Virus record (IMG/VR): IMGVR_UViG_3300025418_000119
Coordinates: 1 to 39,462 of that record
Origin: a virus
Length of the DNA: 39,462 nt
Direction: 5' to 3' (one strand)
The translations under genes were made by a program, and so were the position numbers. Positions 1 to 39,462 of the stretch are shown here, one piece after another. Each line of letters begins with the position of its first letter. The first letter of the stretch is position 1. The notes beneath the pieces were generated by a model. It worked only from the letters and a program-made list of their open reading frames with translations. It was not told the DNA's origin and ran no database searches.

Positions 1-21
1 GAAACATCGGAACATAAATTC

Positions 22-98
22 TGGCGGTCCCAAGGGGATTCGAACCCCTGTTGACGGCGTGACAAGCCGCTGTAATGACCAGGCTATACTATGAGACC
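22..98 (-). tRNA. tRNA-Asp (GTC)
   Basis: On the minus strand a full cloverleaf can be drawn. The acceptor stem pairs GGTCTCA with TGGGACC, the anticodon stem CGGC/GCCG holds loop TTGTCAC (anticodon GTC), the T-arm carries TTCGAAT, and the 3' end is discriminator G plus an encoded CCA. It is the last tRNA of the unit that starts at the promoter near 751-779. Confidence 0.95.
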
Positions 99-168
99 AT
101 ATAGAAACACACTAGAAGAGGCGACCTCGTGGCCACAAGTTCCTGCTTATCTCTAATGTGTTTTTATA
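99..168 (-). ncRNA. Element A, closed RNA-like spacer between tRNA-Asp and tRNA-Lys
   Basis: This spacer fills the gap between two tRNA genes. Its ends pair: 105-115 with 153-163, 10 of 11 positions as DNA, and the odd pair (112/156) becomes G-U in a minus-strand RNA. Inside are a GAGG-CGA-CCTC hairpin (118-128) and the palindrome GTGGCCAC (129-136). There is no T-loop or CCA, so it is not a tRNA. Processing of both tRNAs would release it as a closed hairpin. The function is unknown. The nearest known parallel is the stable RNAs C and D of the T4 tRNA cluster; the comparison rests on position only. Confidence 0.5.
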
Positions 169-242
169 TGGTAGGGGCACAGAGAATTGAACTCTGGTTT
201 ACCGGTTAAAAGCCGGTTACTTTACCACTAAGTTATACCCCC
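169..242 (-). tRNA. tRNA-Lys (TTT)
   Basis: Minus-strand cloverleaf. The acceptor GGGGGTA pairs with TGCCCCT with wobbles at the ends, anticodon stem ACCGG/CCGGT holds loop CTTTTAA (anticodon TTT), the T-arm CAGAG/CTCTG holds TTCAATT, and CCA is encoded after discriminator A. Confidence 0.95.
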
Positions 243-377
243 AAAATCAAACCATTTGTTTTGCTGACGCACTATTTGCTATGCTCAACGAGGATTAGCG
301 GCCGCATTACCGTTTATGTACATAGTTACTCAGGGTTGACGTTTCCCCCATGGCTTACGTCAGCAAAACAAATGGTT
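243..377 (-). ncRNA. Element B, RNA-like spacer closed by a 20-bp perfect stem
   Basis: Positions 250-269 and 358-377 form a perfect 20-bp inverted repeat around an 88-nt interior. The left arm starts 7 nt from tRNA-Lys and the right arm touches element D. The interior has a GCGGCCGC palindrome (298-305) and alternative short helices (279-283/321-325 and 285-289/335-339) that cross each other and could form a pseudoknot. No ORF or tRNA signature is visible. A structured RNA cotranscribed with the tRNAs is the simplest reading; an insertion-element remnant is possible, but no transposase trace is seen. Confidence 0.5.
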
Positions 378-438
378 ATGGTAGGAGAGGTCGCCTATGC
401 CTCTCTTTACTAAATGACTTGTTTATAACCTCTACCAT
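378..438 (-). ncRNA. Element D, small closed RNA-like element
   Basis: ATGGTAG (378-384) pairs with CTACCAT (432-438), and inside GAGAGG (385-390) pairs with CCTCTC (400-405) around a 9-nt loop. The element starts directly after the right arm of element B and stops two bases before element C. Its size is near that of a tRNA and its minus-strand 3' end resembles CCTACCA, but it lacks a T-loop and an anticodon arm, so I do not call it a tRNA. A decayed tRNA is an alternative. Confidence 0.4.
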
Positions 439-440
439 AC

Positions 441-638
441 TAAAACACATTAGGACGTCAATGCCGTTACCACCAGGGTCTTCTCACGGTGCCGTCCACC
501 GATAAGGCAATGTCCACATTACACTTCAACTTAATCCAGCACCGTCGGATGGCTTCCTGTGATTATGGCCAGAGTCAGCACGGCTGCTGATAATTCTCTG
601 CCAGTCACCTACTGGAGTTGGTAACCTAATGTATTTTA
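441..638 (-). ncRNA. Element C, candidate structured noncoding RNA of about 198 nt
   Basis: Nested complementary segments are visible: P1 441-453/626-638, P2 466-472/619-625, P3 486-492/539-545, P4 570-574/596-600 with an apical hairpin 576-580/585-589, and P5 601-605/611-615. None of these helices cross. The only P1 mismatch (446/633) becomes G-U on the minus strand, which agrees with transcription in the tRNA direction. P1 ends three bases from the tRNA-Glu CCA. The closing stem resembles that of element A (AAAACACATTAG-like arms). I do not recognise a known family; I looked for hammerhead, group I intron and tmRNA hallmarks without success. Confidence 0.55.
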
Positions 639-641
639 GTA

Positions 642-716
642 TGGTACTCCGTACCAGAATCGAACTGGTCTTCCGGCCGTGAAAGGGCCGTGTCCTAACC
701 GATAGACGAACGGAGC
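642..716 (-). tRNA. tRNA-Glu (TTC)
   Basis: Minus-strand cloverleaf. The acceptor GCTCCGT pairs with ACGGAGT, stem CGGCC/GGCCG holds loop CTTTCAC (anticodon TTC), the T-loop is TTCGATT, and CCA is encoded. It is the first tRNA downstream of the promoter at 751-779. Confidence 0.95.
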
Positions 717-750
717 AAAAACTACCTCAAATTTTTAAAGAACGGATTCA

Positions 751-779
751 ATTGTATCACAACTAAATCTTTTTGTCAA
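751..779 (-). promoter_or_regulatory. Sigma70-type promoter of the Glu-Lys-Asp tRNA unit
   Basis: On the minus strand TTGACA (774-779) is followed after exactly 17 nt by TACAAT (751-756), preceded by TGTGA. This is a near-consensus promoter about 35 nt upstream of tRNA-Glu. It should drive tRNA-Glu, elements C, D and B, tRNA-Lys, element A and tRNA-Asp. Confidence 0.85.
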
Positions 780-782
780 CTA

Positions 783-815
783 GAGTGTTGTACGATGACA
801 ACACTCCTTTTTTTT
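783..815 (+). terminator. Rho-independent terminator facing the plus strand
   Basis: GAGTGTTGT (783-791) pairs with ACAACACTC (798-806), followed on the plus strand by C and eight T. On the minus strand the T-tract lies before the stem, so termination would act on plus-strand transcripts although no plus-strand gene is seen here. Confidence 0.7.
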
Positions 816-816
816 C

Positions 817-909
817 TTACTCTTTTAACGGAACATATTTCGGATCACACGGAGCATTTTTTCTGTAATTAACAGGAAAATGCCAGAAACGACACTTTTT
901 ACATTCCAT
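817..909 (-). CDS. 30-aa Cys-rich microprotein
   Basis: This short ORF has an AAGGA ribosome site 8-9 nt before its ATG and its own sigma70-type promoter (943-970). The product is 30 residues and starts MECKKCRFWHF. Cys3, Cys6, His10 and Cys21 could bind one zinc ion as a minimal zinc ribbon. That is inference from the CxxC motif; I do not recognise a family. Its leader closely resembles that of the next gene upstream (982-1200), which supports both as expressed units. It lies between the tRNA promoter and a 72-aa gene, in a region of single-gene transcription units. Confidence 0.55.
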   Translation of the reverse strand: MECKKCRFWHFPVNYRKNAPCDPKYVPLKE

Positions 910-942
910 CTTTTTGTTTCCTTATTCAACTAAAGAAACTTT

Positions 943-970
943 ATTCTATCACAACTGGAGATTTTGTCAA
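943..970 (-). promoter_or_regulatory. Promoter of the 30-aa microprotein
   Basis: TTGACA (965-970), a 16-nt spacer, then TAGAAT (943-948) on the minus strand. The spacer ends in AGTTGTGA, as in the tRNA promoter. Confidence 0.75.
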
Positions 971-981
971 CCAGTTTGTTG

Positions 982-1200
982 TTAAACTACAACACCTTCA
1001 ACTTCTTTTTTATGGAATTTTAAGACTGCTTCCCATGCTTTCATTTCTCCTTTGTGTGGAGTGTAAGCAGGAACATTCTTACGAATTCCATTAACTTTAC
1101 CCTTATAATCGAAACAATGTGTTCCTGTTTTCCAACCAGTAACTTCAAACACTTCGTAACCAAAAGCTTTTAACTTATTAATCTCTTTATCTGTTATCAT
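982..1200 (-). CDS. Hypothetical protein, 72 aa
   Basis: The ORF starts at an ATG preceded by AAGGAAACAA and follows a clear promoter at 1229-1256. The product is 72 residues, basic and soluble, with no signal peptide or membrane segment. The middle is rich in Gly, Lys and aromatic residues (TGWKTGTHCFDYKGK) and the C-terminus ends GVVV. I recognise no domain. It is monocistronic: promoter, gene, then the promoter of the next micro-gene beginning inside its 3' end. Small genes of this kind around phage tRNA clusters are often early host-takeover factors; that role is a guess here. Confidence 0.7.
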   Translation of the reverse strand: MITDKEINKLKAFGYEVFEVTGWKTGTHCFDYKGKVNGIRKNVPAYTPHKGEMKAWEAVLKFHKKEVEGVVV

Positions 1201-1228
1201 TTGTTTCCTTATCTACTAAAGAAACTCT

Positions 1229-1256
1229 AGTATAACACAACTGGCCGATTTGGCAA
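1229..1256 (-). promoter_or_regulatory. Promoter of the 72-aa hypothetical gene
   Basis: TTGCCA (1251-1256), 16 nt, TATACT (1229-1234) on the minus strand. From CAGTTGTG through AAGGAAACAAA it is nearly the same sequence as the promoter-leader of the 30-aa gene. Confidence 0.75.
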
Positions 1257-1296
1257 ATGTAATACTTTAGTTCTCAAGCAAATCAGTCAACTATTC

Positions 1297-1372
1297 TGGA
1301 GTAGGTGACAGGAATCGAACCTGCATAAAACAGATTTGCAATCTGCTCCCTAGCCTTTCGGGTCACACCTAC
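1297..1372 (-). tRNA. tRNA-Cys (GCA)
   Basis: Minus-strand cloverleaf. The acceptor GTAGGTG pairs with CACCTAC, anticodon stem GCAGA/TCTGT holds loop TTGCAAA (anticodon GCA), the T-loop is TTCGATT, discriminator T, CCA encoded. No promoter of its own is visible; it follows two tRNA-Ser genes. Confidence 0.93.
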
Positions 1373-1380
1373 ACTATCTC

Positions 1381-1470
1381 TGGCGGAAGATTAGGGAGTC
1401 GAACCCTATCTACATCTTTCAACGTAGTGCAGATTAGCAATCTGTTGCCTTACCGTCCGGCCCATCTTCC
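1381..1470 (-). tRNA. tRNA-Ser (GCT)
   Basis: Class II tRNA of 90 nt with a long variable arm. The acceptor GGAAGAT pairs with ATCTTCC, anticodon loop TTGCTAA gives GCT (Ser, AGY codons), the T-loop is TTCGACT, and the 3' end is GCCA. The spacing to tRNA-Cys is 8 nt. Confidence 0.93.
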
Positions 1471-1475
1471 ATGTT

Positions 1476-1569
1476 TGGCGGAGAGCAGAGGAGTCGAACC
1501 CCATCCACCTTTCAGCAGAACCTGGTTTTCAAGGCCAGTCGGGGAACCAACTCCCCTGCATTACTCTCC
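1476..1569 (-). tRNA. tRNA-Ser (TGA)
   Basis: Class II tRNA of 94 nt. Acceptor stem GAGAG/CTCTC region, anticodon loop CTTGAAA (anticodon TGA), a long variable arm, T-loop TTCGACT and 3' GCCA. The base of the anticodon stem holds a C-A mismatch next to the loop, the only irregularity. Confidence 0.9.
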
Positions 1570-1570
1570 A

Positions 1571-1607
1571 AAAACAAAAAACCTCAGATTTTTTAGGTCT
1601 GAGGTTT
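1571..1607 (-). terminator. Rho-independent terminator of the small-RNA unit
   Basis: On the minus strand AAACCTCAGA (1598-1607 as complement) pairs with TCTGAGGTTT (1579-1588), followed by TTTGTTTT (1571-1578). It closes the unit that starts at the promoter 1764-1792. It also stands just upstream of tRNA-Ser(TGA), so the Ser-Ser-Cys tRNAs must depend on read-through or on a promoter I cannot see. Confidence 0.8.
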
Positions 1608-1634
1608 GTGTATGAATTCTTTTTTACTTAAAAC

Positions 1635-1730
1635 TTATACACAAACCCCACTTCCAAATGCCCATGAATTATCGGCGCAAATCTCTGTGCGATAATTATG
1701 TTGTAAGGATGTCGGTTTGGTCGAAAACAT
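1635..1730 (-). CDS. 31-aa micro-ORF inside a self-contained small transcript
   Basis: A transcript starting near 1757 would carry one ATG, preceded by a weak AGAGAGA site. It encodes 31 residues beginning MFSTKPTSLQHN and ending GSGVCV, and stops before the terminator at 1571-1607. A strong hairpin lies inside the reading frame: 1668-1675 pairs with 1691-1698, with further inner pairs. The whole unit may therefore act as a small RNA of about 180 nt rather than as a message. I recognise no family for the peptide. Promoter, single short ORF and terminator in 220 nt argue for a functional unit of one kind or the other. Confidence 0.45.
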   Translation of the reverse strand: MFSTKPTSLQHNYRTEICADNSWAFGSGVCV

Positions 1731-1763
1731 TTTTCTCTCTGTTTAAAATTTGTTTAAGTTTCT

Positions 1764-1792
1764 ATTATATAGGCATTTTAATTGCCTGGCAA
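1764..1792 (-). promoter_or_regulatory. Promoter of the small-RNA / micro-ORF unit
   Basis: TTGCCA (1787-1792), 17 nt, perfect TATAAT (1764-1769) on the minus strand, with a terminator about 150 nt downstream of the expected start near 1757. Confidence 0.8.
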
Positions 1793-1813
1793 GCGAATTG
1801 TTGAAAATAAATT

Positions 1814-1888
1814 TGGTCCAGGTAGCAGGATTCGAACCTACCCCGTATCAATTATGAGTTGACGGCACTACCACTATGCTATACCTGG
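1814..1888 (-). tRNA. tRNA with CAT anticodon (Met or Ile2)
   Basis: Minus-strand cloverleaf. CCAGGTA pairs fully with TACCTGG, anticodon stem GTCAA/TTGAT holds loop CTCATAA (anticodon CAT), T-loop TTCGAAT, encoded ACCA. The paired C1-G72 argues against initiator tRNA. Elongator Met or lysidine-modified Ile cannot be told apart by eye. Confidence 0.92.
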
Positions 1889-1890
1889 AT

Positions 1891-1965
1891 TGGTCCGGCG
1901 TAGAGGAATCGAACCTCTATAAACACTTTAGAAGAATGTTGTCCTATCCGTTGAACGAACGCCAG
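1891..1965 (-). tRNA. tRNA-Arg (TCT)
   Basis: Minus-strand cloverleaf. CTGGCGT pairs with ACGCCGG with one wobble, anticodon stem ACATT/AGTGT holds loop CTTCTAA (anticodon TCT), T-loop TTCGATT, encoded ACCA. It lies 2 nt upstream of the CAT tRNA. Confidence 0.92.
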
Positions 1966-1969
1966 AAAA

Positions 1970-2164
1970 TTATTCGGTTATTACCTCCAAACTATCTCTT
2001 TTAAGCCAAAAGACCTCTCGGATCCTATCACTCTCTGGAGTGAATTTAGTTACAGGCAAAAACTCCACACCCTCTATCGTCCTAGTTTCCCAGCTCGAAT
2101 AATGGTAATATTTTTCCTGATTTAGTTTGGAACGATAGTGGATTAATTTGTTTTCTGATTTCAT
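1970..2164 (-). CDS. Hypothetical protein, 64 aa
   Basis: I start this gene at the ATG of MKSENKLIHYRSK. The frame extends 12 codons upstream to a TTG, but that would put translation through a terminator stem and the -10 box. The ATG lies only 7 nt after the -10 hexamer and has no Shine-Dalgarno, so the message would be essentially leaderless. The product is hydrophilic with many charged and aromatic residues and no signal peptide or membrane span. No family is recognised. The gene runs directly into tRNA-Arg and tRNA-CAT, so the three probably share one transcript. Confidence 0.6.
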   Translation of the reverse strand: MKSENKLIHYRSKLNQEKYYHYSSWETRTIEGVEFLPVTKFTPESDRIREVFWLKRDSLEVITE

Positions 2165-2171
2165 TTTATGT

Positions 2172-2199
2172 ATTCTACAATAAAAAAAGGGGACTATCA
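2172..2199 (-). promoter_or_regulatory. Promoter nested in a terminator, 64-aa gene and tRNA-Arg
   Basis: TTGATA (2194-2199), 16 nt, TAGAAT (2172-2177) on the minus strand. The -35 lies in the loop and stem of the terminator at 2182-2206, and the -10 follows its T-tract. Confidence 0.55.
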
Positions 2200-2206
2200 A
2201 GCCCCC
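2182..2206 (-). terminator. Rho-independent terminator after the Hsp20 unit
   Basis: On the minus strand GGGGGCT pairs with AGTCCCC around a 4-nt loop (stem 2188-2205), followed by six T (2182-2187). It closes the Hsp20 plus 25-aa ORF transcript. Confidence 0.8.
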
Positions 2207-2227
2207 TTGTTGTTTTCCAGCGACAAA

Positions 2228-2305
2228 TTATTTTTTGTCTTGGAATCTTTCAGGATAGTTTAGACGTTCCCATTCTTCGTCTGATACGGGCCAGTAGTTA
2301 TTCAT
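2228..2305 (-). CDS. 25-aa micro-ORF coupled to Hsp20
   Basis: The ATG overlaps the end of hsp20 (ATGAATAA, 8-nt overlap), which suggests translational coupling. The product is 25 residues, acidic, beginning MNNYWPVSDEEWERL and ending in DKK. A terminator follows 22 nt after the stop, so Hsp20 and this ORF fill one transcription unit. The composition (several Trp and Tyr, charged residues) looks like a real peptide, but length limits confidence. A late-type box CATAAATA at 2312-2319 lies just upstream, inside hsp20 coding sequence, and may be chance. Confidence 0.45.
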   Translation of the reverse strand: MNNYWPVSDEEWERLNYPERFQDKK

Positions 2306-2747
2306 CTTTAGTATTTATGGTAATTTTTTTAACAGCATCTTGTGCTTTTACCATATTCTCTAGCCAAATTTTTAACATACCGTTCACCATTTCAGCGTTC
2401 TTGATTTCAACCTTATCGGCAATCTTGAACTCATGTGAGAAGGCTCTATCTGCAATACCTTTGTAAAGGTACTGGTCCTTGACTTCCACATCTTTGTCAT
2501 CATTGATATTACCATTCACAACCAAAGAATTACCTTTTAAAGTAATTTCAATATCTTGTTTTGAGAATCCGGCTACTGCCATTTCGATAACGAACTTGTC
2601 ATCGGATACTTGTTTGATATTGTATGGTGGATATTTTGGCATATTCTTGGCCGCTAATTGGGCCAGACTTGAAAAGTCATCAAAGAACCCCACAGAAAAT
2701 GGGTCAAAAGATTTTTGAAGCGATTTGATATCTGCTAATGATAGCAT
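2298..2747 (-). CDS. Small heat-shock protein, Hsp20 / alpha-crystallin family
   Basis: The 149-aa protein carries an alpha-crystallin domain over about residues 40-140. Family signs are YPPYNI at the domain start, AVAGFSKQDIEI in the middle, the RAF.HEF..AD..EI..A.M.NGML segment, and a C-terminal I-x-I (KKITINTKDE). Such proteins are ATP-independent holdases in the cytoplasm and are common in T4-like phages of aquatic bacteria, where assistance to phage protein folding is assumed. The ATG at 2747 has AAGGAG at good spacing; a longer frame to 2825 would read through the structured 5' leader and is rejected. The promoter is at 2896-2924 and the leader is about 140 nt. Confidence 0.93.
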   Translation of the reverse strand: MLSLADIKSLQKSFDPFSVGFFDDFSSLAQLAAKNMPKYPPYNIKQVSDDKFVIEMAVAGFSKQDIEITLKGNSLVVNGNINDDKDVEVKDQYLYKGIADRAFSHEFKIADKVEIKNAEMVNGMLKIWLENMVKAQDAVKKITINTKDE

Positions 2748-2753
2748 AGTTTT

Positions 2754-2800
2754 CTCCTTAAATAAGCAAGTTAATAAAAGTGATACCCCGAAGGCATATC
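2754..2800 (-). promoter_or_regulatory. Candidate ROSE-like RNA thermometer in the hsp20 leader
   Basis: In the minus-strand RNA the Shine-Dalgarno AGGAG (2754-2758) faces CUUGCU (2765-2770) across a 6-nt loop. The pairs are C-G, U-A, an unpaired U with a G opposite G, C-G and U-A. The UUGCU/AGGA arrangement is the hallmark of ROSE elements that control bacterial small heat-shock genes. Just upstream a second hairpin with a UUCG loop (2782-2800) is present, and ROSE leaders usually hold several hairpins. Alternative TTAA/TTAA pairing in the same place is possible. Confidence 0.45.
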
Positions 2801-2895
2801 TGCTGGTTACTTTATCCAGCGCCAACTACGAGTGGCAGTGAAATCTCTCGGACGCCTTTATACCGTTAACGTCAAAACAGCCCTAAGGTGGGCCT

Positions 2896-2924
2896 ATTCT
2901 ATCAGTATTTATACTACTTGTCAA
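2896..2924 (-). promoter_or_regulatory. hsp20 promoter, sigma70-type with an embedded late box
   Basis: TTGACA (2919-2924), 17 nt, TAGAAT (2896-2901) on the minus strand. The spacer contains TATAAATA (2906-2913), the exact T4 late-promoter -10 sequence. Start sites would fall near 2889 (sigma70) or near 2900 (late). Confidence 0.8.
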
Positions 2925-3328
2925 TTATTTTGTGGTTTTTTACCAATATTATATTTGGGTACCAATTGCCACTCATCTTTCTCTTTGTGAGACAAGATTT
3001 TAATTTGACTTAGAAAGATAGGTGGAGGGTTCTCCGTCTGTTCTTTCTTTACCACTTTTACCAAACCCCAATCTTCCAATAGATTTACAATAGCATTTCT
3101 ACGGGACAGGTCGTTTTCGGTAATATCGGTTGGCTTTCCATCTAATGCAAACAACTCTTTAAAGTGTACCACATAGTACAAACCTTTCTTGTGGAGTATG
3201 TGGCAAGACTGGAATAATGTTTTATCTTTCTTGGAAGCAACACCAATACGTGTTAGTGTCTCTCTAACTTTTAGGAAATCATCTTTCTCTGCTAATGTCA
3301 CTTCAACTAAATCTGTAATGTTAATCAT
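2921..3328 (-). CDS. regA: RegA translational repressor
   Basis: The 135-aa product matches T4 RegA along its length: the DFLKVRETLTRIGVASKKDKTLFQSCHILHKKGLYYVVHFKE block, LSRRNAI.NLLEDWGL in the middle, and EWQLVPKYNIGK near the C-terminus. RegA binds ribosome sites of early phage mRNAs, including its own and those of clamp and clamp-loader genes, and lowers their translation late in infection. It is the last gene of the 45-44-62-regA block, as in T4, and overlaps gp62 by 4 nt. The hsp20 -35 box lies at its 3' end. T4 RegA is 122 aa; the extra residues lie between the conserved blocks and at the C-terminus. Confidence 0.95.
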   Translation of the reverse strand: MINITDLVEVTLAEKDDFLKVRETLTRIGVASKKDKTLFQSCHILHKKGLYYVVHFKELFALDGKPTDITENDLSRRNAIVNLLEDWGLVKVVKKEQTENPPPIFLSQIKILSHKEKDEWQLVPKYNIGKKPQNN

Positions 3329-3717
3329 GGCTTTTTCACTCCGCCTTTATCTGTTCTTATTTTTATTTCAGCGATTTGTTCAGCCGACAACAGAAGCAAG
3401 GCCTCTTTGGCCTTTTGATTGGAGTAACCAAAATACTCTTTTATACACTCCAAGTCCTTGTCGGTACTAGACTTTTGCCAAGGCTGGAACTTCCTCTTGA
3501 CAGGTCTAATACTATTTAGAAGGTACTGGTATTGCATATCCTTATCAAGGGAATGGTATTTGTTCATCTCATTGACATACAAAACACAATCCATGTGGTA
3601 AGAAAGAGCACGATTGACCATGAAAGGAGAATACTCCTTCAGGTCTACATCGTCACGAAGATAATTAACTTTAGTTTGGAGAATTGATGGAACTATTTCT
3701 TTAAATAAATCTGCCAT
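3325..3717 (-). CDS. 62: Sliding clamp loader, small subunit gp62
   Basis: The 130-aa product is placed by position between gp44 and RegA and by its N-terminal MADLFKEIVPSILQTK and the repeated YSPFMVNRALSYHMDCVLYVNEMN segment, typical of gp62 in aquatic T4-like phages. It forms a complex with gp44 that loads the gp45 clamp on DNA during replication. T4 gp62 is 187 aa, so this is a short form, as in relatives from aquatic hosts. It overlaps regA by 4 nt (ATGA), suggesting coupled translation. No nucleotide-binding motif is present, as expected for this subunit. Confidence 0.88.
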   Translation of the reverse strand: MADLFKEIVPSILQTKVNYLRDDVDLKEYSPFMVNRALSYHMDCVLYVNEMNKYHSLDKDMQYQYLLNSIRPVKRKFQPWQKSSTDKDLECIKEYFGYSNQKAKEALLLLSAEQIAEIKIRTDKGGVKKP

Positions 3718-3718
3718 A

Positions 3719-4171
3719 TTAATACCCCGAAACTGTGTACTTCTTTAGTTCCTTGATATTTTCGTCAGACATTTTCATTACAGGTATTAAAGCATCTTGT
3801 TCACGGTCAATTAAAACCATAACACGACCATCTTTAGTTCTATAATTTCTTGTAACAAAATTCTTAGGTTCTGCTCTGAAAATCCAACCAGCCCATTTAT
3901 CATAATGTGATGGTGGAGGAACACAGACAAAATATAGTACATCAACTGAACGACATTTATTTAATTGATTAGGTTTAAAAGTAAAAGCATTTTGCATCAC
4001 AAAAGGAACTTGTGTTTTAACTTCTACTTTTTTACCATCAACCAACATATCTTTTTCAGAATCATATTTGTTGATTGAAGATTCAACTTTTAAACCGAGA
4101 CTACTCAACATATTGATTACGACCTTTTCACCAGCAAGGCCAAGCTCATTCATCATTTCTTCTCGGTTCAT
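3719..4171 (-). CDS. Uncharacterised protein, possible PD-(D/E)XK nuclease fold
   Basis: The 150-aa product sits between clamp-loader subunits gp44 and gp62. The N-terminal half shows Glu15 (LAGEKVV), Asp41 (EKDMLVDG) and Glu50-Val-Lys52 (VEVKTQ). This spacing of E...D...ExK fits the PD-(D/E)XK nuclease superfamily active site and resembles Holliday-junction or restriction-like folds. That is inference from a few residues. The remainder (KWAGWIFRAEPKNFV) looks like a beta strand and charged loop. It overlaps gp44 by 4 nt and lies 1 nt from gp62, so it is translated within the clamp-loader operon. T4 has no gene at this place. Confidence 0.75.
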   Translation of the reverse strand: MNREEMMNELGLAGEKVVINMLSSLGLKVESSINKYDSEKDMLVDGKKVEVKTQVPFVMQNAFTFKPNQLNKCRSVDVLYFVCVPPPSHYDKWAGWIFRAEPKNFVTRNYRTKDGRVMVLIDREQDALIPVMKMSDENIKELKKYTVSGY

Positions 4172-5103
4172 TTGAACTCACAATCGACCATAATTTCGGT
4201 CAAACAAGCAATCAAATTGATTTCAGCATCGGCAACAAAGGCAGCCTGATATTGGTACTTGGCCAATATAAGAACCATAGGAGGTACGGAGTTCGCCTGT
4301 AACGCTTCGTATAGTTTGTCATAGAGTGTTCTAAAGATACGTGCAGGATCGTTATCCAAGTTACTGGTGACCCATTTACGACAGTTAGCAAAGTCTTTTG
4401 TTTTAAGAGACTTTACCAATTCATTTATCTGCACATCGGAAACTGATGCCAAAATACCTTTGTCAATTCTGCCAACAATACTATACCGCTGAAGCTCATT
4501 AAGGATACGGCGATTATCAGGGAAATGCTTCGTAATAACTGCGGCAACAACCTCTTTATCATATTCAATCCCTTCGGTTTCTAATATATGTTCAACTCTC
4601 TTAAAGAACTGTGTGGCCATCTTGGCTTTAGAACCATTGGCCTTGAAGTCAATTACGGAACAACGAGAGTGTATCGCATCCATAATTCTGTTTTTAAAGT
4701 TACAAGTGAAGATAAAGGAACAATTGATAGAAACTTCTTCTATGATTCCTCTTAAGGCCTTCTGAGCATCTGCGGTTAGATTGTCAGCCTCATCTATGAT
4801 AACAACTTTTTTACCACCAGAAAAACTCATCGAGGTGGCATAGTTCTTAACGTCTGTTTGAATAGTAGAAATACCACGGTTATCTGAACCATTGATAACC
4901 AGATAATCAATACCAATTTCATCACACATGGCTTTCGCCACAGTAGTTTTACCGATGCCGGCAGTACCAGAAAGTAACAGATTAGGAACTTCTTTTCTGT
5001 TTACATATTCCTGAAACGTAACCTTCATGGCATCAGGTAAAATACAGTCTTCAATTTTATGTGGGCGATACTTCTCTACCCACAAAGTGTGTTCTAATAA
5101 CAT
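4168..5103 (-). CDS. 44: Sliding clamp loader ATPase subunit gp44
   Basis: The 311-aa AAA+ protein carries the N-terminal LWVEKYRP signature, Walker A GTAGIGKTT (residues 46-54), Walker B VVIIDEADN (100-108), a sensor-1 segment (FIFTCNFKNRI) and the SRC arginine-finger motif (146-148). Four copies with one gp62 open the gp45 clamp and load it at primer ends, using ATP. The length is close to T4 gp44 (319 aa). A promoter-like TTGACC-17-TATTAT lies directly upstream, overlapping the end of the Tat-type gene. There is no strong Shine-Dalgarno; a GAGG lies 9 nt before the ATG. Confidence 0.96.
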   Translation of the reverse strand: MLLEHTLWVEKYRPHKIEDCILPDAMKVTFQEYVNRKEVPNLLLSGTAGIGKTTVAKAMCDEIGIDYLVINGSDNRGISTIQTDVKNYATSMSFSGGKKVVIIDEADNLTADAQKALRGIIEEVSINCSFIFTCNFKNRIMDAIHSRCSVIDFKANGSKAKMATQFFKRVEHILETEGIEYDKEVVAAVITKHFPDNRRILNELQRYSIVGRIDKGILASVSDVQINELVKSLKTKDFANCRKWVTSNLDNDPARIFRTLYDKLYEALQANSVPPMVLILAKYQYQAAFVADAEINLIACLTEIMVDCEFK

Positions 5104-5119
5104 TCAAATACCTCATAAT

Positions 5120-5148
5120 ATAATAATAAAAAATCAAGCGGTGGTCAA
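5120..5148 (-). promoter_or_regulatory. Putative gp44 promoter
   Basis: TTGACC (5143-5148), 17 nt, TATTAT (5120-5125) on the minus strand. Two shifted TATTAT copies lie next to it. The -35 is inside the last codons of the upstream gene. Confidence 0.5.
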
Positions 5149-5592
5149 CAAACGTTTCCATTGACCATTCACGTGTACATACAATTCACCGTCAGGACCA
5201 GGTTTCATCTTAACATCAACTGTTTTCTCGGTACCAGGAACAAACTTTTCCCAATTAGTTCCCATCAGTACATTACCAGTTTGTTCAATAGTCAGATGAG
5301 CCTTGGTGCTATTAAGCGGGGTAATGGATAGATTACCTTGTTGAGTATAAAATTCATAACCTGAGTAAGTTGGCGGAGGTTTTGGAGGTTCAATCTCACC
5401 GTATGTAGCACTAAACTGAAGATGACTATTGCCTTGTTCTTCAAGCATCTTAGCAAATTCAGAGTTAGTCTTTGGTGGTTCTGGTGTAGGAGCCGAGACA
5501 ATAATCGGTTGATTGTTGGCCATTGCTGAAGAAGCGCCAGCAACAACCACACCTAATAAACCAAATCCTCTTAAGAAGGTTCTGCGACTCAC
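5134..5592 (-). CDS. Putative Tat-exported protein of unknown function
   Basis: The 152-aa product starts MSRRTFLRGFGLLGVVVAG, a textbook twin-arginine signal (S-R-R-x-F-L) with a hydrophobic stretch and an Ala-rich cleavage region (SSAMANN near residue 27). It would cross the inner membrane folded, by the host Tat system. The mature part begins with a Pro-rich linker and ends in a short beta-rich domain (GPDGELYVHVNGQWKRLL). I do not recognise a family. The start is GTG overlapping the stop of the DsbA-like gene (GTGA), with AGGAG 7 nt upstream. It lies inside the clamp/clamp-loader cluster, an odd place for an exported protein. Confidence 0.75.
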   Translation of the reverse strand: MSRRTFLRGFGLLGVVVAGASSAMANNQPIIVSAPTPEPPKTNSEFAKMLEEQGNSHLQFSATYGEIEPPKPPPTYSGYEFYTQQGNLSITPLNSTKAHLTIEQTGNVLMGTNWEKFVPGTEKTVDVKMKPGPDGELYVHVNGQWKRLLTTA

Positions 5593-5867
5593 TTGAGTTC
5601 TCCTAATGCCTCATATAATGATTCAAACTCAGATGCTTCGGTAACTTCATTACGGAAGTTTTGTTTGTATTCTGTTTTAGCAATGCGTTTGATAATCTTC
5701 TTAGGAATCTTAGAATTCTCATGTGATAGGTCTACAATATCTTTGATAGATTCATTCAATGCCTGAATTTTATTCAAACAAACAACAATCTCATCAATAT
5801 TGCCTTTGAGGTCCTTCAACTGTTCCTCATCAAGCGTACCATAAATTGTATTAATCTTATCTACCAT
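5589..5867 (-). CDS. DsbA-like dsDNA-binding protein (late transcription)
   Basis: The 92-aa product resembles T4 DsbA, a small double-stranded-DNA-binding protein that binds late promoters. The matching pattern is NESIKDI...ENSKIPKKIIKRIAKTEYKQNFRNEVTEASEFESLYEAL against T4's NELIKDI and NRLLALYHKDNRDVFEAETEEVVELYDTV segments. I chose the ATG at 5867 because GGAGG precedes it by 5 nt; a longer frame starts inside gp45. It begins 1 nt after the gp45 stop. The identification comes from recalled similarity, so moderate confidence only. T4 DsbA is 89 aa. Confidence 0.65.
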   Translation of the reverse strand: MVDKINTIYGTLDEEQLKDLKGNIDEIVVCLNKIQALNESIKDIVDLSHENSKIPKKIIKRIAKTEYKQNFRNEVTEASEFESLYEALGELK

Positions 5868-5868
5868 A

Positions 5869-6552
5869 TCAACCTCCGAAAGATGACAGTTTAACTTCAA
5901 CAGCAATCCAATAGTCTAGGTCAACTTTTGTGTTACCAAATGATGCCAAACCTTTAGAAGAAATCTCAACATCATAATGACCAGGAATCATTTTGAAATT
6001 ATCTCTTAAGAATACTGCTTTGAAAGGTTCACCATTGCCATCAGCAACTTCAATAGAGTTACTATGTGATGTTGGGTTACCATCTTGTCCGATTGTACAA
6101 GTAGTAGCATAAATCTTACCACCATCAGATTCAAAAACAATATGTTCTGATTCTAGAATAGCAGCTGACTTCATAATTGCTTTGTAATCTTCTTCAGATA
6201 AAGTGAACTCAGCATCTTTAGAAGGCAATGCCAATGTTTTATCTGGTGCAGCCACGATTAGGTTCTTGGCAGCCTTACGATATTTAATCTTAGATTTACC
6301 TGATTTGAAGATAACGTTTTGGTCATCAAACTCCAACTCTGTAGCATCATTTATTGAATATACAGACAAGAATTGATTCAAATCATAGATACAAAAATCA
6401 TCTTCAATTTGATCCTGTAATGTGGCCTTGGCCAATACAGTCTTGTTTGTAGACATGGTTGTTAGTGTCTTACCTTTTTTAAATTCAATACCTGAATTAA
6501 TAGAGGCAAAGTTTTTTAATACGTTTACCGTATCAGCGGATAGTTTCATCAT
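5869..6552 (-). CDS. 45: Sliding clamp gp45
   Basis: The 227-aa product equals T4 gp45 (228 aa) in length and position upstream of gp44. It begins MMKLSADTVNVLKNFASINSG and shows the repeated beta-rich halves of the trimeric clamp, with KIKYRKA and DLDYWIAVEVKLSSFGG near the C-terminus. The clamp tethers the DNA polymerase and, in T4, activates late transcription with gp33 and gp55. GAAGGAG lies 4 nt before the first ATG and 7 nt before the second; the true start may be the second ATG (6549). It has its own promoter at 6577-6605, inside the dNMP kinase gene. Confidence 0.94.
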   Translation of the reverse strand: MMKLSADTVNVLKNFASINSGIEFKKGKTLTTMSTNKTVLAKATLQDQIEDDFCIYDLNQFLSVYSINDATELEFDDQNVIFKSGKSKIKYRKAAKNLIVAAPDKTLALPSKDAEFTLSEEDYKAIMKSAAILESEHIVFESDGGKIYATTCTIGQDGNPTSHSNSIEVADGNGEPFKAVFLRDNFKMIPGHYDVEISSKGLASFGNTKVDLDYWIAVEVKLSSFGG

Positions 6553-7202
6553 ATAGCTCCTTCAATAATATGTTCAATTGTACTTGATCCAAAAGATTTT
6601 GTCAAGCAAGAATATAAATTTTCTCTCAAGTCTTCCAAGGTTCCATTGTTATGGATTTTGTGGTCAATATCTCCACCAACCCATGAGGTTTCAGAAGAAT
6701 GTATTTGATTATCAATCAACCATCTGGCAGCTGAAATATCACCTCGGTTTGCTTTAGTAGCAATATCATACCAATGTGGATCAGGACCACGTTGTACTTC
6801 AATTAAGATTCCACCCTGTTCATGTATAAAATTCATTTCATTAGGAAAACGAACATCGGTAACAACATAGTTTGTACCAAAAACCATTTTCTTTTTCAGA
6901 CTTAATATCCAAAAATCTTTATGAAATACATCTCTAACAGATTCTGTACCTAATAATTGTAATACTTTTCTTGGTGATATGGAGTAACCAAGTTCTTTAG
7001 ACCAGAAATCATCAGGTTGTTCACGCCAGTCCCGTGATTCTTTAGTATCGCCTTCTAGTAAATGCCTAGGCCAACCAAACATAACAGAAGCTACGTCTTT
7101 AAGGTTACTGGCAAAACTAAGGGAGGTGAAACCCATTTCTTGTAGGATTTCACCTGCTGTTCCTTTTCCTGAACCAATAAATCCAAGAACACCAACTAAC
7201 AT
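6549..7202 (-). CDS. 1: Deoxynucleoside monophosphate kinase (gp1 family)
   Basis: The 217-aa product has a P-loop at its N-terminus (GFIGSGKGT), the typical F.SFASNLKD segment, the lid-like FGWPRHLLEGD...SR.WRE region and VVTDVRFPNEM, all seen in phage dNMP kinases. It converts dNMPs to dNDPs for phage DNA synthesis. I start at MLVGVLGFIG (7202), not at 7229, because the longer frame overlaps the upstream gene. The stop overlaps the gp45 ATG (ATGA). T4 gp1 is 241 aa and lies elsewhere in T4; here the gene sits in the replication block. Confidence 0.9.
   Translation of the reverse strand: MLVGVLGFIGSGKGTAGEILQEMGFTSLSFASNLKDVASVMFGWPRHLLEGDTKESRDWREQPDDFWSKELGYSISPRKVLQLLGTESVRDVFHKDFWILSLKKKMVFGTNYVVTDVRFPNEMNFIHEQGGILIEVQRGPDPHWYDIATKANRGDISAARWLIDNQIHSSETSWVGGDIDHKIHNNGTLEDLRENLYSCLTKSFGSSTIEHIIEGAI
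6577..6605 (-). promoter_or_regulatory. gp45 promoter inside the dNMP kinase gene
   Basis: TTGACA (6600-6605), 17 nt, TACAAT (6577-6582) on the minus strand. The expected start near 6570 gives an 18-nt leader with GAAGGAG. It gives the clamp independent expression from its upstream neighbour. Confidence 0.8.
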
Positions 7203-7203
7203 T

Positions 7204-8022
7204 TTACATTTCCCCAACGTAGTTAGCAACTGCTGGCATATCTCCTTTGAAGTGATATGTGCCGATATGGTCAGTCTTCATCCAAGGACATAGGTGAATC
7301 TGTCCACCAATCTTACGCCACATTTGACAGAACATATAATCTTCTGATAGGTAACGGTCTGAACCACCACCAGTAATTGAATCAATAGTATCAATAACTG
7401 TATCAAAGAAAGCATGAATGTAACGTGTGCCGTCAAAGTGTGCTTGGCCAACGTGGTCTGGTTTGTAACGAATCTGTGGATACGCTTCTTCCATTTTAGC
7501 AAACACTTCACGCTTAACCAACATAAAGCCTGTACCAATTTCCATCACTTCTAATGGTTCTGTAACAGAGAACTGTGCAGTACCTTTAACTGGATTGAAC
7601 ACATAATCACCAGTAACTTTCTCCAAGTCTTGTGGATTGATTTGTGGGTTCTTCTCTACTGCCTTCTTAACAGATTTCCATTTGATGGCTTTCTTAGGAT
7701 AAGGACCACCAATAACATCTTTGTCTAATGCCAATAAAGCAATAACGTCTTTAGGATCAAAGTGAATATCTGAATCTAAAAACAATAGATGTGTACAGTC
7801 GGAACGATGGATAAACTCATCCACCAAATAGTTTCTTGCTCGTGTGATTAAAGACTCATTGAAAAGAAATGAGAATTTCACTTGTACTCCGTATTGTAGG
7901 CATAGGGCTTGTAAGTCTAAACAAGCTTTACAATATAACCCATGGTTCATACCACCATACATGGGAGTTGCAATGAATAACTTTTTCTTCTGTAATTCTT
8001 CTTTCTTAATTGAAATTTCCAT
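7204..8022 (-). CDS. GT-A-fold glycosyltransferase
   Basis: The 272-aa product begins with KKLFIATPMYGG and contains LLFLDSDIHFDPKDV, a D-x-D type metal/nucleotide-sugar site, then GGPYPKK and GTGFMLVKREVF, typical of GT2-like glycosyltransferases widespread in T4-like phages of aquatic hosts. The C-terminal SEDYMFCQMWRKIGG resembles the catalytic ED region of these enzymes. The substrate is unknown; modified phage DNA bases or host surface sugars are possible. GGAGA lies 5 nt before the ATG. Upstream is the terminator of the HTH gene, so expression needs read-through or an unseen promoter. It ends 1 nt before the dNMP kinase start. Confidence 0.85.
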   Translation of the reverse strand: MEISIKKEELQKKKLFIATPMYGGMNHGLYCKACLDLQALCLQYGVQVKFSFLFNESLITRARNYLVDEFIHRSDCTHLLFLDSDIHFDPKDVIALLALDKDVIGGPYPKKAIKWKSVKKAVEKNPQINPQDLEKVTGDYVFNPVKGTAQFSVTEPLEVMEIGTGFMLVKREVFAKMEEAYPQIRYKPDHVGQAHFDGTRYIHAFFDTVIDTIDSITGGGSDRYLSEDYMFCQMWRKIGGQIHLCPWMKTDHIGTYHFKGDMPAVANYVGEM

Positions 8023-8048
8023 TATCTCTCCAAAATAATAAACGAAAA

Positions 8049-8078
8049 AAGGGAGTCCAACTAATGGACTCCCTTTTC
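8049..8078 (-). terminator. Terminator of the HTH gene
   Basis: GGGAGTCC pairs with GGACTCCC around a 7-nt loop, flanked on the minus strand by TTTTTT and on the plus strand by TTTT, so it may work in both directions. It separates the HTH gene from the glycosyltransferase. Confidence 0.85.
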
Positions 8079-8092
8079 AGACTGCCTTTAGA

Positions 8093-8362
8093 TTAGGCAT
8101 TGAAGCTGTAACCAGCGGAAAGAGCGGCACGAACCAAAGCTTTAGTTGGTTTACCTAGACGGTAAGAAGCAACTTTAACGCCATCAGCGTTACGCTTGTA
8201 GTTAGTGTAGATGCAATAACCTTCTTGACGAAGTTCATCAATACGTGCTGACACGTTTTGAATACCGAAACGGCGTCTAGCTTGCTCGGTCGTGAAAGTG
8301 TTGTAACCCTCTGTCTTAGACAAAGCGTTTAACATTTTTTGTTTTGCTGATAATTTAGCCAT
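8093..8362 (-). CDS. Small helix-turn-helix protein (HTH_39-like)
   Basis: The 89-aa product has the pattern KMLNALSKTEGYNTFTTEQARRRFGIQNVSARIDELRQEGYCI, a winged HTH core like the phage HTH_39 family, followed by a basic tail. Such proteins are probable DNA-binding regulators. The gene stands alone with a strong promoter (8417-8445), an AGGAG site and its own terminator. Two palindromes overlap the promoter and leader (8411-8439 and 8395-8409), which suggests autoregulation. The family call is from memory of the pattern; target genes are unknown. Confidence 0.85.
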   Translation of the reverse strand: MAKLSAKQKMLNALSKTEGYNTFTTEQARRRFGIQNVSARIDELRQEGYCIYTNYKRNADGVKVASYRLGKPTKALVRAALSAGYSFNA

Positions 8363-8394
8363 AATAAACTCCTAATAATAAAAAATAACGAAAG

Positions 8395-8439
8395 CTTGTT
8401 TTAAACAAGTGTTGTAAGTATAACACAAATCCTTACAAC
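8395..8439. promoter_or_regulatory. Candidate operator pair at the HTH promoter
   Basis: GTTGTAAG (8411-8418) and CTTACAAC (8432-8439) form a perfect 8-bp inverted repeat with 13 nt between, covering the space from the -35 to the -10. A second palindrome CTTGTTT-T-AAACAAG (8395-8409) lies just after the expected start. Both would suit a dimeric HTH repressor. Confidence 0.5.
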
Positions 8440-8445
8440 TGTCAA
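8417..8445 (-). promoter_or_regulatory. HTH gene promoter
   Basis: TTGACA (8440-8445), 17 nt, TATACT (8417-8422) on the minus strand, start near 8410. Confidence 0.85.
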
Positions 8446-8450
8446 GCGTC

Positions 8451-9716
8451 CTATCGACCAACTTGTGGTAAATATTTCGCCTTGGTTTCCTCCCATGAGA
8501 GGTATATCAAGTCATCATAGAATAAGGATTCATAAGAAACATTATTCTTTTTCTTCAACATTGATATTCTACCCTTTGCGTATTTGGTCTTCCACAACTC
8601 CGCAAGGGTTTCGGTAGAGTTGTCAAACAACTTTACCAAATCTTTATCACCAATCTCTTTTCTCAAATACTCATTCGTATTAGTATATAGTGGGGAAAAA
8701 TAAATTCCACGTTGGTGTTCGGTACGAATGAGATTCTTAGGTATACCAAGTTTGCCATAAGCAAAGTTTAGTGACCTATTCTTATGGTCTCTCTTAAGTG
8801 GAAGGCCTTGTTGATTCTTGGCTTCCCACCATTCAAAGTATTTTCTAGTATGGTTCTCTTTGATCCAATCAAAAATCATTCTAGAGGTAGTACGTTTAGG
8901 TTCAAATGCAACTGATCCGCTAGAGAATCCCATTTTATTCCAATGATCCAAACCATCATACTGAGACAAACCATTAGATTTGGTGTTACCATATAAAGAG
9001 GTTGTAGTGACGCCAACAAGTGTATCTCCATAGCGTTCCTTCCAATCTTTTTCTACTGTGTCTGACAAACATAATAGTGCAAGTAGTTTACCGCCCATGT
9101 AATTGAAACCCAACGGCTGCAATGGAACAATTGTAGAACCGATTGCTGTATGATTAATCATATGTTGTTGAGTCTTTACATCTCTAGACCAACCAATTGC
9201 ATTATCTCTTGGTGTCAAATCTAGAAAGTCGGAACTAATACAAATGACACCGAGGTATTTATCGGTCTTCTCATCAACTACGGTATAAAAAAGATTACGA
9301 CCAATATTAGAATTGTTCTTCATTGTGGAAGAAAAGGTCCTGATGGCGTTCCATGTCTCTGCCAAATCACCGTTAGATAATTTAAGTATGGGCTTCAAAC
9401 ATTGATACTCATCAGGATGTGTAGGCATCCAAAATTTAGATTTCACTTTATTGATTAAGTCCATTTGAGCAGGATCAACCATTTGCATCTCAGTACCAAA
9501 AAGTGTGTTTACTTCTTGCATCGGATAACGTTCATGTATCTCAGACCATTTCTGATATAAGGTATACTCACGTACATCCATCTGTGAAGCGTAGGTCAAA
9601 TCCTTGATGAGAGTTTCTTTAAGTTGCTCAGTATCAATGTGTTCAAATGATTCAACAGGATTCTTTTCTGACCATTCATCCCATTGTTTATCTACATAAT
9701 CTATTGGAGTTGCCAT
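8451..9716 (-). CDS. DruA-like protein (DUF4338)
   Basis: The 421-aa product has the DUF4338 pattern in its centre: LFYTVVDEKTDKYLGVICISSD, then IGWSRDVKTQQHMINHTAIGSTIVPL, GGKLLALLCLSDTVEKDWKERYGD and the TSLYGN..S..YDGLDHW.KMG run. This domain is that of DruA from Druantia anti-phage systems and also occurs next to transposable elements. Its biochemical role is unsettled. Residues 1-110 and the C-terminal 130 residues are extra. It is the last gene of the 47-46-pdf-druA operon, starting on the stop of the deformylase gene (TAATG). No druE, druH or other partner is visible, so a stand-alone phage role is more likely than a complete defence system. Confidence 0.75.
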   Translation of the reverse strand: MATPIDYVDKQWDEWSEKNPVESFEHIDTEQLKETLIKDLTYASQMDVREYTLYQKWSEIHERYPMQEVNTLFGTEMQMVDPAQMDLINKVKSKFWMPTHPDEYQCLKPILKLSNGDLAETWNAIRTFSSTMKNNSNIGRNLFYTVVDEKTDKYLGVICISSDFLDLTPRDNAIGWSRDVKTQQHMINHTAIGSTIVPLQPLGFNYMGGKLLALLCLSDTVEKDWKERYGDTLVGVTTTSLYGNTKSNGLSQYDGLDHWNKMGFSSGSVAFEPKRTTSRMIFDWIKENHTRKYFEWWEAKNQQGLPLKRDHKNRSLNFAYGKLGIPKNLIRTEHQRGIYFSPLYTNTNEYLRKEIGDKDLVKLFDNSTETLAELWKTKYAKGRISMLKKKNNVSYESLFYDDLIYLSWEETKAKYLPQVGR

Positions 9717-10333
9717 TATTGTGTCGCTTGTACCATTTTGTTTTGTGCTTTGAAATAACGTGTCATCATCTTAGTTACTTTGTCACGTTTCTTAAAACCA
9801 CTTTGTAGTGCTAGTGGTTTTGCTTTCATAGTATACACTATTCCGTCCATGTGGTCAAGCTCATGTAACCAACATCTTGCACTCATACCAACATAATTGG
9901 CTTCTTTCCATTCTCCAGTATAATCTTGGTATTTTACCCAAATCTTTTCCGGTCTGGTGATGCTCAAGGACAAACCAGGAAACGATAAACAAGCTTCTTT
10001 GATATGTACTTCACCCTCTGTTTTCATCAATACAGGATTAAAGAATGCCACATATTCTTGTCCGGCACCCATAACAAACATACGATATGGGAATCCACAT
10101 TGGTTGGCAGATAAACCATAACCATTATTCTTAATACAGGTTTCTACCATTGATGAGGCAAAGTCGGCTGCATTGATTGGTGCATTGTCAAAATCAAACT
10201 CAGGTAATACCTGCCTAAGAATCGGATCGGTTTCAGGAACTAAATCAAATATCTCAATACTTTCTACGGTTTGTGTACCCGTACCAGTATCAATAACAAT
10301 TGTATCATCATGTTTTTGTTTCAAAGCTGTCAT
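9716..10333 (-). CDS. Peptide deformylase
   Basis: All three deformylase motifs are present in the 205-aa product: GYGLSANQ (motif I, GxGLxAxQ), EACLSFPG (motif II, with the metal-binding Cys) and HELDHMDG (motif III, HExxH). The enzyme removes N-formyl groups from nascent proteins in the cytoplasm using Fe or Zn. Motif II has Ala where bacterial type I enzymes have Gly, as often in phage forms. Phage deformylases are known in aquatic T4-like phages. It overlaps gp46 by 4 nt (ATGA) and shares TAATG with the DruA-like gene. Confidence 0.93.
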   Translation of the reverse strand: MTALKQKHDDTIVIDTGTGTQTVESIEIFDLVPETDPILRQVLPEFDFDNAPINAADFASSMVETCIKNNGYGLSANQCGFPYRMFVMGAGQEYVAFFNPVLMKTEGEVHIKEACLSFPGLSLSITRPEKIWVKYQDYTGEWKEANYVGMSARCWLHELDHMDGIVYTMKAKPLALQSGFKKRDKVTKMMTRYFKAQNKMVQATQ

Positions 10334-12045
10334 TTTGCTATCCTACTAAAGTTGTTATGTTTCTCAAACTTAATTACCGACCTAAACTTGTCAAAGAGTT
10401 GGTCACCCTTGTGTGATATAACAAATACGTTTGTATCTGTACCTATCTCATTAATCAATTTCATAAATTCTTCCGTACCAGTTAAATCAAGACTTGAATC
10501 AAACACCTCGTCAAGTATTAATAGATTGGTATTGGTAGAATTCTTTAACTTGGCAATTTGTCGCCAGGTAAATAATAAGGCCAAGTCAATACGCATCTTT
10601 TCTCCTTCGGAGAAATTAGCATAAGAAAACTCATCACGATGCCTACTCTTAATTGTTTCATTGAAATTCTCGTCTATGTTAAAGTTAACAAAGAAGTCCA
10701 TGGCAGTCAGGTACTTGTTGATTAACTTATTCATAATTGGCAAGTATTGTTTGATGATTCTAGTTTTGATACCAGTATCTTTCAACAATGTGGCCGCATA
10801 ATCATAATAATGTTTATTAACCGATAAGGTTTCACCCTGAGTATTGTAATCAGCCAATTCAGATTTCAAATCCAATAACTTGGCATTTACTTCTGCCATG
10901 TTATCTTTTCTTGTGGTCAACTCACCAATCTCTTTATTTAATTTTGCCATATAGCTTGTTATGGCTGATATAGTAGAAGTATGTTTAACTATTTCATTAC
11001 TATGTGCGTTGATATGTTTAACGACATCACCAATTTCTGTCAATCTGGTGTTGAGTTTGTTAATCTCCGCTGTAATTTCTTCAAGACCCTTTTGTTGAGT
11101 ATTGATTTTATTTTTCCGTTCGTTGACTTGGAGTTCTTTGAATTCTCCGTCAATTGATTGTCTACAGGTTGGGCAGTTGTCGTTTTGTTCATAGAATTCG
11201 ATATCCTTTTTAACTTTTTTAATGTTAGACTCTACCTTAGCTTCTAATTGGAAAAGTTTCTTGTTCTTCTTTTCCAACGAATCACTATCCGCAATCTTAG
11301 ACTGTAATACATTAATATGTTTTTGAATCAGTATAATATTTCTATTGAGTTTATCCAAGTGTTCTTGGTTCTCAACCAACTCATCACGTTTCTTTTGTAT
11401 TTCGGCTTCGTTATGTTTCTTGTTTTCTTCTATGTTCTGGTTCTGTAGTGTAATCTTTTCTTCGGTCAAAGAAATGGCATACTTTATTTTAGATGCCTCA
11501 TCTTTAATTTCCGATAACTTATCTTTAACCACAGAGTTCATTGACGAAAAGATTTGGATATCTAATAAATCTTCAATGATGTTCCTACGGTCACCAGGAG
11601 ATAACTGCATGAAAGGAACAAAAGAGGCGGAACCAAGGATGACTACTTGCGTAAAGGACTTATAATTTAGTTTGAGAATGAACTTCTCTAAATGTTCCTG
11701 ATAGTCTTTTGCTTTCGCATCCTGGTTCACTAAAACACCGTCACAAAAGATTTCAAACGTATTGGGTTTAATACCTCTTATAACTTTGTATTCTTTCTTA
11801 CCAATCTTAAACTCAATTTCAATAACACAGTTTTGGCCATTGATAGAGTTCAGTAGTTGTGGTTTGTTAATCTTACGAAATGGTTTACCAAAAAGACCGA
11901 AACACAAGGCATCTAAGATAGTTGACTTGCCGGCACCATTATGTCCAATAATAAGTGTATTAGTAGACTTGGTAAAATTAACTTCTGTGAAAGCATTGCC
12001 TGTAGATAACAGGTTCTTCCATCTAATCTTTTCAAATAATATCAT
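10330..12045 (-). CDS. 46: Recombination endonuclease subunit gp46 (Rad50/SbcC family)
   Basis: The 571-aa ABC-type ATPase has Walker A GHNGAGKST (residues 34-42), a Q-loop region, long coiled coils interrupted by a zinc hook CPTCRQ (291-296), the signature FSEGEKMRIDLAL and Walker B NLLILDEVFDSSLD near the C-terminus. With gp47 it resects DNA ends for the recombination that primes phage replication. T4 gp46 is 560 aa. It overlaps gp47 by 4 nt and pdf by 4 nt, so the operon is translationally tight. Confidence 0.96.
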   Translation of the reverse strand: MILFEKIRWKNLLSTGNAFTEVNFTKSTNTLIIGHNGAGKSTILDALCFGLFGKPFRKINKPQLLNSINGQNCVIEIEFKIGKKEYKVIRGIKPNTFEIFCDGVLVNQDAKAKDYQEHLEKFILKLNYKSFTQVVILGSASFVPFMQLSPGDRRNIIEDLLDIQIFSSMNSVVKDKLSEIKDEASKIKYAISLTEEKITLQNQNIEENKKHNEAEIQKKRDELVENQEHLDKLNRNIILIQKHINVLQSKIADSDSLEKKNKKLFQLEAKVESNIKKVKKDIEFYEQNDNCPTCRQSIDGEFKELQVNERKNKINTQQKGLEEITAEINKLNTRLTEIGDVVKHINAHSNEIVKHTSTISAITSYMAKLNKEIGELTTRKDNMAEVNAKLLDLKSELADYNTQGETLSVNKHYYDYAATLLKDTGIKTRIIKQYLPIMNKLINKYLTAMDFFVNFNIDENFNETIKSRHRDEFSYANFSEGEKMRIDLALLFTWRQIAKLKNSTNTNLLILDEVFDSSLDLTGTEEFMKLINEIGTDTNVFVISHKGDQLFDKFRSVIKFEKHNNFSRIAK

Positions 12046-13124
12046 GCTGTTTCAGTATTCAATGCTTCTACATAAACTTCTTGTAATATATTCTTTAGAA
12101 CGGTGTTGTCAATACTATCATCTTGTATAGTATCCACGTACTTGTTGAGTATAGTAATCGTGTCTTGAGCTTGGTCAACCATTTCTTCATCTACACCCTC
12201 CGTTAACTCGGTAAAATCTTCAACAATAGTAATGTCGATTGGATTGATATTATACAAGTTATTCATAAACTTGTCAAACAAATACGGGTTGGTTTTGTTA
12301 ATTACTACCACCTTAACGTATGTGTTGGCATAACCTGTCATATCTTTATTAGTTATTTCGGATATAGTTTCGGTTTTATCATCGTAAACGATACGATGAA
12401 ACATTATATTTGGATTAGGAATAAAATCAAGGTCGTGAGTATCCAAATCAAAGAGGTGGAAACCACGAGTATCGTTGTAATCTTGCCAAGTAAGTTCGTA
12501 GGGATTACCAAGGTAAGTAATGCTATCGGAACTAGAACGGTGATGATAGTGACCGCTAAAAGTCTGTTGAAATTTTCTAAAAATATCACGTTTGAGTCCT
12601 TCTTGTGATGGCATACCACGGTGCATGGCAAAGCCTTCAATCTCAAAATGGCCACAACATACGGTAGCAGAAGTGTTTTTAATTTCTGCCAAAGCTATAT
12701 CATAGTTTTCGGCATTGATCCACGGAATCATACACACATCATGTGAGGTGTCTGCGTATTGTAGGTGTATTGTTTGTGGAGAATCAATAACGTTGATGTT
12801 CGGATACTCACCTAATAATAAGGCCACCGAATTAACGTCATTGGTATTTTTGAAGTACGTATCATGGTTACCAGCCAACATATGGACAGTAATGTTACGT
12901 TGTAATAACCCATTAAAGAACATTTCTTTTGCTCTCTTAAGGGTATAGAAGTTTACATACTTACGCCTGTCAAACGTATCCCCAAGTATGAGAACAGTAG
13001 ATATATGCTCATTATCCAAAGCAGGAAAGAAAGTATCCGTATAAAATTTCTCATAATAATCTAAGAAATGAATCGAATCATTCCTTGCTCCGAAGTGTTG
13101 GTCAGTAATTAGTGCTATTTTCAT
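12042..13124 (-). CDS. 47: Recombination endonuclease subunit gp47 (Mre11/SbcD family)
   Basis: The 360-aa product starts MKIALITDQHFGARND and shows the phosphoesterase metal motifs DQHFG, LGDTFDRR, AGNHD and FSGHYHHR in order. It is the nuclease partner of gp46. The frame extends to 13160, but that start is a TTG inside the promoter, so I take the ATG at 13124. The -10 box ends 7 nt before this ATG and there is no Shine-Dalgarno, so the promoter-proximal mRNA would be nearly leaderless. The T4 homologue is 339 aa. Confidence 0.95.
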   Translation of the reverse strand: MKIALITDQHFGARNDSIHFLDYYEKFYTDTFFPALDNEHISTVLILGDTFDRRKYVNFYTLKRAKEMFFNGLLQRNITVHMLAGNHDTYFKNTNDVNSVALLLGEYPNINVIDSPQTIHLQYADTSHDVCMIPWINAENYDIALAEIKNTSATVCCGHFEIEGFAMHRGMPSQEGLKRDIFRKFQQTFSGHYHHRSSSDSITYLGNPYELTWQDYNDTRGFHLFDLDTHDLDFIPNPNIMFHRIVYDDKTETISEITNKDMTGYANTYVKVVVINKTNPYLFDKFMNNLYNINPIDITIVEDFTELTEGVDEEMVDQAQDTITILNKYVDTIQDDSIDNTVLKNILQEVYVEALNTETA

Positions 13125-13131
13125 CTGTCGA

Positions 13132-13160
13132 ATTGTATCATAATATATTACACTTGTCAA
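13132..13160 (-). promoter_or_regulatory. gp47-46-pdf-druA promoter
   Basis: TTGACA (13155-13160), 17 nt, TACAAT (13132-13137) on the minus strand, overlapping the end of the gp55 gene. The start near 13125 is at or next to the gp47 ATG. Confidence 0.8.
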
Positions 13161-13714
13161 GCCGGCTCTATAAACTTCTCCAGGCCTTTCGGTTTCTTCT
13201 TGGCATCCTTCTCATCTTTCTTATTCTTTTTGGCAATCTCATAGTTCTCTATGAATTCACCGATATTATCATACAATTCAAATTGTCTGGTAGAACCATC
13301 TTCAGATTCCAACATCTCAAATTCATCCAAAACACCAAACATTTCGGTAGCTTTGTACTTGATGTATAGTTGTTTTTTCTCCTTTTGGATCCTCCTAAGG
13401 AAGGCATAGAAGATTACTTGTGTAAAATAGGCAAATGGATTCTTAGATTTGGTTTCATCAAAGTTGGCAAAGTACATAAGACAGTTTTCAATACCATCCG
13501 CAATCATTTCATCACGGTAGGTATAGTTAATAAAGTTTGGCTTATGTGATAACCCTTCGGCAATCTTCATAAAACACTCACCAATATAATTTGGTATTAC
13601 CGGTGCTGGTAATTTCTTGTCTTTGGCTTCTTTGGCCTTGGCTTTATACTCTGCCAGTGCTTTCAGGAAGTCTTCGTTATTAATGTAATTCTTGGTTTTC
13701 TTAGGGGTGTTCAT
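13157..13714 (-). CDS. 55: Late sigma factor gp55
   Basis: The 185-aa product has the same length as T4 gp55 and shares KNYINNEDFLKAL near the N-terminus, IGECFMKIAEGLS, the region-2-like TYRDEMIADGIENCLMYFANFDETKSKNPFAYFTQVIFYAFLRRIQKEKK and a charged tail. gp55 replaces host sigma and directs RNA polymerase to late promoters with a TATAAATA -10. The late boxes before gp13, gp18, gp19, gp22 and gp23 in this window are its likely targets. No good promoter or Shine-Dalgarno is seen directly before the ATG, so the gene may be read from upstream. Confidence 0.95.
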   Translation of the reverse strand: MNTPKKTKNYINNEDFLKALAEYKAKAKEAKDKKLPAPVIPNYIGECFMKIAEGLSHKPNFINYTYRDEMIADGIENCLMYFANFDETKSKNPFAYFTQVIFYAFLRRIQKEKKQLYIKYKATEMFGVLDEFEMLESEDGSTRQFELYDNIGEFIENYEIAKKNKKDEKDAKKKPKGLEKFIEPA

Positions 13715-13787
13715 TCAAATATACCATAAAAAGTTGTTGACAAAGGGCTTGACAATGTGATATAGTCCACGGTGTAGTCCCATGATG

Positions 13788-14171
13788 TTAATGAAATATT
13801 AAATCTTTACCTGATTTATTAATTTCTTCCATAACTTCCATCATATTGGACATCTCCTCATCAGATAAATCTTCCATAGACTTTACTTGCAGAGTTTTGG
13901 ATTGTTCAACTGTATCGAGGTAGTGTTCTATCATCTCATCATTGGGATTCATCTTGAGAAGTACATCAGCAACATTTATTGTGGCTAGATTCTCGGTAAT
14001 CAAAGAATGTGGTAAGTAGTTTAACAATACCAAGTGTCCTTGATTACCTCTAACGTGTTCTACGTGCATTAACATCGGATCATATAAGATTACGTAGTCG
14101 TCTACAAAATCCATATGTGCAATAATATCATGGTTAGTTTTTAATCTAATGATTTGAATACTATTTTCCAT
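13788..14171 (-). CDS. Acidic hypothetical protein, possible Sm-like N-terminus
   Basis: The 127-aa product starts MENSIQIIRLKTNHDIIAHMDFVDDYVILYDPMLM, a pattern of short beta strands like an Sm/Lsm barrel, followed by an acidic helical tail with many Met and Glu (SDEEMSNMMEVMEEINKSGK). Genes of this type sit between uvsW and gp55 in related phages. The Sm-like idea is inference from strand pattern. It overlaps the uvsW 3' end by 11 nt. No signal peptide or metal motif is seen. Confidence 0.75.
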   Translation of the reverse strand: MENSIQIIRLKTNHDIIAHMDFVDDYVILYDPMLMHVEHVRGNQGHLVLLNYLPHSLITENLATINVADVLLKMNPNDEMIEHYLDTVEQSKTLQVKSMEDLSDEEMSNMMEVMEEINKSGKDLIFH

Positions 14172-15657
14172 TTTTGAGTCCTATGTTGTAAAGTTTAAAT
14201 GAGAACTGCTCCTCATTATATATCTTTGTTCTTTCCACAAAATGTCTCAGAGTGAAGTTCATATGTTTCTTATGTCTCATGTCATCGGCTATGTCATAGA
14301 GCGTAGCTTTTTCCTTACCTTCCGAGTTCCGAAGACCCCGTCCAATAGATTGAAGATTACGAACTCGTGACTTTGACGGAGATGCGAAGATAATATTATG
14401 TAAATTACGAATGTTAATTCCAGTACTGAAAGTCCCAAAAGAAGCCACAATAATAGCATCATTTTCTAACTCCATAATTCTTCTTATTTCTTCACGATCC
14501 GCTGTATCCGTTCCGCCATGGACAAAGAAGACTTTTCTCTCTCCAATCTTCTCTGAATCCTTAATCATATTATACAACATTTTACCATGTCTGTCTACCA
14601 TCTGATAGAGAACAAGTGTATTCTTACCAAGAGATAATGCAAGATTTTTAATGAACTTATTTCGTTGTTCGTTTTCAATGAGATATGATATCTCCGTTTG
14701 ATAGTCCGCATCCACCATCTGTTCACAAATATCCGCCGGATGTTTAAGTACCAAACATTTAATCTCAAAGTCTGATACCTTACCTTGTTCCATCAGTTCT
14801 TTTGTGGTGATAACCTTCTTCACAGCACCAAATAGACCTTCTAATACCAGTTTATGTGTCTTGGTACCATCTAAAGTACCTGTCAAACCTACACGATACT
14901 TGGCATTTATACAAGAAGTCATTATATGGGCTAACGATTGAGCCTTGAATAAGTGTGCTTCATCACCAATAATATAATCAAATTGGTGAAAATATTCTTC
15001 AGGCAATGTGTACAATGATTGCCATGTGGAAATGGTTAGGGGTTTGTCCGTCATCTTATCTTTGCCTTGATAGATGCGGTGTATATATTGTTCTAATGAA
15101 CCATTGGCATAGTCTCCAAAGTCGGAGAATAACTGTTCAACCAAAGAAGTCGTAGGAACGATTATCAGACCTTTCAAGTCTTGATACTGATACAGTTGTC
15201 TAAAGATAAGGTAGATGATTAGGGACTTACCTGAGGCGGTCGGAGACAACAGAAGTGCTCTACGTTTCTGCATTGCTTCAATGTAAGCGTCCATTTGATG
15301 GTCGTTGACCGTGATTGGTTTGCCTTGACTGTGTATGTTCAATGATTCAAAGAACTTTTTGGCATGATATACTGAATGTTCATCTTCCAAGTCTGCTCGT
15401 GTGTCATCGTATTCGTATGTGTAACCACGGTCAGTAAAGAATTCTTCAATATATTTTAAGAGGCCATGATAGATTTGACAATTTCTTAAATCTAATAAAC
15501 GAATCTTTCCGTCCCAAACCCTATTTTTAAAGGCAGGAGTAAATTGATGACCAGGTACTAAGAATGTGAAGTACTCGGACATTTCTCGAATGATATGTTT
15601 CTCCGCTTGAATTTTAACATATACTTCGTTTACTTTGGATATTATTACGTCAGACAT
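14161..15657 (-). CDS. uvsW: DNA helicase UvsW
   Basis: The 498-aa superfamily 2 helicase has the N-terminal DNA-binding part (YFTFLVPGHQFTPAFKNRVWDGKIRLLD), motif I SPTASGKSL, motif II IIGDEAHLF (DEAH), motif III GLTGTLDGT, motif V-like region SFGTFSTGINIRNL and motif VI QSIGRGLRNS. It unwinds branched DNA and R-loops and supports the switch from origin to recombination-dependent replication. T4 UvsW is 503 aa. The start overlaps the small membrane-protein ORF at 15650-15820. Confidence 0.96.
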   Translation of the reverse strand: MSDVIISKVNEVYVKIQAEKHIIREMSEYFTFLVPGHQFTPAFKNRVWDGKIRLLDLRNCQIYHGLLKYIEEFFTDRGYTYEYDDTRADLEDEHSVYHAKKFFESLNIHSQGKPITVNDHQMDAYIEAMQKRRALLLSPTASGKSLIIYLIFRQLYQYQDLKGLIIVPTTSLVEQLFSDFGDYANGSLEQYIHRIYQGKDKMTDKPLTISTWQSLYTLPEEYFHQFDYIIGDEAHLFKAQSLAHIMTSCINAKYRVGLTGTLDGTKTHKLVLEGLFGAVKKVITTKELMEQGKVSDFEIKCLVLKHPADICEQMVDADYQTEISYLIENEQRNKFIKNLALSLGKNTLVLYQMVDRHGKMLYNMIKDSEKIGERKVFFVHGGTDTADREEIRRIMELENDAIIVASFGTFSTGINIRNLHNIIFASPSKSRVRNLQSIGRGLRNSEGKEKATLYDIADDMRHKKHMNFTLRHFVERTKIYNEEQFSFKLYNIGLKNGK

Positions 15658-15820
15658 AACCTTCGCTTCTCAAATAAAAGTAAATGGAAACTCCTATAAA
15701 ATAAAAGACAACATAAAACAAAGCTTTTGCTCTGAACATTGTGGCCGCAAAAAGCATACCCAACATAAACGAGAAAAAGTTTAATGCGTGTCCTGATATT
15801 GTAAAGAAGTTATTGTCCAC
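15650..15820 (-). CDS. Small membrane protein, 56 aa
   Basis: A GTG-initiated frame overlaps the end of uvsY by 11 nt and the start of uvsW by 8 nt, filling what would otherwise be a 152-nt gap. The product begins MDNNFFTISGHAL and has two hydrophobic segments, about residues 13-29 and 34-50, joined by a short basic turn (FRAKA). This predicts a two-pass inner-membrane peptide. GGGAG lies about 10 nt before the GTG, a weak fit. No family is recognised. The perfect fit between flanking genes supports it, but the non-ATG start lowers confidence. Confidence 0.55.
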   Translation of the reverse strand: MDNNFFTISGHALNFFSFMLGMLFAATMFRAKALFYVVFYFIGVSIYFYLRSEGYV

Positions 15821-16244
15821 CTACAAATCTCTCCCACGATATAAAGTCTCTGAGTTGCCAGGTTCTTTGTTTAAGTTCATTCATTATAGATTCCAAGGCC
15901 GTAACCACTTCTTCGTGGTATACTTTCTTTTCTTGGAGTTTGATTAAGTCTCCGTCCGCATCGAGATAGGTGCTGACATCAGACTTGAGTGTGAATTGGA
16001 ATGGTTCCCAACCAAATTCTTCCAATTGTTCTTGTGATAACTTGCCTGTGTAATACTCCCATTTAACTTTCTTCATACGTTGAAAGTCAAAGAAAGCCTT
16101 CTTGGAGGCAATCTTATGTTTGGTAAGAATCTGTAGGTATTTGCTGTGAAGTATTGGTATACGAATCAACTCCTTGGACGGTTCCGTCTGGTCAATTATC
16201 GCATCTTTTTCCCAATATTTAAGTATCTGTTCAAGTGTTTCCAT
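15810..16244 (-). CDS. uvsY: Recombination mediator UvsY
   Basis: The 144-aa product fits UvsY by place (just before uvsW), length (T4 137 aa) and pattern: an N-terminal LEQILKYWEKDAIIDQTE segment, HSKYLQILTKHKI, KVKWEYYTGKLS and a helical C-terminal half. UvsY helps UvsX load on gp32-coated single-stranded DNA. uvsX itself is not in the window. The promoter at 16266-16294 gives a short leader with GAGGA about 7 nt before the ATG. Confidence 0.9.
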   Translation of the reverse strand: METLEQILKYWEKDAIIDQTEPSKELIRIPILHSKYLQILTKHKIASKKAFFDFQRMKKVKWEYYTGKLSQEQLEEFGWEPFQFTLKSDVSTYLDADGDLIKLQEKKVYHEEVVTALESIMNELKQRTWQLRDFISWERFVGGQ

Positions 16245-16265
16245 AATCTATCCTCAAATAAAAAC

Positions 16266-16294
16266 ATTATATCATATATTACTTATGCCGTCAA
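16266..16294 (-). promoter_or_regulatory. uvsY promoter
   Basis: TTGACG (16289-16294), 17 nt, perfect TATAAT (16266-16271) on the minus strand. The -35 lies in the last codons of the upstream tail-tube-like gene. Confidence 0.8.
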
Positions 16295-16783
16295 TATTTC
16301 GTAGTAGTCGTATCTGAATGTTGCCGAAGCTGTGATGATATCATCTGCCGACAGTTTGGTATCGAAGTCTATATCTGAAATACTGGTTGGAAATACGTTG
16401 TGGTAATATATTCTTAGGTTAGAATTGTTTAAATTGGTAAGTATTGTCAAAGTGGCATCAGAAACATTGTCACTAGGATTCTTGTTACGACCTTCAAAAC
16501 CTTCTGGATTGGCAATCTCATTCATCCATTTTTGTAGGTTTTGCCATGTTACCAAGTCCTCATCCACAATAAATGTAATGTTTAATGGATTATAGGTTAA
16601 CTTAGTACCAGGAGAATATAGATTAACGAATGGTGTAGGTCTGTCTATATCGTCCAAAGCAATACCAGGTAGATTAACCATCTGGCAAAAGTATTGCATT
16701 GCGCCAACTCTATCAAAAGTTAACAAGAACTTTGTGGGTTGGAGAAAGTTTGTATTCTGAGGGTTTCTGTTTAGTGCTGTCAT
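16283..16783 (-). CDS. Tail-tube-fold virion protein (gp19 paralogue)
   Basis: The 166-aa product (FLQPTKFLLTFDRVGAMQYFCQMVNLPG...) looks like the beta-sandwich fold of gp19-type tube proteins: an N-terminal strand with 'NLPG', then PLNITFIVDEDLVTWQNLQKWMNEI, matching gp19's WTLTIINDEDFLVRNAIESWM, and a C-terminal SATFRYDYYEI matching VTFAYQYWES. It may be a tube-terminal or baseplate adaptor. The position after gp23 is where some relatives carry a gene called gp3, but I cannot confirm that identity. It follows the gp23 terminator, so it belongs with the next unit. Confidence 0.75.
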   Translation of the reverse strand: MTALNRNPQNTNFLQPTKFLLTFDRVGAMQYFCQMVNLPGIALDDIDRPTPFVNLYSPGTKLTYNPLNITFIVDEDLVTWQNLQKWMNEIANPEGFEGRNKNPSDNVSDATLTILTNLNNSNLRIYYHNVFPTSISDIDFDTKLSADDIITASATFRYDYYEILTA

Positions 16784-16800
16784 ATTACTATTTAGGAGCT

Positions 16801-16823
16801 AAAAAAAAGGGACCCGAAGGTCC
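16801..16823 (-). terminator. Terminator near gp23 with UUCG loop
   Basis: On the minus strand GGGACC-TTCG-GGTCCC (16808-16823) is followed by T7 (16801-16807). It follows the gp23 stop by about 45 nt. That spacer itself holds a GTCAC/GTGAC hairpin. Confidence 0.9.
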
Positions 16824-16867
16824 CTTTTAAATGTCACTCTTAACGGTGACTCCCATACCGAGTGGGA

Positions 16868-18214
16868 TTACATCAAGTTTTTAACACCGAAAATACGGTA
16901 GTAAACGTTTGATTGTGAGTCTAGACGACCATTACCGAAAGTTGTACCTTCAGCAAATGGGTTCGCTACCATGCCGTAACGTGTCTTGAATCCAATTTTT
17001 GGTTGGAATGTGAACTGGTCAACTGCACGAACCATTTGTAGAGGAACGTAAGGACAGTAGAATAGACCAGCGTCATAAGGAGAAGAACCCTTATAACCAA
17101 CAGTAACCAATTCTTGGTTAGATGTGTAACCACCAAAATATGGGTCAATGTACACTTTGATACGACCGTGTAACATACCAGCAAATGTATTGCCTGTATC
17201 GTCAACTTGTAGGTCAGCTTGTAGAGCAGGAGTATAAGATAATACACCAGCCATTGCCATTGCTGAAGCTACGTCAGAAGAAACGATAAGAACGTTACCT
17301 TTACCTCTACGAGTCTGTTTTGCAATTACGTTAGCATCACGTTCGATTTGGAAAATCAAACCTTTGAAACGTTCAACTGACCAACGACCGTTTGAGTCTG
17401 TATCTAAGTCGAAGAAACCTGGAGTTGTAACACCATACTGAGCACCCAACTTAGCGTTGTTGTAAATAGTACGGATAACTTCACGGTTAATCTCAGCCAA
17501 AATTTCTGTAGATAGAATGTTTGACAATTCTGTTTCAGCATCCAAACCATGGATTGCTTTCAAGTCTTGTGCTAATTCTAGTGAGTACTCAGCCTTCAAA
17601 GCACGTGATTGAGCAGTTACAGTAACTTTCTCAATTGTGAATGCCATTTGAGCAAACGCTGTATTACCATCAGAACCCAAGTATTCAGCGATGCTTGTTG
17701 GCATTGCGATACCAGATGTTGTGTTAGCAGAAACTTGGTTTTGGAAGTTTGTTGATGTATCAGTAGCGTTTGTACCTGTGAAACCGTATGGGTTTGCAGA
17801 TGAACCAACACCAGAGAACATTGTATTAGCTTCGTTATAGAATGCTTCAGCGTAACCGTTACCAGAACCAGGAGCACCTTGACCAGCGTAACGAGCACGC
17901 ATTGCAAAGATTAGACCTGTTGGACCAGTCATTGGTTGTACACCAGCAACATCATAAGCAATCAAGTTTGGTAGTGAACGGCGAACCAAGCTGATTAAGA
18001 TTGGGTCAAAGTTCTGAACACCGCCAGTAACGTTTGTTGGACCAGCATCAGATGCTGTTTCGTTCAACATACGTGCGTCTTGTTTCATCGCTTGTTGTTG
18101 GTTTTCCAATACTAAAGCAGTAACTGCCTTCTTATATGGATCTTTAATGGCTTCTAGTTCTGGGTGTTCTAGAACTGGTGCCCATTTTTGTTGTAATTCT
18201 TCAGTCATGTACAT
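16868..18214 (-). CDS. 23: Major capsid protein gp23
   Basis: The 448-aa product carries the typical N-terminal helical part (EELQQKWAPVLEHPELEAI), the QDARMLNE|TASDAG prohead-protease site (L-x-E, cut by gp21 near residue 52) and the core GGVQNFDPILISLVRRSLPNLIAYDVAGVQPMTGPTGLIFAMRARY. It assembles the phage head as hexamers. The mature protein would be about 395 aa. AAGGAG lies 9 nt before the ATG. A late-type box (18249-18256) lies upstream and a strong terminator downstream, so gp23 can be a highly expressed late unit. Confidence 0.97.
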   Translation of the reverse strand: MYMTEELQQKWAPVLEHPELEAIKDPYKKAVTALVLENQQQAMKQDARMLNETASDAGPTNVTGGVQNFDPILISLVRRSLPNLIAYDVAGVQPMTGPTGLIFAMRARYAGQGAPGSGNGYAEAFYNEANTMFSGVGSSANPYGFTGTNATDTSTNFQNQVSANTTSGIAMPTSIAEYLGSDGNTAFAQMAFTIEKVTVTAQSRALKAEYSLELAQDLKAIHGLDAETELSNILSTEILAEINREVIRTIYNNAKLGAQYGVTTPGFFDLDTDSNGRWSVERFKGLIFQIERDANVIAKQTRRGKGNVLIVSSDVASAMAMAGVLSYTPALQADLQVDDTGNTFAGMLHGRIKVYIDPYFGGYTSNQELVTVGYKGSSPYDAGLFYCPYVPLQMVRAVDQFTFQPKIGFKTRYGMVANPFAEGTTFGNGRLDSQSNVYYRIFGVKNLM

Positions 18215-18248
18215 AGTGATTAACTCCTTAAATTTAAATCGGTAAGTT

Positions 18249-18256
18249 TATTTATT
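18249..18256 (-). promoter_or_regulatory. Late promoter box before gp23
   Basis: AATAAATA on the minus strand, overlapping the gp22 stop codon (TAATAAATA). It matches the T4 late -10 TATAAATA at 7 of 8 positions. Confidence 0.6.
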
Positions 18257-19490
18257 ATTTTACCAAAGTCTGTGAAATGGTCTTTGCGTATTGTGCAATT
18301 GAAGGGTCAAATGAAACGGATTTCTTTTCATCTTCAATCTCAACACCTTCGTTCAGAGTTGAATAGTCAGCAACTTTAACGTCTACTTGGAAATAAGATT
18401 CCTTTAGTAAGTCTAGTTTACCAACAAATTCTTCTTCAGTAGTAAATTCCACACCTTCTGCAAGTGCTTTTAATTTTTCTACTTGAGTCTGAGTTAGGCC
18501 TTCACACGCTGCGTAGATAGCCTCAATTTTTTGGTGTTCGTTTAATGCTTGTTTTAAAGCAACTGAATCATTGATAGATTCATTTAATTCGGATTCCAAA
18601 GATTCAACTTTAGACATCAATTCTTCCACAACGTTTACTTGTTCGTCAGGAATGTTGATATAGTGTTCTTTGAATAATTTGTGTAGGTCAGTCATAAAGT
18701 CTTCTACGATTTCAGACTTCAAACCGTTGTCTACTGCCAATTGGTTTTCTTCGATCCATTGTTCTACCATGTAGTTCAAGTATGCATCTACTTTTTCTGC
18801 CAATTCGTTCTTAACTTGTTCGATAGCTTCTTCGAATTGTTCTGTCAACTGGTCTTCAACTTGTTCTGCAATTGCTTCGATACGTGAAGAAACGGCAGCT
18901 TCAAAAATTGTAGTAGCTTTGATTTTGAATTCTTCTGATAGGTTTTCGCCTTCTAGTAAAGCGTTAACATCATCAGAGAAATCAAATGATTCGTTGTGGC
19001 CAATAGATTGTGAACCAGCAGTATGAGTACCATCATAGTGTTGGAATGTAGCGCCTTTGTTTGTACCAAATGTGTTCTTTGGTAAAGTTTCTGCTTGACG
19101 GTCACGAATCTTTTCGTATTGGTTACCGTTCAATTGTGTTGGGTGCATAACATCTTTACGACCCATTGTTTCTTGTGGTTGATTCTTTGGCTTAGAATAA
19201 CCAACACCGTCTTTCTCTGAACCAACTGGTGGTGTAGCACCTGGAGGATTTGCAGATGGAGTACCTTTTAAGTAATCTGGTAGTTCATCTGTTTCTTTTT
19301 CTACGCTGTGACCAATGATACCAGCATCATGTGAACCGTATGCTTTTGAAGCAGCCAATTTGTTCATGCCTACTTCGCCATCTGGATGCTTATCGCTACC
19401 ACGGCTACCACGCTTAGATGCAATGTTTGCATCGAAAGTTTCTTTTGAGCCTTCTAGTAATTGCTTAGCGGCGTCTGTTAATTTTCCCAT
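18255..19490 (-). CDS. 22: Prohead scaffold protein gp22
   Basis: The 411-aa product lies between protease gp21 and capsid gp23. It has a disordered Gly/Pro/Lys-rich first 150 residues, then a long acidic helical section rich in Glu and Gln (EAIAEQVEDQLTEQFEEAIEQVKNELAEKVDAYL) typical of gp22 cores. gp22 fills the prohead and is degraded by gp21. T4 gp22 is 269 aa; the N-terminal part is an addition. Several L-x-E sites suit cleavage. GGAG lies 8 nt before the ATG and a late box at 19521-19528 precedes it. Confidence 0.9.
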   Translation of the reverse strand: MGKLTDAAKQLLEGSKETFDANIASKRGSRGSDKHPDGEVGMNKLAASKAYGSHDAGIIGHSVEKETDELPDYLKGTPSANPPGATPPVGSEKDGVGYSKPKNQPQETMGRKDVMHPTQLNGNQYEKIRDRQAETLPKNTFGTNKGATFQHYDGTHTAGSQSIGHNESFDFSDDVNALLEGENLSEEFKIKATTIFEAAVSSRIEAIAEQVEDQLTEQFEEAIEQVKNELAEKVDAYLNYMVEQWIEENQLAVDNGLKSEIVEDFMTDLHKLFKEHYINIPDEQVNVVEELMSKVESLESELNESINDSVALKQALNEHQKIEAIYAACEGLTQTQVEKLKALAEGVEFTTEEEFVGKLDLLKESYFQVDVKVADYSTLNEGVEIEDEKKSVSFDPSIAQYAKTISQTLVK

Positions 19491-19520
19491 TTTGAAAATC
19501 TCCTTGATTCTATGTTTAGA

Positions 19521-19528
19521 TATTTATT
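19521..19528 (-). promoter_or_regulatory. Late promoter box before gp22
   Basis: AATAAATA on the minus strand, 3 nt after the gp21 stop codon and 31 nt before the gp22 ATG. Confidence 0.6.
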
Positions 19529-19531
19529 ATT

Positions 19532-20176
19532 TTAAAGTTTTCTGATGAAGTTTTCAAAGATACTTAGGCTAACTGCCTCAATTTCTTTAGATGAGGCACG
19601 GCGAATTTGACGTATAGATTTCTCTTGGTCTTCCTCGGTCCATACTCCATTAACTAACATCCACTCTTTGCCTTCCATAATACCTTGTACAAAAGCACCA
19701 GGTGCAGAAGGGTCTGCTACAATATCTGCCGCTGTGGCTAGATAAAAGTCGTCCTGAACAATGTTAACTCCATTAACATTCTTCAATGATCCCATACCTC
19801 TTGATGATACACCAAGTTGTCCACCGCCTTCAATTAGATTTCTAGCGATGTTACCCATAGGTGTTTCGAGAATTTTTGCTTTACCAACCCATTGATTACC
19901 GTCTTCTTTTAATCCTACAATCATGTGTGATACACGGTCTAGATTAATAGAAGGAGTATCTGGATGTCCCAATTCACCAAACGCACGGTTCTTGTTGATA
20001 TATTCTTCTGAATATCTTGCAACTTCTTTTTTCATGGTGTCGTATTCATACAAACGACCATTTTTATTTTTTCTTTCTGATACTAGAAACGGTCCTTCAA
20101 TGAATAAAGTCTTCTTACCGTCTTTTTCTTCGGTAAGATATTGAACTGTTTCTACTACTTCTTTAATTAGTTTCAT
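19532..20176 (-). CDS. 21: Prohead core protease gp21
   Basis: The 214-aa product matches T4 gp21 (212 aa). It has the NRAFGELGHPDTPSINLDRVSHMI block with the catalytic His (GHP), LGVSSRGMGSL with the catalytic Ser, and the DFYLATAADIVADPSAPGAF motif. It is a serine protease of the herpesvirus-assemblin-like type that matures gp23 and degrades the scaffold after cutting at (L/I)-x-E. It overlaps the upstream gene by 4 nt. Confidence 0.96.
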   Translation of the reverse strand: MKLIKEVVETVQYLTEEKDGKKTLFIEGPFLVSERKNKNGRLYEYDTMKKEVARYSEEYINKNRAFGELGHPDTPSINLDRVSHMIVGLKEDGNQWVGKAKILETPMGNIARNLIEGGGQLGVSSRGMGSLKNVNGVNIVQDDFYLATAADIVADPSAPGAFVQGIMEGKEWMLVNGVWTEEDQEKSIRQIRRASSKEIEAVSLSIFENFIRKL

Positions 20177-20700
20177 GGAGTTACCCCATATGGTTTATAG
20201 TTAAATGCGGCTGGGTCATTGAATTGACCACGTTGATAGTATTGGTTGTCTTTGCGTAATTCTACAAATAATGTATATGCACAGTTGGCTGTAAGACCAA
20301 AAGTTTGAACTCCAATATCACCTGTTGGATTTACTGCATTGTTTCTAATTGATACCATACCTTGGTCTTCTGAATATTGACCACATAGATCCATATTCAT
20401 AATTGGTGTACCGCCTGCTGTGTTGGCTGTTGTCCAATATAACTCTACATAACCTTTTTGCTGTGAAGCAATGTTATAACCGACTCTAGATACGGTTAAA
20501 CCGTAGAAAGGTAATGCAACATTACTTGCACCAGGATAACCTAAAGGTAATCCATCTGTACCTAATGCACCATACAATGTGTTAGCTTGAATACGTGCCA
20601 CATTGTTTTCTTGTCCTGTACCATCGAAGTTGGCGGTTAGTTTGATAACCGTCTTTTGTGTGGTATCTTTTAAGATTTCGTATGTATAATTGTTTGCCAT
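20173..20700 (-). CDS. Head-module paralogue 2, unknown structural protein
   Basis: The 175-aa product shares start (MANNYTYEILKDTT), middle (NVARIQANTLYGAL) and end (YYQRGQFNDPAAFNYKP.GVTP) with the next gene upstream, so the two are tandem duplicates. They sit between the prohead-core genes and gp21. The beta-rich composition and place suggest a capsid-surface or head-associated protein, but no family is recognised. It overlaps gp21 by 4 nt and touches its paralogue at a TAATG. It has no gp21-type N-terminal cleavage site. Confidence 0.8.
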   Translation of the reverse strand: MANNYTYEILKDTTQKTVIKLTANFDGTGQENNVARIQANTLYGALGTDGLPLGYPGASNVALPFYGLTVSRVGYNIASQQKGYVELYWTTANTAGGTPIMNMDLCGQYSEDQGMVSIRNNAVNPTGDIGVQTFGLTANCAYTLFVELRKDNQYYQRGQFNDPAAFNYKPYGVTP

Positions 20701-21287
20701 TATGGTGTAACTCCATAACCTGATGGTCTGTAGTTGAACGCTGCTGGATCGTTGAACTGACCACGTTGGTACATTGCATTGTTCTTACGTAGCGATATGA
20801 TAATTGTATAAGAAGCATTTGCAACAACACCAGCCGTTGTGATACCAATGTCTCCGTTACCAATCGTATTGGCACGTACACCGTCACCAGAATTATTAGT
20901 AATAGATGGTAGTTGTTCACCTAATCCAAACTCACCATCACCGTTTAGGTGGAAAATAGTTGCTGAGTTGGCGTATGATGATGCGCTTGTGCCTGTATTG
21001 TTACCTGACCAGAAAATTTCTACGCCACCAACTGTGTTTGTTGGAAAGTTGACATAGTATTTTACACCAGTAATTTGTAAGTCGTAGTATGATAGTGGTG
21101 TATTAGCGAATTGACTTGTTGTATTTGCCAACAGATAGGTATTGGTCGCCAAAGCATTGTTCAATGTATTAGCTTGTATACGAGCCACATTGAGTTCATT
21201 TGAAGTACCATCAAACACACCGGTTAATTTTATAACCGAATCTGTTTGGGTATCTCTCAATATTTGAGTTGTATATTTATTTGCCAT
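20700..21287 (-). CDS. Head-module paralogue 1, unknown structural protein
   Basis: The 195-aa product pairs with the following gene: MANKYTTQILRDTQTDSVIKLTGVFDGTS.E.NVARIQANTL at the start and YQRGQFNDPAAFNYRPSGYGVTP at the end are nearly shared, while the middle is divergent and rich in Asn, Thr and Gly. The conserved ends and variable centre suggest a fixed attachment or fold frame with a variable exposed part. Function unknown; capsid decoration is a reasonable guess from position only. Confidence 0.8.
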   Translation of the reverse strand: MANKYTTQILRDTQTDSVIKLTGVFDGTSNELNVARIQANTLNNALATNTYLLANTTSQFANTPLSYYDLQITGVKYYVNFPTNTVGGVEIFWSGNNTGTSASSYANSATIFHLNGDGEFGLGEQLPSITNNSGDGVRANTIGNGDIGITTAGVVANASYTIIISLRKNNAMYQRGQFNDPAAFNYRPSGYGVTP

Positions 21288-21291
21288 TTTC

Positions 21292-21816
21292 TTACTTTAT
21301 GTTTTTAATTACAAAATCGACCACTCTGTTGAAATCAGCAACACTCTTGATGGCCATTTCAGCAAAAAGCTTTTTGTTTTCTTTGGTCAAATGGTTATCG
21401 TAAACTTCTAATATAGACATTGCCGTATGTACACTCACGTTCTTCCAGTTACCATCTTCTAACATTATTGATTTCTTACAATTATTTTCAACAATGTCTT
21501 TTAGTTCTGAAATAATATCATAACTGTTTAATTCTTCAAAATCTTCATTAATAGAAGCGGATAATATGTTACCTTCATATGGTATTGTTACATATTTATT
21601 AATCTTATCCACATAGTATAATGCCACTTTTTGTTTATTTGATAATCTTCTGATAGATTTTCTGCGTAACACTAATACTGCTGGCGGATCCGATTCAGAT
21701 GCCTCAACTAGGACACCTCTTGTATCTTCATAATCTACGGCTTCCAATAGAGATTCCTCCTGTACTTCTACAGGAGGTTCTGTTCTTTTGACCTTAAAAT
21801 CACCGAATGATTTCAT
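21292..21816 (-). CDS. Prohead-core-region protein, gp68-like by position
   Basis: The 174-aa product (MKSFGDFKVKRTEPPVEVQEESLLEAVDYED...) lies between gp20 and gp21, where T4 has genes 67 and 68. It has an acidic N-terminus with L-x-E-type sites, a basic stretch (VLRRKSIRRLSNKQK) and a helical C-terminus. I do not recognise it by sequence; the assignment is by synteny. It ends 4 nt before paralogue 1 and starts 1 nt after the His-rich gene. Confidence 0.75.
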   Translation of the reverse strand: MKSFGDFKVKRTEPPVEVQEESLLEAVDYEDTRGVLVEASESDPPAVLVLRRKSIRRLSNKQKVALYYVDKINKYVTIPYEGNILSASINEDFEELNSYDIISELKDIVENNCKKSIMLEDGNWKNVSVHTAMSILEVYDNHLTKENKKLFAEMAIKSVADFNRVVDFVIKNIK

Positions 21817-22314
21817 TTATTTCTTAAGAGCTTTTAACTTTCTCATTGCCATTTCATGGCGGTGCTTGGCGTTTTCAGCATCAGCTTCAATATTTCCAAC
21901 ATGATAGTGGTGCATACGGTGAATACAACCAATAGCTTCTTCTTTAGTACTGCAATGTTGCATATCATTAATGCCATGTTCTGGTCCCATTGGGTGATGA
22001 ACTGCTTGGTAACCTTCTCCGTAATCGTGCATTATATGGTGAACTGTACCAATGTGATGACCACCTTCTGTATGAACGTGGTGTGATTCACCAACTTTTT
22101 CATGGATTTGAACTGATTCTTCTTGAACTGCTGGTTCTTTTTGTAAACCAAAAGAATGTTCTGGTGCCAAGAAAGATTGTGCTAGTTCTTGTTTTCTTGA
22201 TTGAAACTGGTCTGCAACACGGTCATGGATTTCGGCATATAGAGCATCACGAAATGCTTTACCATCATCATCGTATGCGTAATCAATTATATTTCTTGTT
22301 GAGTAATCTGACAT
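21817..22314 (-). CDS. His-rich prohead-core-like protein, gp67-like by position
   Basis: The 165-aa product begins with RNIIDYAYDDDGKAFRDALYAEIHDRVADQFQSRKQELAQ, an N-terminus seen in small head-core proteins of related phages directly after the portal gene. Residues 70-155 hold some 20 His (HHVHTEGGHH, HHIMHD, HHPMGPEHG, HRMHHYHVG) with two Cys, an unusual composition that suggests metal binding. It ends with a basic Lys-rich helix. Role inferred: prohead core or assembly. Confidence 0.75.
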   Translation of the reverse strand: MSDYSTRNIIDYAYDDDGKAFRDALYAEIHDRVADQFQSRKQELAQSFLAPEHSFGLQKEPAVQEESVQIHEKVGESHHVHTEGGHHIGTVHHIMHDYGEGYQAVHHPMGPEHGINDMQHCSTKEEAIGCIHRMHHYHVGNIEADAENAKHRHEMAMRKLKALKK

Positions 22315-22323
22315 TTCGGTCTC

Positions 22324-23991
22324 CTATAATATTCGTTTAAGTCTATCAAATGATTTTTCTTCATTCTTTGTTTTGGCTTTTGTTTCTGTTTCAGATTCTT
22401 GTGCTGCCAAATCTTCAGGATGAGTTTGTTGTTGAGGAATATCACTCATCATTTGTTGTTGAGTAATCTGATTTGTAACTGCAACCGGTAAACCTAGACC
22501 TGCTGCCTTTTCTTCTTCAATTTCTTCCTGCATCAACTTGATTTCATCATCGTCCATATGTAGGACGTTTCTCTGTACCCATGCTTGTGAGAAGTACGTA
22601 CCAACATAAGCATCCAATTCTGACAATAATGAAACTCTTTCTCTAACCAACTCAGCATCTTTTAATTCGGCAAAGTTATTGTCTTTGACAAAGTTATACT
22701 GAATGTTTTCTTTGAATAGTTTCCATTCATCGTCTGTACAGATACCTTTCATTACGCATTGTACACGTAATGCTTGGTCAAATATCTCAGCAAACTTGTT
22801 ACGTAATCTATCTACAAACTTGGCAAATTTTAATTCATCTCTAGTAATCTCATTGACTTTACCTAGAGAGAAACCTTGTTGTTCTGGATTCAAACGAGAA
22901 ACTGGTACACACAAGGACTTATATAGTTTCTTTTCAAAGTACTTAACGTCTTCGAGTTCACCTAAATTTTGGCCACCAGGTAATGTAGTAATCTCTGTAC
23001 CTTTACCACCTTCTCTACGTGGTAACCAGAAGTCTTCCATCATTGATAAGAACTTACGGTCATCTCTGACTTCACCTGTGTTGGCGTCATAAACCAACTT
23101 GTTCTTATACTTAACCATGATATCACGTAGGTACTGTTCAGCCTTTAGTTTAGGCAAGTTACCAACGTCAATGTAAAAGATTCTACGTTCTGGTGCTCTT
23201 GAGATACGATAGATAACTGTCGCATCTTCAATCATACGTAACTGGTTGAGAGGTTTAATTGCTTTGTGTAAGTAAGATAACACAACAGCACGGCGTGAAT
23301 CCATGAGTCCTGAGACAACGGATAGAATAGAGTCTACCGTGATACGAATACCAACAGGACCAAAACTGGAAGACGATCCAGTAGTTACCTTGTCGTTAAA
23401 GATGTAGTACTCATTGACCACATCCATAATCTCTACACCGGTACGTTCGTCTTTACGTTTCTTAATCTCACGGATTTTACGTAGCTTACGTGGGTCAACG
23501 TATCTTAATTCTTTGATACCTTCGGTTGGTTTTTCTTTGTCGATAATTACGTGGTAGAATAAACGACCATCAACATAGTATCTACGGAAGATATCATGTG
23601 CCATGTTCTTGTAGTTTAACAAGCGTAAGACTGTATTGAATTCTTCTTTGATTGCGTCTTTGATTTTCTTTGGCTGATCCAAGTCATCCAAAATAATTTG
23701 TGTAATGTTGCCATCTTTGTCTTCACAGATGGCTTCATTAACGATATCGTCAATTGCACCTTCAATCTCAGGTTGCATTGACATTTCACGATATCTAGAT
23801 ATAAGTTCTACTTCATTTTTAGCAGTACCGTCTAGGTCAACATATGTACCATAGTAGGCTGCCGAAGTAATCGTGAGTGCACCATCGTCATTCGCCGGAG
23901 GGGAAAACGATTGTTCGACTTTTTTATCTTGCTCCAGTTTATCACGGGAGATAGTAAAGCCAAAAAGAGAGAATTTATTGTTAGGCGTCAT
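22324..23991 (-). CDS. 20: Portal vertex protein gp20
   Basis: The 555-aa product shows portal features: the NEVELISRYREMSMQPEIEGAIDDIVNEAI segment, LNYKNMAHDIFRRYYVDGRLFYHVIID, ELRYVDPRKLRKIREIKK, LSYLHKAIKPLNQLRMIEDATVIYRISRAPERRIFYIDVGNLPK and the acidic C-terminal tail. It forms the dodecameric ring at one head vertex through which gp17 pumps DNA. T4 gp20 is 524 aa. It lies downstream of a terminator that closes gp19; a weak TTTAAATAAT late-like box is nearby. Confidence 0.96.
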   Translation of the reverse strand: MTPNNKFSLFGFTISRDKLEQDKKVEQSFSPPANDDGALTITSAAYYGTYVDLDGTAKNEVELISRYREMSMQPEIEGAIDDIVNEAICEDKDGNITQIILDDLDQPKKIKDAIKEEFNTVLRLLNYKNMAHDIFRRYYVDGRLFYHVIIDKEKPTEGIKELRYVDPRKLRKIREIKKRKDERTGVEIMDVVNEYYIFNDKVTTGSSSSFGPVGIRITVDSILSVVSGLMDSRRAVVLSYLHKAIKPLNQLRMIEDATVIYRISRAPERRIFYIDVGNLPKLKAEQYLRDIMVKYKNKLVYDANTGEVRDDRKFLSMMEDFWLPRREGGKGTEITTLPGGQNLGELEDVKYFEKKLYKSLCVPVSRLNPEQQGFSLGKVNEITRDELKFAKFVDRLRNKFAEIFDQALRVQCVMKGICTDDEWKLFKENIQYNFVKDNNFAELKDAELVRERVSLLSELDAYVGTYFSQAWVQRNVLHMDDDEIKLMQEEIEEEKAAGLGLPVAVTNQITQQQMMSDIPQQQTHPEDLAAQESETETKAKTKNEEKSFDRLKRIL

Positions 23992-24011
23992 ATTATTTAA
24001 ATTTCAAGTTC

Positions 24012-24045
24012 ACAAAAAACATAAAGGAGAACCCGAAGGTTCTCC
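24012..24045 (-). terminator. Terminator after gp19 with UUCG loop
   Basis: GGAGAACC-TTCG-GGTTCTCC on the minus strand (24026-24045), followed by TTTATGTTTTTTG. It separates the tail genes from the head module starting with gp20. Confidence 0.88.
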
Positions 24046-24054
24046 AGTATAACA

Positions 24055-24597
24055 TTAAGAAGTAGTATTTGATTCCCAGTATTGATAAGCAAATGTTACG
24101 GAATATTCTTCAATCGTATCATTTGAGCCCCAATCCAAATCAATAGGTGCCAAATCAGTAGGGAACATACCAACAAATGTGTAATCTTTAATATCATTTC
24201 CTGCTTTGCCGTATTGTGTTACCTTGGCATCAGTAGAATAATTTGTAGCATTAACAGCGTTTGTAGCTCTTACGTTACCTGCATTACTATTCAATGAATT
24301 CATCCAACTTTCGATAGCGTTTCGAACCAGGAAGTCTTCATCGTTAATAATTGTCAATGTCCAGTCAGCAAACGTTCTGTTACCAACAAACTTAACCTCA
24401 CGGCCAAAGTATGTTAGTGGTACAGTACCGATTGTAGAACCTGGTAATTGTGCTGTCTTTGCCATAAAAGTAATCTTCTGGCCCGCTGCGGAGCCATTTG
24501 CTACGATTGTAGGCAAAGCCATTGTTACAGCAAACAGGTTCGGTCTAGCACCGTCACCTGTTAGATTTGCTTTAAATTCTGCTATATTAAAAGCCAT
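24055..24597 (-). CDS. 19: Tail tube protein gp19
   Basis: The 180-aa product follows the sheath gene and has the tube fold: MAFNIAEFKANLTGDGARPNLFAVTM, the ITFMAKTAQLPGSTIGTVPLTYFGREVKFVGNRTFADWTLTIINDEDFLVRNAIESWMN core and the C-terminal EEYSVTFAYQYW. Hexameric rings stack to form the inner tube of the contractile tail. T4 gp19 is 163 aa. AAGGAG precedes the ATG and a late box (24617-24624) precedes that. Confidence 0.95.
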   Translation of the reverse strand: MAFNIAEFKANLTGDGARPNLFAVTMALPTIVANGSAAGQKITFMAKTAQLPGSTIGTVPLTYFGREVKFVGNRTFADWTLTIINDEDFLVRNAIESWMNSLNSNAGNVRATNAVNATNYSTDAKVTQYGKAGNDIKDYTFVGMFPTDLAPIDLDWGSNDTIEEYSVTFAYQYWESNTTS

Positions 24598-24616
24598 TGT
24601 TTTCTCCTTATTGGTT

Positions 24617-24624
24617 TATTTATT
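24617..24624 (-). promoter_or_regulatory. Late promoter box before gp19
   Basis: AATAAATA on the minus strand, overlapping the gp18 stop (TAATAAATA), the same arrangement as between gp22 and gp23. Confidence 0.6.
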
Positions 24625-26365
24625 ACGCTGCACCAACAACTGTTGAGAAGTCAACACCAGTACCAACGGCAACAAAGTTCAATTGAATGAAGTTAATTGA
24701 ACGAGCAGGCTTGATATAGATATCACCAACGAATTGGTTAGAATCAATAATGTATGGTGTGTTGTTGGTAGTATCGCAAACCACTTTGAAGTCTGTAATA
24801 CCACGGCGACCTTGAACCTCACGTAAGAATGGAGTTACTAGAGCAACAAACTGAGCACGAGTAAAGTCATCGTTAAATTCAAACAATGAATACTGAGCAG
24901 CTTTAGAGATTGCTTTTTCTAGTACAAGGAACAATCTACGAACATTGATACGGTCAAATGCCGATGGTTTTGCTTGTAGAGTCTTGTCACCAAATAGAAC
25001 AATACCATTACCTGGTAATGAAATAACTGGATTTACACCTGCTGCATATAGAGTATCTCTGTATGACTTAGCTGGGTTCCATGCCAACTTGATAGCGTTC
25101 TTGATGTTACCACGGTTTAGACCAGCTGGTGACCACCATGGATCTCTGATTTCGTCAGTATAAGCACATAGACCGGCAATGTCACCGTTCAATGGAATCC
25201 AACGATATACGTTGTTGTACTTGTCGTACATATACTTCCAACCAGAATCAACTACAACATAAGAAGAACTTCTTGCCAATGTACCTAACCAGGTAGTAAT
25301 GTTAGAAGCTTCAGAGCCTGCTTGGTTAACAACCGATGTTTGTGGTGGAGAAATAAATGCTACACAGTCAGCACGGTAGTTAGCAATGTTGTCGATAACA
25401 TATTGTTGAACAGTAGTATCGTAACCACCAGTCAATACCAATGAAATGTCAACATATTCTTTATTGGCGAATAGAGAATAACCGTTTTGTATTGTAGCGT
25501 CTGTACCAACATCGTCTGTACCAAGTGTCAAAGCGATTGTTGTATTTGCCACAGATGTTCTAGTATATGTTGTGCCTGCTGCGGTTAAACCCCATGTTGT
25601 ACGTGTATTAGCGTAGTCAACAGGATCCATAGCAAGAATATACTTGGAATTGTCAAAAATGAACTGCTTGTAGTATGTTGAAGCACCGTTTTGTACAGCA
25701 TCATATGCCTTAGAAACGAATGGCCATACTTCTAAAATAGTACCTTTAACGCCTGTGAACAAACCACCAGCGTCAGTAACAACAATGTGGAATTCATCGT
25801 TTGAACCACCTAGTGTGGAAACATATGATGAAGTACCTGGTGCTGATGTTACAACAGTATTCCAGTTTCTTGTTACGCCACCGGAAGTGAATGTAGCACT
25901 TGCAAATGTTGCTGATACACTTGAGTCAAATGTGTCAACTTGAATTGAGTTACCAAAGACACCAGCATACTTAGATATGAAAGCACCATTCAAATTACCA
26001 TGTCCAGACTGTAAATATCCGTTAGCGAAATATATGTCTTTATTAGCAACTTGAATTCCTACGCCGTTTGTATTAGCTTGAGCGTTGAAAGAGTTAGCAC
26101 CAATTGTACGAACCAAATTCAGATTATTACCATATGCTAAGAAGCTAGCAGTAGTAAAGAATTGGATGTAGGAATTGGAATCTGGACCTAAACCACCAGT
26201 AAATGTGTTAACTAATGTGATTTCGTCTGGAACTTGTGTTATTTTTTGTGCTGGACCCCATGGGAAATATCCAGCAAATGCACCAGCAGTAGATAGGACC
26301 GAAGGAATAATAGTGGTTAAGTCTACTTCGGATACATTTACGCCTGGAGAGATTTGAAAAGCCAT
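24623..26365 (-). CDS. 18: Tail sheath protein gp18
   Basis: The 580-aa product begins MAFQISPGVNVSEVDLTTIIPSVLSTAGAFAGYFPWGP, the standard sheath N-terminus, and ends with the conserved core GNGIVLFGDKTLQAKPSAFDRINVRRLFLVLEKAISKAAQYSLFEFNDDFTRAQFVALVTPFLREVQGRRGI. The sheath contracts to drive the tube into the host. T4 gp18 is 659 aa, so the variable outer domains are shorter. AAGGAG precedes the ATG. Confidence 0.97.
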   Translation of the reverse strand: MAFQISPGVNVSEVDLTTIIPSVLSTAGAFAGYFPWGPAQKITQVPDEITLVNTFTGGLGPDSNSYIQFFTTASFLAYGNNLNLVRTIGANSFNAQANTNGVGIQVANKDIYFANGYLQSGHGNLNGAFISKYAGVFGNSIQVDTFDSSVSATFASATFTSGGVTRNWNTVVTSAPGTSSYVSTLGGSNDEFHIVVTDAGGLFTGVKGTILEVWPFVSKAYDAVQNGASTYYKQFIFDNSKYILAMDPVDYANTRTTWGLTAAGTTYTRTSVANTTIALTLGTDDVGTDATIQNGYSLFANKEYVDISLVLTGGYDTTVQQYVIDNIANYRADCVAFISPPQTSVVNQAGSEASNITTWLGTLARSSSYVVVDSGWKYMYDKYNNVYRWIPLNGDIAGLCAYTDEIRDPWWSPAGLNRGNIKNAIKLAWNPAKSYRDTLYAAGVNPVISLPGNGIVLFGDKTLQAKPSAFDRINVRRLFLVLEKAISKAAQYSLFEFNDDFTRAQFVALVTPFLREVQGRRGITDFKVVCDTTNNTPYIIDSNQFVGDIYIKPARSINFIQLNFVAVGTGVDFSTVVGAA

Positions 26366-26416
26366 TGTTTTCTCCTTGATTATTATGTGTTCTGTGGCAT
26401 TAGAATACCATAGAGA

Positions 26417-26424
26417 TATTTATG
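26417..26424 (-). promoter_or_regulatory. Late promoter box before gp18
   Basis: CATAAATA on the minus strand in the short gap after gp17, about 50 nt before the gp18 ATG. Confidence 0.55.
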
Positions 26425-26435
26425 AATTGTTGTTT

Positions 26436-28145
26436 TTAGAATTGTTTTAAGGCATCATTCACCCAATTCTGATACACACCACCGGAATGAGCATCTTCCC
26501 ATACATCTCCACCCATTACGGCAAAGCCATGAGATAATCCATCTTCAACAATCATTTCTGGGGGTGTAATCTCATCAATTTGGTTCATATTTTCCAGTTG
26601 CATCTGTTTACGGATGTCATGGTTAACAATTTCTTTAAAGTATTTTTGAGTTGTTACCCAAGCAAACATAACTAAACACATTACTAGGTCATCATTGGCA
26701 CCAACTTCTGCTGACCAAGAATTCTTTTGAGCAATAAAAGTGGTAAGTTCGGAATAAGTATTGAAGTCTTGTAACACTAATTTGTCACCTTCAACCAAAG
26801 ACCTTAAATTAGTACAACCAATTCTCTTAACCTGTGGTGACATCTTAACACCCATCTGAACACCTCTGGCAAAACCAGTAGACAGTTGTTGTGGTTTCTT
26901 ATTACCTGTATGTACCTTCCATAAGTTCTCATATTCAAAATCAGAGTGTAATATGTCAGCAATCTGGTTGGTGTTGTTAACTTCAACCAAGATATAAGCA
27001 TCATTATACAGTCTTGCTGTATTATATATGACTGTTGGGAATAGTATCGGTGAGATAGAAGAACTATTATAAGATGCCACTTGTTTGTATGGTGTGGCCG
27101 TAATATCTATAACCTGGAAGGCAGAACTATCCAGTCCTTTACCTTCGGCAACGTCAACCATAATACAGTATAAGTGGTCTTTAAGTTGTTTTTCACCATC
27201 TTCTTTGACTGGTCTCTCAAAGATACGTACCATATCATGTACAAATTCTGGATCTCGGTGTACAATTTGTTGTAATTTACGACCAGAAATCAGAGTATTG
27301 GACGAACCTAAGAACTCGGTTTCAAATTCTTGTGCAAACTGTCGTTCAGAAGTGTTACGAATTGTTTCTTCTTTCCACTTTTCATCTCTACCTGGTACCA
27401 TTGACCAATGAATCTCAAAGGTCTTATAGTTGTTTTTTCCTGTGATGGCATCCATCCACAACTTGTAGAACAGGTTCATACCATTAGGGGTAGACACAAT
27501 AATAATCTTGGAAGTTTTACCAGATGAAATTACAGGGTATACAGAGTTAAAGAATTCTTCAGCAATGTTATTCGGAACGAACGCAAATTCGTCCAAGAAT
27601 ACACAGTTAAAAGAACCTCCTCGAATTGCTGATGACGATGTAGAAGCAGCAACAATCTTAGAACCATTCTCTAATTCCACATTACCTTTATTCCAGGTAA
27701 CCACACCTTGTTGTAACCACATTGGTAGGTTTTCGTATGCCAGTTGATACTTGGCCAAAATATCTCTAGCCAATGAACCTTTGTTAGCAAGAACGGCAAC
27801 GTTTTGTGTATCTGTAAAGATGGTCAACCAAAGGAGATAGGCAACTGAGGTAGTAGTTTTACCAACCTGGCGAGGACATTTAGTGATTGAAAAACGATTT
27901 TCGTGGTAGACTTTAATCATGTCTTTCTGAAAATCCCACATCTCAAAAGGCATCAAACCTCTATCAACGTTAACAATCTTAATGTAGTTTTCGGCAAAGT
28001 AGATAGGATCTTTGGCACATTTGATGTACTCCTCTACCTGTTCTTGTGTATAGTTGACCTTAACACCAGACTTTTTAAGTAAAGGGTTGTCACGGTATGA
28101 ATCACTAGCTTCTAGTGAATAGTCATAATCATCATCTTCTATCAT
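26436..28145 (-). CDS. 17: Terminase large subunit gp17
   Basis: The 569-aa product has Walker A CPRQVGKTTTS (residues 90-100), Walker B CVFLDEFAFV, a coupling motif region IIVSTPNGMN and a C-terminal RNase H-like nuclease with Asp in IMVDVAEGKGLDSSAF and acidic residues in ILVEVNN and GANDDLVMCLVMFAW. It cuts concatemeric DNA and powers packaging through the portal. T4 gp17 is 610 aa. It overlaps gp16 by 4 nt. Confidence 0.97.
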   Translation of the reverse strand: MIEDDDYDYSLEASDSYRDNPLLKKSGVKVNYTQEQVEEYIKCAKDPIYFAENYIKIVNVDRGLMPFEMWDFQKDMIKVYHENRFSITKCPRQVGKTTTSVAYLLWLTIFTDTQNVAVLANKGSLARDILAKYQLAYENLPMWLQQGVVTWNKGNVELENGSKIVAASTSSSAIRGGSFNCVFLDEFAFVPNNIAEEFFNSVYPVISSGKTSKIIIVSTPNGMNLFYKLWMDAITGKNNYKTFEIHWSMVPGRDEKWKEETIRNTSERQFAQEFETEFLGSSNTLISGRKLQQIVHRDPEFVHDMVRIFERPVKEDGEKQLKDHLYCIMVDVAEGKGLDSSAFQVIDITATPYKQVASYNSSSISPILFPTVIYNTARLYNDAYILVEVNNTNQIADILHSDFEYENLWKVHTGNKKPQQLSTGFARGVQMGVKMSPQVKRIGCTNLRSLVEGDKLVLQDFNTYSELTTFIAQKNSWSAEVGANDDLVMCLVMFAWVTTQKYFKEIVNHDIRKQMQLENMNQIDEITPPEMIVEDGLSHGFAVMGGDVWEDAHSGGVYQNWVNDALKQF

Positions 28146-28555
28146 TCTTTACCTTTAAGAAACTTATTCAATTCAGAAGTAGAACCTATGAACACCGCTT
28201 TATCTATTTTGGTACCACCAGAATCTTTCTTGGCACCAGTGATGTTTCGCATTTGTTTTTGTGTGTTCAGTAGTTCTTTATTTGCATCTACCATGTTCTT
28301 AAGTAGAGTAGCATATACTTCAAAGGCTCTTGGATGTTGGCCTGCCTTGGCTACGTTGAGTATTTCTTCCATGGCTTCTTTACCTTGGTCTATAATACCT
28401 TGTAGATTTTCTTTAGTTTGTTGGTATGCATCGGTCAAATCTTCTTTCATATCAGGTTCATTATAATGTACGACAGCATCCTTAGGAGGTTCTTTTACTT
28501 CCTCCTTAGGTGTTACATCAAAGATTTGTTCCATGTTTTTATCGAAAGTATTCAT
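28142..28555 (-). CDS. 16: Terminase small subunit gp16
   Basis: The 137-aa product (starting MNTFDKNMEQIFDV) has the gp16 central helix pair with AKAGQHPRAFEVYATLLKNMVDANKELLNTQKQMR. It binds DNA ends or stimulates gp17 ATPase in packaging. T4 gp16 is 164 aa. I use the ATG at 28555, just after the upstream stop, because relatives begin MN.FEKNM; a frame-compatible ATG at 28576 lies inside the upstream gene. It overlaps gp17 by 4 nt. Confidence 0.92.
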   Translation of the reverse strand: MNTFDKNMEQIFDVTPKEEVKEPPKDAVVHYNEPDMKEDLTDAYQQTKENLQGIIDQGKEAMEEILNVAKAGQHPRAFEVYATLLKNMVDANKELLNTQKQMRNITGAKKDSGGTKIDKAVFIGSTSELNKFLKGKE

Positions 28556-28556
28556 A

Positions 28557-29270
28557 TTATGCTGGTGTTGATCCATTATATCTAGTCAAATAATAATTTG
28601 CATTTTGTAAATGCTCTGCGGCAGTTAATGCTCTAGTATAAACATGAGCAACACCAACAGAACCTGCAAGAGTATAACTATTGGCAAAACCACCAATCTG
28701 TGGTGTACTAGCTAGTTTTCCAACTGTTGATGCACTAAAAGTGCTGACTGGAGAACCATTAACATAAAATTGCCACCCGGTTCCTGTAATGAATGTCATA
28801 CTTAGATAATACCAAATATTGTAAGCTTCTGAACCACTGCTTTGATATGATGTATTAACACCGTCACCATTGTTATTACCACCATACATTGTATTGCCAC
28901 CATTAAAATACCATGCTTCTCCGGCTGTACTACTAATCAAATTACCTGTGCCGAAACTTGTACCATTACCACGAACAACTATACCTTTGCTATAGTTTGC
29001 AACAGCACCAAATATAGCACCTGAAGCAGTTGCAATTACAGAACCTGGATTATTATTCCAATATGCAGTAGAAGTTCCTGTATTGGTTACTGTTGGTGTT
29101 CCTGAAAATGTAAAGTTATTTACATTACCGCTAGTGTCAGGCCATGTGGTACCTGAAACATAATTTCGCATATCGAGGTTAAATAACAAAGAACCAGTCA
29201 CAAGACCTGTGGCTGGATCTGGATATATTGTCAATCCTTGTCCAAGGGTGATACCATTACCTATCTGCAT
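28557..29270 (-). CDS. LamG / concanavalin-like lectin domain virion protein
   Basis: The 237-aa product shows a jelly-roll lectin pattern: LLFNLDMRNYVSGTTWPDTSGNVNNFTFSG at the start, then WYYLSMTFITGTGWQFYVNGSPVSTFSAS, IGGFANSYTLAGSVGVAHVYTRALTAAEHLQNANYYLTRY at the end. This is the laminin-G-3 type signature (expression of 'W..vt....g...lYvnG' and 'vyiYnRaLtaaEi..nY'). Such domains bind glycans and appear on phage virions. The gene is inserted between gp15 and gp16, a place where T4 has no gene, so it may decorate the neck. Confidence 0.82.
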   Translation of the reverse strand: MQIGNGITLGQGLTIYPDPATGLVTGSLLFNLDMRNYVSGTTWPDTSGNVNNFTFSGTPTVTNTGTSTAYWNNNPGSVIATASGAIFGAVANYSKGIVVRGNGTSFGTGNLISSTAGEAWYFNGGNTMYGGNNNGDGVNTSYQSSGSEAYNIWYYLSMTFITGTGWQFYVNGSPVSTFSASTVGKLASTPQIGGFANSYTLAGSVGVAHVYTRALTAAEHLQNANYYLTRYNGSTPA

Positions 29271-29276
29271 AATATA

Positions 29277-30272
29277 TTATCCGTTAGGGTACTCAGTTAC
29301 TGTACTACTAAATGTATATAGACTGTTAGCGTTAGCTGTATTAGGACTTGGTGTATCTGTAATCGTAACAAATTTCTGAGGACCAAGTTGATAGGAATTA
29401 AAGATATAATTGGTATTGGTTATTGAACCAACTATAGGTTGACTCGATACAAAATTACCATTAATATTGGTCAACGTTAATTTGTTTATATTATTGGCAT
29501 AAGAAACAACAGTTGCGCTTGCTGTTGCCGTACTAAAATTATAACCTTGGTAAACAATCTCACCTGCTTGATAATGACCTACACCAGTATTGGCCATATT
29601 GAATATGACTTGGTCTGTTGGTGATATATCATTATAGATATTTGTAATAGAAGTCTTAATAATACCTGCTGGTGGACTTGAAGCGCCAAAGATAAACCCT
29701 TTGACTGTGAAATTCAAAGTCCAAATAACCATACGAGTATCGGAATCACGGTTGCCTTGGTAGGTGACCTCAGAATTAACCGTGTTCAAAACGATAGGAA
29801 CTTCTTTCGTAATACCCATTTCAGGGATTAAGTTCAATTTAATCGTATAATCTGGTGTAAAGAATGGTAGTATATGTTCGATTAATTGTGTACCATCTTC
29901 TATGTTTCTGACATATATGTTTAAATCAAAATCAAAATTGTATGGTACTGGAACATACTGAGAAATTAGAACAGCACCAGGTCCTGTATTAAAATTTCTT
30001 AGATTGGTTGTTTGTTTACGTGAAGCATCATACGTCAAACCTTTCATTTCAAATGACATTCTTGGTAGAGTCATCTGAACTTTCTTATCTAAGTTTGGAT
30101 CACCTTCAATACGTTGAACATACAACTCTTTGGCTGCATAAGCAATAGGAACAATGAATCGTTCCGCTTCTGTATTATCAGCATTATAACGGACAAGAGT
30201 AATCTTATCGAATAAGTTTCCAAATCCAATAACTAATTTTCGTATAACTCTATCGTAATATACATTTGCCAT
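29277..30272 (-). CDS. 15: Tail sheath stabiliser gp15
   Basis: The 331-aa product matches gp15 in its first 200 residues (YYDRVIRKLVIGFGNLFDKITLVRYN, VPIAYAAKELYVQRIEGDPNLDKKVQMTLPRMSFEMKGLTYDASRK, DLNIYVRNIEDGTQLIEHILPFFTPDYTI). gp15 caps the sheath and connects tail and head. T4 gp15 is 272 aa. Residues 221-297 form an added domain that is related to one in gp14 (see gp14). It overlaps gp14 at a TAATG. Confidence 0.92.
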   Translation of the reverse strand: MANVYYDRVIRKLVIGFGNLFDKITLVRYNADNTEAERFIVPIAYAAKELYVQRIEGDPNLDKKVQMTLPRMSFEMKGLTYDASRKQTTNLRNFNTGPGAVLISQYVPVPYNFDFDLNIYVRNIEDGTQLIEHILPFFTPDYTIKLNLIPEMGITKEVPIVLNTVNSEVTYQGNRDSDTRMVIWTLNFTVKGFIFGASSPPAGIIKTSITNIYNDISPTDQVIFNMANTGVGHYQAGEIVYQGYNFSTATASATVVSYANNINKLTLTNINGNFVSSQPIVGSITNTNYIFNSYQLGPQKFVTITDTPSPNTANANSLYTFSSTVTEYPNG

Positions 30273-31150
30273 TATATGCTACCAAAAGGATTAGATTCAG
30301 ATAAATCAATAATACCGTTTGCTGAACTATTGATGTATGAATTATCGTAAACTTCTTTAGGCGTAGGAACATTCAAATCATCATATGTGTTCAATGTATA
30401 GTGAGCACCACTCGATTGACCAATGATTGATTGAGCATCTACAAATTCGCCCGTGATGTTTGTAACCACCAAAGTTTTGTTTGGTAAGTTCCAGGCTTGT
30501 GCTACAGCCACAGTCGTAGCGTTAGCATACGTACCGTCTGGTGATTGGAATACAATCTCTGAACCTGTATAGTTGCCTGTACCTGTACCCATTTCTAATG
30601 TAATAGAGTATGCTGAATCTGCCACAATACCATCAATGTCTGGCATACCTGTGTTGACGATTTCCTGTGAGTACTTGAATTTCTCCATCTCTAATTCATA
30701 GAAGTATGGATGTTTTCTACCCAACATAAAGAAGTCTTTGGTCTGGTTAACAAACTTAATCTCATACAATTCACCAGTACCATTTAAGAATGGAATATAA
30801 ACCAGGTCACCTTCAAGTGGTCTAGTTAAAAATGCTGGCATCCTTTGGTTGAAAGAACGCTTAGACATAACCACAGAAACTTGGTTTTTAATCTCTAGAC
30901 CAAACTTAGAGAAGAATTCTTTTTCGCCTAGGTACTCACCGTTATTCTGTAAGTACATCTCAATAGGAAATGCTGAACTAAACTTCTTAACAGGATCTTC
31001 ACCGTATAGTAAGTCTCTTGCCTGATTATTTGTGTTTGGACAATAGAATGAATCGAATCCCATTATTTTAATGGATTCTACAATGATATCCTCTATGACT
31101 CTCTGTTCCGGTAGAGAGCCGTAGTTATTAAAATATTGAGATACTCCCAT
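30272..31150 (-). CDS. 14: Neck protein gp14
   Basis: The 292-aa product begins MGVSQYFNNYGSLPEQRVIEDIIVESIKIMGFDSFYCPNT and has EMYLQNNGEYLGEKEFFSKFGLEIKNQVSVVMSKRSF, a usual gp14 pattern. It joins the head to the tail together with gp13. T4 gp14 is 256 aa. Residues 182-257 (NYTGSEIVFQSPDGTYANATTV... LVVTNITGEFVDAQSIIGQSSGAHYTLNTYD) resemble residues 221-297 of gp15, an apparent shared insertion domain. Confidence 0.92.
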   Translation of the reverse strand: MGVSQYFNNYGSLPEQRVIEDIIVESIKIMGFDSFYCPNTNNQARDLLYGEDPVKKFSSAFPIEMYLQNNGEYLGEKEFFSKFGLEIKNQVSVVMSKRSFNQRMPAFLTRPLEGDLVYIPFLNGTGELYEIKFVNQTKDFFMLGRKHPYFYELEMEKFKYSQEIVNTGMPDIDGIVADSAYSITLEMGTGTGNYTGSEIVFQSPDGTYANATTVAVAQAWNLPNKTLVVTNITGEFVDAQSIIGQSSGAHYTLNTYDDLNVPTPKEVYDNSYINSSANGIIDLSESNPFGSI

Positions 31151-31151
31151 A

Positions 31152-31925
31152 TTAGTTCATAAACCATTCTAGTGGAGCGAAGTATTGTGTTGACATTTCA
31201 TCTCTTAGCTTCTGAATTTCATCAGCAGCTTCTTTTTGAATCTTTTGACCGTCTAATGTAACACCACCTGGTAATTGTAGACCAGCAAACTTAGATAGGT
31301 TATTACCCCATTGTTGTTTGATAAGTGCTGTTGAATATTCTTTTAACCAACGGTCATTCCATACCAAACCGTATTGTTCTGGATCAATAACGGCATAACA
31401 TTCTGATACCACAACTTGGCCAACTGGTGCTTCTTGCATACCCCAAGCCCAATCTATATACAGTCTTTGCATATGTCTTTGGAATCTGATTGGAACTTCA
31501 CCAGTAAACTGTAACTCTAGTGAACGTAGATGTTGTTGAGTTAAGGTGTAGTTGATGTAGGACGCTGATGTGAAGTCATACAACTCATTTAGACGAAGTT
31601 GGTATCTCAAGTCAAACATATTGGTGTTGGCTTGTGAATCATCCAATGGGAAAATACGGGAAATACCAGCAATTTCTAAAGGAGTATTGGCGGTGTCTAC
31701 CGCTTGAGATGCGTCTAGATATCTATTGTTGATATCATTTTGTGTGATGGTATGAATCCAATAGACTTTCTGTAGACCATCAAAGTGATAATCTTGGAAA
31801 TATTGTAAGGCATCGTCAATACGGTCCTGAACCTGGTCGTCATCAACGTTAATCTCAATAACTGGAAATCCAAGTTTTTTAAGACAGTATGTTGTGAAGT
31901 CGGTTCTGTTTGTTATATTGGCCAT
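31152..31925 (-). CDS. 13: Neck protein gp13
   Basis: The 257-aa product begins ITNRTDFTTYCLKKLGFPVIEINVDDDQVQDRIDDALQYFQDYHFDGLQKVYW, the standard gp13 N-terminus, with GNNLSKFAGLQLPGGVTLDGQKI and EWFMN at the end. It forms the ring at the portal that closes the head after packaging. T4 gp13 is 309 aa. A late box (31944-31951) and a GGAG site lie upstream. Confidence 0.95.
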   Translation of the reverse strand: MANITNRTDFTTYCLKKLGFPVIEINVDDDQVQDRIDDALQYFQDYHFDGLQKVYWIHTITQNDINNRYLDASQAVDTANTPLEIAGISRIFPLDDSQANTNMFDLRYQLRLNELYDFTSASYINYTLTQQHLRSLELQFTGEVPIRFQRHMQRLYIDWAWGMQEAPVGQVVVSECYAVIDPEQYGLVWNDRWLKEYSTALIKQQWGNNLSKFAGLQLPGGVTLDGQKIQKEAADEIQKLRDEMSTQYFAPLEWFMN

Positions 31926-31943
31926 TTAAGTCTCCTATTAGGA

Positions 31944-31951
31944 TATTTATC
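31944..31951 (-). promoter_or_regulatory. Late promoter box before gp13
   Basis: GATAAATA on the minus strand, overlapping the stop of the fibre gene (GGATAAATA), 19 nt before the gp13 ATG. It could start the neck-terminase-tail unit. Confidence 0.55.
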
Positions 31952-33080
31952 CTAGGGCTATTGAGAAAGCCAAGGCAGTAGAAACAGCAACATATACGGC
32001 GTTAGATGTGGCCGCATTGGCAGATGAGTTTGAAGATATGGAATCACTTAAGGTTACTGAACCACCAGTTGATATTGGGTTACCGTTGGCTGCATAATAC
32101 AAACCATTGGTGTATATCGAATTGGCATATACGTTACCTGTGGCAGCAATACCACCCCTAACTGTCAATGCACCAGTCGTATTTGAAGAAGATGCCGTAT
32201 TTGGAGCATTGAAGTTGGCAACTACGTTAGACGAAGCATACCCACCTACGAATATCTTTAAGTTTGTACCTGGTGTATATGTACCAATAATCAGGTTTGA
32301 ACCGTTAGCATACAAATAACCATCACCTGGTTGTGATGCTGTAAAGTTATTCAGTACCACGTTATAGGCAGCACTTGTGATACCCATATCAATATAGTTA
32401 TTGGTATCGGTACCTAAGTTATTGTATAGTGCTAAGTCTGTAGATGAGTTCTGTGTGTTAGCAAAGTTCTGTCCACCAATCTGAATAGACTGGTCGGTGT
32501 TACCTGAGAATAGACCTAATGTGTATAGGTGATTATAGGTGTTTGTTGTGTCTTGAACTAACTGACTCTGTGTTACATATACAGTAGAAGTCGGTGAGTT
32601 GGCAACAAAAGTGTTAGCGTATATGTTATTGGCGCCACTAATATTACCACCAGTACCGCTACCTGTGATGATATTATTACTTACAATTAAGTTATTATTA
32701 GAAGAAGTAAAGAATACACCACCAGAGTTACCAATATAACCTGTCGAGTTGGCAGACATAATCGTATTGGCTGCCCAACCAGAACGTACTGTTTCAGTAT
32801 TCGCTAAGTTGTATACTGCTTGAATTGTATTGGCTGCAGCATTTGCCTGAGCATAAGCATTGTTTGCCTGATTGTACGCTGAGTTGGCTAATGTGATTGC
32901 CGAGTTGGCTTGATTATATGCTGCGTTAGCTTGATTGTAAGCCGAGTTGGCAAAAGCAGTTATGATTGCTGTGTTGGATAATTGTAAATCCCAAGCATAA
33001 CCATTCCAAATCCAAGTTTTAGAACCAAATGTAAATGTCTGGTATAATGACGGTGAGTTAGGAAAATTAATTAAAGCCAT
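31947..33080 (-). CDS. Tail-fibre-like virion protein with AYNQAN repeats
   Basis: The 377-aa product starts with MALINFPNSPSLYQTFTFGSKTWIWNGYAWDL, an N-terminal module common in fibres, followed by imperfect seven-residue repeats of the form (A/S)AYNQAN over residues 45-85, likely a trimeric coiled coil. The remainder is Asn/Thr/Gly-rich beta material with a TGALTVRGGIAATGNVYANSIYTNGL segment shared with neighbour fibres, and a C-terminus SDSISSNSSANAATSNAV typical of tail-fibre proteins. It probably forms a fibrous part of the virion. Exact place unknown. Confidence 0.75.
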   Translation of the reverse strand: MALINFPNSPSLYQTFTFGSKTWIWNGYAWDLQLSNTAIITAFANSAYNQANAAYNQANSAITLANSAYNQANNAYAQANAAANTIQAVYNLANTETVRSGWAANTIMSANSTGYIGNSGGVFFTSSNNNLIVSNNIITGSGTGGNISGANNIYANTFVANSPTSTVYVTQSQLVQDTTNTYNHLYTLGLFSGNTDQSIQIGGQNFANTQNSSTDLALYNNLGTDTNNYIDMGITSAAYNVVLNNFTASQPGDGYLYANGSNLIIGTYTPGTNLKIFVGGYASSNVVANFNAPNTASSSNTTGALTVRGGIAATGNVYANSIYTNGLYYAANGNPISTGGSVTLSDSISSNSSANAATSNAVYVAVSTALAFSIALG

Positions 33081-33083
33081 TTA

Positions 33084-34292
33084 TTATCCTATGTAAGCAA
33101 CTGACCAGTTGTCGTTGCCGTCAAATATGATTGTACCAGAACTTGCAATTAATTGTAGTGTATCGCCTACCGCTAGTTTCACAATGTTGGCGCCACCGGC
33201 ATGGTTCATTGAAGTGTTTGGACCAAATTCAACCATAATAGAAGTTGTTGTCCCACCACCAATTGCAGCAGTTTTTCTAACTAAGGCTTGAGCAATACCA
33301 CTTGAACTATTATTATATGTTCTAATCACTAAATTAACTTGATATAAACCTGCAACGGGTGCTGTAAATATGCCTGTTGAACCGTTTAAATAACTTCCTT
33401 GATTATATTCAATAGTCCAATTGCTGTTGGTTAGTGTGGTTGTAGCGGCAATTGAGCCACCATTACCTCTTACGCAAAATGCTGGACGGTTTGGTGCATA
33501 ACCAGCAGCAATACCATTTGTTGTTGTATTACCTGCAAGTGTCAAATCACCTGCATCAGACAAAGACATTGATGTTATTTGATATGTACTATTAACAACT
33601 TGCAAGTTGCCAGCACTATCTAAACGAATTGTTTTGTTTGCGTTAGTTGCACCACCAGAAGTGTTTGTAAATTTTAATATGTCTGCATAGCCCGTACCAC
33701 CTTGTGTGTTGGCAGCTAAAATAGTTATACCTGCACCTGTCGTTGTTGCTGGCGTGTATGTTATAACTTCAGAGTTTGCTGATATTGATGTGCCGGCAAC
33801 TACACCTGGCTGTGTGTTCGCCAATACACCTGTTGGCCCTACTTCTGCCCATACGGGATAAGATGTGTTGCCGAAGTTTTCATACAGTACACCAGTATTG
33901 GCCAACCACAAATCGTTTGGATTTGGTGCTGATGGTGCATTGTTTTGATAGTAAGTCTGTGTCTTAGAGTTGGCCAAGTTTTGTGTGGCCACATCACTAA
34001 TGTTGATTGTCTTAGAGGTAGAATTACCAGTAATAACGATACCACCAGCATTAGAGAAACTAAGTGTGTCGTTTGGAACTGTGGTAAGAATTAATGTGCC
34101 AGAAGCATTTGCTGTGGCAAAAGACGGACCGTTGTTTTGACCGTAGAAATACGAAACGGTACCTGATGAGTTGAGATAGAACAGTTTACCATCGGCGTAG
34201 TTCAGCGCCGTTTCACCTACATTAAGTGAAACTGGTGTACGTCCAGTTGTACTGGACTTTTTTAACTGAATAACTGTATTTGCTATTGCCAT
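33084..34292 (-). CDS. Virion fibre protein with C1q-like tip
   Basis: The 402-aa product starts MAIANTVIQLKKSSTTGRTPVSLNVGETALNYADGKLFYLNSSGTVSYF, a module that recurs in the gene at 34801-36459 (tail-fibre head). The last 130 residues fit a C1q/TNF-like jelly roll: GSYLNGSTGIFTAPVAGLYQVNLVIRTYN, IVKLAVGDTLQLIASSG and WSVAYIG at the very end. C1q-like tips are receptor-binding domains in phage fibres. The middle is Asn/Thr/Ala-rich. Role inferred: receptor binding or virion surface. Confidence 0.75.
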   Translation of the reverse strand: MAIANTVIQLKKSSTTGRTPVSLNVGETALNYADGKLFYLNSSGTVSYFYGQNNGPSFATANASGTLILTTVPNDTLSFSNAGGIVITGNSTSKTINISDVATQNLANSKTQTYYQNNAPSAPNPNDLWLANTGVLYENFGNTSYPVWAEVGPTGVLANTQPGVVAGTSISANSEVITYTPATTTGAGITILAANTQGGTGYADILKFTNTSGGATNANKTIRLDSAGNLQVVNSTYQITSMSLSDAGDLTLAGNTTTNGIAAGYAPNRPAFCVRGNGGSIAATTTLTNSNWTIEYNQGSYLNGSTGIFTAPVAGLYQVNLVIRTYNNSSSGIAQALVRKTAAIGGGTTTSIMVEFGPNTSMNHAGGANIVKLAVGDTLQLIASSGTIIFDGNDNWSVAYIG

Positions 34293-34301
34293 TTATTTAC
34301 T

Positions 34302-34772
34302 TTAAAAACTACCACCATCTTCTATTATGACATCCAAACCGGCTGGTTCTTCAGGCTTCTTATTCAAATCGTCAATCTTTTTTCGCTTGGCAGGAGTTAA
34401 TTGTAAATAGGCAATCTTATCGGTCAATTCTTTAATCTTATTTTCATATTCATCACGAACTTGTTGAGTTTCTTCTCTTGCTTTCAACAACTCATTTCTA
34501 AATGTATCAACATGATTTGCTTGATGTTTAATATTTTCATACTCAGCCTTCATAGAACCTAACCTAGAAATTTCTTGGTTTAATTCATTAATCTTAGCCT
34601 CATAATTTGTATTATCAAGTTGTGCTTCTAGTTCTAGCACTTTCTCATTTAATTGACCTATTGCCACATCACTTATTCTAGCATTTGCTTGTAACGATAT
34701 ATTTTTTTGTATTGCATCGGTTAATGTACTTGTCATTATCTCAATGTAATAATCAAAATATGTTTTATCCAT
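34302..34772 (-). CDS. Coiled-coil virion-cluster protein
   Basis: The 156-aa product is almost wholly charged alpha helix with heptad pattern from residue 15 to 130 (LNEKVLELEAQLDNTNYEAKINELNQEISRLGSMKAEYENI and similar). The C-terminus is disordered and ends VIIEDGGSF. GGAG lies 6 nt before the ATG. It sits between two fibre genes and ends like them with a DGG-x-F tail, so it may be a fibre chaperone, spacer or tape-like element. No family recognised. Confidence 0.75.
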   Translation of the reverse strand: MDKTYFDYYIEIMTSTLTDAIQKNISLQANARISDVAIGQLNEKVLELEAQLDNTNYEAKINELNQEISRLGSMKAEYENIKHQANHVDTFRNELLKAREETQQVRDEYENKIKELTDKIAYLQLTPAKRKKIDDLNKKPEEPAGLDVIIEDGGSF

Positions 34773-34800
34773 ATCAAACTCCTATTATATAATCAAGTAT

Positions 34801-36459
34801 TTAGAACGTGCCTCCGTCCATTGTTGTTGTCCATGTTGGTACGCCAGAATTATTAACAGTCATAATTTGATTTGACCATGTTTGGTCTGAAGTACCTGCA
34901 GCTGCCGTAACTTGAATAGCACCTGTACCGTTACCGTATGTGATACCGTTTGTAGTAAATGTTGCTGCGCCTGTACCGCCTTGTGATACAGTTAAACCAG
35001 AAATTGGTTGCCATGAAGCTGCTGTGGTTCTACCATAAGCATCAACACTCAATGCTGCTAGTGTTGAGTTTGTACCATATGTACCTGTGTTAGCATATGA
35101 TGAGTTGGCCAAAGCGTTCATTGGACCTGTACCACCACCAATAATCAACTGACCTGTAGCAAATGTAGCTTGACCAGTACCACCTTGAGATACTGTTAGA
35201 CCAGAAATTGGTTGCCATGCGGCTGCCGTAGTTCTACCATAAGCATCAACAGTTAAACCAGCAAGTGTTGAGTTTGTACCGTATGTGCCTGTGTTAGAAT
35301 AAGAACTGTTAGCAAGTGAAATTAATGATGTTGTACCATTACCAATTACGATTTGACCGTTGGTAAATGATGTAGCACCAGTACCGCCAGATGTTAATGC
35401 TAACGGATTAGTTAATGATAATGTACCAATCGTAGCAGTCGTAATGTTTGCTGAAGAAGCATTTGCCTGTGGTGCAATGATGTTAGCATACAATGTTGCT
35501 GTGTTGGCAGTAGTAAATAAGTTATTAGCAACTGTGTTACCAGTTACAGAACTTGAATTTACACCAGAGAACAAATAGTAACCTTTGTTACCAGCATCAC
35601 GAACCAAACCAGTTGATAGGTTGGCAGAACCGTTGTTGTATGTACCAACGAAACCAATATCTAATACGTCACCTACTGTATTGTTTGCAGCAAGGTGTAA
35701 TAGTGAAGATGTTGATTGAGAAATTGATGTGTTGACATATGTTACAGCACCAGTAACAATCAAGTTACCAGAAATCTGTACGTCTGTACCAATTGATTGT
35801 GGACCACCAGAAGTATTAGAACGAACTAATGTGTTGTCTACACCAAAATAAACTGTTTCGTTATTTGGTCCAACATAAGTTGTAATACCAGAGTTTGTGT
35901 TGGCCTTGAATGTTAGTGTAGAACCACCGTTAACTGTGTTACTGTTTACACTATCAGATACTGTAAATGATGTCTGAATACCAGCAGATGAAACGGATAA
36001 GATACGACCGTTGGCACCATATTGAATAACTGGAACAGATGAAGAAGAACCAACTGTACCAGCAGATAGACCGCCTACGTTGTTTAGTGAAGCATTAAGT
36101 GTAACACCAGCAGAACCGTTGAAACCAACAGCAGATGCCGTGATATCACCACCAGAAACTGAGAAGTTTTGTGAGTTGGTTAATGTGTCAGCGGTGTTGG
36201 CATCACCATATAATCTACCAAAGAAAGCACCGTTAGGGTCTCTTTTAACTAAAGTAGATGCTGTGTTAGACTGAGTGGCATTATTAACGGCAGTATAAGT
36301 ATTGTAACCACCGATAGCAACTACACCGTCACCTGTTGGAGAACCAATAAAGAAGTTATTGGAACTATATGAATAACCAATTTCACCCTGTTTGAATGAT
36401 GTTGGTGTAGCAGTCGTTAATGAACGTCTGACTAGAATACTTGTATTGGAAATAGCCAT
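34801..36459 (-). CDS. Tail-fibre-like virion protein with 68-aa tandem repeat
   Basis: The 552-aa product starts MAISNTSILVRRSLTTATPTSFKQGEIGYSYSSNNFFIG, the same kind of N-terminal module as the C1q-tipped fibre. It is Ser/Thr/Asn/Gly-rich and contains two tandem 68-residue repeats near the C-terminus (each with SGGTGATSF-like start, LANSSYSNTGTYGTNSTLA, VDAYGRTTAA.WQPISGL), then ends TMDGGTF. GGT and beta-rich repeats fit a trimeric fibre shaft. Role inferred from composition and context. Confidence 0.75.
   Translation of the reverse strand: MAISNTSILVRRSLTTATPTSFKQGEIGYSYSSNNFFIGSPTGDGVVAIGGYNTYTAVNNATQSNTASTLVKRDPNGAFFGRLYGDANTADTLTNSQNFSVSGGDITASAVGFNGSAGVTLNASLNNVGGLSAGTVGSSSSVPVIQYGANGRILSVSSAGIQTSFTVSDSVNSNTVNGGSTLTFKANTNSGITTYVGPNNETVYFGVDNTLVRSNTSGGPQSIGTDVQISGNLIVTGAVTYVNTSISQSTSSLLHLAANNTVGDVLDIGFVGTYNNGSANLSTGLVRDAGNKGYYLFSGVNSSSVTGNTVANNLFTTANTATLYANIIAPQANASSANITTATIGTLSLTNPLALTSGGTGATSFTNGQIVIGNGTTSLISLANSSYSNTGTYGTNSTLAGLTVDAYGRTTAAAWQPISGLTVSQGGTGQATFATGQLIIGGGTGPMNALANSSYANTGTYGTNSTLAALSVDAYGRTTAASWQPISGLTVSQGGTGAATFTTNGITYGNGTGAIQVTAAAGTSDQTWSNQIMTVNNSGVPTWTTTMDGGTF
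34975..35382 (-). repeat. Tandem repeat, period 204 bp, inside a fibre gene
   Basis: Two copies of a 204-bp unit encode 68-aa repeats; for example AAATTGGTTGCCATG occurs at 35001 and 35205. The copies differ mostly at synonymous positions, so the protein sequence is better kept than the DNA. The repeat borders given are approximate. Confidence 0.8.
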
Positions 36460-36485
36460 CTTAGTACCTTTTTATTATTATAGGG

Positions 36486-36493
36486 TATTTATT
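36486..36493 (-). promoter_or_regulatory. Late promoter box before the 34801-36459 gene
   Basis: AATAAATA on the minus strand, overlapping the stop of the upstream fibre gene (TTAATAAATA) and 27 nt before the next ATG. Confidence 0.5.
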
Positions 36494-37604
36494 AAAATCC
36501 ACCACCGTCAATGGTAATGGCATTTGCCGTAAAATTGTTGGTGGTTAAACTAATACCGTTCGCAAATACATTCCCGGACACTCCTACACCACCCAAAACA
36601 ATAAGAGAGCCTGTATTTGTACTTGTCGATGAGATATTGGCATTTGCCGTTAATTTACCTGCCACAATTTCTTGTTGGTTTACAATTTCGGTATTGACAG
36701 ATGTTGTAGTGCCGAGTACGGCCAGATTACCGGAAATTGTTAAGTTGCCGCCAAATGTTCCTGATGTATTGGCTAAAGCGTTATTTGCTTTATTAGAAGC
36801 ATAATTGGCAATATTTGTTGCATCATTAATTTGAGAAATATAGGCAGAAGTAAACCCGGTATTTTGTGCCGTGCTGTCTGGGAAATTAAGATAACCATCT
36901 GCATCAAATGACCAATATCTTACAGAACTGTTAACGTTAGTAAGAATATAAACAGCAGTTGATTGAACATCCACACCACAATTATCATCCGAACTGTGAA
37001 GTTTCAATGTATAATTTGTATTCGGTGGTTTTATGAAAAAACTATTGTTTATAGTAGTATCATCAATTATTGATCCACTAGGTAAAGTGAATGTACCCGT
37101 TGTGTGAAAACCAAATGTACGTTGTGTTGTTCCATCGTTTACATCAATGTAAGCTTCTGCTGTATTGGCACTATTGGATATAACATAAATGTCGCCCAAA
37201 TTTTGATTATATTGATTTGAAACATTTAATAAATTATAAGTGATTCCGTCAGCTACATTTGCATTTGCTACAAGACCTCCACCACCAAAGTAAGTGGTAC
37301 TAATGGAAGCGCCAGGTGTATTTAAATTAAGTTGGCCTGGTATTGTAAAGTTGTTACTAGAATCTAGTATCGCCTGACCATTAGACGTACTGATTAATCT
37401 ATCACCGTGTACATTAGCAACTGCTTCTTCTGCCAGAGCAATAGCAACATTAGATTGTGCTAACGCAGTATTCGCCAGATTCAATGCTTCTTGAGCAAGA
37501 GCGCCTGAAGCACCAACGAACTGTGAGGATGATTGAACAACCTGTTGGTTCTGTGGATTAACCCTTACATTGATTGTTTGAATTGGCGATACGGTTACTG
37601 GCAT
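36492..37604 (-). CDS. Virion fibre-like protein with DGGGF tail
   Basis: The 370-aa product starts MPVTVSPIQTINVRVNPQNQQVV and has an Ala-rich helical repeat part (LAQEALNLANTALAQSNVAIALAEEAV, residues 36-65), then Asn/Thr-rich beta sheets with FTLPSGSIIDDTTINNSFFIK..., a YWSFDADGYLNFPD segment and the recurrent TGSLIVLGGVGVSGNVFANGISL segment near the end, finishing ITIDGGGF. These features fit a fibre or spike. No family named. It starts on the stop of the next gene (overlap at 37604). Confidence 0.72.
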   Translation of the reverse strand: MPVTVSPIQTINVRVNPQNQQVVQSSSQFVGASGALAQEALNLANTALAQSNVAIALAEEAVANVHGDRLISTSNGQAILDSSNNFTIPGQLNLNTPGASISTTYFGGGGLVANANVADGITYNLLNVSNQYNQNLGDIYVISNSANTAEAYIDVNDGTTQRTFGFHTTGTFTLPSGSIIDDTTINNSFFIKPPNTNYTLKLHSSDDNCGVDVQSTAVYILTNVNSSVRYWSFDADGYLNFPDSTAQNTGFTSAYISQINDATNIANYASNKANNALANTSGTFGGNLTISGNLAVLGTTTSVNTEIVNQQEIVAGKLTANANISSTSTNTGSLIVLGGVGVSGNVFANGISLTTNNFTANAITIDGGGF

Positions 37605-38002
37605 TATAGATCCGTTTCTTCATCCGTATTAGTATTTGGTGGAGAACCTGGTGGTATACCTCTTACATTGGTTACACCTGGTGCCACAAAGATTTGACCT
37701 TCCAGAACTCTAGTGACTACACCATATTGGTCTGTGATAACAACATCATATACCAACTTACCTGATGGTACATTGGCGGTTACGGAATTGTTGGCTGATA
37801 GTTGTATGATACCATTAGAAGCATCATAAATGGAAGATGTGAATTGGAGAATCACATTACTTGAGTAATATGACTTCTTTGCTTGAGAGTTTACTGAGAA
37901 CCCGTAGAGATTGTATGCGCTACCGTTAGAGGAATCTAAGGTAATTAATGTATTGAAGGTGGTACCCTGCTCTAGGTACTGGTCGGAATAAGCAGCAGGC
38001 AT
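37604..38002 (-). CDS. Small virion-cluster protein, beta-sandwich-like
   Basis: The 132-aa product begins MPAAYSDQYLEQGTTFNTLITLDSSNGSAYNLYGFSVNSQAKKSYYSSN and has alternating beta strands with a Pro/Asp-rich tail (GIPPGSPPNTNTDEETDL). Proteins with this opening are common among structural genes of aquatic T4-like phages and may be an Ig-like or baseplate-associated fold. Its Shine-Dalgarno (GAGGA) lies in an 8-bp stem with the segment upstream (see the hairpin entry), so translation could be controlled by structure. Confidence 0.75.
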   Translation of the reverse strand: MPAAYSDQYLEQGTTFNTLITLDSSNGSAYNLYGFSVNSQAKKSYYSSNVILQFTSSIYDASNGIIQLSANNSVTANVPSGKLVYDVVITDQYGVVTRVLEGQIFVAPGVTNVRGIPPGSPPNTNTDEETDL

Positions 38003-38007
38003 TGTAT

Positions 38008-38052
38008 ATCCTCATAAAAAATAGTTTTATCTACTATTTAGTTGATGAGGAT
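38008..38052 (-). promoter_or_regulatory. Hairpin hiding the ribosome site of the 132-aa gene
   Basis: ATCCTCAT and ATGAGGAT (38008-38015 and 38045-38052) form an 8-bp stem with an inner AAATAG/CTATTT stem (38019-38024/38034-38039). In the minus-strand RNA the 3' arm carries the GAGGA Shine-Dalgarno. The inner stem followed by U-rich sequence could also act as a weak terminator. Confidence 0.5.
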
Positions 38053-38058
38053 TTGGTA

Positions 38059-38280
38059 TTACGGTAGTGTAGATATGAAAGTTGTCAGAGCATCACCAGT
38101 AATTGGATTACCAGAAGTATCATTTAATGTGGCACCATTAACCAAGTCTATTCTAAATTGTTGGTAGTCGGTGTTGTGTTTGTCGAAAGGTAAACAAGCA
38201 CCATCAGAACGTAAAACACAAAACGTGTTTACATTACCTTTTAAATCCAACGCTTGTTTGTATGTGTGTTGATTTGACAT
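38059..38280 (-). CDS. Hypothetical protein, 73 aa
   Basis: The product starts MSNQHTYKQALDLKGNVNTFCVLRSDGACLPFDKHNTDYQQFRIDLVNG and ends TTFISTLP. GGAG lies 8 nt before the ATG at 38280, which I prefer to an earlier TTG-type start at 38301. It has two Cys and no membrane segment. The DYQQF..D..NG...L.D..G motif looks like a small tail-associated protein found next to fibre genes. No function recognised. Confidence 0.65.
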   Translation of the reverse strand: MSNQHTYKQALDLKGNVNTFCVLRSDGACLPFDKHNTDYQQFRIDLVNGATLNDTSGNPITGDALTTFISTLP

Positions 38281-38282
38281 TT

Positions 38283-39428
38283 TTATAACTCCGCAGTCCA
38301 AGCAAGACCATATGTGTTGTTCAAAACATAAAATTCACAGACATAACCCGCAATAGTGGATCCAGAACCACCTGTTAAATTAAGAACAACCCAACCCATT
38401 CCCGAAACACCAACGCCACCGTAACCACCTATACTTGATATTGTTGGATTACTACCTGCAAAATTTTCAACATATCCATAACCTATATTCATTCCTGAAG
38501 TGGTCGGAGTGGTTCTCATCTGAACATCGAACTTTGCAGAAATTACACAAGCAGAAGCATTTGTTGAGTTCCATCTTCCTACACCTGATTGCATCAAATA
38601 ATAATACCTTTGACACAACTGTAATTCTCTACCATAATCCCTATAATCAAAACTTGTAGCAACTGAACCAACTTCAAATTGTACACCAGTAATGTAGAAT
38701 GTGGCATTATTTACAGCCACAACTGATGTAGCACCTGTTGCCGATAATACATTAGATGAAGTCCATATTCCTGGAGTTCCGCTATAAGTTGAACCAACTC
38801 CAAGACCAAAAATCACATTAACACCTTGTGAATTTCCTGTTTGCCAAGAACCTGATGTTGGAGGTGTGATTGTTACTGTAATATATTGCCAAGTATTTGA
38901 TGAATTGATTGTGTATGTGAATGGATAATTCCAACTATAACCATAATTTTGTAATACGCCACCAAATGTGCCGGTTAATGAACTATACACCCAAAAAGAA
39001 ATTGTTACTGTTTTGGCGCTAGATGTACCCCAACCCAAATCAGCAATATTATATCCTTCAATTCTTTGATTTATAGTATAATAATCTGTTGAACTAATAG
39101 AGTAAGCAGATTGTGATTGAACACCCAAATAATTTGTGAATCCTGATGGTGTTGTTACTGAATTGTAATTTTGTCCACCATTTAATTTACCTGTTGTTGA
39201 TTGTTGAATTTGCCATCTATCGACAGAATAACCATTAACGGAAGTTCCTACTGCACTACCATTATTTCTCTGGTCAATTCTCATATCACCATTAATAATC
39301 CTATTCTTCATCGTAGCTGACGAAGAAGCACCAATGATATTACCATTGAAGTTAATAGCATTATTGCTGGTCGTAAAACTTGGTAGACCGGCTGCTGTAC
39401 TGACTTGATTGACGTTTAGAAAACTCAT
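38283..39428 (-). CDS. Tail-fibre / receptor-binding protein with carbohydrate-binding-like fold
   Basis: The 381-aa product begins MSFLNVNQVSTAAGLPSFTTSNNAINFNG, then KNRIINGDMRIDQRNNGSAV.....YSVDRWQIQ, a signature common at the start of phage fibre and adhesin sandwich domains, followed by Ser/Thr/Gly-rich strands, WTSSNVLSATG, FYITGVQFEVGSVATSFDYRDYGRELQLCQRYYYLMQ and a hydrophobic C-terminus. The 'Q.EVGS.AT.FE.R.Y..EL..CQRYY' segment is widely found in viral receptor-binding proteins. Role inferred: host-surface binding. ATG overlaps the upstream stop (TAATG). Confidence 0.8.
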   Translation of the reverse strand: MSFLNVNQVSTAAGLPSFTTSNNAINFNGNIIGASSSATMKNRIINGDMRIDQRNNGSAVGTSVNGYSVDRWQIQQSTTGKLNGGQNYNSVTTPSGFTNYLGVQSQSAYSISSTDYYTINQRIEGYNIADLGWGTSSAKTVTISFWVYSSLTGTFGGVLQNYGYSWNYPFTYTINSSNTWQYITVTITPPTSGSWQTGNSQGVNVIFGLGVGSTYSGTPGIWTSSNVLSATGATSVVAVNNATFYITGVQFEVGSVATSFDYRDYGRELQLCQRYYYLMQSGVGRWNSTNASACVISAKFDVQMRTTPTTSGMNIGYGYVENFAGSNPTISSIGGYGGVGVSGMGWVVLNLTGGSGSTIAGYVCEFYVLNNTYGLAWTAEL

Positions 39429-39462
39429 TATTGACCTCTAAGAGCAGCTATCTCATCTGCTG
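39428..39462 (-). CDS. C-terminal end of a truncated upstream gene
   Basis: The last 35 bases hold an open minus-strand frame ending ADEIAALRGQ and a TAA that overlaps the next ATG. The gene begins outside the window. The ending resembles those of tail-fibre-associated proteins, but nothing more can be said. Confidence 0.5.
   Translation of the reverse strand, partial: ADEIAALRGQ

Follow-up and report, generated by a model that had tools for sequence, protein, structure and literature searches.

A candidate structured RNA family behind the promoter and boxA-like leader of tRNA arrays in T4-like phages

The window, as we call the whole 39,462-nucleotide (39.5-kb) stretch of viral DNA analysed here (virus record G000), is part of the genome of a T4-like lake phage. 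Its PHROGs matches are to clamp loader, sliding clamp, SbcC/D-like subunits, helicase, scaffold and tail sheath proteins. The first 2 kb are taken up by a minus-strand tRNA array, which runs, in order, through a promoter, a boxA-like sequence, tRNA-Glu, the elements E1, E1b and E2, tRNA-Lys, the element E3 and tRNA-Asp (Table 1). E1, the subject of this report, is about 200-210 nt long and lies between two tRNA genes. The first-pass annotation had described it as an ORF-free element downstream of tRNA-Glu and a strong promoter, and this much holds: no good ORF covers E1, and both the tRNA (716-642) and the promoter (779-751) stand upstream on the same strand. Two neighbouring minus-strand features are recorded here for completeness. 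Positions 1480-1569 hold a tRNA-like gene that ARAGORN missed and that scores 37 bits, below threshold, with the Rfam tRNA-Sec model; judged by its position, it is probably a serine tRNA with a long variable arm. Positions 982-1200, between tRNA-Cys and the tRNA-Glu promoter, encode a 72-aa ORF without a PHROGs match, and a related ORF occupies the same place in locus L065. The relatives to which we compare the window are IMG/VR metagenome contigs, some of them 160-180 kb long.

Table 1. Features of the tRNA array and of E1 in the window, with the evidence for each.
Feature	Position	Strand	Evidence or remark
tRNA-Asp(GUC)	22..98	-	ARAGORN
E3, short hairpin, stem from tRNA-Lys ACCA to tRNA-Asp UGGU	99..170	-	z = -3.6
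tRNA-Lys(UUU)	169..242	-	ARAGORN
E2, second structured element, same spacer, perfect 20-bp arms	243..378	-	z = -4.9
E1b, small hairpin between E1 and E2	376..441	-	fold z = -2.4
E1, whole structured RNA element; overlaps ACCA end of tRNA-Glu	433..645	-	60-sequence family, covariation
P1 closing helix, 3' strand (CCTAATGTGTTTTAGTATGGT)	434..454	-	partner 625-645
P6 domain	455..517	-	per-helix covariation; P7 de novo in divergent set
P6; P6b; P7	515-517/455-457; 506-512/459-465; 498-501/487-490	-	
GUAAUG motif joining P2 and P6 domains	517..522	-	RUAAUG in nearly all 56 members
P2 domain	527..620	-	per-helix covariation; P2b, P3, P4 de novo in divergent set
P2a; P2b	617-620/527-530; 611-615/536-540	-	
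P3; P4; P5	605-608/559-562; 585-589/576-580; 551-553/541-543	-	
P1 closing helix, 5' strand (ACCATACTAAAATACATTAGG)	625..645	-	21 bp with 434-454
tRNA-Glu(UUC), CCA encoded	642..716	-	ARAGORN; Rfam tRNA 52.2 bits
boxA-like sequence GTTCTTTAAAA	733..743	-	exact fit to GYTCTTTAANA
sigma70-like promoter TTGACA-17-TACAAT, TG before -10	751..779	-	11/12 matches

The boxA leader, which the first-pass annotation overlooked, is the strongest clue to how E1 is produced. Equivalent promoters stand at the same place in most homologous loci. The boxA-like sequence of the window matches perfectly the published gamma-proteobacterial consensus GYTCTTTAANA (PMC5725501), a consensus that may not apply to the host. 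This pattern occurs twice in the window, where 0.42 matches are expected, and one of the two is the leader site. Upstream sequence is long enough in 54 distinct E1 copies, and in 45 of them the leader has a boxA-like core, compared with 22 of the 2158 windows taken in front of other tRNAs; 33 copies have a perfect GYTCTTTAANA within 215 nt, with about 0.05 expected in all, and nine copies have no boxA match. When all fetched loci are considered, 73 of the 108 distinct perfect matches fall at most 40 nt upstream of tRNA-Glu(UUC) or tRNA-Gln(UUG). A GAAA-tetraloop hairpin resembling boxB stands directly 5' of boxA in 29 of 95 boxA leaders, the window not among them, and in none after shuffling. 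Finally, we note an inverted repeat (GAGTGTTGT...ACAACACTC, 774-806) just upstream of the window's -35 box, with a counterpart, TGTTGT...ACAACA, at the same place in many other boxA leaders; it could be either the terminator of the upstream unit or a regulator site.

What is the evidence that E1 is a structured RNA? The minus strand of positions 438-641 folds with -75.6 kcal/mol (z = -4.5), a value reached by none of 200 shuffles. The plus strand of the region also folds well (z = -4.15), so thermodynamics alone cannot choose between the strands, and we assigned E1 to the minus strand because of the promoter, the strand of the tRNAs and the conservation of the sequence. The six sets of complementary segments listed in the first-pass annotation are all present on the minus strand where it had placed them, and as stems they fare unequally among 30 homologues. 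The closing stem is paired in 98% of cells and the apical hairpin 576-580/585-589 in 100%, with covariation at every pair of the hairpin. The other four are weaker: 466-472/619-625 is paired in 74% of cells, 486-492/539-545 in 75%, 570-574/596-600 in 76% and 601-605/611-615 in 67%, the consensus partner of 611-615 being 536-540 and not 601-605. The closing stem itself had been drawn too short and said to start three bases past the tRNA end; it spans 21 bp, 434-454 with 625-645, and begins inside the tRNA's own 3' ACCA.

The first homologues came from a search for loci with the neighbouring heat-shock-like protein, and all of them lay behind tRNA-Glu(UUC). The set was then widened by three DNA pattern scans of IMG/VR, each directed at a different part of E1, and by a covariance model, R1, built from 30 sequences, which found further, more divergent members at 66-148 bits and E below 1e-15. 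In total, 60 distinct homologous sequences are found in IMG/VR. Weaker R1 matches, with E of about 1e-8 to 1e-3, are left out of this count; they are the opposite strand of true members or short hairpins with nothing but the outer stem in common. The pattern matches L092 and L098 proved to be coding sequence and were dropped, as was L087. In Rfam 15, whose families include GOLLD, ROOL, tmRNA, RNase P RNA, 6S RNA and ribozymes, positions 433-641 of the window have no match at E up to 10, and the E1 elements of the divergent members L124 and L228 have none at E up to 1; the matches that appear at relaxed thresholds are to tRNA or due to chance. Three E1 variants used as queries gave no convincing match among GenBank phages, where a 24-nt match in Vibrio phage Va1 and an Erwinia phage match with E = 3, both inside genes, are taken as chance. 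Likewise, the exact E1 core pattern occurs in none of the GTDB species genomes.

Covariation defines the structure of the family. In an alignment of 56 distinct sequences fitted to the covariance model (A5), 97.4% of the cells at the 59 consensus pairs are paired, and two-sided compensatory changes occur in 41 of these pairs. The 550 two-sided cells, counted in a family whose sequences are not independent and were retrieved by pattern, lie far above both the shuffles (142.2, sd 13.2; none of 500 as high) and the slid-partner controls (35-95 cells). Because A5 had been fitted to the model, we made a second alignment, A6, of 24 divergent copies with MAFFT alone, among which only L112 had been in the model; from A6, RNAalifold regains P1, P2b, P3, P4 and P7, with two-sided changes in 28 of 43 pairs. 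The architecture is that of a 21-bp helix, P1, enclosing a P2 domain, composed of P2, P3, P4 and a small P5, and a P6-P7 domain. In A5, P1 is paired in 98.0% of cells, with two-sided change in 11 of its 21 pairs, and P4 has 23-34 two-sided cells per pair. The core contains invariant unpaired nucleotides, UAGGU, and the nearly invariant GUAAUG in the strand that joins the two domains. In addition, a UUAC that follows P1 in all members might form 3-4 bp with GUAA, both sides being nearly invariant. We considered a switch in which GUAAUG replaces the 3' strand of P1, and do not claim it: the similarity is present in most members and fails in the L013/L165 group. Taken at the level of sequence, these data support E1 as a previously uncatalogued family of folded phage RNAs, and the new class of phage noncoding RNA suspected in the first-pass annotation is thus supported as a conserved structured RNA family. 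The family, its structure and its place behind promoter and boxA are carried by the sequence evidence itself.

E1 shares its array with other structured elements. E1b is confined to the closest relatives of the window. E2 is represented by 37 distinct sequences, of which almost all lie in the spacer downstream of tRNA-Glu; its inner hairpins show compensatory changes, and it has no Rfam match. It is more widespread than E1, and the two stand in tandem in many phages. The outer stem of E3 resembles P1 of E1, and the same frame recurs in other spacers, where an E3-type stem bridges two tRNAs, one strand coming from the CCA end of the upstream tRNA and the other from the opening bases of the downstream one. 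E3-type hairpins follow tRNA-Gln or tRNA-Lys in many loci with a common frame, CCATATAAAAACACATT...AGTGTGTTTCTATATGG, often including the same A/C mismatch. Another structured element, E4, of about 150 nt and with 20-bp arms, is present at L006:5452-5660, L082:5040-5243 and L068:15304-15456. Across E1 and its flanks, L006 and the window share 99.5% identity, and L006 has E4 in the place of E2, which, from the sequences, looks like a cassette exchange. An ORF-poor spacer family of about 180 nt (L065:14775-15045, L068:15701-15940 and L091:4276-4486) lies between a different tRNA pair in each phage (Ala-Met, Tyr-Asp and Arg-Ile). Finally, ARAGORN reports in a phage tRNA array a tRNA with anticodon CUA, labelled tRNA-Pyl (L077:15938-16012), which is a possible amber suppressor.

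Where does E1 stand relative to the leader and to the tRNAs? With few exceptions it is the first or second unit downstream of the sigma70-like promoter and the boxA-like sequence, and among the phages surveyed it is seen only in early array positions. Its start falls in the ACCA end of a tRNA in 43 of 54 copies (42 tRNA-Glu and 1 tRNA-Gln), a Glu-slot count that is inflated by the many loci fetched with E1- or E2-internal patterns and that does not represent independent events, E1, boxA and tRNA-Glu sharing one locus so that their association is partly shared ancestry. The fairer control is the tRNA-Gln leaders, where E1 is rare. The other 11 of the 54 copies lie directly behind the leader with no intervening tRNA; ten of these start 43-49 nt after the start of boxA, and six run within 2-6 nt into a tRNA-Glu on their other side. 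All 11 have boxA, and thus E1 keeps its place behind the promoter and boxA, not behind the tRNA.

The closing helix belongs to a broader pattern. Stems of at least 15 bp flush with the CCA end are found at 116 of 1138 tRNAs, mostly tRNA-Glu, tRNA-Gln and tRNA-Lys, and at 2 with a control offset; common descent and the manner of retrieving loci both inflate these counts. A promoter lies in the 130 nt upstream of 70 of the 116 tRNAs with such a stem, compared with 78 of the 1022 others, and 62 of these 70 also have boxA. Similarly, in tRNA-Gln operons, which were fetched regardless of their own spacers, 23 of 25 stems go with a promoter. The interiors enclosed by these helices vary, from E1, E2 and E4 to hairpins of 60-100 nt, which suggests a single processing frame around different RNAs, with E1 as its largest and best conserved interior. 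An effect limited to tRNA-Glu, tRNA-Gln and tRNA-Lys, which share the U34 modification, was also considered; the link to promoter and boxA explains Glu and Gln better.

How might such an RNA be made, and what might it do? We propose, with a probability of roughly one half, that E1 is a new structured RNA family that issues from an rrn-like unit of T4-like phages, is excised and acts in trans. Host RNA polymerase would start at the strong promoter, and boxA would load host NusB/S10 and associated factors, so that Rho would not end the long untranslated tRNA transcript. As it emerges, E1 would fold into its two-domain core and 21-bp closing helix, in most members with the ACCA end of tRNA-Glu. 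P1 would act like the leader-trailer helix of pre-16S rRNA, cut probably by RNase III, and RNase P and 3' trimming would join in, releasing the tRNAs together with an E1 RNA some 170-200 nt long, whose conserved core might then act in trans as a stable phage RNA. Since the arrangement copies that of the rrn operon, E1 would probably be produced and excised in the manner of a small rRNA; by this analogy we infer that it would be co-transcribed with the tRNAs under Nus-type antitermination and excised at the helix. The core is conserved beyond the needs of a processing site, which argues for a function of its own, in trans as our first choice and in cis as our second.

The cis alternative, which we hold tentatively and at clearly lower odds, is that E1 is part of the antitermination signal itself, modifying RNA polymerase together with boxA in the manner of the HK022 put RNAs or the EAR element and so letting the long untranslated tRNA array be read to its end. 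A trans role need not be promoter-proximal in nearly every phage, and on this point cis action fits at least as well: place is kept better relative to promoter and boxA than to the tRNA, as the 11 of 54 copies directly behind boxA illustrate, positions are early throughout the phages surveyed, and the unpaired UAGGU and GUAAUG of the core are invariant or nearly so. However, boxA alone suffices for formation of the Nus complex in rrn (PMC10250234), a long closing helix is unnecessary for such a role, and related boxA-led tRNA-Gln and tRNA-Glu operons do without E1, holding E2, E4 or a short hairpin instead. That these other elements fill the same slot implies that the slot is independent of the E1 core. 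In its fullest form, also possible and no better than a minority view, E1 and boxA would together form the phage counterpart of the signal for rrn antitermination and maturation, with E1 acting in cis. If this were true, T4-like phages would copy the cell's rRNA operon to express their tRNA arrays, and E1 would be a new class of polymerase-modifying or maturation-scaffold RNA.

The remaining alternatives deny E1 one or another of these properties. It is improbable that E1 is only a processing spacer, whose helix serves as a nuclease site between tRNA-Glu and the next tRNA around a functionless interior. Long CCA-flush helices with quite different interiors at the same slot fit that idea, as do several spacers (for example, window E3 and L021) in which the 3' strand reaches just into the start of the next tRNA, but a mere spacer would not be expected to have an interior conserved in sequence with every internal helix covarying, and a single cut would not need the E1-E2 tandem of many phages. 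A ribozyme that cuts itself from the tRNA transcript might likewise be imagined from the multi-helix junction, the invariant unpaired bases and the closing helix that joins both ends. We regard it as very unlikely, given that E1 of the window, L124 and L228 has no Rfam match to the catalytic core of group I or II introns, HDV-like or other known ribozyme families, that the helix ends can vary and that the helix alone recurs with other interiors. Still less probable is a mobile element with terminal inverted repeats inserting behind tRNA genes. In keeping with it are inverted arms some 20 bp long, near relatives that differ in whether they have the element, and the replacement of E2 by E4 in L006, which is otherwise nearly identical to the window; yet E1 occupies one fixed slot, has no copies elsewhere in the surveyed arrays and no protein, and its arms vary by compensatory changes, as an RNA helix does. 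Recombination between related phages explains the cassette exchange, and the fetched loci contain no copies at unrelated sites with target duplications, which argues against a recent mobile element. Finally, a chance fold of an intergenic spacer would be consistent with the good folding of either strand and with the frequency of inverted repeats in spacers of this kind, but this explanation is refuted by 60 homologues with hundreds of compensatory changes, and we give it virtually no weight.

Phage tRNA arrays are long transcripts without translation. To our knowledge, how they escape Rho and how they are cut into tRNAs are both poorly known, and an rrn-like leader with a conserved structured RNA makes both questions testable. 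With 60 sequences and strong covariation, E1 is a well-supported RNA family and a candidate for Rfam. It also bears on an old question, the role of the non-tRNA RNAs in T4-type tRNA clusters.

Among known systems, GOLLD and ROOL are large structured phage RNAs of unknown function that are often near tRNA islands (PMC12286853). E1 is likewise a structured phage RNA near tRNAs, but many GOLLD (RF02032) members are above 800 nt whereas E1 is about 210 nt, the structure differs, and neither family matches the E1 of the window in Rfam at E up to 10. As a separate observation, the tRNA array of one phage with E1 and E2 holds a GOLLD RNA (L091:311-775, minus strand, 189 bits), and ARAGORN calls a tRNA-Asn within that stretch. 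The first-pass annotation had also pointed to two small, stable RNAs without known function that T4 encodes among its tRNA genes, RNA C and RNA D (species 1 and 2 RNA). RNA D begins directly after tRNA-Arg, as E1 usually begins after a tRNA. Unlike E1, RNA C has a tRNA-like T arm at its end, and both lack a long helix beginning at the CCA end of a tRNA; kinship is not borne out, as a search of the T4 tRNA cluster (L100) with R1 gives no match at E up to 1. The HK022 put RNAs and the EAR element are promoter-proximal structured RNAs that act on elongating polymerase. E1 is promoter-proximal and structured as well, and differs in its association with boxA and in its long closing helix. In E. coli rrn operons, NusB/S10 are brought in by boxA, and 30S formation depends critically on a leader-trailer helix longer than 17 bp, which encloses the rRNA and is where RNase III cuts (PMC10250234); with 21 bp, P1 exceeds this length. 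In the E. coli rrn operon and the E1 unit alike, promoter and boxA are followed by a structured RNA that a long helix encloses, whereas the E1 unit is viral, encloses about 170 nt of non-ribosomal RNA and usually includes the 3' end of a tRNA in its helix.
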